From positions 10,398,001-10,462,000 of the forward strand of contig NZ_CP069396.1 of NCBI RefSeq assembly GCF_016887565.1: a stretch of DNA of 64,000 nucleotides, given 5' to 3'. The notes beneath the pieces are model-generated. The model was not told the DNA's origin. It saw nothing but the letters and a program-made list of their open reading frames with translations, and did no database searches. Below, piece after piece: positions 1-64,000 of this stretch (its first letter is position 1; the number at the start of each line of letters is the position of its first letter). The stretch is from Archangium violaceum (lineage in GTDB: Bacteria > Myxococcota > Myxococcia > Myxococcales > Myxococcaceae). Both the position numbers and the translations under genes were made by a program.

Positions 1-59
1 GAGCGCTGAGGGACCCTCCATCGGACGGAGTTGACGCTCCGCCTGACGCTCCCTATGAG

Positions 60-1937
60 GTGCCGGTGGGTTCAGCGCATCCATGGACATGGCTGGGCGT
101 CCTGGCCGCGTGGGCCGGAGCAATCGGAACGGCGCACGCGACGGAGACGGACCAGTACTTCGCGATCGGCAAGTCTCCACGGGACTCGCTGGCCGTCCTC
201 GACGAGAAGGTCAACCGGGAGATTCTCGGAGCCTTGGAACTCGTGAATCGAGGGGCCTGGGACAGCACCTCGTGCGAGGACCTCGCCTACCGCGTCCACC
301 AGCGGTTCCGCATCTCGGGGCTCCACAAGATAGAGCTCTGGGCGGAGCACACGCCGCGCATCGAGCGGGTGCCCGCCGACGACGCCTACGCGCGCTTCCA
401 GAAGGAGGACTCCGTCTACCGCAATGACCGCCTCTGGGACTGGGGCCTCACCTTCGGCGTCAAGGCGACGTTCAACGTCGCCGGCGTCCACATGGGCGCG
501 GACAAGCTCTCCCACTTCTTCCAGACGGGATGGAAGTACCACGAGCTGTTCCTCGAGGACCGTCAGGCGGGAGTCCCCGAACGCGAGGCCCTCGAGCGGG
601 CCATCCAGTACGGCGTGGAAACGGAGCGGAGTTCCCTCGGCCTGGCGACGACGGGCGTGTTCTCCTTCGGAGACCTCGAGGCCAACTACCAGGGGTTCCT
701 CTTCTACCGGAGCCTGTGCCAGACGGAGAACCCGCGGCTCTTGAAGACCTCCGAGGGCTGGCGGCTCACGCGCCCGTTCGACTGGCGCGAGTACATCTCC
801 CCCCGGTTCGACGAGAGCTACTACAACTCCGCCTTCACGCCGAAGCGCTGGAGCGAGGTCCGCACCAACCTGCGGCGGGACTACTGCCCGAAGCTCGACA
901 GCGAGGCGTTCCGGGAGCACTACTGGCGCTACTCGCGCTTCCCTCGCGGCGCCGACGAGCTCAACGCCCGCTACGTCCAGGAGCTGATCGCCCGCGGTGA
1001 GCTTCCCCGGCAGGAGGACTACTCCCTCTGGGCCGCCTGCGGCCGGAGCCGGCCGGACTTCGGCTCGGGCGAAGTGGCGGCCGTCGGGGGAAGCCCCGGG
1101 CCCATGCCGCGTTACGAGACCCCGCGTTTCGACGACGCCATCCTCCGGCCCGTGTTCGAGCTCGCCGGTGGCGGCTTCCAGGGGGCCCGCGCCGATTGGA
1201 ACGCCCTGCTCCGGATGCGATTCCAGCTCCGGGAGACCGTGGTGCCAGAGGACGCGTGGGACTCCGTGCGGACCCCGGAGTACCTGCTCTGGGCCTCGCT
1301 CGATGGGACGCTCGCGATGACTCCCGGGCCCCTGGGCGGTGGCCTGCGCGCCGAGCTATCCCATGCCGACCTCCGCCTCACCCCGGTGGAACAGCGCTTC
1401 GAGCTCAACGACGCGGCCGACGGCGGCATGCTCGCGGTCGGCGTGGTGCTGGCTCCAGCGCGTCTCACGCGCTTCCTCGCGTTGGACCGGAAGCTGGGCG
1501 TCACACTGTCCGCGGCCGGAGTCCGCGCGCGGCTGGGGACGAGCCTCGGCGAGCGGCAACGGACGCGGGTGTTCGCCTCGCTCGCGCTGGAGGCGCTCGG
1601 GTACAAGGCGGCCCTCCACCTGTCCGAGCTGGACGCCTTCCATGGAGTGCATGTCGCCACCCTGGCCGCGGAAGCCGGCGCGGAGCTGCTCCTCGGAGAG
1701 CGCTTCCGGCTCGGACTCGTCCTGGGCGGACGCGCGGAGCTCGGCCTGGGGTGGAGCCACGGTGGCCGCCGGTTCTCCGCGCCTTCGGACCTCGGGGCGT
1801 ATGCCGAGGGGCAGGTGGACATGACGCGCCACCTGCGCCTGTTCGTCCGCGGACAGCTCGACGCCCTCCATGAGCCCGAGCCGGGCCGGCTCCTCTCCAC
1901 GCCCGCCCTCCTCGCCGGCGCCGCGTTCAGGTTCTGA
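60..1937 (+). CDS. Putative outer-membrane/envelope protein (start uncertain)
   Basis: Unrecognised protein of about 625 residues. From the GTG at 60, a hydrophobic stretch (residues about 9-29, ending AIGTAHA) looks like a signal peptide, but there is no basic residue before it. The frame stays open to the left edge of the window, so the true start may lie outside. The first half is rich in Trp/Tyr and acidic residues and contains a VHMGADKLSHFF segment. The second half has alternating hydrophobic strands and ends in AAFRF, a C-terminal Phe typical of outer-membrane beta-barrels. Envelope location is inferred from these traits; no function can be assigned. It converges on the methyltransferase gene with about 24 bp between stops. 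Confidence 0.7.
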   Translation: MPVGSAHPWTWLGVLAAWAGAIGTAHATETDQYFAIGKSPRDSLAVLDEKVNREILGALELVNRGAWDSTSCEDLAYRVHQRFRISGLHKIELWAEHTPRIERVPADDAYARFQKEDSVYRNDRLWDWGLTFGVKATFNVAGVHMGADKLSHFFQTGWKYHELFLEDRQAGVPEREALERAIQYGVETERSSLGLATTGVFSFGDLEANYQGFLFYRSLCQTENPRLLKTSEGWRLTRPFDWREYISPRFDESYYNSAFTPKRWSEVRTNLRRDYCPKLDSEAFREHYWRYSRFPRGADELNARYVQELIARGELPRQEDYSLWAACGRSRPDFGSGEVAAVGGSPGPMPRYETPRFDDAILRPVFELAGGGFQGARADWNALLRMRFQLRETVVPEDAWDSVRTPEYLLWASLDGTLAMTPGPLGGGLRAELSHADLRLTPVEQRFELNDAADGGMLAVGVVLAPARLTRFLALDRKLGVTLSAAGVRARLGTSLGERQRTRVFASLALEALGYKAALHLSELDAFHGVHVATLAAEAGAELLLGERFRLGLVLGGRAELGLGWSHGGRRFSAPSDLGAYAEGQVDMTRHLRLFVRGQLDALHEPEPGRLLSTPALLAGAAFRF

Positions 1938-1961
1938 GCCCCGGGGGCTGGCGGACGCGCC

Positions 1962-2666
1962 CTACCCCTCCGCCACGCCGATGTGCCGCGAGTCCTCGGG
2001 ATCGAAGGGCTTGCCGTCGAAGCGCCCGTAGCGCTCGCGGGGGGTGAGGCCCCCGGCCGCCATCGCCGCGTCCAGCTCCTGCACGGAGAAGGGCTTCAGC
2101 TTGAGGCGGCGGATGCCGAGCGGCGCGCCGGGCTGCCGGCGCTCGCGCAGGTGGAAGGAGAACCCCGGCCGGCGCGGCTCGAGCGCGGCGCCGGGGTCGT
2201 CCTCGTCGCGGTTCTGCGTGGAGGCGGGCTCGGTGGACGGGTTGAGCACGTCGTAGACGAAGAGACCCCCGGGGACGAGGTGGTAGCGCACGGTGGCCAG
2301 GAAGGCCTCGAGGTCCTCGTGCGTGCTCATCAGCCCCAGGGCGTTCTGGGGGGCGAGCACCACGGGGAAGCGCTCGGGCTGGCGCAGGGAGCGCGGATCC
2401 GCCAGGAGGAAGCGCACCCGGCCGGCCACCTCGGCCGACACCGAGGCCCGGGACTCCTCGGCGGCCCGCACCATCCGCTCCGAGGGGTCCACCCCCAGTA
2501 CGGACAGCCCGTGCTCGGCCAGCGTCCAGGCCACGCGCCCGTTGGCCGAGCCCAGCACCAGCACGGGCCCACCACGCTCGGTCGCCTGGCGCGTGTAGAA
2601 GACAAGGTCGGGCTCCTGCCCGACAAGGGAGAGCGGCGTGCGGCCGCGCGCGTCGTTTCCGGCCAT
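1962..2666 (-). CDS. Class I SAM-dependent methyltransferase
   Basis: Probable cytoplasmic methyltransferase of 234 residues. The start is placed at the ATG at 2666 because GGAAG lies just upstream; the frame is open further but that extension looks non-coding. Motif I is VLVLGSANGR near residues 36-45, a variant of the GxGxG SAM-binding loop. It is followed by the acidic motif II (VLGVDPS) and a motif III-like VVLAPQNALG, a Rossmann methyltransferase pattern. The substrate is unknown. It is divergent from the lipoprotein gene at 2869, sharing an upstream region of about 200 bp. Confidence 0.8.
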   Translation of the reverse strand: MAGNDARGRTPLSLVGQEPDLVFYTRQATERGGPVLVLGSANGRVAWTLAEHGLSVLGVDPSERMVRAAEESRASVSAEVAGRVRFLLADPRSLRQPERFPVVLAPQNALGLMSTHEDLEAFLATVRYHLVPGGLFVYDVLNPSTEPASTQNRDEDDPGAALEPRRPGFSFHLRERRQPGAPLGIRRLKLKPFSVQELDAAMAAGGLTPRERYGRFDGKPFDPEDSRHIGVAEG

Positions 2667-2868
2667 CGGTCTTCCGGAGTAGCACGGTTGGGGCCGTCGT
2701 GGGGTCAGGACCCTGCCTTGACTGGGCACCACGCTACCCATGTGCTGTCCGGGAGCCGACGCATCGGCCCTCCTTCGAGCGGAGCCGGGCTGGCACCGGG
2801 CTTGCGAAGCGGGGAGACGGGGGTGCCACGTAGGTACCCGGATTCACCAGAAACGGGTGGGCAGGGGC

Positions 2869-4434
2869 ATGAAGGGTGGATGGCGGTGGGCGACGGCGCT
2901 CGTCGTGACGGGCGCGATGTGGGCGGGCTGCAAGCAGACGGGGCATGACCAGTCGGAGCACGGCAACCCCGGGCTGGATTCTCCCCAAGTCGAGGGGAAT
3001 ACACCGGACCCGGTGCCCGCTCCCGACGCGGGCACGGTGACCGATGGCGGAGGGAAGCCCGACGCGGGCACGCCACCGCCGCCTCCTCCTGTCGACGCGG
3101 GCACTCCGCCCCCTGTCGACGCGGGTACTCCGCCTCCTCCTCCCGAGGCGGACATCCAGTTCACCTCGGTCCCGGGCTGGCAGTTCTTCGGCACCCAGCA
3201 CGGCGGGCCCCGGCGCGTCTACGGGGTGTCGGCCGACGAGGGGGGCAACGTCTGGGTGGCCGGTGGCGAGGACGGCCTCTTCCTGCTCCAGCCGGGCGCC
3301 ACGCGGTACCAGCGCTTCACCCTGGAGAACGGGCTGCACCCCTACGGCTACATGGCGGACGGCAGCGACGCGCCAGGGCCCAGGTACCTCAAGGTCATCT
3401 CGGTCGCGGGCGGCCCCGCCGGCACCGTCTTCGTGGGCTACGAGGGCCGGCCCGGCAAGGGCAAGGACTACTGCGAGGACAACTGGGACCGCGATGACGG
3501 CATCGCCCCGGACCCGTCCCGCTACAAGAGCGGTGACGCGGACAAGGTGACGCTGCGCGCCGACGGCACCCTCGACGTGGTCCACTACGACATCTTCTCC
3601 GGTCCCAACGTGGTGCGCGCCGAGAAGCGCGGCCGCGAGAAGCTCTGCAACATCCTGCGCATCGCGTACGACAAGAACACCCAGAGCGTCTGGTTCGGCG
3701 GCAACCACGGCTTCGCCCGCGGCGACGCGCGCTTCACCGGCAACAACACCTGCAACGGACAGCTCTCCTGCGCCGGCGTGCTGGAGCACGTGCACCCGGC
3801 CATCAACGCCCTCAACGACAAGGGCGAGGACATCCTCCTCACCGACGCCTACTACGGCGTGGCGGTGCACCCCAGCGGCGATGTCTTCTTCGGCGGCTCC
3901 AACCGCACCACGCGCTTCCGCTACGGCACCAACGGCTTCGACTACTGGACCTCGCAGTCCGAGACGGAGGATGCCCCCTACATCTGGAACCGCTTCGACC
4001 TCTGGCCGGACAAGGTGGGCGAGCCGGGCGCTCCCAAGCCCAGCGAGCGCGTGGACGACAACGTGTCCGGCCTGGCCATGGCGGGCGACAACACCGTCTG
4101 GGTCAGTTCCTTCAGCAAGGGGCTCGCGCGGATGAACGCCGAGGGCGGTGACGTCCACTACGTCAACGTCGGCGTCCCGCAGCTGTCCGCCGTGGCCGTG
4201 GACCCGCTCGATGGCAGCGTGTGGACCGGCGCCCGCTGGCTCGGTGCCCTCTACCGCGTGAAGAATGGCGGCGTGCAGACCTACTGCATCGACTTCGGCA
4301 CCCGCCTCTGCTCCAGCCGCATCTCCGACATCCAGGTCGACGGCCACGGCTCCGGGCGCCGCATCCTCGTGGGCTTCCTCGGCAGCGACGAGAACCGCAT
4401 CCCCGGTGCCGTCGGCATCTACACCGGGAACTGA
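2869..4434 (+). CDS. Lipoprotein with beta-propeller-like repeats
   Basis: Secreted lipoprotein of 521 residues. The ATG at 2869 starts a basic N-terminus, a hydrophobic core and a lipobox WAGC with Cys 21. A linker of repeated PDAGT and polyproline units (residues about 45-90) follows, a common myxobacterial spacer holding the domain away from the membrane. The rest contains repeated GGNVWVAGGEDGLF-type strands (NVWVAG, TVFVGY, SVWFGG, TVWVSS, SVWTGA), resembling two-component-regulator propeller blades. A ligand-binding or surface role is inferred only. Two strong hairpins lie directly after the stop codon. Confidence 0.8.
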   Translation: MKGGWRWATALVVTGAMWAGCKQTGHDQSEHGNPGLDSPQVEGNTPDPVPAPDAGTVTDGGGKPDAGTPPPPPPVDAGTPPPVDAGTPPPPPEADIQFTSVPGWQFFGTQHGGPRRVYGVSADEGGNVWVAGGEDGLFLLQPGATRYQRFTLENGLHPYGYMADGSDAPGPRYLKVISVAGGPAGTVFVGYEGRPGKGKDYCEDNWDRDDGIAPDPSRYKSGDADKVTLRADGTLDVVHYDIFSGPNVVRAEKRGREKLCNILRIAYDKNTQSVWFGGNHGFARGDARFTGNNTCNGQLSCAGVLEHVHPAINALNDKGEDILLTDAYYGVAVHPSGDVFFGGSNRTTRFRYGTNGFDYWTSQSETEDAPYIWNRFDLWPDKVGEPGAPKPSERVDDNVSGLAMAGDNTVWVSSFSKGLARMNAEGGDVHYVNVGVPQLSAVAVDPLDGSVWTGARWLGALYRVKNGGVQTYCIDFGTRLCSSRISDIQVDGHGSGRRILVGFLGSDENRIPGAVGIYTGN

Positions 4435-4449
4435 GGCACCGTGAGGAGG

Positions 4450-4486
4450 CCGGGTTTCCCCTCCTGGTTCGCGGAGGGGAACCCGG
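4450..4486 (+). terminator. Hairpin terminator after propeller lipoprotein gene
   Basis: Arms CCGGGTT (4450-4456) plus CCCCTCC (4458-4464) pair with GGAGGGG (4473-4479) plus AACCCGG (4480-4486), with one bulged T and an 8-nt loop. No T-run follows. It lies 16 bp after the stop, so termination or mRNA 3' protection is likely. Confidence 0.6.
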
Positions 4487-4497
4487 AGTCCTCGATA

Positions 4498-4537
4498 CCC
4501 TCACCCCGTCCCTCTCCCGGAGGGAGAGGGGTGAGGG
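4498..4537. repeat. REP-like palindromic repeat, copy 1
   Basis: Inner stem CCCTCTCCC (4510-4518) / GGGAGAGGG (4522-4530) with a GGA loop. Outer stem CCCTCAC (4498-4504) / GTGAGGG (4531-4537), with CCCGT bulged on one side. A closely matching copy in the opposite orientation lies near 21803-21836, pointing to a dispersed repeat family. Confidence 0.75.
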
Positions 4538-4675
4538 GCACCTGGCATCCCTCCCACCCGAGGGCCTCCAGCACCTTGGTCATGCCGGCTCGATGCGCTC
4601 CAGGGTATTCAGACCCTGATAACAGGAAGCTCCCCGTCATCAGGGATCGGGACGCGGTACGGATGGAATAGACCC

Positions 4676-5203
4676 ATGAGCATCGAACAGTTCTGGAAGC
4701 TCATCGAGTCATCCCGGAGAGGCTTCAACCCTCACCGGATTGACGGAAACATGGAGCAGCAGAGCGAGGAACTCAGGCGGCTGCTGTTGAAGCTCCCCCC
4801 CGAGGAGATCATCGACTTCCGCAACCATCTCCTCGAACGGATGGCCACGGCATTCCACTGGGACCTGTGGGGGGCCGCCTACATCATCGCGGGCGGCTGC
4901 TCGGATGATGGCTTCGCGGACTTCCGGAGCTGGTTGATCTCGATGGGACGTCGTGTCTTCGAAAGCGCGGTGTCGAATCCAGAATCACTCCTCGACGTGG
5001 TCGATACGCCTGGAGTCGAGGACTTCTTCTTCGAAGAGTTTCCAGATGTGCCGGCACAGGCCTACGCGGAGCTGACAGGACGCGAGCTCCCCTCGTACGC
5101 GGGCCACTCCCCGGTTGGCCCCGCCGGACAAGCGTGGAGCGAAGACGAGGGGAACCTCGCGCGGAGGTTCCCCAAGCTCTGGGCTCGATACCACCGGGGA
5201 TGA
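4676..5203 (+). CDS. DUF4240 domain protein
   Basis: Cytoplasmic protein of 175 residues beginning MSIEQFWKLIE, the typical opening of DUF4240 proteins (xFWxLIE). The family signature is also seen in the EEIIDFRNHLLERM and ADFRSWLISMGR segments, where a Trp/Gly-rich core follows a helix. No signal peptide or membrane segment is present. The biochemical role of the family is unknown. It follows two hairpins after the upstream lipoprotein gene and so is probably a separate transcription unit. It converges on the amidohydrolase gene with 10 bp between stops. Confidence 0.8.
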   Translation: MSIEQFWKLIESSRRGFNPHRIDGNMEQQSEELRRLLLKLPPEEIIDFRNHLLERMATAFHWDLWGAAYIIAGGCSDDGFADFRSWLISMGRRVFESAVSNPESLLDVVDTPGVEDFFFEEFPDVPAQAYAELTGRELPSYAGHSPVGPAGQAWSEDEGNLARRFPKLWARYHRG

Positions 5204-5213
5204 ACCGCACGCC

Positions 5214-7898
5214 CTACTTCGCCAGCGTCCGGTATTTCTCGAACAGCGCCTGCTGACGGCTGGTGAGCGGCACCTGCTTCCCTCCCACCCACATGCCCAA
5301 CGGCCGGCTGCTCACCTCCAGCGGGTCTCCATTCCACAGCACCAGGTCCGCCGTCTGACCCGGCGCCACCTGGCCTCCCTCCAACCCGAACGCCTCCGTC
5401 ACATTAGTGGTGATGGCTCGCAGCGCGTCCGCGTACGGCAGACCCCACGCCACCGCGTTGCCCGCCTCCTGCGCCAGCGTGCGCACCATGTGCGACTCGC
5501 CCAGCGTGGAGATGAGCACCTTCACCCCCGCCCCACTCAGCAGCGCCGCCGAGTCCAACCGGCTGTTCAGCCCGTCGAACGTCGAGGGCAGGTTCTGCGT
5601 GGGCTGCACCACGACGGGTACCTTCGCCTCCGCCAGCTCCCGCGCCACCATCCACGCCTCGCGCCCACCGGCGATGACCAGCTTCAGCCCGAACTCGCGC
5701 CCGAGCGCCAACGCCGCCCGGATGTCCGACACCCGGTTGGCCGCCACCACCACCGGCATCGTCCCCGCCAGCGCCGGCTGCAGCGCCTCCAGGTCCAGCC
5801 GGCTCGCCGACAACGCGCGCATCCGGTTGTGCTCGAACTCGCTCTTCCGGTTGTTGTACGCCCGCGCGTCGAACAGCACCTCGCGCAGCCGCTCCAGCAC
5901 CAGCGCGCGCGAGCCGGACACCGCGTCCCGGCCGGACAGGCCCAGGTTGATGTGCAGGGCCAGCGGCGCGCGACGCACCGCGCCATCCGTCGTCACCCAC
6001 GCGCTCTGCCCGGACACCAGTCCGCCCGACGGAATCACGCCCGCCGCGACGACACCGCCCAGCCTCGCCACGGGCAGCGTCTCCGCCGCCGGGTTGAAGC
6101 TGTCGACGATGCGCAGCGCCGCGCGGATGGGCTCCTTGGCCGCCTCGCCCCGCAGCGCGTCATCCACCGCCGACTCCTCCAGCCCCACCTCCACCACGCC
6201 CAGGCCCGTGAGCGGATCCACGAAGCCCGGCGCCAGCACCCGGCCCTTGCCCTCCACCGCACGGCACCCCGCCGGCAGCGCGTCGAGCGCCCCCGCCTGC
6301 ACCCGCGTCACCTGCCCATTCTCCACCAGCACCGAGGCGTGCGCCTGCCACGTCCCATTGGAGAGGACCGCCACGTCCTGGAACGCGGTGCACGCGTCGG
6401 CCTTCACCTCCAGCGGCTGGGCGCAGGCGGCGTCCTTCGTGGGCTCGCAACGGGCCTCGATTCCCGCGTCCTTCAACACCGGCACCGCCGAGGGCAACAC
6501 CGCCAGCTTCGCCGAGGCCCCGGCGCGCTCGCCCAGCTCGAAGTCGCTCGCCTCCAGGGCACCATTCGTCACGTCATAGGTGACGACACCGTCCGCCCAG
6601 ACGCGCTGCGCGCGGGCATACACGGAGAGCGGGTGGTTCTTCCACAACACCACGTCCGCCATCTTTCCCGGCTCCAGCGAGCCCGTCTTCTCCTCCACGC
6701 CCATCACCCACGCGGGGTGCAGCGTCACCCAGCGCAGCGCCTCCTCCTCGGTGATGGGGATGCCGGACTCGCGCGCCCGCCACATCGCCTTGCCGGCCTC
6801 CTGGTTGAGCCGCTGGATGCCCAGCGCCGAGTCCGAATGGATGACGGCACGCCCACCCGCCTGCGACACCAGGCCCGCGTTCTGCGGAATCCCATCCCAG
6901 GCCTCCAGCTTGAAGCCCCACCAATCCGCCCACGTGGACACCGCCACGTGCTTGTCCGCCAGCTGGTCGCGCAGCTTGTAGGCCTCCAGCGCGTGGTGGA
7001 AGGAGCGGATGGAGTAGCCGAACTCGTCGGCCACCTGGAGCATCACCGCCATCTCGTCCGCGCGGTAGCAGTGGTTCTGCACCAGCAGGTTGCCGCGCAT
7101 CACCTCCGCCAGCGTCTCCAGCTGCAAATCCCGGAGCGGAGCGGGCCCTCCATCCTTCCCCTTCTTCCCCCAGGCGTCCCACTTCTCCATGTACTCGCGC
7201 GCCCGGGAGAAGGCCTGCCGGAAGCCGGCCACGTTGCCCATGCGCGTGGAGGGAGCACGCCGCTGCGCTCCCCCGTACACACGGCGGGGATTCTCGCCGC
7301 AGGCCATCTTCAGGCCGTCCTTCGCCCCGGGAAAGCGCATCTCCGCCGCCGAGCGGCCGAAGTGCAGCTTCACCGGGAAGCCTCGCCCTCCAATGAGGTT
7401 GGCGCTGCCCGGCAGCACCAGCATGGCGGTGATTCCACCGGCCGCCGCTCGACGCAGCCCCGGGTCCTGCGGCCAGAAGGAGTGCTCGGCGGACACCTCG
7501 GCCGTCACCGGCGCCGTGGCCTCGTTCCCATCGTTGTTGGCGACGCTCTCCGGCGTGGCGAACACGCCCAGGTGGCTGTGTGAGTCGATGATGCCGGGCG
7601 TCACGTAGAGGCCCGTGCCGTCCACCTCCTCGGCCCCGGGAGGGGTGGCCACGTCCGCGTTGCGCCCCACCGCCAGAATCTTACCGTCCGCGAAAGCAAT
7701 GGCTCCGTCCTCGATGGCCGCGCCCGAGGCGGGCATCACCGTGGCGTGCCGCACCACCACCGCGCGCTCCTGACGCCACACGCGCGTCGGGGCGCCAGGA
7801 GAAGAAGCCCCCTTGGCGGGCTCGGAGGGGGAGGAAGCGCTCGAGGAGACGGTCGCGCAGGAGGTCAATAGCAACAAGGACAGGTGGCGATAGCGCAT
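5214..7898 (-). CDS. Double-domain amidohydrolase lipoprotein
   Basis: Envelope-exported amidohydrolase of 894 residues. The ATG at 7898 gives MRYRHLS and a lipobox LTSC with Cys 14. The first half is an imidazolonepropionase-like metal-dependent hydrolase: [13 protein letters not shown] (HxH at 107-109), then [18 protein letters not shown] and [10 protein letters not shown] supply the other His/Asp ligands, and a composite-domain tail [14 protein letters not shown] follows. The second half repeats the fold ([22 protein letters not shown]) but has lost the HxH (PLTG instead) and the later histidines, so it looks catalytically dead. The substrate is unknown; peptide-like or cyclic amides are possible. 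It is divergent from the sigma-54 activator with very little space between starts. Confidence 0.85.
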
Positions 7899-7935
7899 GG
7901 CCGTTCGTCGTATCACGGTAGAATCGCGCTCGCCC

Positions 7936-9300
<1,365 letters not shown>

Positions 9301-9380
9301 GCGGGCAATCGGGCTCCCCACCGCGCGTTCTATCGTCCAACCTTCTGGAAGCCATCCGCCCCGACCGGAGACCCCAAGCC

Positions 9381-11414
9381 ATGCGCATCCGCGCCCTGCC
9401 CCTGCTCCTGCTCACCTCCTGTACCGCGGCCCAGAACACCGTCGCTCCGGCCTCCCCTTCCCCGGTGGCTCAGGTCACCACCTCCTCCGCCCAGGGCCGG
9501 AAGCTCGACGCGGCCACGCCCCTGAAGACGGCCTCGAGCACGCCCTTCACCGTGTCCGCCGGGTGGTACGTCACCGAGCGGGACGGGCACCTGCTGCTCG
9601 AGGACCCCGAGCGGCAGCTCCGCCTCACCCTCCTGGAGGTGCCCGGCCCCTCCGCCGAGCGCGCCCTCGCCGCCGCCTGGAAGCAGACCCGGCCCGACTT
9701 CGCCCTCCCCGTGAAGCACGCGGCCCACCCGCCCGCACAGGATGGCTGGGACGAAATCTTCCAGAACACCTACGAGCCTCCGCCCCAGGAGGCGCGCGTC
9801 GTCGTCGGCCTCGCCCGGCGCAAGGGTGACACCAACTACGTCGTCCTCCTGGATGGCGCCGCGGCCGCCATGGATCGCCGGGGGGCCCAGGCCGCTCAAG
9901 TCCTCCTCGGCTTCAAGTCGGCCCGGCTCGGCGAGGAGTCCTTCGCCGGCAAGGCCCCGCTGCCGCTGACCGCCGAGCGCCTCCGGTCCTTCGAGTCCTT
10001 CATCGAGCAGGCCCGCAAGACGATGAAGATTCCAGGCGTGGCCGTCGCCGTCGTCCAGGGCAACCAGGTCCTCCTCGAGAAGGGCTTCGGGGCGCGGGAA
10101 CTCGGCAAGCCGGAGCCGGTGACGCCGGAGACGCTCTTCCTCATCGGCTCCACGAGCAAGTCGCTCACCACGCTGATGATGGCGCGGCTGGTGGACGAGG
10201 GCCTCTTCGACTGGGACACCCCCGCCACCCGGCTCCTGCCCGACTTCTCGCTCGCCGACGCCGAGGTGACGAAGAAGCTCACCGTGCGCAACACCGTGTG
10301 CGCCTGCACCGGCATGCCGCGCCAGGACATGGAGATGATCTTCGAGTACGCGGGCGTCACCGGCGAGCAGCGCATCGCCGAGATGCGGCGGATGAAGCCC
10401 ACCACCGGCATCGGCGAGACCTTCCAGTACAGCAACCCCATGGTGACCGCTGGCGGCTACATGGCCGCGCACACCGCCGAGCCCCTGTTCCCGCTCGGCC
10501 AGGCATATGACCGCGTGATGCAGTCGCGCATCTTCGACGCCCTGGGCATGAAGTCCACCACCTTCGACTTCGCCCGCGCGGCGAAGCAGGACCACGCCTC
10601 GCCGCATGGGATGACCCTCACGCTCGACTACACGCCCCTGCCCCTGTCCCAGGACGAGGTCATCGTCCCGGTCCGCCCCGCCGGCGGCGCCTGGTCCAAC
10701 CTCCGGGACATGGAGCGCTACGTGATGCTCGAGCTCTCCAAGGGCCGCACGCCCGAGGGCCAGAAGCTCGTCTCCGAGGCCAACATGCTCGCGCGCCGCG
10801 AGCCGCAGGTGAAGATCACCGACACCATGAGCTACGGGCTGGGACTCATGGTGGGCGAGGACCACGGCGCCCGCGTCATCCACCACGGCGGCAACACGCT
10901 GGGCTTCAGCTCGGACATGTTCTTCCTGCCCGATGCCAACGTCGGCGTCGTCCTGCTCACGAACGTGCAGGGGGATGGCCCCTTCCGCAACGCCGTCCGC
11001 CGCAAGTTCCTGGAGCTGCTCTTCGACGGCCGCGACGAGGCCCGCGCCCAGCTCGACTTCGCCCTGAAGAACCAGCGCGAGCAGTCCGAGAAGGAGCTGT
11101 CCGCCATCCGCGCCAAGCCCGACCTGGCCTGGGTGAAGACCCTGGCCGGCACCTGGTACAACGCGGGCCTCGGACGCATCACCCTGCGCGTCGAGGGCTC
11201 GAGCGCGGTGCTCGACGCGGGCGAGTGGCGCAGCACCCTGGGCGAGAGGCGGGAGAAGAACGGCGCGCGCACGCTCGTCCTCATGGACCCGCCGATGGCC
11301 GGCACCGAGCTCCAGCCCCGGAAGGAGGCGGAGCACACCACGCTCGTGCTGGAGATGCCGCAACTGCGCTACGTCTTCGAGAAGCGGGCGGCCCAGGCCT
11401 CCAGCAGGCCGTGA
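9381..11414 (+). CDS. Beta-lactamase-family serine hydrolase lipoprotein
   Basis: Exported serine hydrolase of 677 residues from the class C beta-lactamase/penicillin-binding family (Pfam Beta-lactamase). The ATG at 9381 gives a short signal and lipobox LTSC (Cys 14). An N-terminal region of about 190 residues precedes the catalytic domain. The domain carries the nucleophile motif STSK (257-260), YSN (350-352) and HHGGN (501-505) in the expected order. A C-terminal beta-rich region resembles the DUF3471-type extension of such hydrolases. The likely role is hydrolysis of peptides or esters at the envelope, not necessarily antibiotic resistance. It ends head-to-head with the ELWxSDGT-repeat gene. 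Confidence 0.88.
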   Translation: MRIRALPLLLLTSCTAAQNTVAPASPSPVAQVTTSSAQGRKLDAATPLKTASSTPFTVSAGWYVTERDGHLLLEDPERQLRLTLLEVPGPSAERALAAAWKQTRPDFALPVKHAAHPPAQDGWDEIFQNTYEPPPQEARVVVGLARRKGDTNYVVLLDGAAAAMDRRGAQAAQVLLGFKSARLGEESFAGKAPLPLTAERLRSFESFIEQARKTMKIPGVAVAVVQGNQVLLEKGFGARELGKPEPVTPETLFLIGSTSKSLTTLMMARLVDEGLFDWDTPATRLLPDFSLADAEVTKKLTVRNTVCACTGMPRQDMEMIFEYAGVTGEQRIAEMRRMKPTTGIGETFQYSNPMVTAGGYMAAHTAEPLFPLGQAYDRVMQSRIFDALGMKSTTFDFARAAKQDHASPHGMTLTLDYTPLPLSQDEVIVPVRPAGGAWSNLRDMERYVMLELSKGRTPEGQKLVSEANMLARREPQVKITDTMSYGLGLMVGEDHGARVIHHGGNTLGFSSDMFFLPDANVGVVLLTNVQGDGPFRNAVRRKFLELLFDGRDEARAQLDFALKNQREQSEKELSAIRAKPDLAWVKTLAGTWYNAGLGRITLRVEGSSAVLDAGEWRSTLGERREKNGARTLVLMDPPMAGTELQPRKEAEHTTLVLEMPQLRYVFEKRAAQASSRP

Positions 11415-11438
11415 CGTGAGGAGGCCCGTCCCGGGCGC

Positions 11439-12977
11439 TCAAGGCGTGGGCCGGCGCCGCCTCGCCATCAGCGGGGCGAGCACTCCCAGCAGCAGCCAGG
11501 GCGCGTCCGCCGCGAAGCCCGAGACACAGCCGCACCCGGTCCCGGGCGGCTCGGTGCCCGGCGACGAACAGTCCTCGAAGAACTTCGGGAACACCGAGTA
11601 CGGCTCCCGTCCCAACGCCCCAGCATCGGCGGCGAAGTAGAGGACGCCCCCCGTGAACGTCAGGTTGCCCGGTCCGGCCACGGTGGCATCGGCGCCCAGG
11701 TCCATCACCTGCTGGGTGCCCTCCTCCGTCCCGTCGCTCCTCCACAGCTCGGCGCCGGTGCCATCGTCCGCCACGAAGAAGAGCAGCGAGCCCCCGGCCG
11801 TCAGCAACCGCGGTGATGAGCCACCACTCCCGGGCTGGATGTCCCGGACGCGCACCGTGCCCACCGCCGTGCCGTCGCTCTTCCACAGCTCGGCGCCACC
11901 CAGGCCGTCATCCGCCGCGAAGTAGAGCACCCCGCCCACTGCGGCGAAGGAGCTCGGACGCGAGCCCTCGCTCCCCGCGAAGAGGTCCGCGAGCATCACC
12001 GTGCCCTCCGCGGTGCCGTCGCTCGTCCAGAGCTCGGAGCCATGCACGGTGTCATCCAGGCTGAAGAAGAGCCGGCCTCCCACGGCCCTCAGGTTCTGGG
12101 GCGCGGGGTGGGACACCCTGCCGAAGATGTCCCGGACGCGCACCGTTCCGGCTTCCGTCCCATCGCTCTTCCAGAGATCGATTCCCGAGGTGCCATCCGT
12201 GGCCACGAAGAAGAGCGTGTCCCCCACCACCGTCAGCGCCCGGGGGTTCGCGTTGGAATAGGTGCCCGTGGCGATGTCCCTGACGAGCACCGTGCCTTCC
12301 GCCGTCCCATCGCTCTTCCACAGCTCGATGCCATGGTCCGGAGCATCCGCGCCGAAGAAGAGCCTGTCGCCCACCACCGTCAGCGTCCCGGCCACCATGG
12401 AGCTCGCGACGCCGGGGTGGATGTCCTTGACCAGCGTCGTGCCGGAGAACGTCCCGTCCGTCACCCAGAGCTCGCGGCCCGTCACATGGTCGCCAGCGGT
12501 GAACCACGCCCTCCCGCCCAGCGTGACGATGTCCGTCGTCTCGCCGGACTCGGGCCCCTCGCCGATCTCCCGGACCATCACCGTGCCGACCTTCGTCCCA
12601 TCGCTCCTCCACAGCTCGATGCCGTTGACGCCATCGTTCGCCAGGAAGAGGAGCATCTCCCCCAGCCGCGTCAGCCGGTTGGGCCTGGAGCCGTTCGGTC
12701 CGAGCTGGATGTCCTTGACCAGCACCGTGCCGGCCTGGGTGCCATCGCTCTTCCACAGCTCGGTGCCGTGAACGCCGTCATCGGCGACGAAATAGACCGT
12801 CTCCCCGATGCGCACGAAGGACGAGGGCAACGCGCTGCCCGGCCCCGGCGACACGTCCCCGAGCAGCGCCGGGGGAGGAGCGCATCCGGGAGCCGGACTC
12901 TCCGCCCGGACCCGCGGAGCGCTCCACACCAGCGCGAGCACCAGCAGCCCGCCCCATGCCATGGCTCGATGAACCAT
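11439..12977 (-). CDS. ELWxSDGT-repeat MYXO-CTERM surface protein
   Basis: Exported repeat protein of 512 residues. The start at 12977 is set by a strong GGAGGAAG about 6 bases upstream and a signal peptide ending RVRA. Eight repeats of about 50 residues carry the consensus GxELWKSDGTxxGTVxVxDI, the hyalin-like ELWxxDGT repeat that probably forms propeller blades. The tail has a Cys-containing GTGCGC, a hydrophobic helix and MARRRRP, a MYXO-CTERM-type sorting signal expected to be processed for display on the cell surface. The ligand is unknown. The preceding kelch gene is in the same direction, 91 bp upstream. Confidence 0.88.
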   Translation of the reverse strand: MVHRAMAWGGLLVLALVWSAPRVRAESPAPGCAPPPALLGDVSPGPGSALPSSFVRIGETVYFVADDGVHGTELWKSDGTQAGTVLVKDIQLGPNGSRPNRLTRLGEMLLFLANDGVNGIELWRSDGTKVGTVMVREIGEGPESGETTDIVTLGGRAWFTAGDHVTGRELWVTDGTFSGTTLVKDIHPGVASSMVAGTLTVVGDRLFFGADAPDHGIELWKSDGTAEGTVLVRDIATGTYSNANPRALTVVGDTLFFVATDGTSGIDLWKSDGTEAGTVRVRDIFGRVSHPAPQNLRAVGGRLFFSLDDTVHGSELWTSDGTAEGTVMLADLFAGSEGSRPSSFAAVGGVLYFAADDGLGGAELWKSDGTAVGTVRVRDIQPGSGGSSPRLLTAGGSLLFFVADDGTGAELWRSDGTEEGTQQVMDLGADATVAGPGNLTFTGGVLYFAADAGALGREPYSVFPKFFEDCSSPGTEPPGTGCGCVSGFAADAPWLLLGVLAPLMARRRRPTP

Positions 12978-13068
12978 CCACTTCCTCCGAAAAACACGGG
13001 GGGCGCGGGCCCGGGGAAGGTCCCAGGAGCCTCGCGCCCCCCGCATGAGAGCCCGTCTGGAGCCGCGA

Positions 13069-15888
13069 CTACGGGTTCGCCGGGTTGAAGACCTCCGACG
13101 AGGCCTGGTCGTGGTTGCTGGCGCCGCCCACCGCGAGCACCGTGCCGTTGTCCAGCAGCGTGGCCGTGTGCTGGAAGCGGTCCACGTTCATGGCCGTGGT
13201 GGCGCTCCAGGTCCCCGTGGCCGGGTCGTACAGCTCGGCCGAGTACAGGATGCCCTGGGAGTCGTGGTAGCCGCCCGACACCAGCACCTTGCCGTCCTTC
13301 AGCTCGGTGGCCGAGTGGTACCGGCGCGGCGTGCCCATGCTCCCGGTGGCCGACCAGGTGTTGGTGGCCGGGTCATACAGCTCCGCCGAGGCGCTGAGCG
13401 GCACGTCGAGGCCCGCGCCGCCCGCCACCAGCACCTTGCCATTCTTCAGCGAGGTGGCCGAGTGGTACGCGCGGCCCGTGCCCATGCCAGCCACGGCCGT
13501 CCACTCGCCCGTGGCCGGGTCATACAGCTCCGCCGAGGAGACGCGCGCACCGGAGGCATCGAAGCCACCCGTCACCAGCACCTTGCCGTTGGACAGCGGG
13601 GTCAGGGTGTGGAAGCGCCGGGCCGTGTTCAGGCCACCGGTGAACGACCAGGTGCCCAGACCCGGGTCATACAGCTCGGCCGAGGCCAGCACGCCGTCGC
13701 CATACTCCTCGGGGCTACCACCAGCCACCAGCACCTTGCCGTCGGGCAGCAGGACCGCGGCGTGGTGGAAGCGCAGCTGGTTCAGCCGGCCCGCCGACTC
13801 CCACTGGCCCCGCGACGGGACGTACAGCTCCGCGGTGATGCCGGAGAACACGTCCTGGCCACCACCGGCGACGAGCACCCGGCCATCCCGCAGCCGCGTG
13901 GCCGTGTGGCCGCGGTGCGTGGTGAGGCTGTTGCCCGTGGCCGACCAGGCCTTGGCCGCCGGGTCGTACAGCTCCGAGGTGACGTTGTAGCCGCCGGCCA
14001 CCAGCACCCGGCCATTCTCGAGCAGCGTGGCGGAGTGCAGCAGGCGAGGCAGGGCCATGCCGCCCGTGAGGACCCAGCCCTTGTCACCCTCACCCCCCGT
14101 GCCACAAGTGCCGGAGGCGCCGGGGACGACCTTGACCGTGCGGGTCTCGCTGCCGACGTTGCCGGACGAGTCCTTCACCTCGTAGGTGAGCGTGTACGTG
14201 CCCGGTACCTTCGTATCGACGGAGCCGGAGACGGCCACCTGGGCGCTCAGGTCTCCCTCGCACCCGTCGTAGACGTCCACACCGGGCTCGACGTACGGGG
14301 TCTGGCACTCCACGGTCACCGTGGAGTCGCCGAACAGCGCCACGATGGGAGCGCGGGTGTCCAGCACCTTCACCGTGCTGGTGCAGGTGGCGGTGTTCCC
14401 GGAGGAGTCCTTGGCGGTGTGATTCACCGTCGTGGAGCCCGGCGGGAAGCTGCCAGGGCCATGGTCGGCGCTCACGCTCGGCTCACCGCAGTTGTCGGTG
14501 GCGACCGCCAGACCCGGGTCGAGCATCAGGTCCTCGGAGCACTCGGCCGCTACATCCTCCGGGCAATAGATGAACGGGGCCGTGCTGTCGGTCACGCGCA
14601 CCCGTGCCGTGCAGGAGGACCGCAGGTTCGTCTGGTCCACGCACATCAACGTCACGGTGGTGTTGCCAGGCCCGAAGGGGCCCTCCGGCGACTGGGTGCA
14701 GGCGCTCAGGTCCCCATCCGGGTCGTACGAGCCATTGTTCACGGAACCGGTGCCGCACTGGTCGCCGGCCGTCACGTCCAGGTCCTTGCACAGGGCCACG
14801 GGAGGATGGGCGGTGGGCTCGCCAACGGACCTGCACGAGGCGCTGCAGGAGCCGGAGCCGTTGCCAGCACCGGTGTCGCACTCCTCGCCAGGGTCCTTCA
14901 CGCCGTCACCGCACCAGTGCAGGCGGCACACGGCCGAGCACGCCGTCCCCGGGGTGCCATTCGTCAGAGAACCGGAGTCGCACTCCTCGGGGTACTGCAC
15001 CACCCCGTCGCCGCACAGCACGGGGGTGGCACCGCGCGCCAGGATGTAGGGCACGCCATGCGAGCCGTCCGCGAAGTCCCGCGAGCCCGGCCAGCGGGGT
15101 CCCGTCGCCGCATCCCGGGCAATCACCAGCGCCGTGAAGTCCGCGTCCGGGTACACATCGAAGGCCTCGTGCACGGAGCAGTTCCAGCCGGAGAGGAGGC
15201 GATCCGTCAGGCCCTCGAGCGCATCATGACTGGCCACGATATGGGCGTCGTCGTAGCAGCCCACGCCCGTCACGGAGAAGGAACCGAACGGCTCGAGCAG
15301 CTTCACCTGCGTCTGCGATTTGATGGCGTGGTAGTAGCAGCTCAGGCTGATGTAGGCGCCCGTCTTGCCCTGCTGATAGGCCGCGAACCCGATGGAGTTC
15401 TGCGTGCCCGTGTACTCTTTGTGGAACGCGAAGTCGGTGCCCACGATGATGACGTTGCCGTCGACGACGGGGCCCCACACGTGGCGGTTGTTCAACGCCG
15501 CCTGCACCACCGTCAGGCCCGCGCACTCGGCATCCCCCAGGATGATGGCGCGATAGGTGGCGAAGTCCGCCGCGCTCATCGCGGCCCACTCCGCGTCGCT
15601 GACCAAGTGCACCTGGTAGCCCAGGCTCCTGGCCTGGCTCGCCTCGATGCTGTCCTCGCCATTGCTGACCGTGCTGTCCAGGATGAGCACCTTGTTGGTG
15701 CTGACCACCCCCGGCGGGCGCGCGCTCATGATGGAGCGCGCCGCGGCTGCCTTGGGCACCGGAGCCGGGGAGGACTCCGCATCCAACGACGACTCGCCGG
15801 TGCACGCGGTGAGCAGCAGCGCACCCAGGACACACAGCATCCGACCACGGATGCCGCTCCAACGCTTCTCCAGGGTATCAGACAGCAT
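13069..15888 (-). CDS. Large kelch-repeat lipoprotein with HYR and Cys-rich modules
   Basis: Secreted lipoprotein of 939 residues starting at 15888 (GGGAGGGG upstream), lipobox LTAC with Cys about 29. Order of parts: an N-terminal domain of about 270 residues of unknown type; two DUF4215-like Cys-rich units (CGDGVVQYPEECD, CGDGVKDPGEECD); two HYR-type Ig domains with PPGSTTV/STVKV strands; a DUF5011-like Ig unit (YVEPGVDVYDGCEG, VPGTYTLTYEVKD). Last come about seven kelch blades with the recurring NGKVLVAGG and SAELYDPATGTW. All are extracellular adhesion or display modules. The partner is unknown. The upstream 225 bp are comparatively A+T-rich and probably hold the promoter. Confidence 0.88.
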   Translation of the reverse strand: MLSDTLEKRWSGIRGRMLCVLGALLLTACTGESSLDAESSPAPVPKAAAARSIMSARPPGVVSTNKVLILDSTVSNGEDSIEASQARSLGYQVHLVSDAEWAAMSAADFATYRAIILGDAECAGLTVVQAALNNRHVWGPVVDGNVIIVGTDFAFHKEYTGTQNSIGFAAYQQGKTGAYISLSCYYHAIKSQTQVKLLEPFGSFSVTGVGCYDDAHIVASHDALEGLTDRLLSGWNCSVHEAFDVYPDADFTALVIARDAATGPRWPGSRDFADGSHGVPYILARGATPVLCGDGVVQYPEECDSGSLTNGTPGTACSAVCRLHWCGDGVKDPGEECDTGAGNGSGSCSASCRSVGEPTAHPPVALCKDLDVTAGDQCGTGSVNNGSYDPDGDLSACTQSPEGPFGPGNTTVTLMCVDQTNLRSSCTARVRVTDSTAPFIYCPEDVAAECSEDLMLDPGLAVATDNCGEPSVSADHGPGSFPPGSTTVNHTAKDSSGNTATCTSTVKVLDTRAPIVALFGDSTVTVECQTPYVEPGVDVYDGCEGDLSAQVAVSGSVDTKVPGTYTLTYEVKDSSGNVGSETRTVKVVPGASGTCGTGGEGDKGWVLTGGMALPRLLHSATLLENGRVLVAGGYNVTSELYDPAAKAWSATGNSLTTHRGHTATRLRDGRVLVAGGGQDVFSGITAELYVPSRGQWESAGRLNQLRFHHAAVLLPDGKVLVAGGSPEEYGDGVLASAELYDPGLGTWSFTGGLNTARRFHTLTPLSNGKVLVTGGFDASGARVSSAELYDPATGEWTAVAGMGTGRAYHSATSLKNGKVLVAGGAGLDVPLSASAELYDPATNTWSATGSMGTPRRYHSATELKDGKVLVSGGYHDSQGILYSAELYDPATGTWSATTAMNVDRFQHTATLLDNGTVLAVGGASNHDQASSEVFNPANP

Positions 15889-16113
15889 CCATACCCCTCC
15901 CCTCTCTTGGCTGGGACGGACCACGGCGACGGAGTCGTCTAACTCCTCGCCTCGTTCTCGGCACTCCCGTGATTGTCCGCGTACGGCCGACTCAAACCGG
16001 GCACTGTATTTTTACACCCGGATCACCCGAAAAATGAAATCAATCTCCCAGGGCCTACATCCCAGTAATACCAGGATGCCGCTCGGGATGTGACTCCAAG
16101 TGAGAGAGAGACC

Positions 16114-16971
16114 TCACGGGCGTGCGCGAGTACCGGCGAGGAAGTCAGCCAAGGTGGGCGCGTAGTCCACACCCAGGCGCTGGGGGACGTCATCGTGGTC
16201 GGCGCCCTCCACCACGACGAGCCGCTTGGGCTCCTGGGCCCCGGAGAAGAGACGCTCGGAGAACTCGGGGCGGACGAAGTCGTCCGCGGCGCCGTGCAAC
16301 AGCAGCAGGGGCACCCCCCGCATGGCGCGGATGCGGCCCTCGGTGTCCCAGGCGCCCTGGGAGACGAAACCGGCGGGGACGTCCATGTTGCTGGAGTCCC
16401 CCACCAGTCCCTGCACGGAGCTGAAGGGAGACTCGAGAATGAGGGCCGCGGGGGACGTGTCCGCCGCGAGCTGGGTGGCCACCGCCGTGCCGAAAGAGCG
16501 CCCGTAGTAGACGAGCCGGTCCGCCGGAAGACCCGAGCGCGCGCCGAGCCAGGCGAGCGCCGCCCGGCTGTCCTCGAGCAGGCCCTGCTCGGTGGGCTCC
16601 ACGTCGGTGGAGGTGCCCCAGCCGCGGTAGTCGAAGACGAGCACGTCGTAGCCGAGGTTGGCCAGGCCCTTGGGCCGGGCGATGTGCACGTCCAGGTTGC
16701 AGCAGATGCCGTGGAAGTAGAGGACGTAGCCGAGGGGCGGCTGCTGCGCGGACTTCACGTACGCGGCCCCCAGCCGCACGTGCTCGTCCACCACGAGCTC
16801 CACCGGCTCGATGCGGTCGGGGGACACCGTCTCCTCGGGCGTGTCGCCCTCGGCGGGGAGCGTGTAGTGGTCCACCCGCGTGCGCGAGTAGAGGAAGGGA
16901 TCCAACGAGTAGCAGGCCCCGATGCCCACCGCGGCCAGCAGGGTTCCCAGCAGCAGCGCGCGGCGGCTCAT
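16114..16971 (-). CDS. Alpha/beta hydrolase lipoprotein
   Basis: Alpha/beta hydrolase of 285 residues. The nucleophile elbow is GRSFG (Ser 159), with an oxyanion HG at YFHG (87-88), a probable Asp in HGAADDFVRP and His in EGADHDD completing a catalytic triad. The N-terminus has a basic start, a hydrophobic core and GIGAC, so a lipid-anchored or membrane-tethered form is likely. It resembles the abhydrolase 13 / BAAT-like serine hydrolases; the substrate is unknown. The ATG overlaps the stop of the upstream gene by 4 bases (ATGA), so it is the last gene of an operon. Confidence 0.88.
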   Translation of the reverse strand: MSRRALLLGTLLAAVGIGACYSLDPFLYSRTRVDHYTLPAEGDTPEETVSPDRIEPVELVVDEHVRLGAAYVKSAQQPPLGYVLYFHGICCNLDVHIARPKGLANLGYDVLVFDYRGWGTSTDVEPTEQGLLEDSRAALAWLGARSGLPADRLVYYGRSFGTAVATQLAADTSPAALILESPFSSVQGLVGDSSNMDVPAGFVSQGAWDTEGRIRAMRGVPLLLLHGAADDFVRPEFSERLFSGAQEPKRLVVVEGADHDDVPQRLGVDYAPTLADFLAGTRARP

Positions 16972-17618
16972 CTCTCGTCACCTCCGAAGCGGTAGTTCAC
17001 GCCCAGCACGACGCCCAGCGCCCCCATGCCCTGGAGGCCCTGCCAGTCCGCCGCGTTGAAGCGGGTGGCGTAATCGGGCTGGTACCAGCGCAGGTCCAAC
17101 TGCACGCCCCACTGCCCCAGCCGCACCTCCTCGCCCGCCGCCAGCGACAGCAGGGGCCGCCCCCCCGCGAGCTGCACCAGGCCGGTGGCCGAGACATAGG
17201 AGAGGAAACGCCCGCCGAGCAGGTAGCTGACGGTGGGCGACACCTCGACGTAGGCGCGAGGGGAGGCGCGCCGCGAGGAGAGGACGCTGGTGAAGCCGTA
17301 GACGCGGCCGCCCAGGGAGACGGCCGGCACCGCGCCGTCCTGTTCGAGCACCAACCCGCTGCCTCCCACGTCCAGGCCCGCCACCCCGAAGGCGAGCGAG
17401 GTGAGGTGCGCATGGGCGGCCACGTCGACGCGGTCGGCCACGCCGTAGCGGGCGCCCACGGTGCTCAGCGGCACCGGAAGCACCGGACCCAGCTTCACCA
17501 GGGGCCCGCCGGCGGCCCCCTCGATCTGGAGGGTGCCACGCGGCACCGGGCGCACCTGGGTGGTCAATCCGCATCCCGTGGCGAGCAGGGCGGGAAGGAG
17601 CAGCAACGCGGTTCTCAT
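16968..17618 (-). CDS. Outer-membrane beta-barrel-like lipoprotein
   Basis: Small envelope protein of 216 residues. The start at 17618 is set by GGGAGGGAG upstream and a lipobox ATGC with Cys near residue 16. After the Cys the chain is built of alternating hydrophobic strands with Gly turns (YGVADRVDVAAHAHL, RAYVEVSPTVSYLLG, LGVVLGVNYRFG), which looks like a small beta-barrel. A transport or structural role is inferred only. It overlaps the hydrolase start by 4 bases and follows the small lipoprotein gene by 49 bp. Confidence 0.75.
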   Translation of the reverse strand: MRTALLLLPALLATGCGLTTQVRPVPRGTLQIEGAAGGPLVKLGPVLPVPLSTVGARYGVADRVDVAAHAHLTSLAFGVAGLDVGGSGLVLEQDGAVPAVSLGGRVYGFTSVLSSRRASPRAYVEVSPTVSYLLGGRFLSYVSATGLVQLAGGRPLLSLAAGEEVRLGQWGVQLDLRWYQPDYATRFNAADWQGLQGMGALGVVLGVNYRFGGDER

Positions 17619-17667
17619 CACGCTCCCTCCCATAGCGGAAGGCGGACTTCTTTGCCTCCGCTCCCTC

Positions 17668-18171
17668 CTATTGAGGGGGCTCGGGGCCAAAGCCCGCGTC
17701 GGACGCCACCGCCGAGAAACGCCCGCCGAGCGTCCGGCCCGCGCCGTAGCCCTCACCCTCCTTGAAGGACAGCGAGAAGTCGCCGCGCGTCGGCTCGCCC
17801 GGGTTGCCGCCCTCGTCCAGCACCAGGTCGCCGTTCTCCACCGGCGCGAAGACACGCGCCGGCTCGCCCGCCGCCAGGTGCACCACCGTCGCCCGCGCGT
17901 GCCCCGACGGCGTCTGCCCCGCCAGGTCCACCTCCTTCCCCGGCTTCAGCTCCAACCCCTCCGTGTCCACGCTCAACCGCACCACCAGGTCCACGTCCGT
18001 GGCCGTGCTGCGGTAGTAGCTCACCTGCAGCGCCTGGGCGTTGCGCTGCACCTCCACGCGCGACACCTCCAGCGGGAACAGGTCCCCCACGCTGCCCGAC
18101 AGCGAGTTGTCCCCTCCACACCCCACCAGCACGCCGCACACCACCACCGCCAGGCACGCCACTCGCCTCAC
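17668..18171 (-). CDS. Small lipoprotein, unknown function
   Basis: Lipoprotein of 167 residues starting at a GTG (18171) that overlaps the stop of the upstream gene by 4 bases. Signal MRRVACLAVVVCGVLVGCG with lipobox LVGC. The mature part has beta-rich, Thr/Val-containing strands (ATDVDLVVRLSVDTEG) and ends in an acidic/Gly tail. No family is recognised. The coupling to the gene at 18168-19454 suggests the two products act together at the envelope. Confidence 0.75.
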   Translation of the reverse strand: MRRVACLAVVVCGVLVGCGGDNSLSGSVGDLFPLEVSRVEVQRNAQALQVSYYRSTATDVDLVVRLSVDTEGLELKPGKEVDLAGQTPSGHARATVVHLAAGEPARVFAPVENGDLVLDEGGNPGEPTRGDFSLSFKEGEGYGAGRTLGGRFSAVASDAGFGPEPPQ

Positions 18172-19454
18172 GGCTCCACCGCCAGCTTCACCACGCCCGA
18201 GTCCGGCGCGCGGTACGCCACCACCCGCTTGCCCGTGGACAGGAAGGCCAGCTTCGCCCCCCACCCGCCCGCGGCATCCACCAGCACGTCATTCCAGTTC
18301 TGCTCGATGAAGGCCGAGATGTGCAGCTCGTCCACGCGCGGGTCGCAGCTCTGCTCGTTGGCGCTCACGTTGTTGGAGCAGATGTAATAGGCGATGTGCG
18401 GCTCGTGATGCACGGGGTCGAAGGCCAGCGACGGGTACCAGCCGCCCGCGCCCGACTGGAACACCGGGTCCGGCTCCGACCAGGAGACGCCGTCCTTGGA
18501 GAAAGTATAGGTGAGCTTGTTGCTGGTGCGGTCCACCACCGCCACTCCGTAGCCCACCTGGCTGTCCCACCCGAGGCTCGCGCCCAGCTGCGTGTCGGAG
18601 ACGGTCTGCACCCGCAGCGCCGTCGTCCAGGTGCCGTCCGGCTTGCGGCGCTGGAAGAGCACGTTGCGGCCCCGGGCATCCGCGCTATCCAGCACCTGGT
18701 CGTGCACCAGCGCGGGCTGTCCTCCCGCCATCACCATGGAGATGTGGCCGCCATACCCCGCCTTGGTGTCGGCCGACATGGCCAACATCCTGGGGGCCCA
18801 GCTCGTCGGGCCGCCTTCGACCAGCTCGAGGTCGCTGCCCTCCCAGTCCTGCTTGCCGAACTGGCCGTTGTGCCCGTCCCGGTACGCGACGTAGGCCTTC
18901 GTGCCGTCGAAGACGATGGCGGGGTTGAGACCCACCAGGAAGCCCGAGTCCGCCAGGGCGTTGCCCGTCGGCGCGTTGTTGCTCCGGGTGGCCGGGATTC
19001 TCTCCGCCCAGCTTCCGGGCGCGTTGCGGTACGACACGGCGAGATCGCTCTGCACCCACTCAACGGACTGGTCAGCACCACCACCGAGGTAGCTCACCGC
19101 CGCCTTGCCCGTGGAGTCGTACGCCACCGACACGCCACTCACCACCTCCACCGTGGCGACGCGCTCGGGCTGCGAGGCCTGGCCGTCCTTCCACTCGATG
19201 AAGCGAATCTCGTAGTTCTTCGTCCCCGTCACGCGGCTGATGTAGGCCACGCCGACCCGGTCCTGCGGCCCCACCGCGAGCGCGATCGGCTGCAACTCCG
19301 TGGCCGTCGTGTCGAGGACGACCCGGGTGAAGGGGGACAACCCGTTGAGGGTGTCGGTGTTGTCGTCGCCGGTGCCCGCATCGGGGGGACGCGGCTCATC
19401 GGGGGTACACGCCAACGCGAGCGCCAGGCCCAGCGCCCATCCCTGCCGTCTCAT
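18168..19454 (-). CDS. Lipoprotein with sialidase/propeller-like repeats
   Basis: First gene of the leftward operon, encoding a lipoprotein of 428 residues. The start at 19454 follows AAGGAG about 8 bases upstream; the lipobox is LALAC. A short PPDAG spacer precedes repeated strands such as VGVAYISRV, AAVSYLGGG, AYVAYRDGHNG and LAFDPVHHEPHIAYY. These resemble Asp-box-poor sialidase-like or propeller blades reporting time-series data. No catalytic motif could be identified. It is divergent from the Tat-signal oxidoreductase pair, 70 bp away. Confidence 0.75.
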   Translation of the reverse strand: MRRQGWALGLALALACTPDEPRPPDAGTGDDNTDTLNGLSPFTRVVLDTTATELQPIALAVGPQDRVGVAYISRVTGTKNYEIRFIEWKDGQASQPERVATVEVVSGVSVAYDSTGKAAVSYLGGGADQSVEWVQSDLAVSYRNAPGSWAERIPATRSNNAPTGNALADSGFLVGLNPAIVFDGTKAYVAYRDGHNGQFGKQDWEGSDLELVEGGPTSWAPRMLAMSADTKAGYGGHISMVMAGGQPALVHDQVLDSADARGRNVLFQRRKPDGTWTTALRVQTVSDTQLGASLGWDSQVGYGVAVVDRTSNKLTYTFSKDGVSWSEPDPVFQSGAGGWYPSLAFDPVHHEPHIAYYICSNNVSANEQSCDPRVDELHISAFIEQNWNDVLVDAAGGWGAKLAFLSTGKRVVAYRAPDSGVVKLAVEP

Positions 19455-19524
19455 GGAGCGTCTCCTTGGTTGTGAATCAAGCAAGGACCCCATCCTACGC
19501 CAGCTGGGCTAGGCTTGGGCGTAC

Positions 19525-20145
19525 ATGGACCGGCGATCCTTCCTCCAGCGGTTGTCCTTCTTCGGTGGCGGCGTGGTGCTCCTCGGCGGCGCGGCCTGCA
19601 AGCGCGGCCCGTCCTCCGAGCCCCCCGCTCCCGCCAACACCCAGGCTGCGGCGGCGAACGACGCCTCGCCCCGCACCTTCACCCGGGCCGAGTACGCCGT
19701 GGTGGCCGCCGCCAGCGAGCGCATCCTCCCGCGCGACGAGGACCCCGGCGCGAAGGACGCGGACGTGCCCGCCTACATCGATCGGATGCTCCAGTCGCCG
19801 GAGCTCGAGCAGATGCGCCAGGACTTCATGCAGGGCGTGGCCGCGCTGGAGCGGCGCTCGCAGCGGATGTTCCAGGTGGGCTTCGCCCAGGCCACGCCCG
19901 CCCAGCAGGACGAGCTGCTCGGCCTCTTCAAGGACAGCCCCGCGGGCAGCGGCGAGGCGCACTTCTTCGAGCTGTTGATGGTGCTGACGCTGGAGGGCTT
20001 CCTCGGGGACCCGTCCTACGGCGGCAACAAGGAGCGGGTGGGCTGGAAGCTGGTGGGCTTCGACACGGTGGGCACGGTGGCCTCCGCGCCGCCCGAGGGA
20101 CATGACGGCATGAAGTGCTTGAAGACGTGCGGGAGGCACCCGTGA
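19525..20145 (+). CDS. Gluconate 2-dehydrogenase subunit 3 family protein
   Basis: Small subunit of a GMC-type dehydrogenase, 206 residues. The N-terminus MDRRSFLQRL with a following hydrophobic stretch is a Tat export signal, and GGAAC suggests lipidation. The body contains the family's FTRAEYAVVAAASERILPRDEDPGA pattern, DVPAYIDR, and LLMVLTLEGFLGDPSYGGN. In characterised gluconate 2-dehydrogenases this subunit carries the signal that exports the flavoprotein. Its stop overlaps the GTG of the flavoprotein gene by 4 bases, so the two are translated together. A cytochrome subunit is not found next to them. Confidence 0.88.
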   Translation: MDRRSFLQRLSFFGGGVVLLGGAACKRGPSSEPPAPANTQAAAANDASPRTFTRAEYAVVAAASERILPRDEDPGAKDADVPAYIDRMLQSPELEQMRQDFMQGVAALERRSQRMFQVGFAQATPAQQDELLGLFKDSPAGSGEAHFFELLMVLTLEGFLGDPSYGGNKERVGWKLVGFDTVGTVASAPPEGHDGMKCLKTCGRHP

Positions 20146-21833
20146 CGAAGGAGCCGGTGGACGTCTGCATCATCGGCAGTGGCGCGGGCGGAGCCCCCAT
20201 GGCGCTGGAGCTGGGGCGCGCGGGCTTCAAGGTGGTGGTGCTGGAGAAGGGAGCGCACTACCAACCCAAGGACTTCATCCACGACGAAATCCTCAACAGC
20301 CGCCGCAACTTCTTCATGCCGCTGCCATGGGAAGAGCCCCACCTGGTACGCCAGGGCGCGGCGGGCCGCTACGAGCGCACCAACTCCGCGTGGACGGCCA
20401 ACTGCGTGGGCGGCGGCACGGTGCACATGAGCGGCTACTTCTACCGGCTCAAGCCGGTGGACTTCCGGCTGCGCTCGACACTGGGCGCCGTGAAGGGCAG
20501 CACGCTCGCGGACTGGCCCATCTCCTACGAGGAGCTGGCGCCCTTCTACGACGTGGCCGAGGCCGAGCTGGGCGTGTCCGGCGAGGCCGTGCCCCACCCC
20601 TTCGCCGAGCCGCGCAAGGGCCCGTACCCGCTGCCACCGCTGGACGTGCACCCCATCGCCCGGGAGCTGGACCGGGTGTGCGGGGACATGGGGTGGCACA
20701 GCCTGCCCACGGCGCGAGGCATCATCAGCCGGCCCTACCGGGGACGCGCGGGGTGCGCCTACTGCGCGCTGTGCGGCAGCTACGGCTGTGAGATGGGGGC
20801 CAAGAGCGGCACCAACGCGAACCTCATCCCGGCGGCGCTGGCCACGGGGAACGTGGAGCTGCGCCCGCGGTGCATGGCGCGCTCGGTGGAGGTGGACAAG
20901 GAGGGCCGGGCCCGGAGCGTGGTGTACCTGGACGCGGACGGGGTGGAGCAGGAGCAGCCGGCGAAGGTGGTGGTGGTGTCCTGCACTGCGGTGGAGAGCG
21001 CGCGGCTGCTGCTCAACTCGGTGTCCAACCGCTTCCCGCGAGGGCTCGCCAACGGCAGCGGGCTGGTGGGCAAGAACCTCATCTTCAGCTCGTTCGGCGA
21101 GTCGCGCGCCACCTTCCGCGTGTCGAAGCAGAGCGCGGCGCGGCCGTGGCTGACGGACCCTGCGCCCTTCGTGAACCGGAGCGTGCAGGACTTCTACCTG
21201 ATGCCGGACGAGCGCTTCGGCTTCCGCAAGGGCGGGACGCTGGGTTTCATGTGGACACACCCCAACCCCATCTTCGCGGCGGTGGGGCTCGCGGGCAGCG
21301 GCAAGAACGGCGTCTTCGGCAAGGCGCTGAAGGACCGGATGCGGGAGTACCGCGACTCGCGCATCCTCCAGTTCGAGGTGTATGGCGAGTTCCTCCCCAC
21401 CCCGGGCACCTACGTGACGGTGGAGCCGGGCGTGAAGGACAAGTACGGCCTGCCCGTGGCCGGCATCACGATGGACCGCCACCCCATGGACTTCGCCGCC
21501 ACGCGCTTCCTGGTGGAGCGGGGCGAGGAAATCCTGATGCGGCTGGACCCGGACGAGCTGAAGCGCGTGGGAATCGCCGGGGAGACGACCATCCTGCAGC
21601 ACGGCACGTGCCGCTTCGGGAACGACCCGGCCACCTCGGTGCTGAACAAGGAGTGCCGGGCGCACGAGGTGCCCAACCTCTACGTGGTGGACGGCAGCTT
21701 CATGCCCACCGCGGGCAGCGTGCCCTCGACGCTCACCATCGTGGCCAACAGCTTCCGCGTGGCGCGAGGACTGGTGCAACGAATGAAGCGCAACGAGGTT
21801 CGACCCTCTCCCTCTGGGAGAGGGCCGGGGTGA
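20142..21833 (+). CDS. GMC-family FAD oxidoreductase
   Basis: Flavoprotein of about 563 residues. The start is a GTG at 20142 preceded by GGGAGG. The FAD-binding fold opens with VCIIGSGAGGAPMALELGRAG. The GMC C-terminal domain contains LQHGTCRFGNDP (catalytic His region), AHEVPNLYVVDGSFMPTA and PSTLTIVANSFR. It has no signal of its own and is probably exported folded with the Tat-signal partner encoded directly upstream. Substrate is probably a sugar or alcohol. The last ten codons (RPSPSGRGPG) lie inside a REP-like repeat, so the C-terminus is likely an acquired tail. Confidence 0.9.
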   Translation: MTKEPVDVCIIGSGAGGAPMALELGRAGFKVVVLEKGAHYQPKDFIHDEILNSRRNFFMPLPWEEPHLVRQGAAGRYERTNSAWTANCVGGGTVHMSGYFYRLKPVDFRLRSTLGAVKGSTLADWPISYEELAPFYDVAEAELGVSGEAVPHPFAEPRKGPYPLPPLDVHPIARELDRVCGDMGWHSLPTARGIISRPYRGRAGCAYCALCGSYGCEMGAKSGTNANLIPAALATGNVELRPRCMARSVEVDKEGRARSVVYLDADGVEQEQPAKVVVVSCTAVESARLLLNSVSNRFPRGLANGSGLVGKNLIFSSFGESRATFRVSKQSAARPWLTDPAPFVNRSVQDFYLMPDERFGFRKGGTLGFMWTHPNPIFAAVGLAGSGKNGVFGKALKDRMREYRDSRILQFEVYGEFLPTPGTYVTVEPGVKDKYGLPVAGITMDRHPMDFAATRFLVERGEEILMRLDPDELKRVGIAGETTILQHGTCRFGNDPATSVLNKECRAHEVPNLYVVDGSFMPTAGSVPSTLTIVANSFRVARGLVQRMKRNEVRPSPSGRGPG

Positions 21834-21837
21834 GGGT
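21804..21837. repeat. REP-like palindromic repeat, copy 2, between convergent genes
   Basis: CCCTCTCCC (21804-21812) / GGGAGAGGG (21816-21824) with a TCT loop, then CCGGGGTGAGGGT. Its reverse complement matches the repeat at 4498-4537 almost throughout. It straddles the stop of the GMC gene and lies 22 bp from the convergent kinase gene's stop, so it may also serve as a two-way terminator. Confidence 0.8.
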
Positions 21838-21855
21838 CTACCGCGGGCCCGCGGC

Positions 21856-24285
21856 TCACGCGTTCCAGATGGCTTCGATCCGGGCGCGCACCTTGCGGCG
21901 CCCCTCGGCGAAGCCCGGCAGCGCCCGGAGGGGCTGGAGCACCGGGCAGTGGTCGATCCACTCCAGGTCGATGAGCGCCGTGTCCGCGGCCCGCTGGAAG
22001 TACGCCAGCGCCTGCTCCGCGTGACCGGCGATGCACAGCATCTCGGTGGAGATCTGGCACAGCAAGCTGACGAAGCGCGGGCTGCTCGCCTGGGAGAGCA
22101 TCTGCTCGAACTCCGGCACCAGCGAGAGCACGTCCACATCACCGAGCACCACGTTCACGTAGTTCCTGCTCGCACGGGCCGGGAACTCCGGCTCGTCCGC
22201 CAGCAACGAGTCCCGGCACCGCCGCAGCTCCTCCTGGTTTCCCGTCCACGCGGCCACGCGCACGCGCAGGGACATGGCCCCGAAGCGGTGCTGGGTCGCC
22301 GCGCTCAGCCGCTCCATCGCCCACCAGTAGTCGTCCATCTTCCCGCGCAGGGCACTGCAACGGGCCAGCTCGAACAGCACCACCACATGGCTGGGATCCA
22401 ACTCGTAGGCCAGCCGCAATCGGGGAAGGCCCTCGTCCGCGCGACCCGCCTCACACTGCAGGGTGCCGAGGTACTGCAACGTGGCCGGGTGCAGGGGCGC
22501 GATGTCCAGGGAGGTGCGCAGGGACACCACCGCCGCGCGCCAGTCGTCCTGCTGGGCGGCCAGCATCGCCCGCGCCAGGTGTGTCGTGGCCAGCTCCGGC
22601 GCCAGCCGCAGGGCGCGCTCCACGCTGGCGCGCCCTGCCGCGGCCCAGTCCCGCTCGGCACTCCGTGAGGCCGAGAACCACGCGCGCAGGCTCGCGATGG
22701 CGTGCAGCGAGATGGCCGGTGGGAAGTCCGGCGCCAGCTCCAGGCAGGACTCCAGCAGGCTCAGCGGACTGTCGGGGCCTTCCCGGAACGGCTCATGCAC
22801 ATGGACGGACGCCTGCCGGTACAGCGCCAGCGCCTCGGGGGGCGTGTTCGCGTGCCAGGCCGACAGCACCAGCTCGCCGCGCAACCCCTCGGCGATGCGG
22901 GGCACCAGCCGGTCCTGCAGCTCGAAGGCATCGGTGGAGGCGTACTCGAAGCGGCCACTCCACAACTGCGTACCGGAGCGGGCCTCCAGCAGCCGCACGG
23001 ACACGCGCGTCTGCGAGCCCGCGCACTGCACCGTCCCGTCCACCACCAGCTCCACCCCGAGCTCCCGCCCCACCGTCCGAGGATCCCTCTCGTCGCGGAA
23101 GCGCGCCGTCACCCCACTGCCGGGCACGCGCAGCCCGCGCGCCCGCGACAGCTGGTCGATGATCGCCTCGGTCAGCGAGTCCCCCAGGTACTCGGAATCG
23201 CGCGGGCCCTGGAAACGCAACGGCAGCAGGGCCACGCCCTGCTTCACCGCCGGAGTCGAGGTGGAGGTGCGCGGCGTGTGGCGCGAGGACCCCGTCAACG
23301 CGGGGGGCGCGGGGGTGTTCGCCGTCATCGGCCCGAAGGTGGGCGGGCCCGACAGGGTGGGCTCCCCCACGCTGACGAGCCAGTCCCGCAACGCCCCGGC
23401 CAGCTCGAGCGCGCTCGCCGGCCGCTCCTCGGGAGCACGGGCCAGGCAGCGGGACACCAGCTCGGCGAGGGGCGCGGGGACGGTCGCGCGCGTCCGGAGC
23501 TCCGGCGCGGGCTGGCGCAGGCGGGCCAGCGCGGTGGCCCAGGGCGTCTCGCCGGAGAAGGGCAGCTCGCCCGTGAGCATCTCGAACAGCAGCAACCCCA
23601 CCGCGTAGAGATCCGCGCGCGCATCCACCGGGTCGCCCGACACCTGCTCCGGCGCCATGTACATGGGCGTGCCGACGGTGCCCTGGGTCCGCGAGGCGGC
23701 CTCCCCCGCCACCGCGCGGGCGATGCCGAAGTCGGTGAGGACGACGCGCCCCCCCGACTCGACGAGGATGTTGGCTGGCTTCAAGTCCCGGTGCACCACC
23801 CCGGCGGCATGCGCCGCGGCCAGCCCCTCGCACACGGCCAGGGCGATGCGGGCGGCCCGTGAGGCGCTCAGCGGGCGCTCGCGGGCGAGCACCATCCGCA
23901 AGTCCTCCCCTTCCACGAACTCCATGGTGAGGAAGGACTGGCCCTCATGCGTTCCCAGGTCGTGCATCCGCGCCACGTGGGGGTGGGTGATGCGACGGGC
24001 GAGCCGCACCTCGCGGCTGAAGCGCTCGAACGCGTCCGAGCCGGCGTCCTTGCCGAGCTCCAGCGTCTTGAGGGCCACCACATCGCCGACGAGGCTGTCA
24101 CGCGCCTGGTACACCGTGCCCATGCCGCCGCGGCCGAGCATGCGCAGGAGGGTATAACGCCCGGCGAAGAGCGGCCCGGGAACGGCTTCCTGGGGGAGGT
24201 GCTGCGCACCCGAGGGGCGGATGAGGGTCTCACCACCGTCGAGGGCGGATTCGGAGGGTCGGGGGTTCTCGGGCAAGGCGGCCAT
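21856..24285 (-). CDS. Ser/Thr protein kinase with TolB-like and TPR-like regions
   Basis: Hanks-type kinase of 809 residues. The kinase domain has the Gly loop GRGGMG (51-56), Lys 73 in ALK, HRDLKPAN (165-172), DFG (185-187) and GTPMYMAPEQ. A Thr/Pro-rich linker follows (about 310-350). Then comes a TolB-amino-like/FlgO-like domain (ALLPLRF, EAIIDQLSRA, ELVVDGTV, RVSVRLLEARSGTQLWSGRFE). The C-terminal third is helical with tetratricopeptide-like periodicity and aromatic/Ala-rich helices. No transmembrane helix is evident, so it is probably a soluble sensor kinase. The combination is typical of myxobacterial signalling proteins. The ligand and substrates are unknown. Confidence 0.9.
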   Translation of the reverse strand: MAALPENPRPSESALDGGETLIRPSGAQHLPQEAVPGPLFAGRYTLLRMLGRGGMGTVYQARDSLVGDVVALKTLELGKDAGSDAFERFSREVRLARRITHPHVARMHDLGTHEGQSFLTMEFVEGEDLRMVLARERPLSASRAARIALAVCEGLAAAHAAGVVHRDLKPANILVESGGRVVLTDFGIARAVAGEAASRTQGTVGTPMYMAPEQVSGDPVDARADLYAVGLLLFEMLTGELPFSGETPWATALARLRQPAPELRTRATVPAPLAELVSRCLARAPEERPASALELAGALRDWLVSVGEPTLSGPPTFGPMTANTPAPPALTGSSRHTPRTSTSTPAVKQGVALLPLRFQGPRDSEYLGDSLTEAIIDQLSRARGLRVPGSGVTARFRDERDPRTVGRELGVELVVDGTVQCAGSQTRVSVRLLEARSGTQLWSGRFEYASTDAFELQDRLVPRIAEGLRGELVLSAWHANTPPEALALYRQASVHVHEPFREGPDSPLSLLESCLELAPDFPPAISLHAIASLRAWFSASRSAERDWAAAGRASVERALRLAPELATTHLARAMLAAQQDDWRAAVVSLRTSLDIAPLHPATLQYLGTLQCEAGRADEGLPRLRLAYELDPSHVVVLFELARCSALRGKMDDYWWAMERLSAATQHRFGAMSLRVRVAAWTGNQEELRRCRDSLLADEPEFPARASRNYVNVVLGDVDVLSLVPEFEQMLSQASSPRFVSLLCQISTEMLCIAGHAEQALAYFQRAADTALIDLEWIDHCPVLQPLRALPGFAEGRRKVRARIEAIWNA

Positions 24286-24377
24286 AATCTAACCCGCGCC
24301 CCCCGTGGCCCGCCATTCACACCCGGTACAAAAGCCCGGGCGGCACGAGACGCCCGTTTTTCCTATACCCTGCGCCC

Positions 24378-25730
24378 GTGAGCCATCCCCGCTACTTCGT
24401 CCCCCATGCCGCGAGCCCGGCCGAGCCCCTCCGGCCCGACCCTTCCGCGATGGTGCACGCGGTGGACGCGTTCCGCCTGGAGAGCCGGCTCCTCGGTGAG
24501 CAGGAGTGGCTGGTGGGCACCGACGCCCTGGGAGGCGTGATCGCCGTGCCCGCGAGCGAGCGCGACAACCTGCCCGCCTCCGTCAGGGCCCAGCTGACAC
24601 ACCACGAGGTCGCCTCCGGCCGCACGCCCCGGCGGCTCTCCGCCTCCGAGCTGTACTTCTTCTCCGTCGAGCTCATCGAGCACCCGGAGGACGCGCAGGG
24701 CGTCAACGACCCGGTCTATCTCTACGGCACCCTGCTCGGTCCCTGGCCGAGCGATTTCCCGGAGCGCGTCCCGGGCCAGCTCACCGTGAGCCGCGGCGAC
24801 GTGCTCGCCGGGCTGGTGGCTGGCGGGCCCGAGGCCTTCCACTACGTGCAGGACGCGGAGAGCAGGTACGCCCCGCGCGCCTACCACGCGCTCCTCCCCG
24901 GCGACAGGCCCGAGCGCCTCGCCGAGGGCCGCGGGCTGGTGCTCGCCTATCCCGCCGTCCCCGCCGAGCTACAGACGCACAACGCCGCCAACGGTCCGGT
25001 GGTGGCACGCCTCATCCACGACGTCCTCACCCAGTTGCAGGCCTCCGCCCGTGAGCACAACGGCCCGGAAGCGCTCCGGGACATGGAGCTGCCCGTCCCC
25101 AGCCGCCTCATGGCCATCGCGGAGCTCGAGGTGCGCGGCTACGAGGTGAATGGCGACGTGGCCACCCTGCGGCGCAACCACCCGGGACTGGTGAACCGGC
25201 TCGCGGAGTGGCTGCGCCGGGAGAAGGTGAAGGTCCCCCCGGAGGCCACCGCGCCCGAGTTCCTCGAGCTCGCCCGCCGCGCCCTCGCGGCGCTCCCCGG
25301 CTGGCCGAGTGACTCCGAGCGCGCGCTCCGAGCCCTGGTGCGGCCCGGCAACGACACGCCCGCGAGGTCCATGCCCGTCACGCCCGGGGCCTCCTCCCCC
25401 GCACAGACGCCCCTCGTCCAGCGCCCGATTCCTCCTCGCGCGCCGCCCGCGCCCCCGCGCCCGAGCGACTGGATGAAGGACTTCCTCGACGCGCACACCC
25501 GCACTGGCGGTGCGAAACCGAAGCTCACCCTCGCGCAGGAGACGCCCGCGCGAGGTACGCCCTCGGTGGGCCCACCCGAGTGGATGGCCGACTTCGGCTC
25601 CGCGCCCGCTCCGGCCCGTCAGCCCTCGATACCCTCCAAGCCCTCCAAGCCGTCCAAGCCAGCCAGACCGTCCGCACCCGCTCCTACCGGGACGAAGAAG
25701 CCGGACTGGATGTCCGATTTCGAGGACTGA
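24378..25730 (+). CDS. Unknown protein with three WMxDF motifs
   Basis: Protein of 450 residues beginning at a GTG (24378). No signal peptide or membrane helix is seen and no family is recognised. The first 320 residues look globular and mixed alpha/beta. The last 130 are a Pro/Lys/Ser-rich linker carrying three copies of a short motif, SDWMKDF (363-369), PEWMADF (400-406) and PDWMSDF (442-448), the last almost at the C-terminus, with a run of SKP units between the second and third. The motifs look like linear docking sites for a partner. The gene is followed after 62 bp by the tandem vWA genes in the same direction, suggesting an operon. Confidence 0.7.
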   Translation: MSHPRYFVPHAASPAEPLRPDPSAMVHAVDAFRLESRLLGEQEWLVGTDALGGVIAVPASERDNLPASVRAQLTHHEVASGRTPRRLSASELYFFSVELIEHPEDAQGVNDPVYLYGTLLGPWPSDFPERVPGQLTVSRGDVLAGLVAGGPEAFHYVQDAESRYAPRAYHALLPGDRPERLAEGRGLVLAYPAVPAELQTHNAANGPVVARLIHDVLTQLQASAREHNGPEALRDMELPVPSRLMAIAELEVRGYEVNGDVATLRRNHPGLVNRLAEWLRREKVKVPPEATAPEFLELARRALAALPGWPSDSERALRALVRPGNDTPARSMPVTPGASSPAQTPLVQRPIPPRAPPAPPRPSDWMKDFLDAHTRTGGAKPKLTLAQETPARGTPSVGPPEWMADFGSAPAPARQPSIPSKPSKPSKPARPSAPAPTGTKKPDWMSDFED

Positions 25731-25792
25731 GCCCGGTTGCGGTGGCGGCTCTCGGGGCGATACCGTCTCCCCCCTCAGGAAAGAGGGGCAAA

Positions 25793-26719
25793 ATGGGACA
25801 CGAGAAACCGGTCGAGCCGTTTTCGGATCTCCATGTCGAGGAGGGGCGAGTGCACGCGGTGCTGCTGCACGACCCCACCGTCGAAGGCCTGGATATGGCC
25901 ATCTACATGGACGCCTCCGGCAGCATGAAGGAGGAGTACGAGTACAAGCAGCCCTCGCGCACCTTCATGGAGTGGCTGCGTGGTGCGCCCCTCAAGGAGG
26001 CCTCCAACCAGGTCGAGCCCCAGGTGCAGTGGATGCTCGAGTACCTGGCCACCAAGGACCGCAACGGTCTGCTCCGCGTCGCCTACTGGGCCTGCGGCTC
26101 CACCGGCAAGGACGTGGAGGTGATCGGCGAGCTCAAGGGCGTGGACGTCAAGTCGTACAAGTTCCCCGGCCCGAAGAACCTCGGGGGCTACACGTACCTG
26201 GCGCCGGCGATGAAGGACTACGTGCGCTACCTGAAGGAGCAGGTTCCCAAGGGAGCCCGTCGCGGGTGCGCCGTGTTCGTCACGGACGGCAAGCTGCACG
26301 ACTCGGACGAGGTGAAGGAGTTCTCGGCCCAGGTGGCGCGCGACGTCGCCGCCGGCAAGCTGCCGCGCATCAACTTCATCCTGGTCGGCGTCGGTGACAA
26401 CATCGACGAGGACCAGCTCGAGGACATCGCTCACGAGGAGTTCCCGGGCGTCGGACACCTGTGGTGCCACCGCATCGCCGCGGAGATCACCCAGGTGGCC
26501 GAGCTGGTGGCCGTGCTGGTGGATGAGACGATGACCGTCGCCGCCGGCGGCACCATCTACGACGACAAGGGCAAGGTGCTGAAGACGTACGAGGGCCGGC
26601 TGCCCGCGGTGCTCGAGTTCGACGTGCCCGAGGGCACCGAGAGCTTCACCCTCGAGGTGAACGGCCAGCGCTACACCCAGCCGCTTCCCGAAGACGACCA
26701 CGACGAGGAGCACCACTGA
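25793..26719 (+). CDS. vWA-domain protein, first of a tandem pair
   Basis: Cytoplasmic protein of 308 residues starting at 25793 (AAGAGG upstream; no signal). A von Willebrand A domain has an intact MIDAS: DASGS (40-44), Thr in the GGYTYLAPAM loop, and FVTDGK. It is followed by a beta-rich C-terminal unit ([42 protein letters not shown]). The tail is acidic/His-rich (EDDHDEEHH). vWA domains bind partners through a Mg2+ ion; here the partner may be the neighbouring WMxDF protein or metal transporter, which is inference. Its stop overlaps the next start (TGATG). It is roughly half to two-thirds identical by eye to the next product. Confidence 0.85.
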   Translation: MGHEKPVEPFSDLHVEEGRVHAVLLHDPTVEGLDMAIYMDASGSMKEEYEYKQPSRTFMEWLRGAPLKEASNQVEPQVQWMLEYLATKDRNGLLRVAYWACGSTGKDVEVIGELKGVDVKSYKFPGPKNLGGYTYLAPAMKDYVRYLKEQVPKGARRGCAVFVTDGKLHDSDEVKEFSAQVARDVAAGKLPRINFILVGVGDNIDEDQLEDIAHEEFPGVGHLWCHRIAAEITQVAELVAVLVDETMTVAAGGTIYDDKGKVLKTYEGRLPAVLEFDVPEGTESFTLEVNGQRYTQPLPEDDHDEEHH

Positions 26720-27696
26720 TGGCCGGCCACGAAGTCATCGCCAAACCGTTCTCGGACGTCCACCGGGTGGGAAACCGGGTGGTGGCCACGCTGCTGCACG
26801 ACCCGACCGTGGAGGGGCTCGACGTGGCCCTGTACATGGATGGCTCGGCGAGCATGGAAGACGAGTACGGCCCGCGGGGCGTGCTCGCCAAGCTCGCGCC
26901 GGTGAAGAACCTGGTCGAGCCGCAGATGCGGTGGATGCTCGAGTACCTCGCCAACAAGGATCGTGACGGCAAGGTGCGCGTGGCCTACTGGGCGACCGGC
27001 GACGGCAGCCAGCTCGAGGAGGTGGGCGAGCTCACCGGTCCGCAGGCCAAGGACTACCGCTTCCCGGGCCCCCGCTTCTACGGGAAGGCCACGGTGATGC
27101 TCCCGGTGCTGCGTGACTTCGTGGCTCACATGAAGCAGCAGGTGCAGGCCGGTGCCCGCCGCGGTCTGGCGGTGATCATCACCGACTCGCAGATCAACGA
27201 TGGCAACGATGTGAAGGCCTACGCCACGCAGGTGGCGAAGGAGATCGCCTCGGGCCGCCTGCCCCGGATGAACTTCGTGTTCGTCGGGGTGGGCGACCAG
27301 GTGGACGAGGAGCAGATGGAGGCCATCTCCCACGAGACCTATCCGGGCGTGGGACACCTGTGGTGCCACCGCATCGCCGACCGCATGGAGGAGATGGCGG
27401 AGCTGGTGGCGGTGCTGGTGGACGAGACGATGACCGTCGCCGCCGGCGGCACCATCTACGACGAGAAGGGCCAGACGTTGAAGAGCTACGAGGGCCGGCT
27501 GCCCGCGGTGCTCGAGTTCGACGTGCCCGCCACGTGCAAGTCCTTCACCCTCGAGGTGGCTGGCCAGCGCTTCACCCAGCCCATCCCCGAAGAGCACGAA
27601 GACGAAGACCACGAGGAGGAGGAGGACCACGCGCCCGAGCCGGCGCGCGCCCCCGCCGCCCCTCCAGCCCGCAAGCATCGCGGCCACGGCCACTGA
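26719..27696 (+). CDS. vWA-domain protein, second of a tandem pair
   Basis: Protein of 325 residues, a paralogue of the preceding gene and the result of tandem duplication. MIDAS DGSAS (41-45) and IITDSQ are intact. It shares with its neighbour blocks such as [36 protein letters not shown] and [14 protein letters not shown]. The tail is longer and rich in Glu/Asp/His ([14 protein letters not shown]) and ends RKHRGHGH, which looks metal-binding. Translation is coupled to the gene before (TGATG) and the ATPase start follows 11 bp later, so the three are almost certainly one operon. Confidence 0.85.
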
Positions 27697-27707
27697 CGAG
27701 GAGCGCC

Positions 27708-30506
27708 ATGTCGGAGCAGAAGAAGATCGTCCGGGTGCTCGGGCACGTCCACGGACCTGGGTGCAAGCACGACCATGCGCATGAGCACGACCACGCTCAT
27801 GAGCACGGCGAGAAGCACGTGCACGGCCCCGGGTGCAAGCACGACCACGCTCATGAGAAGCAGCACGCTCACGAGCACGGTGAGAAGCACGTGCATGGTC
27901 CCGGGTGCAAACACGACCACGACCATGCGCACGAGAAGGCGCATGTCCACGGACCTTCCTGCTCGCACGGTCATGACCACGACCACGCGCATGACCACGA
28001 CCATGGTCATGAGCATGGACCCGGGTGCAGCCACGGGCATGACCACCATCACCCGCAGTCGACCCGGCGGATCCACCCGCCCGCGCACCGGGCCGCGGAG
28101 GGTGGCGGTATCGCGCTCCAGTTGGATCTCGAGGGCACCCTACCCGGCGAGACGGACGAGGTCGGCCGCTTCCAGAAGCTCGAGGCCGCCCTGGAAGCGC
28201 ACCGCGGCATCTCCGACGTCCACCTCCGGAGGGACCTCGGCCACGCGGAGATCTGCATCCACTACCAGCCCGAGCTGGTGAGCGTGCAGCACCTGCTCTC
28301 GCTCGCCCAGAGCACCGGGGCCGTGGTGGCGGAGCGCTACAAGCAGCACACCTGGTTCGTGCGCGGCATGAACTCGGCCGACTCGGCGACGGTGATCGAA
28401 CATGCCGTCAGCCGGATCACCGGCGTCCTCTCCGCGAGCGTGGCGTACGCGAGCGAGCGTCTGGTCATCGAGTACGACCGCGAGACGCTCACGCTGAGCG
28501 ACGTGGAAGCAAACGTGAAGTCGCTCGGGTACGGGCTGGAGGTGCCCACCGCGGGCCATGCCTGCTCGCACCACGCGCACGGCGGCGGTCTGGCCCCCAA
28601 GCTCGAGCTGCCCCTGGTGGTGGCCTCCGGCGTGCTGCTCGTCGCCGGCTGGCTGGTCGAGCGCTTCGCTCCCGTCTCCGCCCTGGTCCCGACCCTCATC
28701 TGGGGCCTGTCGATGGCGAGCGGCGGCTTCTTCGCCATCCGCGGCTCGGTGCAGTCCATCCTCCAGCGCCGCATCGACATCGAGACGATGATGGTGGTGG
28801 CGGCGCTCGGCGCCGCGGTGCTCGGGGCGTGGTTCGAGGGCGCCTTCCTCCTTTTCCTCTTCAGCGCGGGCCATGCGCTGGAGCACCGGGCGATGGACAA
28901 GGCGCGCCGGTCGATCGAGTCGCTCAGCGCGCTGCGCCCCGAGATGGCGCGGGTCCGGCGAGGGGACGACATCGTCGAGCTGCCGGTGGGCGACGTCCAA
29001 CGCGGCGAGCGCATCATCGTGCGCCCGGGAGACCGCGTGCCCCTCGATGGCATCATCCGCGAGGGCAAGAGCTCGCTGGAGCAGGCGGCGATCACCGGCG
29101 AGTCCATGCCCGTCCCCAAGAAGCCAGGGGACGAGGTGTTCTCCGGCACCATCAACTGCGAGGCGCTGCTGGAGGTGGAGGTCACCAAGCTGTCCTCCGA
29201 GTCGGTGCTGGCGCGCGTGGTGGACATGGTGGCGCAGGCCGAGGCCCAGAAGGGCCCCAACCAGCGCTTCGCCCAGCGGATGGAACGGACCTTCGCGCCG
29301 CTGGTGATGGGCGCCGCGGTGCTGTTCCCGGTGGTGCTCGTGCTGATGGGCACGCCGCTCAAGGAGGCCATCCTCCGGGCGGTGTCGCTGCTCGTCGCGG
29401 CCTCGCCGTGCGCGCTGGCCATCTCCACGCCCTCGGCCGTGCTGTCCGCGGTGGCGGCGGCGGCGCGAGGCGGCGTGCTGGTCAAGGGTGGCATCTACCT
29501 GGAGCTGCTCGGGAACATCCGGGCCATCGCCTTCGACAAGACGGGCACCCTCACCGTGGGGCGGCCCCGGCTGCTCACCAGCGCTCCGGCGCAGGGGGTG
29601 ACTCGCGAGGAGCTGCTCGGCACCGCCGCGGCGGTCGAGTCGCTCTCCGCGCACCCGCTCGCGCGCGCGGTGGTGGACGCGGCGTCCGAGCAGGGCATCC
29701 AGGCCCCGGCGGGGAAGGATGTCGAAGCCATCCACGGCAAGGGCATCCGCGGCAAGGTGGGCGAGCAACCCGTGGAGGTCGGCAACCTCGCGCTCTTCGA
29801 CGGGGACAGCATCCCGCGGGAGATCTCCGCCGAGGTGCGGAAGCTCGAGGAGGCGGGACAGACCACGATGGTGGTGCGCAAGGCGGGGCGATACCTCGGG
29901 GTGCTCGGCGTGGCGGACACCGTGCGCGGCGGAGCACACCTCGTCATCCAGAGCCTCAAGCAGGCGGGCATCGAGCGGACGGTGATGCTCTCCGGCGACA
30001 ACGAGCGGGTGGCCAAATCGATCGCCTCGCAGGTGGGGATCGACGAGGCACGCGCGCCGCTGATGCCGGCAGACAAGGTCACCGCCGTGCGCGAGCTCGG
30101 CAAGCAGCACTCGGTGGCGATGGTCGGCGACGGCGTGAACGATGCGCCCGCGCTCGCCGCCGCCGCGGTGGGCGTGGCCATGGGCGGAGCCGGCTCGGAT
30201 GCGGCGCTCGAGACGGCCGACGTGGTGCTGATGAGCGACGACCTCGCCAAGCTGCCCTTCGCCCTGGAGCTCGCGCGCAAGGCCACCGCGGTGATGAAGC
30301 AGAACCTGGTCATCTCCCTCGGGGTGAGCGGCATCCTGGTCATCGCCGCGGTCCTCGGGCTCACGCAGATCAGCCACGCGGTGGTGCTGCACGAGGGCAG
30401 TACGCTCCTCGTGGTCGCCAACGGGCTCCGGCTGCTCGCGTTCCGGCCCCAGCAGTCCGCGCCCGCTCCGCAAGGGGCGGTCGGCGTGCAGCCCGCCGCC
30501 AGCTGA
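27708..30506 (+). CDS. P1B-4-type heavy-metal ATPase with His-rich N-terminus
   Basis: Membrane metal exporter of 932 residues; ATG 27708 is preceded by GAGGAG. Residues 14-115 hold five HGP[GS]C modules separated by His/Asp/Glu runs. Two HMA-like folds follow without metal cysteines: the second reads GMNSADS (220-226) where GMxCxxC is expected. The ATPase core has TGES (463-466), SPC in the transport helix (566-568), DKTGT (610-614, phosphorylated Asp 610), HP (649-650), GDGVND (807-812) and HEGST (895-899) before NGLRLL. SPC plus HEG[GS]T is the pattern of P1B-4 (CoaT/CtpD) pumps, which export Co2+ or Fe2+; Zn2+ cannot be excluded. It is the last gene after the vWA pair. Confidence 0.9.
27801..27930 (+). 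repeat. 72-bp in-frame tandem repeat encoding His-rich modules
   Basis: The stretch starting GAGCACGGCGAGAAGCACGT at 27801 recurs at 27873, 72 bp (24 codons) later. Differences between copies over the aligned part (GGC/GGT, CAC/CAT, AAG/AAA) are synonymous. The repeat is therefore old enough to have diverged and appears held at the protein level. Confidence 0.7.
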
Positions 30507-30522
30507 GACGCGGTACCCCGCA

Positions 30523-30559
30523 GACGGGGCGGGAGGCTCCCTTCGAGCCCCGCCCCGTC
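30523..30559 (+). terminator. Terminator hairpin after the metal ATPase gene
   Basis: GACGGGGCGGG (30523-30533) pairs with CCCGCCCCGTC (30549-30559), an 11-bp stem. A pyrimidine-rich tract follows (CGCGTCTTCCCCTT). It separates the vWA/ATPase operon from the deaminase gene. Confidence 0.6.
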
Positions 30560-30590
30560 CGCGTCTTCCCCTTCAAACAAGAGGCTCCCG

Positions 30591-31925
30591 ATGGCGGATA
30601 CCTGCATCCGTGACTGTCACGCGCTCGTCCCGGATACGAGCGGCGCGCTCACCGTCGTTCGCAACCAGGACATCCTGGTTCGTGGCAACCGCATCGCGGA
30701 GATCCGCCCCACCGGGCGTCCCCCCGAGCCCGGCGTCACCGTGCTCGAAGGGCAGCGGATGCTGGCCATGCCGGGGCTCATCAACACCCATACGCACGTT
30801 CCCATGGTGCTCTTCCGGGGACTGGCCGAGGACGTGTCCTTCGAGCGCTGGTTCAACGAGTTCGTCTGGCCCCTGGAGAGCAACCTCACCGAGGCGGATG
30901 TGTACTGGGGCGCGCTCCTGGGCCTGCTCGAGATGATCGAAGGCGGCGTCACCACGGCGGCCGACCACTACTTCTTCATGGACCAGGTGGCCCGGGCCGT
31001 CGAGGAGGCAGGCACGCGGGCGCACCTGGGCTGGGCCGTGTTCTCCAGCCGGGGTCGCGGCGTGCTCGATGAGACCGCGGCCTTCGCCGAGCGCTGGAAG
31101 GGCGGCGCGGGAGGCCGCATCACCACCTGCATGGCTCCCCATGCGCCCTTCACCTGCGACGACGGCTTCCTGCGTGCCTCCGTCGAGCATGCCAGCCGTA
31201 TCGGTGTCGGCATCCACATCCACGCCGCCGAGGACATGAACCAGACGAACGCCAGCGTGGAGAGGCGCGGACTGACGCCCATCCAGGTGCTCAGGGACAC
31301 CGGCGTCCTCAGTGTGCCCGCCCTCATCGCGCACGGCTGCGGACTGCTGCCCCAGGACATCGAGCTGCTCGCCCGGTATCGCAAGCACGTAGGCATCGCG
31401 CACGCACCGAAGACATATCTCAAGCTGGCCATGGGCATCACCCCCATCCACGCCCTGCGCAAGGCCGGAGTGGCGGTGGGCCTGGCCACCGACGGCGCGG
31501 CCAGCAACAACACGCTGGACGTCTTCGAGAGCCTGCGCCTCATGGCGCTGATGCAGAAGCACGAGGCGATGGACCCCGAGGTGATGCCCATTGCCGAGGC
31601 GCTCGACATCGCCACGCGAGGCAGCGCGGCGGCGATGGGACTGGGCGACCGCATCGGCACGCTCGCGCCCGGCTACCAGGCCGACATCATCCTCGTGGAC
31701 ACCCGAGGCGCGCATTGGCAGCCGCCTCACAACCTCACCGCCGGACTGGTGTACAGCGCTCGCGCCAGCGACGTGCACACCGTCATGGTCGACGGCCGCG
31801 TCATCCTGCAGGAGCGCCGTCACCTCACGCTCGACAAGGAGCGCATCCTCGCCGAGGTGGCCGGCACCATGGAGCGCATGGCCCGGCGCGTGCCCGAGGC
31901 CCGCATCCAGCGCTACCAGCCGTGA
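30591..31925 (+). CDS. MtaD/SAH-deaminase-like amidohydrolase
   Basis: Cytosolic metal-dependent deaminase of 444 residues resembling 5-methylthioadenosine/S-adenosylhomocysteine deaminases (MtaD) and the related chlorohydrolases. Metal motifs appear in family order: PGLINTHTHVPM (HTH 67-69), MAPHAPFTC, HIHAAED, LIAHGCGL and GLATDGAASNN. A C-terminal composite strand LAPGYQADIILVD completes the amidohydrolase fold. Expected reaction is hydrolytic deamination of an adenosine or related ring. No neighbouring methionine-salvage gene is seen, so the exact substrate stays open. The toxin gene begins 11 bp after its stop. Confidence 0.87.
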   Translation: MADTCIRDCHALVPDTSGALTVVRNQDILVRGNRIAEIRPTGRPPEPGVTVLEGQRMLAMPGLINTHTHVPMVLFRGLAEDVSFERWFNEFVWPLESNLTEADVYWGALLGLLEMIEGGVTTAADHYFFMDQVARAVEEAGTRAHLGWAVFSSRGRGVLDETAAFAERWKGGAGGRITTCMAPHAPFTCDDGFLRASVEHASRIGVGIHIHAAEDMNQTNASVERRGLTPIQVLRDTGVLSVPALIAHGCGLLPQDIELLARYRKHVGIAHAPKTYLKLAMGITPIHALRKAGVAVGLATDGAASNNTLDVFESLRLMALMQKHEAMDPEVMPIAEALDIATRGSAAAMGLGDRIGTLAPGYQADIILVDTRGAHWQPPHNLTAGLVYSARASDVHTVMVDGRVILQERRHLTLDKERILAEVAGTMERMARRVPEARIQRYQP

Positions 31926-31936
31926 GGCGTACAGAG

Positions 31937-33256
31937 ATGTCCATCCTCCAACGCCTGGGTGCAGGACTGCTCGTCATCGTCTTTGCGTCAGCCTGTGTGG
32001 TGCCGCGCTCCGTGGCGCGCCCCCCGGAAAGGCCATTGAACCATGCGAGGAACTGGGACTCCCTGCCTGCTCCCAACTCAGCATCGTCAACATTCCTCAA
32101 GGATGGGCGCTTTCGCCTCGTCCTGGAGCGCCCGCCACTGGAAGCAGAGCCACTCTCCGTCGCAAACGCTCGAGCCGCCCTCACTGCCTTCCGTGCTTCC
32201 TGGCCCTCCCTCCAGCCCCCACCGGGGCTGCGGCTGGCCTCCTACCTGCCTCACGGCACGGATACCTCCTGGCAACAGGCGCTCTGGCAGGACTACGCCA
32301 ACCGCTACGGAACAGCCCGGCTCCCTATACCCAGCCAAATTGAGGAGCACCGATTTCGTCTGGCGCTTCAGCTCGCCCCCAAGTACATGCCCGACGGCTT
32401 CCGCGATGCAGCCCAGGAGCTGTTGACCGATCCGTTGTTCGTAACGGGTGTTCTGGCCTCCCTGATGTTCTACCTGGCCGCCTGGATGGCGCCGGAACCC
32501 CTCTTCACGAAGTCCGCGGCCATGGCAATGACCCTGGCGTTGATGCTCGTCTTCACGGCAGCGGAAGTGAAGAACGCCGCGATTGTGCTGTGGTCTCTCT
32601 ACGAGCAGACGAATCAGGCTCGCACACTTGCGGAGTTGGAAGCCGCAGCAGAGCACTTTGGGAGAGCAGCGGGAGCCACGGTGCTGCGAATCATGATCAT
32701 GATCGCAGCCCGGCAGGTGGGAAGACTGCTACCAGATGTCCCACCGGGAGGTCTCGGTGGTCTGCGGCCAGCCCCGTCCGGTCCTGTATTGCCGAACGGG
32801 GCTTCCGTGTCCTCCATCCAGGTTGCGGCGGACGGGAGCCTGCTGATGACGGCTGGCTCGGGAATGGGTGTGACTGCTCAATCCGCACGGCAGGAGTCCA
32901 TCTGTAGCGACCGCAAGAGGGACGGCTATGAAGCGCACCACATGGCCACCAGCCGTAATTCGAAGTCCCCCCTCCGCGGTGGACCGTGGACGCCTCCATT
33001 CGAAGAACTCTTCGCTGAAGCGGGAATGAGCCTGAATGACGCGGCCAACATCGTCTACCTCAAAGGCCATTACGGTCCGCATCCCAAGGAGTACCACCAA
33101 CGGGTGTACGACCGACTTCGCCTGGCCCTGAGCCGATGCGCTGATCAGGCAAGTTGCAGGGAGGCCCTCGTGGCCGAACTCAGGAAGCTTGCGGAGGAGA
33201 TCTGCACTCCGGGCAGCATGTTGAACAGCATCCTCACGAGGCTCGCGTCGCCATAG
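31937..33256 (+). CDS. SitA-like lipoprotein toxin with AHH nuclease domain
   Basis: Lipoprotein of 439 residues; ATG 31937 gives a basic N-terminus and lipobox ASAC with Cys 20. Residues about 155-215 hold hydrophobic stretches (VTGVLASLMFYLAAWMAP, SAAMAMTLALMLVFTAAEV). The C-terminal domain has YEAHHMATS (AHH 333-335) and later His residues in KGHYGPHPKEYH (378, 382, 387), the pattern of AHH nucleases of the HNH/ENDO VII superfamily. Lipid-anchored N-terminus, variable middle and a C-terminal nuclease match the Myxococcus SitA swarm-inhibition toxins passed between kin by outer membrane exchange. The gene is visibly less G+C-rich than its neighbours. A DUF1629-like immunity gene follows. 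Confidence 0.75.
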   Translation: MSILQRLGAGLLVIVFASACVVPRSVARPPERPLNHARNWDSLPAPNSASSTFLKDGRFRLVLERPPLEAEPLSVANARAALTAFRASWPSLQPPPGLRLASYLPHGTDTSWQQALWQDYANRYGTARLPIPSQIEEHRFRLALQLAPKYMPDGFRDAAQELLTDPLFVTGVLASLMFYLAAWMAPEPLFTKSAAMAMTLALMLVFTAAEVKNAAIVLWSLYEQTNQARTLAELEAAAEHFGRAAGATVLRIMIMIAARQVGRLLPDVPPGGLGGLRPAPSGPVLPNGASVSSIQVAADGSLLMTAGSGMGVTAQSARQESICSDRKRDGYEAHHMATSRNSKSPLRGGPWTPPFEELFAEAGMSLNDAANIVYLKGHYGPHPKEYHQRVYDRLRLALSRCADQASCREALVAELRKLAEEICTPGSMLNSILTRLASP

Positions 33257-33275
33257 TCGGCCGAGGACAAGGGCA

Positions 33276-33839
33276 ATGACCCGGTACTTCAGACTCGTCG
33301 ATGACAAATCCGTGCCCGAGCGTTGGCATCTGAAAAACCCGGTGGATGCGGAGGGAAACAGAGTCGATCCGTGGCAATTCGATGCTGGGCGTACCCTGGA
33401 CATACAGGGAAGGCTTTTCTTCCGAATGAGCGTTCCAGGCGCCCCTCTCGACTTCACGGAGGCCGGATTCGCCATCCCCGTCATCCACGAGCGGGTCAAG
33501 ATGCTCCTCGAGCGCCTGAACGTGCCAGAGGTGCAGTTCATCCTGGCCGAGGTCGAGTCACAGCCCGAACCCTATTTCGTGCTGAATCCGACTCTCCTCA
33601 TTCCATGCCTCGATGAGGAGAGATGCGAGCGGGTCGTCCGTTGGAAACCAGAGGATGAAAGGCCGGAGAGAGTTGGCGAGTACCGGGTCGTGGATGGACT
33701 TCGTATCGACCCAACGAAGGTCGATGGTGCCCGCATCTTCCGCATCTGGGGTTGGCCCATGCTCATCGTTTCAGGAGACATCAAGCAGACCCTGGAGCGG
33801 GAAGCGGTGACGGGCACGGAGTTCATCGAAGTCTCCTAA
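33276..33839 (+). CDS. Probable cognate immunity protein (Imm11/DUF1629-like)
   Basis: Cytoplasmic protein of 187 residues without a signal peptide. The central segment PVIHERVKMLLERLNVPEVQF is like the DUF1629/Imm11 immunity family, which is frequent beside polymorphic toxins. It lies 19 bp downstream of the AHH-toxin gene, in the same direction and with the same lower G+C, as expected for a toxin-immunity pair in which the immunity protein stays in the cytoplasm and blocks the nuclease. Binding to the toxin is inferred. Confidence 0.7.
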   Translation: MTRYFRLVDDKSVPERWHLKNPVDAEGNRVDPWQFDAGRTLDIQGRLFFRMSVPGAPLDFTEAGFAIPVIHERVKMLLERLNVPEVQFILAEVESQPEPYFVLNPTLLIPCLDEERCERVVRWKPEDERPERVGEYRVVDGLRIDPTKVDGARIFRIWGWPMLIVSGDIKQTLEREAVTGTEFIEVS

Positions 33840-33850
33840 AACCGGCATTT

Positions 33851-33867
33851 GTCAGTCCGGAACTGAC
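33851..33867. terminator. Short hairpin after the immunity gene
   Basis: GTCAGT (33851-33856) pairs with ACTGAC (33862-33867) around a CCGGA loop, 11 bp after the immunity stop. No T-run follows, so a role as terminator is only possible. Confidence 0.4.
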
Positions 33868-33970
33868 GCCTCGGATGTTCTCAACTGAATCCCTCGTCGG
33901 GCCCACCTTCGCCTCCCGAGCATCGCCTGCCCTATGAATCCCCGAGCCGTACCAACGGGGGAGGCAGTCG

Positions 33971-34468
33971 ATGCCAGCCAAGACGAAGCGCCCAGCGAGG
34001 CAGAAGACGCAGACGCGTTACGAGACAGGAACCCGGCGCAAGAACGAGCCACGCGCCGTACCACCTCTGGTGTTCGACCCATTCAAACCCGGGAGTGAAC
34101 ACCCGGACTGGGTGATGAAGGACTTCCCCACCTACGTCGAGCACTCGCACGAGGCCCTCGCGCGCAGCACCCGCGTGCTCGAGCACCAGGGAAACACCAT
34201 CAGCATCACCACCACGTACGAGGTGCGGGTCAACGAGCGTCTCGTCACGCTGCACATGATGGTGGATGAAGAGGGCCGGCTCTGGTCCCACCTGTGCCCC
34301 TACCTGACCTTCGCGACGGCAACGGAGCTCATCCGCCATCTCATCGAGCGCATGCCGCACCTGTTCGAGTCGGCACAGCCCTCACCCGAGGATGACGACG
34401 AGGGTCGCCACACGAGCCACGGCGGACACGCGCATCACTCCGCCCATGTGCATGGGGGTGCTCGATGA
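33971..34468 (+). CDS. Small His-rich protein coupled to tyrosinase
   Basis: Protein of 165 residues; the start at 33971 follows GGGGGAGG. No signal peptide. The N-terminus is Lys/Arg-rich. A central beta-rich region (ITTTYEVRVNERLVTLHMMVDEEGRL) is followed by the helix ATELIRHLIERM, and the C-terminus is a His cluster (HTSHGGHAHHSAHVHGG). Its stop overlaps the tyrosinase start by 4 bases (ATGA). In Streptomyces a small His-containing caddie (MelC1) delivers copper to tyrosinase; this protein could do the same job, although no similarity to MelC1 is visible. The function is inferred from position and the His tail. Confidence 0.65.
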   Translation: MPAKTKRPARQKTQTRYETGTRRKNEPRAVPPLVFDPFKPGSEHPDWVMKDFPTYVEHSHEALARSTRVLEHQGNTISITTTYEVRVNERLVTLHMMVDEEGRLWSHLCPYLTFATATELIRHLIERMPHLFESAQPSPEDDDEGRHTSHGGHAHHSAHVHGGAR

Positions 34469-35388
34469 TCCGCCGGAACATCCTCGCCGACGAGGCCGCC
34501 AGGCAGCAGTTCATCGACGGCGTGCTGGCCCTCAAGGACCCGGCGCGCTTCCCATGGCCAGGACAGCAGGGGCTCTCCATCTACGACCTCTTCGTGTCCT
34601 GGCACCATCAGTCGATGATGCTCTTCACGCCGCCCACGCAGCGCGACCGCAACGCGGCCCACTCGGGCCCGGCCTTCCTGCCGTGGCACCGGTACTTCCT
34701 GTTGCGCTTCGAGGGGTATCTCCGAATCGCGCTCGGCAACCCGGAGTTCCGGCTGCCTTACTGGGACTGGGCCGCGGATGCGGCGCTGGCGGATCCGCGC
34801 CAGTCCCCCCTCTGGGCCGACGGCGCCATGGGCCGCTTCACCGCTCCTGCTGTCTGGCAGGTGCGTGTCGTCCCGGCGGAGCGGGGAATCACGCGCTTGT
34901 CACGACCACGGCCTCTGGCTCGCTCACCCGGCAGGGCCGGCGCGCTGCCCACCCGCGAGCAGGTGCGCGCGGTGTTGCGCGACCAGGTCCTCTACGACGC
35001 CCCGCCGTACAACAGTACCTCGAACGGTTTCCGCAACTACCTGGAGGGCTGGGAGGGTCCGGGGATCCACAACATCGTGCATGTCTGGGTGGGCGGCGAC
35101 ATGACGGACAGCACGTCACCCAACGACCCCCTGTTCTTCCTGCACCACTGCAACGTGGACCGCATCTGGCATGCGTGGCGGCGGCGCTACCCGAATGCCC
35201 CGTACGTCCCCGCCCAGAGCGCGGCGAACACCCTGGCCTTCCACCGGCTCGATGACGCGCTCTACTCGGTCTTCCGGGAGACCACACGGGTCACTCCGCG
35301 CGGCATGTTGGATCCGCTGGCCCCCGGTGCTCCCTTCAGCGCGAACGACCGCTACGACTACGACACGCTCGCGGACCTGCAGGCCTGA
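34465..35388 (+). CDS. Tyrosinase-family copper enzyme
   Basis: Type-3 dinuclear copper enzyme of 307 residues. CuA site: VSWHHQSM (His 47/48), HSGPAFLPWHRYF (His 66 and 75). CuB site: HNIVHVW (His 202 and 206) and DPLFFLHHCNVDRIW (His 227/228). All six copper histidines can be assigned. Expected reactions are phenol hydroxylation and diphenol oxidation to quinones, leading to melanin-like polymers. No signal peptide is seen, so it is cytoplasmic unless carried by a partner. It is coupled to the His-rich gene before it and ends at a strong hairpin. Confidence 0.9.
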   Translation: MIRRNILADEAARQQFIDGVLALKDPARFPWPGQQGLSIYDLFVSWHHQSMMLFTPPTQRDRNAAHSGPAFLPWHRYFLLRFEGYLRIALGNPEFRLPYWDWAADAALADPRQSPLWADGAMGRFTAPAVWQVRVVPAERGITRLSRPRPLARSPGRAGALPTREQVRAVLRDQVLYDAPPYNSTSNGFRNYLEGWEGPGIHNIVHVWVGGDMTDSTSPNDPLFFLHHCNVDRIWHAWRRRYPNAPYVPAQSAANTLAFHRLDDALYSVFRETTRVTPRGMLDPLAPGAPFSANDRYDYDTLADLQA

Positions 35389-35392
35389 AACG

Positions 35393-35419
35393 ACCCGGGG
35401 TCCTGCTTCGACCCCGGGT
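35393..35419. terminator. Hairpin terminator between convergent genes
   Basis: Perfect 10-bp stem ACCCGGGGTC (35393-35402) / GACCCCGGGT (35410-35419) with a 7-nt loop, followed by TTGCTC. It lies between the tyrosinase stop and the opposing gene's stop, so it can serve both strands. Confidence 0.65.
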
Positions 35420-35442
35420 TGCTCAGACTCCTCGCTCGCCCA

Positions 35443-36120
35443 TCACCCCGCCGAGCGCACCGGCTGGGGCTGGAAGCCATCCATCAACGCTTCCATGAGC
35501 CGCTCCACATCCTCCAGCGGCACTCCCTGGATGGTGAGAAGCGTCTTGCCCCGCTGGAAGTTCGTCTTGAGTTGCACGCGGGCCCCCTTCGAGAAGTGCC
35601 GCGAGAAGCACTCCCGCATGAACTCGACGCGGGCGGAGTCCGTGGTGGGCATGGTCGCGCGGGTCGGGTTGCGCTTGTGCTTCACGGCCTGCCTCAGATC
35701 CTCCAGGCTGCACTCGGCGAAGGGCTTTCGCTGCACGGCCCCGCCTTCATCCGGCACATCGATCGGTGTGGCGCCCGGCTCCCCTTCCGCAGGCTGGATC
35801 TCAGCCACCTGCAAGTAGGTGCGCAGCGTGATCAGCTTCACCACGCCATACATCCCGCATGCCTCCTCGGTGAACTCCCGCGCCACGGTGCCGTACCGGG
35901 TCAGGGTCGCCTGCGAGAGTTCCTCGAAGTGCTGGCTGAAGTACGCCTGGGCATTCTCGTACCCGTTCTTCTCCGCCAACTGGTTGTCCACGGTGTGGTT
36001 GTAGAGCAGGCCGATGTTGTAGTGCCCGGCGTTGCCTTGTCTCAGGTAGGTGCGGATGGAGTCCGCCACCTGCTCGAGCGTCAGCTCGGAAAGGGTTTTG
36101 CTACCATTCGTCTGGACCAT
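35443..36120 (-). CDS. Conserved-looking protein of unknown function
   Basis: Protein of 225 residues; the start at 36120 follows GAGGGGGC. No signal peptide. The N-terminal half is helical (LTLEQVADSIRTYLRQGN, YGTVAREFTEEACGMYGVVK) and might bind nucleic acid or another protein. The second half has a basic patch (VKHKRNPTRATMP) and a beta strand pair (RVQLKTNFQRGKTLLTIQGV). No family is recognised. Codon usage is typical of the region. Confidence 0.65.
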   Translation of the reverse strand: MVQTNGSKTLSELTLEQVADSIRTYLRQGNAGHYNIGLLYNHTVDNQLAEKNGYENAQAYFSQHFEELSQATLTRYGTVAREFTEEACGMYGVVKLITLRTYLQVAEIQPAEGEPGATPIDVPDEGGAVQRKPFAECSLEDLRQAVKHKRNPTRATMPTTDSARVEFMRECFSRHFSKGARVQLKTNFQRGKTLLTIQGVPLEDVERLMEALMDGFQPQPVRSAG

Positions 36121-36465
36121 GAATTGCCCCCTCGATGTGGAGCGGCCGCGGGAATCGCGGCTCGGGTCCGGCATGAGCAACGCCCGCGCCAACGCGGCGC
36201 CTCGTAAAAACAAGTACTTGCGTGAACGAAGCGCACAGGGAAATCCCACCGCTCGGAGGAACCATCCGCGAGCTGGGACTCCTCTGCGTTTCACTCCTCA
36301 CCGGTGAGGAGTGGAACGTGCCGGGTGCATTCCACTGCTCAACTGGTGAGGAGCGGAACGTGCCGGGTGCGTTCCGCTGCTCAACCGGTGAGGAGCGGAA
36401 CGCAGCGGACTCCCTCCGAAGCCACCTGGAGGTATACAACGGCGGAAGTAAGGAGGAGGCCGCGC
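36121..36465. other. Intergenic region with small hairpin array
   Basis: A region of 345 bp between divergent genes. It contains no convincing gene. The part from 36292 to 36402 holds a palindrome and related hairpin units; the rest is unremarkable. The left part presumably carries the promoter of the leftward gene. Confidence 0.6.
36292..36402 (+). repeat. Array of palindromic/hairpin units of about 42 bp
   Basis: It starts with a perfect 22-bp palindrome CACTCCTCACC/GGTGAGGAGTG (36292-36313). Two hairpins with the same loop TGCCGGGTG follow: GTGGAACG/CATTCCAC (36311-36335, one mismatch) and GCGGAACG/CGTTCCGC (36353-36377). A degraded third copy (GCGGAACGCAGCGGAC) ends the array. Unit length is about 42 bp. 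The T-A pair of unit 1 is a C-G pair in unit 2, a compensatory change. Function could be termination, attenuation or a repeat element. Confidence 0.65.
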
Positions 36466-37266
36466 ATGGCTGACGAAAAGACCTGGAAGGGCGGACGGCT
36501 GGGACCGTTCCACATCAGTAAGCGGTACAAGAACGTGGCGGTGGACCTGGGCCGACTCTATGAAGCGGAGAACATCCGCACGGGCGCCCCGGCCCTGCTG
36601 CTGATGCCCGGAGCACACGCGAACTGGGAGCCCGAGGATTCCTGGCTCGTGCGCGTATCCGCCCAGACAGAGCCCCCCTTCATCTCGATGGAGGTGGAAC
36701 AAGCCCCCTCCTCCGGCCAGCTGTCGAAGCTGTCCGACATGCTCGACCTCCTGACTTCCACCGTCGAGCGGTTGGAGAAGAACGAGGAGGCACGCGCCCA
36801 TCTGACAGGCGGACCGGTGGGCACCTGGAAGCGGTGGGTAGGGCGTACGCGTCGGCTGCTTCGCTCACGAGGTTGGCTGGTTGTCGCGGGCCTCGCCGTC
36901 ACCCTGAGCGCGGTCATCTGGTCTCGCGTCTCGCAAGACCCCGAAGGACCCAGGGGCGAGCAGCGAGCCGGCGCCGGGGTGGGCGAGTTGGCGACCAGCG
37001 AGGACAAGGCGCCAGACATGGTGGACCTCACCCGCTCGGGTGCAACAGCCATCGCCTATCCGCTGCCCGCGAAGCCATTCAGCGACCAGGCCAAGGCTCC
37101 CTGCTATCCCAAGTCGGGAGAGGTGGAGATCAACGGCGGGTGCTGGGTGGAACTGGCAAAGCGCCCGCCCTGCTACGAGAGGCAGGCCGAGTACCAGGGC
37201 AAGTGCTACATGCCGGTCTCGGCACGCTCCCATCAGCAGGGCGAGCCGCGCTCACTCCAACCGTGA
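36466..37266 (+). CDS. Membrane protein with Cys-rich extracellular tail
   Basis: Protein of 266 residues; start 36466 has a strong AAGGAGGAG. A cytoplasmic N-terminal domain (GRLGPFHISKRYKNVAVDLG) precedes a basic segment and one transmembrane helix (about residues 128-148, WLVVAGLAVTLSAVIW). The outer tail carries CYPKSGEVEINGGCW, PPCYERQAEYQGKCYMP with four Cys. Similar NGGCW/CY modules occur at the ends of myxobacterial membrane Ser/Thr kinases, but no kinase domain is present here. A sensor or kinase-accessory role is inferred. Confidence 0.7.
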   Translation: MADEKTWKGGRLGPFHISKRYKNVAVDLGRLYEAENIRTGAPALLLMPGAHANWEPEDSWLVRVSAQTEPPFISMEVEQAPSSGQLSKLSDMLDLLTSTVERLEKNEEARAHLTGGPVGTWKRWVGRTRRLLRSRGWLVVAGLAVTLSAVIWSRVSQDPEGPRGEQRAGAGVGELATSEDKAPDMVDLTRSGATAIAYPLPAKPFSDQAKAPCYPKSGEVEINGGCWVELAKRPPCYERQAEYQGKCYMPVSARSHQQGEPRSLQP

Positions 37267-37293
37267 GCGCGGTGCTCCCGCCGCCCCGGTGCC

Positions 37294-38655
37294 TCAGTTG
37301 TCCAGCGCGTCGTAACTGATCCAGTTCTGGATGTCCGCGAGCTGGTCATCAGGCAGCGAAGCGTTTCCGCCAAGCGGCATGCGGGCGCCAACGATGATGC
37401 CGTCGCCCGTGAGCTTGTTCCACAGGTAGCTCTTGATCGGATCGCCGGGGTAGATGAGCTGGAGCGAGGGCTTCTGGCTCGAGGGCTTCAACAGGCGCTG
37501 GCGGATCTCGCTGGGCGTCCCACTGAGCAGATCCAGCCCTCCCTGAGGATCGCTGCCACCGTGGCAGCCGCCACAGCTGGACTGGAGGATCGGCAGCACT
37601 CGCCCGCTCCAGTTGGCGCCAGTGCCCGCGAGGTTGAGCGCCGCCGGGTCCTCCGAGTACGAGCACTTGTTGTAGTCGATGGCCGAGCCCAGGTTCCACT
37701 GCGTGGCCGCCGGGTCCAGGCCCTCGATGAAGCACATCAGCGCCAGCATGTCCGTGACCGACGGCGGCTGGTTCGCCAGCGGCATGCGCGTGCCCGGAAT
37801 CGCTTCGTTCCGCATGGTTCCGCGCAGGCGCGCCACCAGGTAGCTCTCCTCGGGCTTGCCCGGATTGATGAGCGGCACGTTCTTGCCCTCGCGGAAGCCG
37901 TAGACCTTGTTGCGGTTCTGGTCCCCCTGGACGATGCCGCTGGCCACCAGGCTCTCCACCGCGTCTCGCTGGTACTCGGTCACCTCGGCGAAGAGGTGGC
38001 GCCGGTCACCGAGGATCCACCAGTTCGTCTTGTAGCTGGCGAAGGGCAGCGCCTGCACGTCCCCCTTGTCGTTGATGAAGTTGCGGATGAAGGTGCCGGT
38101 GGCGTTGACGCGGTCCCCATCGACGGGCACCGGATCGTGCAGGTACAGGTGCAGGCCCGCGGTGGTGTCGTCCGGCCGCGTGCCCCTCGGGTCCAGCTTC
38201 GGCGTCTCCCCGGGGAAGAGCTCGAAATAGCCGATCTCGATCTCCCGAAAAGCGACGGAGTCCTCGGTGAAACGAAAGCGGTCACCCAGCCGCTCGCATC
38301 GGTCGTACACACCGCTCGGGTTGCCGGACTGCACGTTGCACGGGGCCCCGATGGACGCCGTGAAGGTGGCCGGCGTGTGCAGGTCCGGGTACTCCTTCTG
38401 GTTGTGGCACACGCCGTTGGTGCCACTGCACGTGCGCATCACCAGCTTGCGGTGCAGGTCGATGCCCGTGGGGTACGTCTGCTGGGCCTTCAGCACGTCC
38501 GCGTTCGAGCCCTCGTACGGCGCCACATCCGAAGCCGAACCCACCTGGGGACGATTCGGGTCGAAGGGGATGTTGCCGGGGTCCCCCGGGGGAATGGGGG
38601 GATCACACGCCAGCGCGAGGGCCGCGAGAGCGGAAACGAGAGTGGAGCGCTTCAT
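37294..38655 (-). CDS. Cytochrome-like lipoprotein
   Basis: Lipoprotein of 453 residues; the ATG at 38655 overlaps the stop of the DUF1501 gene by 4 bases. The lipobox is LALAC. A C-terminal SSCGGCHGG (CxxCH) is a c-type haem site, and GARMPLGG downstream provides the distal Met. A second, more widely spaced Cys pair plus His is present near CSGTNGVCH. The composition resembles planctomycete/myxobacterial cytochrome-C-like proteins found with DUF1501 partners. Role in extracellular electron or substrate handling is inferred. It is the last gene of a leftward cluster. Confidence 0.8.
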   Translation of the reverse strand: MKRSTLVSALAALALACDPPIPPGDPGNIPFDPNRPQVGSASDVAPYEGSNADVLKAQQTYPTGIDLHRKLVMRTCSGTNGVCHNQKEYPDLHTPATFTASIGAPCNVQSGNPSGVYDRCERLGDRFRFTEDSVAFREIEIGYFELFPGETPKLDPRGTRPDDTTAGLHLYLHDPVPVDGDRVNATGTFIRNFINDKGDVQALPFASYKTNWWILGDRRHLFAEVTEYQRDAVESLVASGIVQGDQNRNKVYGFREGKNVPLINPGKPEESYLVARLRGTMRNEAIPGTRMPLANQPPSVTDMLALMCFIEGLDPAATQWNLGSAIDYNKCSYSEDPAALNLAGTGANWSGRVLPILQSSCGGCHGGSDPQGGLDLLSGTPSEIRQRLLKPSSQKPSLQLIYPGDPIKSYLWNKLTGDGIIVGARMPLGGNASLPDDQLADIQNWISYDALDN

Positions 38656-40064
38656 GCGAAGAAGTCCTCGATGGGGGCGTCCGAGGGGAAGATGCCCTGG
38701 TGGTCGGCACCGAGCAGGTCCATCATCGTCTTGAGCACCGAGCGGTACGAGTACACCTTGCCAGTGGCCTTGAGGTCCGAGGCGCGCACTCCGCCGAGGC
38801 TCTTGCCGCCCTTGCCCGCCGCGGTGATGACGCCCCCCATGAAGGGCATGGACATCCACCGGGTGGCCAGATCGCTGCCATGGTCGCTGCCGTTGGCGGA
38901 GTTGTAGCGGCTGCCGCCCGTGGTGCGGCCGAACTCGCTGCCCAACACCACCAGCGTCTTGTCCCAGTACGTCCCGCCCTCGGGGTGCTGCATTTTCTGC
39001 AAGGCCGTACGCAGGCCACTCACCAGCCGGTTGGCCGCGTCCATCTCGCCCGGCAGCTCGGCGTCCTCGCGAGAGTGGAAGTCGTACCCGCCCTGGTTGA
39101 GGAACACCGCCGGGCAGCCGAAGTGGAACAGGCGCAGCGCGAGCGCCGCACGCAGACCGGTGCCGTCCGTGCCCAGCAGCGTCCGCAGCTCGCGGTTGCT
39201 GATGCCGTCGTGCACCTCGTCGGAGTCGCTGCTCACCCGGAGCATGGAGTCCCGGAAGATCTTCCCGTAGTCGCTCGAGGCCTTGCGCGTCTGCTGGTAC
39301 GTGTCCACGCCCCCGCGCAGCGCCGTGTGGAGCCGCTCGCGGAAGCGGGTGTCGATCTGGGTGGGCAATTTGGCCGCCCAGGCCGGCAGGCTCGAGTCCG
39401 GATCCATGCTGAAGCGCTCGAAGCCGCTGCCCTCGAGCACCGGCGGCCGGTAGGTGGCGTACTCGCCCGCGCCCGTCGCCATGCCCGCCTCGCCCAGGCT
39501 GAAAGCCGGCAGCAGGGTGATGCCCCGCGAGGCCGCCTCCGCCACGCGCTCGCGCACCCCGTAGTTCACGAAGGTGAGGAAGCCCGTGGCGCCTCCCACG
39601 TAGCCCGTGAGGAAGCGCTCCAGGCCCGTGCCGTGGCCACCGTCCGCGCGCGCCGCGAAGGGCTCATGGTCCACGCACGGCAGCACGCACATCTCGTTGG
39701 TGAACTCCACCACCGGCTTCATTCCGGCATCTCGCCGGGCCTTGTTCGCCTCACCCTCCAGCCAGCTGGCGCGCTCCAGCAGCTTCGTGGCACCCCATTC
39801 GGTGCCAGAGGCGCGCTTGTCCGAGCGGCCGAAGGGGTTGAACTCGTCCGCCACGTCGCCGTTGAAGGCCGTGGTGAAGCGGAAGCCGCCGGAGAGGCGG
39901 ATGTAGATGAGGTGGCGCACCGAGCCGCGCCCGGACGTCTGGGCTCGGGCCGCGGAGGGCAACCAGAGGTGGGGGAAGGCCAGCGCCGCGGTACCGGCGC
40001 CCAGCCCCTGCAGCAGCCGGCGGCGGCCGAGGGTGACGGGCTTCTTGTCGTCGGAGTCGGACAT
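38652..40064 (-). CDS. DUF1501 family protein with Tat signal
   Basis: Protein of 470 residues with Tat signal (RRRLLQG then a hydrophobic stretch ending AARAQ). The body has the DUF1501 pattern, an alkaline-phosphatase-like fold of unknown activity, with conserved segments HLIYIRLSGG, FGCPAVFLNQGGYDFHSRE, TLVVLGSEFGRT and SDHGSDL. Such proteins are nearly always encoded beside cytochrome-like or DUF1800/DUF1592-type proteins, as here. The activity is not known. It overlaps the downstream cytochrome-like gene by 4 bases. Confidence 0.87.
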   Translation of the reverse strand: MSDSDDKKPVTLGRRRLLQGLGAGTAALAFPHLWLPSAARAQTSGRGSVRHLIYIRLSGGFRFTTAFNGDVADEFNPFGRSDKRASGTEWGATKLLERASWLEGEANKARRDAGMKPVVEFTNEMCVLPCVDHEPFAARADGGHGTGLERFLTGYVGGATGFLTFVNYGVRERVAEAASRGITLLPAFSLGEAGMATGAGEYATYRPPVLEGSGFERFSMDPDSSLPAWAAKLPTQIDTRFRERLHTALRGGVDTYQQTRKASSDYGKIFRDSMLRVSSDSDEVHDGISNRELRTLLGTDGTGLRAALALRLFHFGCPAVFLNQGGYDFHSREDAELPGEMDAANRLVSGLRTALQKMQHPEGGTYWDKTLVVLGSEFGRTTGGSRYNSANGSDHGSDLATRWMSMPFMGGVITAAGKGGKSLGGVRASDLKATGKVYSYRSVLKTMMDLLGADHQGIFPSDAPIEDFFA

Positions 40065-40082
40065 GGGACGGGGGCTCCGGGG

Positions 40083-41876
40083 CTAGTAGAAGACGCGCTC
40101 CGCGCTCGACAGCAGCACGAAGCAGTAGGGACGGGCGAACTCTTCCGCGGAGCACAGGGTGCGGGCGCACTCCGTGCCCGCCTCCCGGGCCTCGGCCCGC
40201 TCCGCGGCATCCGGCGAGCGGCCGATCAGCACCCGGTACTGGTGGGTGGCGATCTCCTCGGCCAGGGCCGCGTTCACCGCGCGGCTGGGGCTCATGCCCT
40301 CGGGCAACAGCTTCTCCACCGCCGCGCCCTTCGTCTCCGGGTCGAGCGTGGGGTTGCACAGCGACTGGACGAAGGACAGCTGGGTGGCCGTGGTGAGGAT
40401 GCTCACCACGCGGAAGCGTCCGCCCGTCACGTTCTCCGGGCAACCGCCCAGGGTGCGCGCCAGCTCCGAGTAGCGCTCGTCCACCTCGCCCTCGTCGTCG
40501 ATCTTCCAGCGCGACGTCTCCAGCACGCGGTAGGCGGCGATGCTGCCCGACTCCAGCAGGTCCTCCGGCTGGCTGATGCGGTGGTCGCACCCCGGCAGCT
40601 CGTAGCCGGTGTTGCGCGCCATGGAGTCGATCCAGACCTCCGCGTCCACCTGCTTGAGCGGGCCATACGTCCACCGGTAGGCGGAGGGCGAGGCGCCCTC
40701 GGCCGACTGGAGGTAGGCCACCGAGGTGGCCACCGCGTAGTGCACCGAGCGGATGTCACCGTCGTTCTCCAACAGCCAGCGCACCAGCTCCTGGCGCACC
40801 TCGGGCACCCTGGCGGACAGGTCGTAGCCCAGGTACTGCACGAGCACGTCGTCCACCGCGCGCTCCCAGAAGGCCAGGTCGCGGGCGAGAACGCGACCCG
40901 GAGTCTGCAACTTCGACCACTCCTCGGGGCTGAGCAGCCCGCTCCACAGCGTCAGCTCGCGCAGGCTCGGATCCGTCGCCGCGCGCAGGTCCGGGGTGAA
41001 GATGAGCTCGTTGTAGCCCCAGAGCACGCTGGCGCACTCGCCCTTGGCCGACTCGTCCACGTTGCCGGCGTCATCCAGGCAGCGGAAGCGGATGAAGGCG
41101 TCCGGCAGCCGCATGCCCAGCTGCGGGTGGTCGTAGTAGCCCGAGTGCCACAGCTTGTAGAGGCGCGCCATGTCCGCGCGCTCGTGCTCGAAGGGCGGGC
41201 GGCCCAGGAAATGGGTGAAGAGCGCCTCGGCCTTGTCGCCCGGGTCCGCGTAGCGGCGGGTGAGCACCGGGTGGGCGCTCACCACCGCCGCGAAGAGGTC
41301 ATACGGCACCTTCCCGCGGTACAGCTTCTCCACCAGCCGATCCATGTCGTAGATGGCCTGGAGGCTCGTCACCTCGTTGCTGTACAGGAAGCGATCCGCG
41401 GTCCGGCGCTGCTGGACGAGGATGAACTCATCGCCGTCCATCAGCTTCTTCACCGTGGCGCCCCACCCGCCCGAGCACGTGGCCTCGGCCTCGTCCGCGG
41501 TGGGCACGCGCCCCACCATGTCGACGAAGAGGCGGCGGCAGGCCTCGGCCTGCTGGATGGGACGGTGGGGCAGGCCCACGCCCCACAAGCTGCGGCACAG
41601 CCCGCGGTTGACGGGATTCTGCAGGCCCGCGCCGTTGCAGTACGCCACGCAGTCCGCGCCACAGTCGGGCGGGCGCGAATCGGCCGGCGGCGGCACGTCT
41701 CGCGCGGCGGGCAGGAGGTCATCACCGCCCGGGAAGTTGCCCGGGGTGAGGGGCTCGCCGTTGCCCACCATTCCTCCGGGACCGGAGGCCACCTGCTCCG
41801 GTTCGAAGGAGTAGGTGGGCTGGCAGGCGGCCAGCATGGCGAGGACGGGGAGGAAGAGCGAGCGACGGACAGCCAT
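40083..41876 (-). CDS. Large Cys-containing lipoprotein, DUF1501 partner
   Basis: Lipoprotein of 597 residues; start 41876 gives MAVRRSLFLPVLAML and a lipobox LAAC. The mature part has Cys pairs (DCGADCVAYC) and long helical segments with repeated aromatic-acid motifs (FVDMVGRVPTADEAEA; HFLGRPPFEHERADMARLY). The architecture resembles DUF1549/DUF1800-type partners of DUF1501 proteins but could not be assigned firmly. It is 18 bp upstream of the DUF1501 gene and 29 bp downstream of the barrel gene, so a leftward operon is probable. Confidence 0.72.
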   Translation of the reverse strand: MAVRRSLFLPVLAMLAACQPTYSFEPEQVASGPGGMVGNGEPLTPGNFPGGDDLLPAARDVPPPADSRPPDCGADCVAYCNGAGLQNPVNRGLCRSLWGVGLPHRPIQQAEACRRLFVDMVGRVPTADEAEATCSGGWGATVKKLMDGDEFILVQQRRTADRFLYSNEVTSLQAIYDMDRLVEKLYRGKVPYDLFAAVVSAHPVLTRRYADPGDKAEALFTHFLGRPPFEHERADMARLYKLWHSGYYDHPQLGMRLPDAFIRFRCLDDAGNVDESAKGECASVLWGYNELIFTPDLRAATDPSLRELTLWSGLLSPEEWSKLQTPGRVLARDLAFWERAVDDVLVQYLGYDLSARVPEVRQELVRWLLENDGDIRSVHYAVATSVAYLQSAEGASPSAYRWTYGPLKQVDAEVWIDSMARNTGYELPGCDHRISQPEDLLESGSIAAYRVLETSRWKIDDEGEVDERYSELARTLGGCPENVTGGRFRVVSILTTATQLSFVQSLCNPTLDPETKGAAVEKLLPEGMSPSRAVNAALAEEIATHQYRVLIGRSPDAAERAEAREAGTECARTLCSAEEFARPYCFVLLSSAERVFY

Positions 41877-41905
41877 GCGCGACTCCCGGATGAAAGGGGG
41901 GTGCC

Positions 41906-42931
41906 TCAGAGAGAGAACTCGGCTCCGAGCGTGAGCCCCAGACGCAGGCCCAGGGTGCTCCAGTTCTTGGTGAAACGGAGCCCGGAGAGCTCCTGGCTCG
42001 TGAAGAAGAGGTACTGCTGCTCGGCCTGCGCGACCACGTCCGCGCGCAGCCAGATGCGCTCGGTCATCTGCCGCCGCGCTCCCACCGTCGGGCCCGCCAG
42101 CCAGCCCACCCGCGGCAGGCTCCACACGTGCACGCCCTGCTCCTGCAGCCGGCGGATCTCCGCCGCGAACTCGCGGTTGGGAATGAGCAGCGACATCCCC
42201 ACGCGCCCGCCGAAGATGACCTCCGTCTTGTCGGCCACCGGCAGGCCGTACTCACCGGAGATGAAGACCTCGTTCAGCAAGCCGAAGCCGAACTCCCGGC
42301 CACCGCCCGCGGCGTAGTTGCCGAAGATGCGCAGGCCCGCGCCCACGCGCAGCCGCTCACTCAGCACCGTGACGGGCGTGTTCAGCCAGGCCGTGGCGGA
42401 CAGGAAGCCCGCGCTGGAGTAGTCGAAGGACTCGTCCCGGCGCGAGGTGTTGATGCCCTGCTCGCCCGTCATCCGCGAGCTCTCCAGGAAGACGTCGCCT
42501 CCCACACCGACGCGCGTCCGGCCCTGGGCAGTAGGCGCCGCGGCCGGGGCAGGAGCCGGAGTGGACCGGGCCGGCGGAGTGGATTTGGCCGGAGTGGAGC
42601 GGGGAGCGGGCCGGGCCGCCGCCACCACGGGCTTGGGCTCCAGGGCGGGACGGGGCGGCGCCTCCTCGGACTTGCTCTCCGCGACGGGCGCGGGCGTGGG
42701 AGCGGGCGCGGCCGCCTCGGCGGGCGGAGGCTCCGGGGTAGATGGAGCCGCCTGGGGCGCCGGAGCCGGTTCGGAGGCCGGAGCCGTCTTCGACGTCTTG
42801 GACGTCTTCTTCGAGGCGCTCGTCCGGGACGACTTCTTGGACGACTTGGGAGCGGCCTCGACTACCGGAGCGGCGAGCACCAGCAGCGCGGAGAGGACGC
42901 CGCAGCAGACACGAGGGAGCGGCTGGAACAT
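41906..42931 (-). CDS. Outer-membrane beta-barrel protein with Pro/Ala linker
   Basis: Protein of about 341 residues starting at 42931. A signal peptide (LSALLVLAAPVVEAA) is followed by a Lys/Ser/Thr stretch and a long Pro/Ala-rich linker (about 50-150), and then a C-terminal region of alternating strands (RVGVGGDVFLES, FGFGLLNEVFISGEYGL, FGGRVGMSLLIPN, LRLGLTLGAEFSL). The linker may cross the peptidoglycan, with the barrel in the outer membrane. This is the first gene of the DUF1501 cluster. Confidence 0.7.
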   Translation of the reverse strand: MFQPLPRVCCGVLSALLVLAAPVVEAAPKSSKKSSRTSASKKTSKTSKTAPASEPAPAPQAAPSTPEPPPAEAAAPAPTPAPVAESKSEEAPPRPALEPKPVVAAARPAPRSTPAKSTPPARSTPAPAPAAAPTAQGRTRVGVGGDVFLESSRMTGEQGINTSRRDESFDYSSAGFLSATAWLNTPVTVLSERLRVGAGLRIFGNYAAGGGREFGFGLLNEVFISGEYGLPVADKTEVIFGGRVGMSLLIPNREFAAEIRRLQEQGVHVWSLPRVGWLAGPTVGARRQMTERIWLRADVVAQAEQQYLFFTSQELSGLRFTKNWSTLGLRLGLTLGAEFSL

Positions 42932-43063
42932 GTTGTGCGAGCGGGGGAAGAGCGGCACGTGAGACTCGGGTGGGAGGACTCGGTCCGCGGGAGTCTACTC
43001 CAAAACAGTCGCCTCCTCCCGCGGCCCATCCGGACACGGGAGGAGGGACGACGCCACGAAGGC

Positions 43064-43693
43064 TCAGCCGTGACGGCGGCGGAGCAGGGTCACACCCGCG
43101 GCGGCCAGCACGAACATCATCGCGGGCGCACCACCGGTGGAGGAGCAGCCACCCGGCTCCTCGTTGTCGTCAGGTGTCGGATTGTTGCCCGCGGCGGTGA
43201 CGGTCACGTTCAGCGTCGTGGTCGCGGACATATCTCCCACGGCGTTGCCGTTACCGTTGGTCGAGTTGCCAGCACCAAAGAGGGTGACGGTGCCCGCCGT
43301 GGAGGGGGCGATCAGCGAGAAGTCGAAGCGAGCCTCGCCGTTGCTGAAGGCCTTGGCCGCCTTATGGGTGAGCTCACCCGCTTCCTTCTTCTGCTCCGTG
43401 GCCGAGCCCGGCTCGAGAGAAGCGGCCGCGTCACTCGCCGCCACGTTCATGCCCGCTTTCACCGCGGCGCCGCCACGGATGATGAGGGTGTACTGGCCCG
43501 TCGCGCCCGCGGCGAGCGTCGTGGGACCCGAAATCTCGACCGTGGGAGCGGTACCACCGTTGTGGCACATGGTGCACGGCTGCGACCCGGACTTGCCGGA
43601 GGAGCCCGTCTTACCCGCACCGAAAGCGAAAGCCGACGTGGACAGCAGGCTGGCCGCGAGTACACCGGCGGCGCCATACGATAGGAACTTCAT
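43064..43693 (-). CDS. MYXO-CTERM protein with CxxCH motif (MXAN_6652-like)
   Basis: Exported protein of 209 residues. The start at 43693 follows GGAGG; a signal peptide ends STSAFA. The mature N-terminus has PCTMCH, a haem-type CxxCH. An Ig-like beta domain follows (TVEISGPTTL, GQYTLIIRGGAAV, LNVTVTAAG), then GGCSSTGG, a hydrophobic stretch and LLRRRHG, a clear MYXO-CTERM sorting tail. By recall this combination matches the MXAN_6652-type surface family. Its function is unknown. It is divergent from the PDZ protein gene. Confidence 0.85.
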   Translation of the reverse strand: MKFLSYGAAGVLAASLLSTSAFAFGAGKTGSSGKSGSQPCTMCHNGGTAPTVEISGPTTLAAGATGQYTLIIRGGAAVKAGMNVAASDAAASLEPGSATEQKKEAGELTHKAAKAFSNGEARFDFSLIAPSTAGTVTLFGAGNSTNGNGNAVGDMSATTTLNVTVTAAGNNPTPDDNEEPGGCSSTGGAPAMMFVLAAAGVTLLRRRHG

Positions 43694-43844
43694 CCAACCT
43701 CCATGAGAGAGGGTTATCTACTTAACTCGCTTTGCTCCTTCATCCCATGACTCTCTGACACACTGCGTGAGCACCTCCCGAACTCCGGGCCGTACAGGCG
43801 AAGAAGAGCGGTATGGATGGAAAATCTCCCTACATGAGGTCCTG

Positions 43845-43886
43845 CCGACACCACTCCGTGACAGGTGGGTGCGAGTAGTGTGTCGG
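43845..43886. promoter_or_regulatory. Possible operator inverted repeat
   Basis: CCGACAC (43845-43851) and GTGTCGG (43880-43886) form a 7-bp inverted repeat with a 28-nt spacer, 39 bp before the start of the repeat/PDZ gene. Neither -35 nor -10 sequence is obvious. It might be a regulator site but could also be chance. Confidence 0.3.
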
Positions 43887-43924
43887 CCCGCGTCACGTCA
43901 CGCGCGATTCGAGGGCGAAGAGAC

Positions 43925-46792
43925 ATGCGCAAGCCGTTGATCGTGGCAACCGTCCTGGTGGGACTGGGTCTGGTGTTCTTCCTCGCCTCGCGCGCGGGAG
44001 AGCCGGGCGACAAGGAGAGCAACCCCGTGACGGCGAGCGCCGCCGGCACGGTGCCGCAACCGGAGAGCCCCGAGGATCTGGGCGCGCGAGGCACGGCCGA
44101 CGCGGGCAGCACCCCCCTGCTGGCCCAGGTGCCCACCCAAGAGGACGGAGTGCTGGAGGTGGAAGTGGTCGCGGGCGGGCAGCCGGTGCCCGGCGCCAGT
44201 GTGCGGCTGTACTGGCGCGGCGCGAGGGATCCAAACCTCGACGAGGTGTCCTGGCGGCTGGCGAGCACCGGCACCACGGATGCGAAGGGACGGGTGAGGC
44301 TCGCCTCGCGGCCCGGAAGCTACCTGGTGGCGGTACACGCGCCAGGCCACGCGGCGCTGCGGCGCGACGTGGTGCGCCCCCTGGGCGAGGCCCTCACCCA
44401 CCTGCGCCTCACGCTGGAGGCGGGACAATCCCTCACCGGCCGCACGGTGGTGGGAAGAAGGAACGAGCCCCTGCCCATGGTGGAGCTGGTGCTCACGGCG
44501 CATGGCCGTGAGTTGGAGCTCTGGCAACGTGCCGAGGCCCCCGCCGAGGAGCGCGTGTATGCCTCGAGTGACGAGCGCGGGAACTTCCGCGTGGACGGGC
44601 TAGCCCCCGGTGGCTACCTGCTGGAAGCGCGGGCACCAGGGTATGCCAGGAAGGTGCTGCGCCAGGTGAAGGTGCCGACGGAGGGGCCGCTGACGGTGGC
44701 CCTCGAGGAAGCGGGCGTCATCGAGGGCTTCGTCGAGGACTCGCGGGGCCGCCCGGCCTCGGGCGCCGAGGTGCAGGTGGGGAGTCGCGGTGCGTCCCAG
44801 GTGGTCACCACCGGCGAGGGAGGCGGCTTCTCCGTCGAGGTGGAGGCCGGCATCCACGTCCTCTCCGCGCGGCGCGGCGACGAGGCGGGCTCACTGGACA
44901 AGCCCGTCGTCGTGAGCATGGGGAAGACGGTACGCGACGTGCGGTTGCGGCTCGGTCCTGGCGCGACGCTGGAGGGCCTCGTGGTGGCGAAGTCCTCGGG
45001 CGCTCCCGTGGCGGGTGCCCATGTCGATGTCAGCCCCCTGGGCAACAGCGGGGACTCGGGCCGGGCGGTGACGGACGACACGGGCCACTTCTCCGTGAGC
45101 GGACTGGCCCCTGGCAGCTACGACGTGGTGGTGAATGCCCCGGGGTTCACCCAGCTCATCCGGAGCGGGCCGACGGTGGCACCGGGTGAGCGCTTCTTCC
45201 TCGAGCTCCATCTCTCGGGCTCCGGCGCGGTGGAGGGCCACGTCCGAGATGCCGCCGGCCAGCCGGTGGCGGGCGCGCGGGTGGTGGGCGGAAGCACGGG
45301 CGACGCCTCCGCGGAGGCCCGTAGCGATGCCGAGGGCGCCTACCGCATCGAAGGGCTCTCCACCGGCGTCCAGTACTTCCGCGCCAGTCGGAAGGGAGCG
45401 GCGCTCGGAGCGACCCGCTCCGTCGAGGTGACGGAAGGCGGCAAGGCGCGGCTGGACTTCACCCTGGAGGAGACGGGCACCGTGGAGGGCCTGGTGCGCT
45501 CGGCCTCGGGGCCTCTCCCCTCCGAACCGTTGTCGGTGCTGGTCTTCGCGGAGGCTCGGAACGGTGCTGGACCGTCGAGCATGGGCCGGACCGAGGTCGA
45601 CGCATCCGGCAACTTCCGGCTGACCCTGCCCGAGGGCAGCTACCGCATGCACGTGATTCCCACCGAGGGCCGCATCTCGCACACTCCGCAGCCGAAGCTG
45701 GTGCAGGTGGAAGCGGGGAAGACCGTCCGGGCGGAGCTGACCTGGAAGGAGGGCACGCGCAATGCCTATACAGTCCAGGGCATCGTCCTCGAACCGGATG
45801 GCATGCCCTCTCCGGGGGCCGAGGTCACGCTGAGCACCCAGGCCCCGCTCTTCCTGATGGCGATGGCCCTCACGGATGAGGAGGGCCGCTTCACCCTCTC
45901 CCCGCCCTCCAGGAAGGAGCTCGCCGACGCCCGTGCGACGCTGAACGTGCGCAATGGTGCACGCGGCGCGGAGGTCGCGGACGTGAGGCTCGGGGAACAG
46001 AACGTGGTCGTGAAGCTGCGGCCCGCCACCACCCTGCGCGGACGGGTGGTACGTGCCGACGGACAACCCGTGAGGAGATTCTCCCTGCTCAGCCAGCCCG
46101 TGAGCCGACAGACAGGCAGGGCCCAGGCAGAGAGGGAGTTCCAGGGCGACCGCTTCGAGCTGCGGGACGTGCCCGCCGCCCCCGTGAAGCTGATGGCGTG
46201 GACGGAGGACGGGGCGAGTGGAGAGGCCCAGGTCACCCCCACCTACGAGGCAGCTGCCGAGGTCCTGCTCACCCTGAAGTCCACGGCGGGCGTTCGCGGC
46301 CGGGTGGTGGACGAAACCACGAAACAGCCCATCGCCGAGGCCCATGTCTTCGTCGAGGGCGACAGGTACAGCAACAAGAGGAGCGGCCCCGATGGAAGCT
46401 TCCTCCTCGAGGGACTGCCCGCGGGCGAGCAGACCCTGGCAGTCTCCTTCGGCATGTTCAGGAGCACCGCGCACACGGTGACCCTGGTGGAAGGACAGGT
46501 GCTCGACCTGGGCGACATCGTGCTTCCCACCCCCAGGACGAACGCCGGCACCATTGGTGCGTACTTGCTCCAGGGTGGTGACGAGCTGGTCATCGGCCAG
46601 ATGATACCGGACGGCCCCGCGGCGCGCGCGGGACTGAGGAGCGGCGACACCCTGCTGGCGGTGGATGGCACCCCGGTGACGGACTACCTGGATGCCATGC
46701 AGCTGCTCAATGGCGCTCCCGGCTCCACGGTGGTGCTCGAGGTGCGGCGCGCGGGCACGAAGCGGACCATCTCCATCACCCGCGCCACCTGA
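43925..46792 (+). CDS. Carboxypeptidase-regulatory repeat protein with PDZ domain
   Basis: Membrane-anchored or exported protein of 955 residues; start 43925 gives MRKPLIVATVLVGLGLVFFL, a signal anchor. A Gly/Pro/Ser linker is followed by about eight CarboxypepD_reg-like beta-sandwich units (VEGHVRDAAGQPVAGARV, VEGLVRSASG, VRGRVVDETTKQPIAEA). A C-terminal PDZ domain (GTIGAYLLQ, VIGQMIPDGPAARAGLRSGDTLLAVDGTPV) closes the chain. The repeats are typical extracellular or periplasmic stalks; PDZ may bind peptide C-termini. No protease motif is present. It ends 4 bp from the convergent lipoprotein gene's stop. Confidence 0.87.
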   Translation: MRKPLIVATVLVGLGLVFFLASRAGEPGDKESNPVTASAAGTVPQPESPEDLGARGTADAGSTPLLAQVPTQEDGVLEVEVVAGGQPVPGASVRLYWRGARDPNLDEVSWRLASTGTTDAKGRVRLASRPGSYLVAVHAPGHAALRRDVVRPLGEALTHLRLTLEAGQSLTGRTVVGRRNEPLPMVELVLTAHGRELELWQRAEAPAEERVYASSDERGNFRVDGLAPGGYLLEARAPGYARKVLRQVKVPTEGPLTVALEEAGVIEGFVEDSRGRPASGAEVQVGSRGASQVVTTGEGGGFSVEVEAGIHVLSARRGDEAGSLDKPVVVSMGKTVRDVRLRLGPGATLEGLVVAKSSGAPVAGAHVDVSPLGNSGDSGRAVTDDTGHFSVSGLAPGSYDVVVNAPGFTQLIRSGPTVAPGERFFLELHLSGSGAVEGHVRDAAGQPVAGARVVGGSTGDASAEARSDAEGAYRIEGLSTGVQYFRASRKGAALGATRSVEVTEGGKARLDFTLEETGTVEGLVRSASGPLPSEPLSVLVFAEARNGAGPSSMGRTEVDASGNFRLTLPEGSYRMHVIPTEGRISHTPQPKLVQVEAGKTVRAELTWKEGTRNAYTVQGIVLEPDGMPSPGAEVTLSTQAPLFLMAMALTDEEGRFTLSPPSRKELADARATLNVRNGARGAEVADVRLGEQNVVVKLRPATTLRGRVVRADGQPVRRFSLLSQPVSRQTGRAQAEREFQGDRFELRDVPAAPVKLMAWTEDGASGEAQVTPTYEAAAEVLLTLKSTAGVRGRVVDETTKQPIAEAHVFVEGDRYSNKRSGPDGSFLLEGLPAGEQTLAVSFGMFRSTAHTVTLVEGQVLDLGDIVLPTPRTNAGTIGAYLLQGGDELVIGQMIPDGPAARAGLRSGDTLLAVDGTPVTDYLDAMQLLNGAPGSTVVLEVRRAGTKRTISITRAT

Positions 46793-46796
46793 GGGC

Positions 46797-47309
46797 TCAG
46801 CGGTTGCGCTGCGGCACCACCTCCACCTTCATCACGTAGCGCGCCTGCATGTCCGAGGAGAACTCGATGAGGTGGTCCCCCACTCCGGTGAGGTCCGCCT
46901 CGCGGGAGAACTCGCCCTGCTTCTCCACCGTGTCCAGCGCGGTGCGCCCGCTGACGGACTGGCGGATGCGGGCGCGGCAGCCCTCCTCGTGGAAGGTGAC
47001 GACCGTCTCCTCGCCCGCGGCGATGACGTCTTCCAGGAAGAAGTGCACGCGCACGGTGGCCGCCTCGGGCACCTGGACGATGAAGCGCCCCTGGCCGGGG
47101 AAGCGGCCCTCGGCGTAGCTCTCCGGCCCGAGAATGCAACCCGCCATGGTGCTGCACACCGGCCAGGCCGCGTCACACGTGTCCGCCACGCGGCTGCCGA
47201 TGAAGTCCGCGCGCGAGCCTCCACATCCCAGCCCCAGCACCAGGGTCAGCGGCAATCCGACACGCGACAGTTGGGACAGCACACCCAAGGTTGTTAGAAA
47301 TCGTGTCAT
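46797..47309 (-). CDS. Small lipoprotein, unknown function
   Basis: Lipoprotein of 170 residues starting at 47309. The signal ends LGLGC. The mature region contains four Cys near its start (TCDAAWPVCSTMAGC) and beta strands (GRFIVQVPEAATVRVHFFLED, EETVVTFHEEGC). No family recognised. It is divergent from the next lipoprotein gene with only 31 bp between the two start codons. Confidence 0.7.
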   Translation of the reverse strand: MTRFLTTLGVLSQLSRVGLPLTLVLGLGCGGSRADFIGSRVADTCDAAWPVCSTMAGCILGPESYAEGRFPGQGRFIVQVPEAATVRVHFFLEDVIAAGEETVVTFHEEGCRARIRQSVSGRTALDTVEKQGEFSREADLTGVGDHLIEFSSDMQARYVMKVEVVPQRNR

Positions 47310-47340
47310 CGTCCGAACCTCATCCGAGGAGGAGCCGTTC

Positions 47341-47772
47341 ATGCGTCTGCGTCCCTTGTGGCTGTCCGTCATCTTCGTTGCTCTGGCGGGCTGTGGTGGA
47401 AACGATGAGCCGCCCGTGGAGCCCCAGCTCTTCGTGGACCGGGAGAGCATTGGCTTCGGGCAGGAGTACGGCACCGGAGCGTACGTCAATCAGCAGATCT
47501 CCGAGTCGCTCTACATCGAGAACAACGGCCAGCAGACGCTGGAGATCACCGAGGTGACGAAGTCGGGTGCCACCCAGTTCACCGTGACCCTGCCCGAGCA
47601 GCTCGCCAAGGGCGAGCCGGTGCGGCTCGAGTACGGCAAGCGCACCTTCATCCAGGTGGACTTCAAGCCCACCCAGGCGAAGAAGTACGAGGCCAAGCTC
47701 CTCATCAAGTCCAACGCCGCCAACGCGCCGGAGAAGGAGATCGCCATCTCCGGCGTGGGCTACAACCCGTGA
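47341..47772 (+). CDS. Small lipoprotein with ASH/Ig-like domain
   Basis: Lipoprotein of 143 residues; start 47341 follows GAGGAGGAG, lipobox LAGC. The mature part has strands SESLYIENNGQQTLEITEVT, TFIQVDFKPTQAKKYEAKL and KEIAISGVG, which resemble the ASH/choice-of-anchor-D Ig-like fold. These are commonly small adhesion or scaffold domains. Function unknown. It converges on the large lipoprotein gene with 11 bp between stops. Confidence 0.75.
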   Translation: MRLRPLWLSVIFVALAGCGGNDEPPVEPQLFVDRESIGFGQEYGTGAYVNQQISESLYIENNGQQTLEITEVTKSGATQFTVTLPEQLAKGEPVRLEYGKRTFIQVDFKPTQAKKYEAKLLIKSNAANAPEKEIAISGVGYNP

Positions 47773-47783
47773 GGTGACCGGGT

Positions 47784-50093
47784 TCAAGGCTGCCGGGTGA
47801 AGAAACAGCCCGGCACCGCTCCGCCATCCGCGAACGTCCCTCCATCAGGGACCGGGCAGCTGGCGGACCCGCCGTCGAGGGTGGTGTAGGACTTCGGATA
47901 GCCGGTGTGCGCGGTGCGCAGCGTGTAGTCCGCCTGTCCGTAGTCCATCCGGTCCACGCCGCTCACGGCCACCTTGAGGACGTTCCCGCGCATGAAGCGC
48001 GGCTCGAGGCAGGAGCAGGCGTAGGGCTGCACCGTCACCTTGGTGGTCGTCGGCCCCCGCTCCAGCTTGTACAGCGGCTGCAGGTTGCTCAGGCTGCCGG
48101 CCGGCGAGTGCCAGGCGCGCAGCGGCTCTCCCCGGTACGCGAGCGTCAGCGGCTGCCCGGCGCTGCCGGTGGACACCTGCGTGCAGACTCCGCCGTCCAG
48201 CCGGTCTCCATCGCAGAAGGCCAGGTCCAACGCGAGCCCGTAGGGCGTGCCGCCATCGGACAGGTTGTCCACCTCCCACTGCAGCTCCCAGGTGCGTTCG
48301 GCCGAGCCGCCGGGCAGTTGGAAGGAGAAGGTGTCCACGTCGGTGTTCACGGCCTCGTAATCCCCGGGGCCGCGCACGCCCTGCCCCTTCACGGGGTCGT
48401 TCCCGACGAGCCGTCCCTGGCCGTAGGAGATGGAGCCGTGCACCTCGAAGGCCGCACCGGTGGGCGGCGCGGGGAAGGTCGCGGCGGCATCATCGCTGGC
48501 CATCTGCACCTGCGGCCGGGGCGAGTCCATGCCCTCCGAGGGGTGACTGGCCTCGTCCGGGTCGTCCAACCACTCCACCTCCAGGCGGTAGTCCTTGTCG
48601 TCCGCCCAGTTGGTGCCCTCGTCCTGGACGAGGAAGTAGTAGCGCGAGGTGGTGGTGTGCGAAGGCACCGGCAGCGCGCCCCCGAAGTTGCGCAGGTTGG
48701 GGAGGTACTCGGACTCCTCGCGCGAGGAGCGCAGGCACAGCGGCGTGGCGTTGTTGCACCAGCCGTCCACCAGCGCCCTCACCGTCGAGTCCGTCCCGTA
48801 GCCATTGCCCTTGGGGCACACGTTGGCCTTGGTGACGCAGTCGGAGGCGGAGGAGCCCGTCACCTCGGTGAGGACGTACACCAGCCGGTCCGCGAGGCCG
48901 GGCAGCGGCGGGAAGCGGCCCCCCGAGGACAGGGGAACCAGCCGGTAGCGCAGCACGGTGGGCGCGGTGTTCGTCGCCACATCCACCGCGAACCAGTCCT
49001 TGTCTCCCATCGAGCCCAGGCGCCCGGTGAAGGATGTCCTGCCCGCCGAGGGGGTGCTCGTCGTGGCGGAAAGGGCGGCCACCTTCGCCCGGCTCTGGGT
49101 GTCGTTGCCGGTGGAGAGGTCGTTCGGGTCCGCCTCGTCCAGCACCTTCACCTCCAGCGTGTACTTCAGGCGCAGGTCTCCGGGCGGAGTCTGAGTGGAA
49201 GTGCCGCTGTTCCAGGCCTGCACCTGCACCTGCCACCTTCCCGCGGCCCCTCCCCGGCGCGCGGCGGCCAGGTCCGCGGCCAGCACGTTGGTGCGCACGC
49301 GCTCCTCGAACTCGGCGTTACCGTCCGGACGCAGCAACCTGTACGAGAGGATGTAGGCGGGGGGAGGCTCGGGCGGAGGGATGTTCGGCGCCGTCAGCCG
49401 CACGTAGACGATCTTCCCGGCCGGCACGTCGAAGGCGAAGCGGTCCACGTCCCCCGCGGTGGCCAGGTACCCGGAGCCGCTGCCCGCGAGGACGCCGCCC
49501 TGGTTCGTCAGTGCCACCGGCGTGGCCTTGTCCGCCGTGTCGTTGGGCTCGTTGGCGTCCGGGTTGTCCAGCACCTCCACCGTGAGGGTGTACGGGTTGC
49601 GCGCGTCGAAGCCGGGACGGCTCGGGTTGGCGGCCTCGTCGGAGAGCAGCAGCAGCAGCTTCGCGCCCGGCTGGGCGAAGGGGACGACGAACTCGATGGG
49701 CCTGGGCTGGCCCTGACCGTGCGAATCCACCAGGCGCGGTGCCAGAGCACCGCCGTCCTCCTTGAGGAGGCTGACGGCCAGGTTCACCGCGGTGATGGGC
49801 GTGGTGTAGACGGCGGTGACACGCACCAGCGAGCGCGGCCCCACGTCCGCGGGCATCTGCACGCTGTACCAGTCGCTGTCCCCCCCGAAGGAGATGTAGC
49901 GCTCCAGCGGCTGGCCGAGCGTGAGCTGGCACTCCGCCGAGGTGAGCGCCTCCTCACGGGTGTTGCAGAGGTCGGGCACCTCCTGCTCGCCCGCGTCCGA
50001 CGAGTCGTCCGGATTCTGCGAGGGACAGGCGGTGAGCACGAGGAACACGAGCGGCAGCAGTCGCAGTCGGGCGGAGGGGGACATGGCAACCAT
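47784..50093 (-). CDS. Large secreted lipoprotein with PPC-like domains
   Basis: Lipoprotein of about 769 residues; start placed at 50093 (an ATG at 50084 is also possible; no Shine-Dalgarno favours either). Lipobox LTAC. It contains repeated PPC-like beta domains (WYSVQMPADVGPRSLVRV; GDVDRFAFDVPAGKIVYV; DKDWFAVDVATNTAPTVL; VDTFSFQLPGGSAERTWEL), which often cap secreted hydrolases. No catalytic motif was seen. It is the last gene of a leftward group with the vWA lipoproteins and is probably part of the same surface complex. Confidence 0.75.
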   Translation of the reverse strand: MVAMSPSARLRLLPLVFLVLTACPSQNPDDSSDAGEQEVPDLCNTREEALTSAECQLTLGQPLERYISFGGDSDWYSVQMPADVGPRSLVRVTAVYTTPITAVNLAVSLLKEDGGALAPRLVDSHGQGQPRPIEFVVPFAQPGAKLLLLLSDEAANPSRPGFDARNPYTLTVEVLDNPDANEPNDTADKATPVALTNQGGVLAGSGSGYLATAGDVDRFAFDVPAGKIVYVRLTAPNIPPPEPPPAYILSYRLLRPDGNAEFEERVRTNVLAADLAAARRGGAAGRWQVQVQAWNSGTSTQTPPGDLRLKYTLEVKVLDEADPNDLSTGNDTQSRAKVAALSATTSTPSAGRTSFTGRLGSMGDKDWFAVDVATNTAPTVLRYRLVPLSSGGRFPPLPGLADRLVYVLTEVTGSSASDCVTKANVCPKGNGYGTDSTVRALVDGWCNNATPLCLRSSREESEYLPNLRNFGGALPVPSHTTTSRYYFLVQDEGTNWADDKDYRLEVEWLDDPDEASHPSEGMDSPRPQVQMASDDAAATFPAPPTGAAFEVHGSISYGQGRLVGNDPVKGQGVRGPGDYEAVNTDVDTFSFQLPGGSAERTWELQWEVDNLSDGGTPYGLALDLAFCDGDRLDGGVCTQVSTGSAGQPLTLAYRGEPLRAWHSPAGSLSNLQPLYKLERGPTTTKVTVQPYACSCLEPRFMRGNVLKVAVSGVDRMDYGQADYTLRTAHTGYPKSYTTLDGGSASCPVPDGGTFADGGAVPGCFFTRQP

Positions 50094-50138
50094 GTGAGGC
50101 CCCGCCGGAGCGGGGGTGGGGGTTTCCGGGCGCCCTGC

Positions 50139-51899
50139 TCAGGGCGTGGTGGGAACGGGACGGCCGGGGCAGCCGTCGACGAAGTCCTCGGGGGTGACGC
50201 GGATGACGCCGTCCACGGGGGACTTGATGCCGCCCAGCGGGTAGCGCGCCCCCTGGAAGCGGAAGTGGCGCACCATCGTGCGCGCGGTGGGGTCGTCCGC
50301 GGGAATCATGGCGGCGGACAGGTAGAGGTCGTTGTAGCCCGCGCCGCGCAGCACCGTGCCCGCGTCGTCCGTGTCGCCCTGGGTGGGGGCCAGCAGCACG
50401 TTGTCCACGCGGAAGTCGTAGCACTGGCGACCCAGGTCATCCGGAGGCCCCGCCGCCTTCAGCGTGTAGCGGTAGCCGTCCGTGGACAGGTTCGCGGTGT
50501 CCACGTCCACCGGGCTCGTGTGCATGCGCAGCTCGGAGCGGCTCACCACGCCGTCGTTGTCCGGGTCCTGCTCCAGGTCGTTGCTCGCGCCCTGCGTACC
50601 CCCGAGCCACTCCACCCCGTCCGGGATGCCGTCCCTGTCACTGTCCACGCGCTCGGAGTTGGTGCCGATGAACTGCTCGTCGCAATCCAGCAGCCCATCG
50701 CAGTCCGAGTCCACGCCGCGCAGCGAGGGCGGACAGCCCGGGTCCAACCCGCCACCGTCCGGCCGGGCGTAGCCCAGCGGGTTGAAGTCCACGCCCAGCT
50801 CCCGGAAGCGCACCTCCACCCCGTCGCTGAAGCCATCCCCGTCGGTGTCCGCCTTCGCGGGGTCGGTGCGCACCTGGGCCTCGCGCTCGTCGGTGAGCCC
50901 GTCGCCGTCCGTGTCCGCCGTGTCCAGGGGGCTGCCCGAGGGCGCGGAGAAGTTGGAGGCCACCAGCTCCTTGAGGAGGAAGGAGCGCCGCACCTGGCCG
51001 AAGCGGAAGTCCAGGAAGTTGATGGGCTCGTCGTTGCGGAAGTCGCGGAAGTTGCCGCCGCCCAGCGCCGCCATCGTCGACAGCCGCTCCGCGTTCTGGT
51101 TGATGAGGAGCATGGGGCAGCCGCCGTCACCCGCGGTGCCATCGGGCAGCAGCTCGCACACCGTGCTGACCGGCTGGAGGGGCTGGAACACGTGCACCGT
51201 GTTGACGCGCACGTCCTCCACCAGGTCCTTGAGCTGGCGGATGCGCACCACGGCATCTCCTCGCAGCAGGTCCCTGTCCTGGTCCGTCGTGGGCCTGCCG
51301 TCGGAGAGGAAGATGACGGAGTAGCGCGCCTGGGCCAGCGCCTCCGCACCACCGGGCTCCAGCCGGCTGCGGGAGATGTCCCGGTTGATGAGCGAGTAGA
51401 TGTCCGCCAGCGGCTTCACGAAGTCGGTGGCGTCGCGGTTGGGAGAGGTGTCCGGGTTGCGGTAGGTGAGCAGCCGCTGGACGAGGTTGAGGCGCTTGTT
51501 GTTGTCCAGCTCGGACACGCGCACGAAGCCGTCCTCCACGGTGGGCGGCGCGCCCGACTGGGTGAGGTAGGCCGTGGTGCTGCCGGCGAACACCATCACC
51601 GCCAGGTACACCTCGTCATCGGTGGGCAGGCTGTCGATGAGCTGCACCAGCGCGGTGGCCCGGGTGCCGTCCGGGTCGCTCACGTTCATGGACTGACTGG
51701 CGTCCAGGGCGGCGATGATCTTGATGGGCCGCACCACCTGGTTGGAGCCCACCGTGCACACCTGCCCCTCGAGGGCGACGGCACGGTCCACCGGCACCTC
51801 CTGGTCCCTCCGTCCGTCATAGAGGTAGGCGTCCGTGCAGGCCACCACCGCCACCACGCAGGCCAGCCCCAGCGACACCGCGACCGCAGCCCGGCTCAT
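50139..51899 (-). CDS. vWA/TSP3-repeat lipoprotein (paralogue A)
   Basis: Lipoprotein of 586 residues; start 51899 overlaps the stop of the upstream gene (ATGA). Lipobox VVAC. A von Willebrand A domain has MIDAS DASQSM and SVIFLSDGRP. It is followed by Asp-rich thrombospondin type-3 calcium repeats (DTDGDGLTDERE, DTDGDGFSDGVE, DSDRDGIPDGVE). The C-terminal domain begins GYRYTLKAAGP and contains RQCYDFRVDNVLL and VTPEDF, shared with two neighbours. A Ca2+- and Mg2+-dependent surface adhesion or scaffold role is inferred. Confidence 0.87.
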   Translation of the reverse strand: MSRAAVAVSLGLACVVAVVACTDAYLYDGRRDQEVPVDRAVALEGQVCTVGSNQVVRPIKIIAALDASQSMNVSDPDGTRATALVQLIDSLPTDDEVYLAVMVFAGSTTAYLTQSGAPPTVEDGFVRVSELDNNKRLNLVQRLLTYRNPDTSPNRDATDFVKPLADIYSLINRDISRSRLEPGGAEALAQARYSVIFLSDGRPTTDQDRDLLRGDAVVRIRQLKDLVEDVRVNTVHVFQPLQPVSTVCELLPDGTAGDGGCPMLLINQNAERLSTMAALGGGNFRDFRNDEPINFLDFRFGQVRRSFLLKELVASNFSAPSGSPLDTADTDGDGLTDEREAQVRTDPAKADTDGDGFSDGVEVRFRELGVDFNPLGYARPDGGGLDPGCPPSLRGVDSDCDGLLDCDEQFIGTNSERVDSDRDGIPDGVEWLGGTQGASNDLEQDPDNDGVVSRSELRMHTSPVDVDTANLSTDGYRYTLKAAGPPDDLGRQCYDFRVDNVLLAPTQGDTDDAGTVLRGAGYNDLYLSAAMIPADDPTARTMVRHFRFQGARYPLGGIKSPVDGVIRVTPEDFVDGCPGRPVPTTP

Positions 51900-53849
51900 G
51901 GACGGGCCCCCACGCAGCGGTTGCGGTACTCGGTGTCCTCGTTGAGCTGGTCCGGTCTCACGAAGTTGCCGTCCTCCAGCGTCAGCTCGGGACCGAGCGG
52001 CGCGCGCACGCTCGGCGGCGCGTACTGGGCCCAGGCACAGGCGGTGCGCCAGACGCCGTAGTCGGTGGCCACGCCGCTCTCGGGAGCCTCGGCGAACCAC
52101 ACCTTGAAGAGGTTGAAGCCCTGCTGCACGCCCGCGCGCGAGGGCGGCGTGACGAGCTGCAGGTTGGAGACGGTGAAGTCGTAGCAGACGCGGCCGTTGG
52201 CCAGCACCTCGGCCTGCACCTCGTACTGGTAGCCCTGGCGCTCGTAGAAGGCCCGGTCCCGCCGCGTGGGGTTGCTCTCCGAGCGCAGCTCCAGCTCGTC
52301 CGGAATCCCATCCCCGTCCGTGTCGATGCCGGACGCATTGGGGGTGAGCGGATCCAACCCGTAGCGGGACTCCAGCAGGTCCGGCACGCCGTCACCGTCG
52401 CTGTCCACGATGCCCGAGTGCGTCTTCAGGTACGCCTCGGCGAACTGTGACAGGCCGTCTCCGTCCGTGTCCGCGCACCGGCAGCTGGGTGTCAGCGGAG
52501 ACTGCGGATCGCACCCGCGCGTGTCCTTGGTATTGGCCGCCTTGAAGCCCTGGTCCGAGCGCAGCACCTCGAAGCCGTCGCTGAAGCAGTCCCCGTCACT
52601 GTCCTCCGTGAAGGTGTTGGTGCCCAGGGAGAAGCCGTTGTCCTGGGTGTCCGCCACTCCGTCGCCGTCGCTGTCCGTCTCGCGCGACTCCATGCCCGGT
52701 ACCGCGGAGAGCGACTGCACCATCAGCGTCTTCATCACGTTGCGCGAGGCGAAGGACGAGTAGTCCAGCGCGCCCAGGCCCAGCTCGGAGATCTCCGTCC
52801 TGTTGTTGAACTCCTGGTACACGCCACCGCCCATCTCCGCGAAGCGCTTGAGCAGCCAGGAGGAGATCTTCTTGGCCTCCTGCGGGTAGCGGGCCGGGTC
52901 CACGCCCGGGTAGACGCCGTAGAGGTCCTGGCAGATGGGGCCGCACAGACGCACGGACTCCTCGTTGAAGAGGAGCACCGTGTGCATGCGGATGTCGCCG
53001 ACGTTGTGCTGCTCCTTGAGCTCCATGAGCTGCCGCACGTAGCTGAAGAGCTGGAAGTTCTGGTTGCGGTCCGTGCCCGCGATGTAGCCAGTGATGGCGT
53101 CCGGATCCTCCGGGTCCATCAGGTTGCAGAACTCACGCGCGCTGGCCGAGTCCTCCCACGTCAGGTCCGGCTGGTCCGGCGAGGCGTACTGGCCGAGGGA
53201 GTCGTTGGCCGAGCAGCGCGGGTACGGCGTGCCGTCGGTGAGGAAGACGACGACGTAGCGGGTGCGCGGCAGCTCCGCCGGGCGCGTCTTGGCCACGTCG
53301 GTGATGTCGCCGGAGATGACCTTGTAGGCCTCGGCGAGCGCGCCCTGGTAGTCCGTGCCCTTGCCCAGCTGGCTCTGCAGCTGGCCGATGTACGAGTCGA
53401 TGCCGGAGGCCGCGGTGGGCCGGGCGAAGCGGTTGCCCGTGCTACCGGGCCAGGGGTTGCGGATGTTCGTCTCGAAGGGGACGACGGAGACCTGCACGTT
53501 GGGCTGCGCGCGGAACTGATTCACCAGCCGGCGCAGCGCCCGCACCCGCGCGGGCTCGTCGGTCCCCTGCCCGAGGGCGAGGATCTCCGGGCGCTGGCAA
53601 AAGCCGGTGCCCTCCTGCGAGCCCGGCGGGTCCGACACGCACATGCTGCCGGACTGGTCGATGACGATGACCACCTTCACCGGGAAGCCGCTCGGGTCGG
53701 GCGTGCTGGAGCACACCCGGCCCTTGAGGGTGAGCCGGTCATCGATGTTGGACTGCTCCTGCGCGAGCGACTCGACGAGCGTATCGGTGCAGCCCGACAG
53801 GGCCAGGAGGCCCGCCACGAGCAGCGTCTGGAGTTTCAGGCGGCGCATT
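51896..53849 (-). CDS. vWA/TSP3-repeat lipoprotein (paralogue B)
   Basis: Lipoprotein of 650 residues; start 53849 follows GAGGAGG, lipobox LSGC. The vWA domain has an intact MIDAS DQSGSM and VVFLTDGTPYP. TSP3 calcium repeats follow (DSDGDGVADTQD, DSDGDCFSDGFE, DTDGDGLSQ, DSDGDGVPD, DTDGDGIPD). The C-terminal domain has GYQYEVQAEV and GRVCYDFTVSNLQL. It is the largest of the three paralogues. The last 4 bases overlap with the downstream gene, so translation is coupled. Role inferred as surface binding or display. Confidence 0.87.
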
Positions 53850-53879
53850 CGGTGCGGACCTCCTCGGGACGACGGGTTT

Positions 53880-55193
53880 TCAGGAGCGCCGACGGCGGCG
53901 CAGCAGGGCGGCCAGGGCAGCGCCCAGGGCGAGCCCTCCACCGGTGGCGGGGAAGGCGGAGCAGTTCCACCCGCTGAGGCTCTCGTTGGCCACCTGGAGG
54001 GCCAGCTCGGAGGTGGACTCGCGCCGGCCGGGGTAGGCGCGGTCGTCGAAGGCCAGCTTCGCGCGGAGCTGAAGGACGTAGTCGCCATCCTGGTCCGCGG
54101 TGAAGGTGGGCTTGTTGCCGTCGACATAGGCGTACTCCCAGTGGCGGCTCATGGTCACCGCGCCCTGGGGATTCTCCACCACGGACGAGGAGCCCTCGGG
54201 ACGCTTCGTGACGGTCCAATTGTACTCGATGGCCACGCCGTTGCGGTTGGCGAACAGGGGCAGGCGCACCTTCTCGCCCTTCTTCAGCGCCAGCGTGCCG
54301 CCGCCGTGCACGGTGAAGGGAGACTTCGGATCCAGGCAGTTCTCGGGGTGCTGCGGGTCGATGACGACGCAGTAGCGCGCGTCGCACACGTCTCCCACGT
54401 GGTCCCCGTCGTCATCCGCCTGGTCGGTGTTGGCGTTGTCGGCGCAGTTGTCCTTGTCGTTGAGGATGCCGTCCTCATCCTTGTCGGGATCGCACGGGTC
54501 TCCCGCGCCATCCTGGTCCGTGTCGTGCTGGTTGGTGCTGGCCAGGGCGGGGCAGTTGTCGAAGCTGTCCAGGACGTTGTCCCCGTCGCGGTCCACGTTG
54601 CACAGGCTGCGGTCGTCCGGCAGCTTCTGGTCCGTGTTCTGCACGCGCGGGCAGTTGTCGTTGCCATCCAGGATGGAGTCGTCGTCGTCGTCCGTGTCGC
54701 ACACGTCGCCCGGCGCGTCCCCGTCCAGGTTCTCCTGCTTGGGGTTGGGCACGAGCGGGCAGTTGTCGCTGGCGCCGGCCACCCCGTCGTTGTCCGGGTC
54801 CGGATCGCAGTCGTCGCCGATGCCGTCGCCGTCCGCGTCCTTCTGCTGGAGGTTGGCCAGCGCGGAGCAGTTGTCGCAGACGTTGCCCACCCCGTCGCTG
54901 TCGTCGTCCTCCTGGCCGCGGTTGGAGGAGAAGGGGCAGTTATCGTTGCCGTCCGACTTGCCGTCGCCGTCGCCGTCATCCGTGTAGGACAGCGTCTTGC
55001 CGTCGTCGGTGTAGGCCACCCAGACGGAGCAGCCGCAGCCACAGCCGCAGCCGCCACCCTCCTCCTTGGGACGGCCGCACTGTGTGCCCAGGCACTCCGG
55101 GTTGTCCGCGCCATTGGTCTGGGCCGGCGCTGGGGTCGGCATCAGGAAGAGCACTCCCATGGCGAGCACGGGGACGATACGAGCGAGTTTCAT
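53880..55193 (-). CDS. TSP3-repeat MYXO-CTERM surface protein
   Basis: Surface protein of 437 residues; start 55193 follows AAGGAG and a signal ends PAPAQ. Near the mature N-terminus is an unusual CGCGCGC. Then come about nine Asp-rich TSP3 calcium-binding repeats with Cys (DGDGDGKSDGNDNCP, DSDGVGNVCDNC, DADGDGIGDDCD). A beta-sandwich domain (PLFANRNGVAIEYNWTVTK; GDYVLQLRAKLAF) follows, then NCSAFPATGGG, a hydrophobic helix and LLRRRRRS, a MYXO-CTERM-like tail. It lies between two vWA lipoproteins in the same direction. Confidence 0.88.
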   Translation of the reverse strand: MKLARIVPVLAMGVLFLMPTPAPAQTNGADNPECLGTQCGRPKEEGGGCGCGCGCSVWVAYTDDGKTLSYTDDGDGDGKSDGNDNCPFSSNRGQEDDDSDGVGNVCDNCSALANLQQKDADGDGIGDDCDPDPDNDGVAGASDNCPLVPNPKQENLDGDAPGDVCDTDDDDDSILDGNDNCPRVQNTDQKLPDDRSLCNVDRDGDNVLDSFDNCPALASTNQHDTDQDGAGDPCDPDKDEDGILNDKDNCADNANTDQADDDGDHVGDVCDARYCVVIDPQHPENCLDPKSPFTVHGGGTLALKKGEKVRLPLFANRNGVAIEYNWTVTKRPEGSSSVVENPQGAVTMSRHWEYAYVDGNKPTFTADQDGDYVLQLRAKLAFDDRAYPGRRESTSELALQVANESLSGWNCSAFPATGGGLALGAALAALLRRRRRS

Positions 55194-55358
55194 GGTGACT
55201 CCTTTCAGCGCCGAGCCATTAGCAAGAGTCGATCCGTCCGCCGGGCCTGGGGAAGGGCTGGAATTTCGCGGGGTTGCGCGCGGCGAAAAGCATGGAGGAC
55301 AACGGGTGGGGGGCGGCCCCCCCAAGGGGCCTGGGGGGAGGACCCTACACCTGGGGGC

Positions 55359-56954
55359 TCAAGTCCCCAGGATGAAATCGTCGGGCGTGAAGGTGAGGGT
55401 GCCGGAGGGAGTGCGGCCCTCTTCCTCGGAGTAGCGCAGGGAGCGGATGTAGAGCGCGCCGATGCCAGAGCCGCGAGGGTCGTTGTCCCGGCCCACCTGC
55501 ATATAGAGGTAGATGTCGTTGGTGCCGGAGGGGATGCGGCGGCCGGGGAAGATGGGGTTGGGCCGCTCGAGAGTGGGAACGAGGGTGACGTTCTCCGCGC
55601 GCACCGCGTAGCAGGCGCGGCCGTCCGCGGTGGGCTCCGCCTCGGCGAGGGAGTAGCCGTAGCCGCGCTCGGTCTGGAAGGCGATGTCGGCGCTGAGGGG
55701 GTCGCCATGGGCCTCCACCTCGGTGATGTTGGGGATGCCGTCGCGATCGCTGTCCAGCAGGTCCTCGGCGAGCAGGGGGTTGGTGTTGGCGAGGGCCTCG
55801 ACGAGGTCCGGCAGGCCGTCGCCATCCGTGTCTCCCACGCAGGGGTCGGTGCCCAGCACGCGCTCCTCGCAGGTGTTGAGCCGGTCGCCGTCCTCGTCCA
55901 GCGCCGCGTTGCAGCCGGGGATGGGGTCCACGTGGCCCGGCGTGGGGTCCAACCCCATGCGCAGCTCGATGCCGTCCATGACCCCGTCCTGGTCGCTGTC
56001 GGGGATGGTCGGGTCCAGGCCGCGCGCCAGCTCGTCCGAGTCCGCCACCCCGTCGCCATCGCTGTCGGGCAGGAACTGGCCGGCGCGCACCACCACGTTG
56101 CGGTTGAAGGCCAGGAAGCGCTTCATCTTCAGGTTGCTCTGCAGCGACGCGTAGTCGAGGCCGCCGAGCGCGGTGGGCAGGCTGACGAAGTCCGTCGTCA
56201 CCGCCTCGGTGCCTCCGGCGTTGGCGATGGCGGCCACCTGGGCGGCGGTATGGGCCTCGGCCGTGTTGCGCACGTAGACGGGCTGCACCGTCACCTCGCC
56301 GGCGCCGAACTGCTGGACGAGCGCCTTGAGCTCCCCGGTGACGGCCGCCAGCTCGCACTGGCTGCAGGCCGAGGAGTCCGGCAGGTTGCTGCAGCGCGAG
56401 TCGATGCCGGCGTTGAAGACGGGGCTCTCACAGCTGAGGTCCTCGCTCGTCACCACCAGGACGACGAGGTAGCGGGTGCGGGCCACGTCGCCGGGGCAGC
56501 TCGTCTGCATGTCTCCGGAGAGGATGCTCTTGGCCAGCTTCAGCGCCGAGCGCATGCTGGTGGGCCCCGACTCCTGGTAGGTGGCGTAGCGCGGGACGGA
56601 GGCCTGCAGGGCGGTGGCGTCGTCGAAGCGGCCCAGCAGGCCCGTGGCCACGGTGTGGAAGGCCACCAGGCTGAACTTGATGTAGGGCACGGAGAAGCGG
56701 CTGGCGAGCGTGCCGAGGGCCTCGGAGACGGAGCCCTTCATGTCCTCGGGGAGCCCCGCCCCGCCCTGCACGGCGAAGAGGACCTTGACGGGGAAGGCCT
56801 CGCCGCCGGCCAGCGGCACGCAGACGTTTCCGGTGAAGTCGGCCCGGTCCTTGCCGCTGGGGCCCCGCCCGTCGAGCGCATAGAGGCCGGCGTCGGAGCA
56901 CGACAGCAACAGCACGGGAACCAGGAGCCAGGCGATCCGCGGGAGGGCGCTCAT
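55359..56954 (-). CDS. vWA/TSP3-like lipoprotein without MIDAS (paralogue C)
   Basis: Lipoprotein of 531 residues; start 56954, lipobox LLSC. It aligns with paralogues A and B: the first strand reads KVLFAVQGGAG, where the others have the MIDAS DxSxS, so the Asp and Ser ligands are lost. TSP3 repeats follow (DSDGDGVADSDE, DSDQDGVMDGIE, DTDGDGLPDLVE). The C-terminal domain has GYGYSLAEAEP, GRACYAVRAENVTL and FTPDDF. It is the first gene of the leftward surface cluster. A structural partner of the MIDAS-bearing paralogues is likely (inferred). Confidence 0.85.
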   Translation of the reverse strand: MSALPRIAWLLVPVLLLSCSDAGLYALDGRGPSGKDRADFTGNVCVPLAGGEAFPVKVLFAVQGGAGLPEDMKGSVSEALGTLASRFSVPYIKFSLVAFHTVATGLLGRFDDATALQASVPRYATYQESGPTSMRSALKLAKSILSGDMQTSCPGDVARTRYLVVLVVTSEDLSCESPVFNAGIDSRCSNLPDSSACSQCELAAVTGELKALVQQFGAGEVTVQPVYVRNTAEAHTAAQVAAIANAGGTEAVTTDFVSLPTALGGLDYASLQSNLKMKRFLAFNRNVVVRAGQFLPDSDGDGVADSDELARGLDPTIPDSDQDGVMDGIELRMGLDPTPGHVDPIPGCNAALDEDGDRLNTCEERVLGTDPCVGDTDGDGLPDLVEALANTNPLLAEDLLDSDRDGIPNITEVEAHGDPLSADIAFQTERGYGYSLAEAEPTADGRACYAVRAENVTLVPTLERPNPIFPGRRIPSGTNDIYLYMQVGRDNDPRGSGIGALYIRSLRYSEEEGRTPSGTLTFTPDDFILGT

Positions 56955-57093
56955 TCGGAGGGATTGTAGAACCCAGCCCCGGCGGGGAGCGCAAGTCCCT
57001 GGAGAATGGTGGGCCAATGTCTCGCGGATGCCCACAAGAGCCTCGGGTGAGGATATGGTGGGGGGAAGCACCCGTTTCCCGGCGGCCCTCCGC

Positions 57094-58341
57094 ATGTACC
57101 TGCGCAGCCTCACGCTCCAGAACCTCAAGCTCCTGCGGGATGTCGCCATCTCCTTCACCCGTGACGATGGGGAGGTCCGCCCCTGGACCGTCCTCGTGGG
57201 GGAGAATGGGCTGTGCAAGACGACCATCCTCCAGGCCATCGCGCTCGCGGCGAGCGGCTCGTCGCTGGGCAGCGAGCTGGCGGATGTCACCTCGTTGCCG
57301 GACCGGCGCCTGCCCTCCACCGAGCTGATGCTCATCGGCGCCGAGTTCACCTTCGGCCAGGAGGGCCACAAGGCCCGGAGCTACCCCGGCCTGGAGACGA
57401 AGCACTCGCTGGCGCCCTTCGTGAGGAGCTCCATCGCGGCCAAGAACACCTGGCGTGAGCTGGTGGGCAGCTCGAGGTACGTAGGCGTCGAGCACACGCT
57501 CGTCTTCGATCCCATCCGCGAGGCGCGCCGCACGCAGCTGCCGGACTGGTTCGTCGCGGGTTATGGCACGGCACGCGCCCTGCCCCACCCCAAGTCCATC
57601 ATCCAGGGGGAAGGGCTGTCGGACCCCATCAAGCAGCGCCTGGAGAACCTCTTCGGCCAGGGAAACCTGATCGCCACGGGCTTCGCCGACGTCTTCGAGC
57701 CGGCCCAGGCGAAGGCGTTCAGCCGGGTGCTGAGGCAGGTGCTCATCCAGGGCAAGCTGGTGCCGGGCGTCATCGACCTGGAGCTCCAGAGTCACGGAAT
57801 CGTCCGCACCCGGAAGGACCTGGTGGACGCGCACTGCTTCGAGTTCCACCTGGGTGGCCACAAGGTGAAGATTCCGGCCACGTGGCTGTCGCAGGGGTAC
57901 CAGGGGGCGATCGCGTGGCTGGCGGACCTCATCGGCCACATCCTCCTCGAGGCGGGCCGGCCGGTGGCGCCGGAGAAGATGGAGGGGCTGGTCCTCATCG
58001 ACGAGTTGGATCTGCACCTGCATCCACGCTGGCAGGCCGCGCTCATTCCGGCGCTGAAGACCGTCTTCCCCCGGCTCCAGTTCGTCGCCACGACCCACTC
58101 GGCCATGACGCTGCCCGGGCTGGAGCAGGACGAGGTGCTCGTGCTCCGCCAGGACGAGGACGGCAACGTCTACGTCGCCCCGGCCCCCACGTCGCCCTCG
58201 TGGCTGACGGGCAGTGAGATCTTCGACGCGTTCTTCGACAGGAAGGGCACACCGCCCAAGGGCGCCGCGCCCCGCCGCAAGCCGCCCGCGCCGGAGAAGA
58301 AGCTGGCCCGGAAGACGGCGGCCAAGACGAAGCGGAAGTGA
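57094..58341 (+). CDS. AAA ATPase, OLD/RecF-like, with altered Walker A
   Basis: ATPase of about 415 residues (ATG 57094 chosen by family start; 57055 or 57028 are possible). N-terminus MYLRSLTLQNLKLL leads into Walker A GENGLCKTT (36-44), where the usual Gly before Lys is Cys. Walker B LVLIDELDLHLHP and the VATTHSAMTLPG histidine switch are intact, so the fold is the AAA_21/OLD type. A basic C-terminal tail (PRRKPPAPEKKLARKTAAKTKRK) probably binds nucleic acid. There is no TOPRIM nuclease partner beside it. DNA-repair or phage-defence role is possible but unproven. Confidence 0.85.
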   Translation: MYLRSLTLQNLKLLRDVAISFTRDDGEVRPWTVLVGENGLCKTTILQAIALAASGSSLGSELADVTSLPDRRLPSTELMLIGAEFTFGQEGHKARSYPGLETKHSLAPFVRSSIAAKNTWRELVGSSRYVGVEHTLVFDPIREARRTQLPDWFVAGYGTARALPHPKSIIQGEGLSDPIKQRLENLFGQGNLIATGFADVFEPAQAKAFSRVLRQVLIQGKLVPGVIDLELQSHGIVRTRKDLVDAHCFEFHLGGHKVKIPATWLSQGYQGAIAWLADLIGHILLEAGRPVAPEKMEGLVLIDELDLHLHPRWQAALIPALKTVFPRLQFVATTHSAMTLPGLEQDEVLVLRQDEDGNVYVAPAPTSPSWLTGSEIFDAFFDRKGTPPKGAAPRRKPPAPEKKLARKTAAKTKRK

Positions 58342-58376
58342 GGCAGGGCGACCTCCTCACTTCATAGGGGGGAACC

Positions 58377-58868
58377 ATGCAACGAACAGGGCCCGGAGCT
58401 CGTCACGGGGCGAGCCGTCCGATGTTGGTGGTCGTGGGACTGGCACTTCTGGCTTCAGGGTGCGTGTCGACGAGTGCATCCCAGTACTCGGGCGGGTTCG
58501 CGCTCACACAGGTCGAGTGCAACCAGACGGACACCACGGTGAGCTGTTGTCTCAAGCAACACCCCGGGGAGTATGAGAGGTGCGGGGCGGTTGCTCCGAG
58601 CACTCCGCCCGCGCAGCCCAACTACCTCCCTCCGGGAGAGCCCCCATCGGAGTCCGCTCCGATTCCCGAGCTTCCGACCCAAGAGGAACGAGAGCGATGG
58701 GACAAGGAAATCTGCCGGCCCCATTACGCGAAGTGCATCCGCGCCGGAGGTGACAGCATCTACGGCCGAAAGAGGGGCGAGACCCAGTGTCAAGCCTGCT
58801 ACGACGCCTGCAGACGGCACGGGTTCTGGCCTTGGAAAGCCAATGAGAAGCCTTGTCCGGGAGCGTGA
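58377..58868 (+). CDS. Cys-rich lipoprotein, possible SitA-like toxin
   Basis: Lipoprotein of 163 residues; start 58377 follows GGGGGG. The signal MLVVVGLALLASGC gives Cys 29. The rest has many Cys (VECNQTDTTVSCC), a Pro-rich linker and a C-terminal domain EICRPHYAKCIRAGG, CQACYDACRRHGFWPW. The layout (lipid anchor, linker, compact Cys/Trp-rich end) plus a small cytoplasmic gene 2 bp downstream is like the SitA toxin-immunity pairs. No recognised toxin domain. Assignment as toxin is inference. Confidence 0.5.
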   Translation: MQRTGPGARHGASRPMLVVVGLALLASGCVSTSASQYSGGFALTQVECNQTDTTVSCCLKQHPGEYERCGAVAPSTPPAQPNYLPPGEPPSESAPIPELPTQEERERWDKEICRPHYAKCIRAGGDSIYGRKRGETQCQACYDACRRHGFWPWKANEKPCPGA

Positions 58869-58870
58869 GC

Positions 58871-59356
58871 ATGGAGCACGCACGACAAGAGCGCGCCCCG
58901 ACATTCGGCCAAGAGGTGGATGGTCTCTTCCTGAGGCTGATCGAGGCTCAGGCATCCTATGCGGAGTACAAACGCGAGCTGCTGAAGCTGGAGAAGCGTT
59001 GGCTTCAGAAGGTAAGGACCCCGGCTCAGCGCCTGCTGATACAGCGCAATATCACGAAAACCATTCTCACCGAGGCGTTCGCCTTCAACATGGGGTGGAA
59101 GGAGTTCGGCCCTTTGTTGCGACGACTCCAACGGCTTGGCTTTCGTGATCTCGGAATGCGTGTTCACGTCACCTGTCTCTACGTCCAATCGTTGGATCTG
59201 TTCCCAGAACGAGCCCGCGAAGCATGGGACATGCTGGACGACACGGAGCGGAAAGCGCTCCGCCTGCGCCGGGAGCATCCCCTTCGGCGGGAATATCTGG
59301 AGTCCATCAACCACGCGAAGAAGGTGGCACGGGTTCCACGGCCACCTTCCCGCTGA
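58871..59356 (+). CDS. Small cytoplasmic protein, possible immunity partner
   Basis: Protein of 161 residues, ATG 58871 two bases after the preceding stop. No signal peptide. It is basic and helical, with a long N-terminal helix (FGQEVDGLFLRLIEAQASYA) and helices such as LLIQRNITKTILTEAFAFNM and RAREAWDMLDDTERKALRLR. No family recognised. Tight spacing with the Cys-rich lipoprotein gene suggests it is translated with it and may be the immunity protein. Confidence 0.55.
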   Translation: MEHARQERAPTFGQEVDGLFLRLIEAQASYAEYKRELLKLEKRWLQKVRTPAQRLLIQRNITKTILTEAFAFNMGWKEFGPLLRRLQRLGFRDLGMRVHVTCLYVQSLDLFPERAREAWDMLDDTERKALRLRREHPLRREYLESINHAKKVARVPRPPSR

Positions 59357-59376
59357 GACGACCCCCCCCCCTGCCT

Positions 59377-61635
59377 CTACAGCGTGAGGAGCCAGGCCAG
59401 CAGGTCGTCCTGCTCCTCGGGCGTGAGCGCCTTCATGTTCCCGTGCGCGGGGCCGGACATCTCCGCCACCGCGCGCAGCGCGAATCGCGTGCCCACCGCC
59501 AACCGGTTGCCGTCACGCACCTCGAAGCCCGCCGCCCCACTGCCCAGCATCGGCCAGATGTCCCATGCCCCTACCAGTGACGGCGGCGCGAATCCCGGCA
59601 CCAGGTCCTGCTGCTCCAACCTCAATGGCAACGCGTTCGGCGTTCCCACCTCCTGGAAGCGCCCGCGCGTCCTCGGGTCCTGGTCCGTGGTGAAGAGCGG
59701 CGCGGGGTGGCACCCGGTGCAACCGCCCTTCCCCTCGAAGATCTCCCGGCCCGCCGCCGGCCTCCCGTGCCGCCCATCCGGCAACTCCACTGTCTCCCGT
59801 GGCGCGCCGTGCTCGTCCCGGAAGGGATTGGGCGGCGTGGGCATCAGGGACACGTAGAGGGTGAGCGCCTCCACCTCCGCGTCCGTGAGGTTCGGGTTGT
59901 GGAAGCGGTTGCGCCCGCCCACCGTGCGCATCGTCTCCGCCAGACTGAACGTGCTCGCCGGGGTGAAGTACGGCGGCGTGTCGCGGCTCCCGAGCGCCGT
60001 GGGCGAGCGGTAGATGCGCATCGGCCGCGTCTTCTCGAAGAAGACGCCTCCCGTATGGCCCTCGAGGTGGCACGCGTCGCAGCTCATCGCCGTGCGTCCC
60101 AGGTCCGCGTAGTAGAGCACCTGCCCCAACCGCCGCTTCGCCTGCGTGCGCATCTCCGTCACCGGCCACTGCCGCACCACCCGCGCGCGGCCGGCCCGGG
60201 CCTCGGACACGTCCACCACCGCCACCGTCCCCGTGTGCCGGTTGAGCACGTAGAGGGAGCGCCCGTCCGGCGCCAGCGCGAGCGACCGCGGCCCCGCGTG
60301 CAGCTCCACCCCGGCCCGTTTCGCCGTCCCGAAGTCCGCCGCCGGCCTCACCAGCGGCGTGCCCTCCGGCAGTGGCATGGCCACCTCCTGGAGCACCTCC
60401 AGCCGGCGCGCGTCCAGCACGCGCACCACGCCCAGCCCCACGTCCGCCGCGTACAGCAGCCCCGCCTCGTCATCGAGCGCCAGGCCCTCGGTGATGCCCG
60501 CGCCGAAGCCCCGGTGCCGCACCACCTCGCCGCGCTCCGGGTCCAACTCCGCCACGCCGCCGTTGGGGCTCACCTCCATGCGCTTCGCGTTGGGCCCCAC
60601 GTTGGGCCCCAGGCTCGCCAGGAAGAGGCGGCCCTGCTTCTCCGAGGCCACCAGTCCCCGCGCGGCCTTGCCTCCCATCACCTGCGCGGAGAACCCCTCC
60701 GTCCCTCCCCCGAGGATGGGCACACCCGGCAGGGGCACCAGCGTCGACACGGGCGCGCCGTCCTCCTGCCGCAGCAGCTCCACCTGCCCCGTCTGCAGCC
60801 CCCCCACCGCGAGCAGCCCCTTCCAGCGCGCCAGCTGCCGGGGATTCGGGTCCACCCGCGCCGTCCACACCGCGTGCCCGTCCTCCAACGAGAGCGCGTG
60901 CACCGAGTCCCGCACGTGCTCGGCCACGAAGGCCACGCCACGAGCCCCATCCACCACGAGCCCCAGCGCCCCGGCTGGCGCGGGCAACACGCGCGGTGCG
61001 CTCCCGGGCACACCCAGCGAGTACAGGTGCAGCGCCCCCGCCCAACGGTGGGCCACCGCGAGCCACGGGCGCCCTCCCGTATCCTTATATGTCGAGAGCG
61101 CGCTCGGCCCATCCCCGGCCGCCAGCCGCTCCACGCGTCCGCTGGCCACGTCCAGCGCGAACACCGTGTCCGTCGGCGGCGAGGCGATGAACAGCGTGCC
61201 TCCCTCCGGAGAGAGCACCATCTCCGTCAGGTCCGGGAAGGCCGCGTCATTCACCACGGTGAGGCTCGCCTCTCCCTCGGTCTCCACCTCCGGGGGCCCG
61301 GCCAGCCGCGCCGTCACCACCGCCTGCACCTGCTCCGCCGGGATGCCCAGGTCCGAGGGCAGGCGCACATAGGCATGCCTCGAGTCCAGCACCGTGAGAG
61401 GCAGCTCGCGCGACAGCGGGGGCCCCAGCACCAGGCGCAGCCCCGGCACCAGCCCCTCGCCATGGACGGCGAGCGGCTGCGAGGTCTGGTTGCTCGTCAG
61501 ACGCGGGCCCACCGCATCCAGCCGCGGGTGGGCTACCCGTCCAGGCCGTGCGCCATGGCGCCACAGCACCACACCTGTAGCAGCCAGCATCAAAAGCGCG
61601 GCGAGCGCCGCGAGGAGGCGAATCGAGCGTTTCAA
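59377..61635 (-). CDS. Beta-propeller/di-haem cytochrome peroxidase-like protein
   Basis: Envelope protein of 752 residues. A TTG start at 61635 is preferred because the codons before it (61636-61722) use many A/T third positions, unlike the gene. An N-terminal anchor (LLAALAALLMLAATGVVLW) precedes a beta domain, then a propeller (TLFIASPPTDTVFALDVASG; SLYVLNRHTGTVAVVDVSEA). The last third has two c-type haem sites, CDACH and CTGCH, with a di-haem peroxidase-like pattern. Electron transfer or redox enzyme at the envelope. The partner is unknown. It is divergent from the small gene at 61742. Confidence 0.85.
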   Translation of the reverse strand: MKRSIRLLAALAALLMLAATGVVLWRHGARPGRVAHPRLDAVGPRLTSNQTSQPLAVHGEGLVPGLRLVLGPPLSRELPLTVLDSRHAYVRLPSDLGIPAEQVQAVVTARLAGPPEVETEGEASLTVVNDAAFPDLTEMVLSPEGGTLFIASPPTDTVFALDVASGRVERLAAGDGPSALSTYKDTGGRPWLAVAHRWAGALHLYSLGVPGSAPRVLPAPAGALGLVVDGARGVAFVAEHVRDSVHALSLEDGHAVWTARVDPNPRQLARWKGLLAVGGLQTGQVELLRQEDGAPVSTLVPLPGVPILGGGTEGFSAQVMGGKAARGLVASEKQGRLFLASLGPNVGPNAKRMEVSPNGGVAELDPERGEVVRHRGFGAGITEGLALDDEAGLLYAADVGLGVVRVLDARRLEVLQEVAMPLPEGTPLVRPAADFGTAKRAGVELHAGPRSLALAPDGRSLYVLNRHTGTVAVVDVSEARAGRARVVRQWPVTEMRTQAKRRLGQVLYYADLGRTAMSCDACHLEGHTGGVFFEKTRPMRIYRSPTALGSRDTPPYFTPASTFSLAETMRTVGGRNRFHNPNLTDAEVEALTLYVSLMPTPPNPFRDEHGAPRETVELPDGRHGRPAAGREIFEGKGGCTGCHPAPLFTTDQDPRTRGRFQEVGTPNALPLRLEQQDLVPGFAPPSLVGAWDIWPMLGSGAAGFEVRDGNRLAVGTRFALRAVAEMSGPAHGNMKALTPEEQDDLLAWLLTL

Positions 61636-61741
61636 GGCACCACCGTCACCGGGAGCAGCACTCCACCTTTTCCAGCCTAACCGCAAGTTGCTGGCTCCGC
61701 GTTGACAGGTTGGTACACGCATCGCTTAACCTGCCGGGCTC

Positions 61742-62155
61742 ATGCTGCGCTTCATGTCCTCCTTGGTGATCGTCGGCCTCGTTCTCTCCCCGTTGGGCTC
61801 TGAAGCCTGGGCGCAGGGCCGTACGCGCGCGGCGAAGGCCGCGGCGGCCAGAGGCAAGAACCGCGGCAAGGCCGCGCCGCCCAAGGCGGAGAGCGCGAAG
61901 CAGCAGCAGGCGGAGCCCGCCTCGGCCCGGGTGAGCGACCCCGTCCCCGGCGAGCCCGCCGCGGCCGCCTCGGGAGCGCCGCCCACGCGCGGCCCCGCCC
62001 GTATCGACTTCGATGACCGGCTCATCCAGGGACAGACGAACAAGTCCGGAGCCGTCTATCTGTACGACCGCAAGGAGCTGAAGACGCGGTCGATGATTCG
62101 CGAGCGGGAGAACTTCCGCTCGGAAATCCTGTCCACCGTCTACGACCAGCCGTAG
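61742..62155 (+). CDS. Small exported protein, unknown function
   Basis: Exported protein of 137 residues with a signal peptide ending SEAWAQ. The first half of the mature part is Ala/Lys/Pro-rich. The C-terminal block ARIDFDDRLIQGQTNKSG, VYLYDRKELKTR looks compact and ordered, a feature seen with motility-type envelope proteins. Function unknown. It precedes the GltG/AgmX-like gene by 41 bp, so it may be part of the gliding-motility locus. Confidence 0.7.
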   Translation: MLRFMSSLVIVGLVLSPLGSEAWAQGRTRAAKAAAARGKNRGKAAPPKAESAKQQQAEPASARVSDPVPGEPAAAASGAPPTRGPARIDFDDRLIQGQTNKSGAVYLYDRKELKTRSMIRERENFRSEILSTVYDQP

Positions 62156-62196
62156 GCATCCGGGAACTGAGGGCGCCTGCGCCAGGAGGAGTAGCG

Positions 62197-64000
62197 GTGA
62201 GCGGTCAGCAGACGGTTCTCCAGGTTGTCATTCTACGTGATGGGTTGCTCGTGGGCACCGAGGTGTTCACGCCAGGCTCGTACGTGCTCGGCTCGGGTCC
62301 AGCGTCGGACCTGCGTCTGGACGACGCGAGCGTCGGGGCCCGCCACGCCGTCCTCTATTTCCAGAACGGGCGCGCGGCCATCCAGGACGCGGGCTCGAGC
62401 TCGGGCATCTACGTCAACGGCCATCGCGTCTCCGCGTGTGAGATCCGCTCCACGGACGAGGTGCTCTGCGGCCCCTTCGTGCTGAAGACCCGGGTGCTGT
62501 CGCAGCGGCCACGGGACGAGCGGCCGCAGCCGCCTCCCGAGGTGGCCGCGCTGCTCGGTGCCGCGCCGCCCCCGGTGGCGCCCGCGCAGGCCCAGGCGCC
62601 CGTGGCCGCGCCGGTGCCTCCGGCGCCCACGGCGCAGCAGCTCGCCGCCACCCAGCCCATCGCGAGGCTGTCGGGCGCGGTGAGGCCCGTGGCGCCCGTG
62701 CCGTCTCCACCGCCCGCGGTCACCGTGGCCGTCACGCGTCCCACCGCGTCGCCGGCGTCGCTGGCCGCCACGGCCGTCTATGGCTCGGGAGCCGTCCCGG
62801 CCCGTGCCGTCCCGCCGCCCGCCGTCCCCGAGCCCGTGCCAGCGGCCACCATGCCCTCGACGCGCCGCCGCGCGGCCCCCCAGCCGGTGCAGGCCACGGG
62901 CCCGGCGCTCGTGCTCGCGGATGAGATGCTCGCGGACCTGCCGGTGGAGGAGCCACCCGCGCGGGCAGCCGACACGGAGATACCGTGGGAGCAGGAGGCG
63001 GCACCGCTCGACCGTCCCACGCACGCGCCGCGCCTGGAGCAGGGCCGGGGCCCCGCGCAGCTCTACCTGGAGCTCTACTGGGGCGCCGTGCGCCGTGACG
63101 CGCGCCGCTTCGCGCCTGGAAAGAAGGTCCAGGCGGCCGCGGACGAGCGAGCCCCCATGCCGCTGTGGGGCTTCCAGCTCCCGGACGAGCCCTTCACGCT
63201 GGCGGAGACCGCCAGCGACGCCTTCCGCCTCTACGTGCCCAAGGGGGCGCAGGTGGAGCGGACCGGCCCTGGCGGCCGTTACGAGCGGATAGCGCCCAAC
63301 GCCCTGGAGGCGGAGGGAGGGCGCCGCTTCATCACCCTGCGCTCGGGCACCGCCGCGCGCCTCACCGAGGGGAAGATGTCGCTGGTGGCCTACGCGGCCC
63401 CGCTGCCCGAGAAGGTGCGCATCAACCCGCTCCAGGGCCTGCCCTGGCTGGCCATCGCGAGCTTCCTCTTCTTCAGCTCGGCCTTCGGCGGCTTCATCGC
63501 CTTCATGCCCAAGCGGCCGGAGGGCGCGGACTTCACCCAGAAGAACCTGCCGCCCGTGGCCCTGCGCCTGCTCGCGCCCGAGCCGAAGAAGAAGGAAGAG
63601 GCCAAGAAGAAGCTCGAGTCCATCAAGGAGAAGGCCAAGAAGCAGGTGGCCAAGAAGGACACCCCGACGCCGGTGGCGCCGCAGCCTCCCCCTCCCAAGG
63701 AGGAGAAGCCGGCGCCCGTTCCCAAGGCGGTGGCCGCCGCGCCCGAGGCCAAGGCCCTCAAGGCGCTCGCGAAGCTGTCGGCCGCGGGCCCCGCCACCAA
63801 GGACCTGTTGGCCGCGGTGGACAAGCTGGGCAGTGGCCCGGGCAGCAAGAACGCGAAGAACTCCAACTTCAAGCTCTCCGGCCTCATCGGCAAGGCGCCC
63901 ATCGCCAACGCGGGCCTGGGCACCTTCGGCCTGGGCGGCGGGGGCAAGGGCGGCGGCGCCACGCTCGGCGCGGAGATTCTGCGGGGCAAGGGCGGCGGCG
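62197..64000 (+). CDS. GltG/AgmX-like gliding motility protein, 3' end cut off
   Basis: Partial gene: 601 codons are visible and the frame continues past the right edge. The GTG start at 62197 follows AGGAGGAG. An FHA domain comes first (LGSGPASDLRLDD, ARHAVL, SSSGIYVNG), then a long Pro/Ala-rich region, and one membrane helix (PWLAIASFLFFSSAFGGFIAF, about residues 417-437). A Lys/Ala-rich stretch and a Gly-rich segment (FGLGGGGKGGGA) follow. FHA, single helix, coiled Lys-rich and Gly-rich parts followed by TonB-like ends describe the GltG/GltJ (AgmX) proteins of myxobacterial adventurous gliding. The TonB part lies outside the window. FHA implies Ser/Thr kinase input. Confidence 0.8.
   Translation, partial: MSGQQTVLQVVILRDGLLVGTEVFTPGSYVLGSGPASDLRLDDASVGARHAVLYFQNGRAAIQDAGSSSGIYVNGHRVSACEIRSTDEVLCGPFVLKTRVLSQRPRDERPQPPPEVAALLGAAPPPVAPAQAQAPVAAPVPPAPTAQQLAATQPIARLSGAVRPVAPVPSPPPAVTVAVTRPTASPASLAATAVYGSGAVPARAVPPPAVPEPVPAATMPSTRRRAAPQPVQATGPALVLADEMLADLPVEEPPARAADTEIPWEQEAAPLDRPTHAPRLEQGRGPAQLYLELYWGAVRRDARRFAPGKKVQAAADERAPMPLWGFQLPDEPFTLAETASDAFRLYVPKGAQVERTGPGGRYERIAPNALEAEGGRRFITLRSGTAARLTEGKMSLVAYAAPLPEKVRINPLQGLPWLAIASFLFFSSAFGGFIAFMPKRPEGADFTQKNLPPVALRLLAPEPKKKEEAKKKLESIKEKAKKQVAKKDTPTPVAPQPPPPKEEKPAPVPKAVAAAPEAKALKALAKLSAAGPATKDLLAAVDKLGSGPGSKNAKNSNFKLSGLIGKAPIANAGLGTFGLGGGGKGGGATLGAEILRGKGGG

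Follow-up and report, generated by a model that had tools for sequence, protein, structure and literature searches.

Three conserved W-[M/Q/L]-x-D-F motifs in the predicted disordered tail of a protein encoded in a four-gene cassette with two vWA proteins and a P1B-4-type ATPase

Here, we describe a four-gene cassette in the 13.2-Mb genome of Archangium violaceum and, in particular, its first gene, which encodes a protein with three copies of a short peptide motif. The window, i.e. the whole stretch of DNA that was analyzed, comprises 64,000 nucleotides (G000:C1:10398001-10462000); related genome records carry the names Myxococcus, Pyxidicoccus, Corallococcus, and Myxococcaceae MAG. The cassette spans 24339-30579 on the forward strand, with approximate limits taken from the breaks in blastn alignments. 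The tail gene (24378-25730, +) has a GTG start and a stop codon at 25728-25730 and encodes a 450-aa protein (the tail protein), in which a folded N-domain (residues ~1-322) precedes a disordered tail rich in Pro, Ala, Ser, and Lys (residues ~323-450). Two vWA genes and an ATPase gene follow on the same strand. vWA1 (25793-26719; 308 aa) combines a vWA domain with a beta-sandwich and has an Asp/His-rich C-terminus; vWA2 (26719-27696; 325 aa) is 61% identical to vWA1 and has a His/Glu-rich stretch near its C-terminus, and its start overlaps the vWA1 stop (TGATG). The last gene (27708-30506) encodes a heavy-metal ATPase of the P1B-4 type with a His-rich N-terminus and the SPC/HEGST signature.

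The first-pass annotation of this DNA had reported three WMxDF-type motifs in a tail, and our analysis confirmed them within the 450-aa ORF. Motif 1 (SDWMKDF; 25464-25484, +) usually has the form [SDG][DE]WMxDF[LIV]xxH in the family. Motif 2 (PEWMADF; 25575-25595, +) has the family form xxW[MQL]xDF, and motif 3 (PDWMSDF-ED; 25701-25727, +, with PDWMSDF itself at 25701-25721) has the form KP[DEA]WMxDF plus one or two residues. The motifs had been placed at 25466-25727, a span with an exact end and a start that is 2 bases late, and the last one was said to end at the C-terminus; it is indeed C-terminal, but ED follows PDWMSDF before the stop codon.

Using a tail-protein profile built from 11 orthologues, we found 45 orthologues, of which 41 are complete. 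All 41 full-length proteins have the same W, D, and F at each of the motif sites. M is also invariant in motif 1, as are K, P, and M in motif 3 (41/41 each); at the corresponding position of motif 2, M is found in 25, Q in 14, and L in two of the 41. The residue preceding W is D or E in motif 1 (41/41) and motif 3 (40/41), and the x position varies, with mostly polar residues at motifs 1 and 3. Motif 3 ends one or two residues short of the C-terminus in 41/41 proteins, and the spacing from W to W is variable (28-51 and 25-50 residues). Mean pairwise identity among these orthologues is 40.8% in the linkers (minimum 14.6%) and 67.5% in the N-domain (minimum 31.5%), compared with 100% at 11 core positions, which were picked after viewing the alignment columns and exclude the M of motif 2. 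Because W, Y, and C are absent from the 2,478 linker residues and F occurs only seven times there, the aromatic residues are almost confined to the motifs. Among the four orthologues broken by contig ends, two retain the full set of three motifs on their second piece, a third has two motifs before the break, and the fourth stops before the motifs. The orthologue in G130, a genome from another family of the same phylum, has kept all three motifs with an N-domain that is 42% identical and lies in the same operon. Profile hits discarded as weak and partial were those in G071:C7, G170, and G184 for the tail profile and in G186 for the vWA profile; the one at G071:C7:613783-614184 (L118) matches the profile weakly at its tail end, has two internal TAG stops, and is perhaps a remnant or mere composition. 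The annotation had named conservation in orthologues as the check on its view that conserved short motifs are repeated in a disordered tail; the motifs are conserved, with W, D, and F unchanged in 41/41 orthologues against linkers of 40.8% identity, and that view stands. We conclude that the tail is of the short linear motif type, with several copies of a conserved peptide in a region that is disordered and divergent, and binding by these copies is predicted.

When the last 130 residues were shuffled 20,000 times, 0.045% of the shuffles contained at least one W[MLQ]xDF and none contained three or more; the corresponding values for shuffles of the whole protein were 0.125% and none. A DNA pattern for [DE]WMxDF matches the host genome at three places, all in the tail gene (the reversed-pattern control matches once), and this restriction favors a dedicated partner. 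A looser DNA pattern for WMxDF began with K and mixed TGG and GGG; counting only the TGG rows, 11 sites were found, three in the tail gene and eight elsewhere. None of these eight has an acidic residue before W; the long ORFs around three of them are paralogues, and the other five are single sites of uncertain coding status. In one of these five, at L148, WMSDF lies 10 residues before the end of an open frame, most of which is overlapped by a frame on the opposite strand; with a third-position G+C of 0.88 for the opposite frame versus 0.67, we took this site as antisense noise. An internal FWMDDFATLHEVG stretch is common to three paralogous ORFs of 903-1323 aa (L145, L146); unlike the tail motif, it is present as one internal copy in each.

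The tail protein had zero matches at an E value of 1 or better in Pfam, NCBIfam, and PDB sequences and zero matches in PHROGs and PADLOC; the N-domain had zero matches among PLSDB plasmids. SUFU (PF05076) was considered as a family for the N-domain and rejected at an hhalign probability of 0.2% against 19 SUFU domains from related genomes, a comparison of profiles and not of folds in which the N-domain profile was shallow (Neff 2.3). For structure prediction with AlphaFold, the tail and vWA1 were modeled as one chain with the natural stop read through, at loci that have both in the same frame: model 1 (orthologue L013; 773 aa) includes the N-domain and had 27 alignment rows, and model 2 (427 aa) comprises the tail and vWA1 and had 86 rows. 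The blocks of the N-domain in model 1 mostly have pLDDT values of 73-94, with dips to 50-67, and those of the tail have values of 25-53, most of the tail being at ~25-35. Motif 1 forms a helix at low confidence (pLDDT ~50), in model 1 at residues 358-372 and in model 2 at residues 13-25. The tail is predicted to be disordered except for this weak helix, and the N-domain, as judged from the sequence searches, is a folded module outside known families. Fold searches with model 1 gave match lists filled by vWA domains. On contig C121 of G130, an 880-aa frame (L123:7369-10008, -) has a paralogous N-domain but no WMxDF motif, and its C-terminal part differs from the tail protein and has no Pfam match; from this paralogue, the N-domain seems to be a module that has another use too.

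The four genes are present or absent as one unit. In profile searches, the tail gene was found in 44 of 96 family genomes and the vWA pair in exactly these 44, with zero exceptions either way; an orthologue of the ATPase with at least 62% identity is present in the same 44/96, and identity does not exceed 47% in the other hits at threshold (in G018, in G009, and to a second gene of G030). Only the top-ranked candidates of an initial pass are scored in these searches, and a gene could in principle have been missed; the 96 genomes are mutually related, and we report the co-occurrence as a count, not with a p-value as proof. A sample of the phylum (195 genomes, including the same 44) added one further full match to the tail protein, that in G130. 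Because five of the sampled genera hold species with and species without the cassette, the cassette is not a single inherited block. The four genes lie in order, on one strand and one contig, in 39 of 45 genomes (38/44 plus G130). Contig breaks interrupt the order in G068, G070, G085, G088, and G095. In G030, the tail gene lies on another contig and retains all motifs, while ~1 kb of unrelated DNA precedes vWA1. In G130, the vWA profile matches vWA genes on contig C77 only, and the motif-less N-domain paralogue is on C121; this one case is in favor of the docking proposed below. Two variants of the arrangement were observed: ~2.3 kb of extra DNA lies between vWA2 and the ATPase gene in G032 and G080 (L009, L108), and three vWA genes lie between the tail gene and the ATPase gene in G102, G094, and G105 (L099, L100, L102), where the tail keeps three motifs.

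In the congeners G001-G004, the cassette is absent and the upstream kinase gene and the downstream amidohydrolase gene are adjacent (86-166 bp apart; 4/4). The blastn alignments to these genomes end at 24328-24339 and restart at 30580-30589, and the cassette is also present in G005. This is a clean four-gene insertion or loss at an empty site. The G+C content of the cassette (0.703) is close to that of the 6 kb on each side (0.711 and 0.653), and the composition therefore gives no sign of recent foreign origin. The upstream kinase gene was considered as a cassette member and rejected, because G005 is the sole other genome with an orthologue beside the cassette (93%). In 20 other genomes, the neighboring stretches that were read gave distant kinase matches only (35-42% over 182-311 aa), and in all stretches read outside G005, neither the kinase nor the amidohydrolase had an orthologue near the cassette. 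Elsewhere in the window, a second block at 17645-21855 contains ORFs at 18168-19493 (-) and 19525-20145 (+) and an oxidoreductase gene at 20115-21833 (+), which we take to be of the GMC type; the block is found in G000 and G005, and the oxidoreductase is absent from G001-G004, where blastn leaves a gap.

The two vWA proteins score 21.4 and 16.4 bits against PF00092, under the curated cut-off of 23.8, with an E value of 3e-4 for vWA1; by sequence, vWA1 matches no PDB chain at an E value of 0.01. The vWA1 model (orthologue L013) matches solved vWA domains with Z scores of 14.8-16.8 among the 50 matches listed, and the MIDAS residues DxSxS-T-D are invariant in 53/53 vWA rows (A4) and 21/21 rows (A2). 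Because the sequences are divergent and below the Pfam cut-off, the vWA assignment rests on the fold and the MIDAS; as modeled, vWA1 has the vWA fold. Beyond the vWA domain, the structural match of the model extends to the inter-alpha-inhibitor heavy chain (6fpy_B; Z 15.6, 247 aligned, rmsd 5.0) and to the Catenulispora vWA protein 4fx5 (Z 15.7, 251 aligned, rmsd 8.1), whose context is unrelated to the cassette. The vWA1 model resembles the archaeal ArnB (architecture described in PMC12852372) and the Sec23/Sec24 core in its vWA domain plus beta-sandwich, the part to which the comparison extends (8s05_A; Z 15.5, 229 aligned, rmsd 5.8); Pfam scans found no ArnA-type zinc-finger or FHA domain in the four cassette proteins. 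As described in the entry for 1pd0, Sec24 recognizes short peptides.

The ATPase scores 588.8 bits against TIGR01525 (cut-off 346.25), and SPC and HEGST are present in 44/44 of the ATPase orthologues read (G085 left out). Its first 215 residues contain 46 His in His-rich repeats, and a Pfam scan found an HMA-domain match; the DNA encoding the N-terminus (27743-28012) has a 72-base repeat in 2.7 copies followed by 18-base units. PADLOC had zero matches for the ATPase, vWA1, and vWA2. P1B-4 heavy-metal ATPases include sCoaT and CtpD and, as a further example, CzcP. SPC and HEGxT are described as conserved P1B-4 motifs, and sCoaT and CtpD have them in common with the cassette ATPase (PMC8880997). 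According to the cited parts of the same article, sCoaT is without a classical heavy-metal-binding domain; in contrast, the cassette ATPase has the long His-rich N-terminus, the HMA match, and three partner genes.

We propose that the four genes form a portable cassette for heavy-metal export in which the 450-aa protein may act as the scaffold. The three W-[M/Q/L]-x-D-F peptides would bind other products of the operon, with the two vWA paralogues as the most likely partners. W and F would insert into a hydrophobic groove, and the invariant Asp could come near enough to the MIDAS to complete its metal site. With three sites, a single scaffold could collect several vWA subunits, and the Asp/His-rich vWA ends might buffer metal, hand it to the ATPase, or tune the ATPase; the metal-handling role itself is suggested solely by the ATPase class and the His-rich ends. 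That the motif peptides bind a partner inside the cassette, the N-domain counted, we consider probable. By analogy with known vWA adaptors, the vWA proteins are the most likely partner, a choice to which we give an even chance, and we hold the scaffold with a docking tail in a portable metal export cassette to be the best overall explanation with confidence that goes about halfway. Completion of the MIDAS metal site by the motif Asp, by the same analogy, is a tentative suggestion.

Bacterial vWA domains are often discussed alongside AAA+ motors. In the MoxR-associated systems NorQD, CbbQO, and RavA-ViaA, vWA proteins with an intact MIDAS likewise serve as protein-protein adaptors; NorQD serves metal insertion, and the authors of mutagenesis studies on NorD and CbbO proposed that the sixth MIDAS ligand is an acidic residue contributed by the partner (as described in parts of PMC9976466 and PMC4660213). 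We prefer the vWA proteins over the ATPase as motif partners because vWA proteins are adaptors with such a proposed acidic ligand and the motif Asp is invariant. In the cassette, however, a linear peptide present in several copies would provide this acidic residue, and whereas the MoxR systems have an AAA+ partner, the cassette has a metal pump and a pair of vWA paralogues. No MoxR-type AAA+ gene lies next to the vWA pair, its neighbors being the tail gene and the ATPase gene in 39/45 genomes, and Pfam scans at an E value of 1 or better gave no AAA match in the four cassette proteins. Having no AAA+ protein among its four products as read from their sequences, the cassette is not a MoxR-vWA system.

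The first-pass annotation had pointed to the vWA genes next door as possible receptors of the motifs. They do belong to the same system, with the same occurrence (44/96) and a conserved order (39/45), but this co-inheritance does not single out the vWA proteins because the ATPase shows the same distribution, and AlphaFold placed no motif on vWA1 with confidence. In model 1, the N-domain folded well and vWA1 partly; in model 2, vWA1 is mostly at pLDDT 72-96, and the blocks holding the motifs are at ~50, 44, and 40. Neither of the two fusion models (L013) thus has a motif placed on vWA1 with confidence. Because single-chain AlphaFold misses many peptide contacts, this result is weak evidence against docking. 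G030, in which the tail gene does not adjoin the vWA pair, also counts against docking on the vWA proteins. A more elaborate version of the proposal, in which vWA1 and vWA2 would form a heterodimeric Sec23/24-like platform, the MIDAS metal would be the sensed or exported ion, the W..DF peptides would dock on the metal-loaded form only, and the tail, as a multivalent switch gated by metal, would bring together an adaptor complex on the P1B-4 exporter, seems to us decidedly improbable.

Alternatively, the ATPase could be the docking partner, with the motifs bound to one of its cytosolic domains (A, P, or N) or to the long N-terminal region and the scaffold thereby tethered to the pump, in keeping with orthologues distributed as those of the tail gene and with the position of the ATPase gene as the last of the operon. 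However, the ATPase would probably have to offer a basic groove to such an acidic motif, and the tail gene adjoins vWA1 and not the ATPase gene, which the extra ~2.3 kb splits from vWA2 in G032 and G080; on balance, we regard this docking as unlikely. The N-domain of the same or a neighboring molecule is a further candidate, with autoinhibition or self-assembly as the outcome: the N-domain and the motifs are in one polypeptide in 41/41 complete orthologues, and the G030 gene has kept all its motifs away from the vWA pair. Yet model 1, which included the N-domain, has no motif confidently placed on it, and the N-domain paralogue in G130 has no motif, and binding to the N-domain is improbable. 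We judge it similarly improbable that the motifs bind a housekeeping protein, such as a protease adaptor, a chaperone, or an envelope protein, or form a C-terminal degradation or targeting signal. The end of motif 3, 1-2 residues from the C-terminus in 41/41, would suit such a signal, but a general receptor should have more clients, whereas [DE]WMxDF is found nowhere else in the genome, and the motifs are retained with the cassette in a different family (G130). It is very improbable that W, M, and F are amphipathic anchors that insert in the membrane or in condensates without a specific receptor; their spacing is as on a short helix, and motif 1 is predicted to be helical at low confidence, but all three sites have an invariant D, with D or E also in front of W in 41/41 (motif 1) and 40/41 (motif 3), and L, I, or Y should be acceptable in a lipid anchor, whereas W and F never vary here. 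Finally, chance or low-complexity repeats without function would fit the simple composition of the tail, but with three motifs in 0/20,000 shuffles and a core invariant in 41/41, this explanation has a negligible probability.

Literature searches, in which most subscription journals were outside the coverage, had no description of the cassette or the motif among the matches listed; the motif strings WMxDF, DWMxDF, and PDWM gave unrelated titles only among the matches listed, and the cassette was likewise absent among those listed for vWA with P-type ATPases, heavy metals, or TerY/tellurium. To our knowledge, the link between P1B-4 pump activity and cytosolic metal is still open. Many P1B-4 pumps are described, in the cited parts of PMC8880997, without a classical metal-binding domain. 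If the proposal of a peptide scaffold that docks the vWA proteins is true, the four genes for the pump, the two vWA proteins, and the scaffold would suffice to test adaptor control of a metal exporter, and a linear-motif partner for bacterial vWA domains would be shown. Close species with and without the cassette are available for such a comparison.
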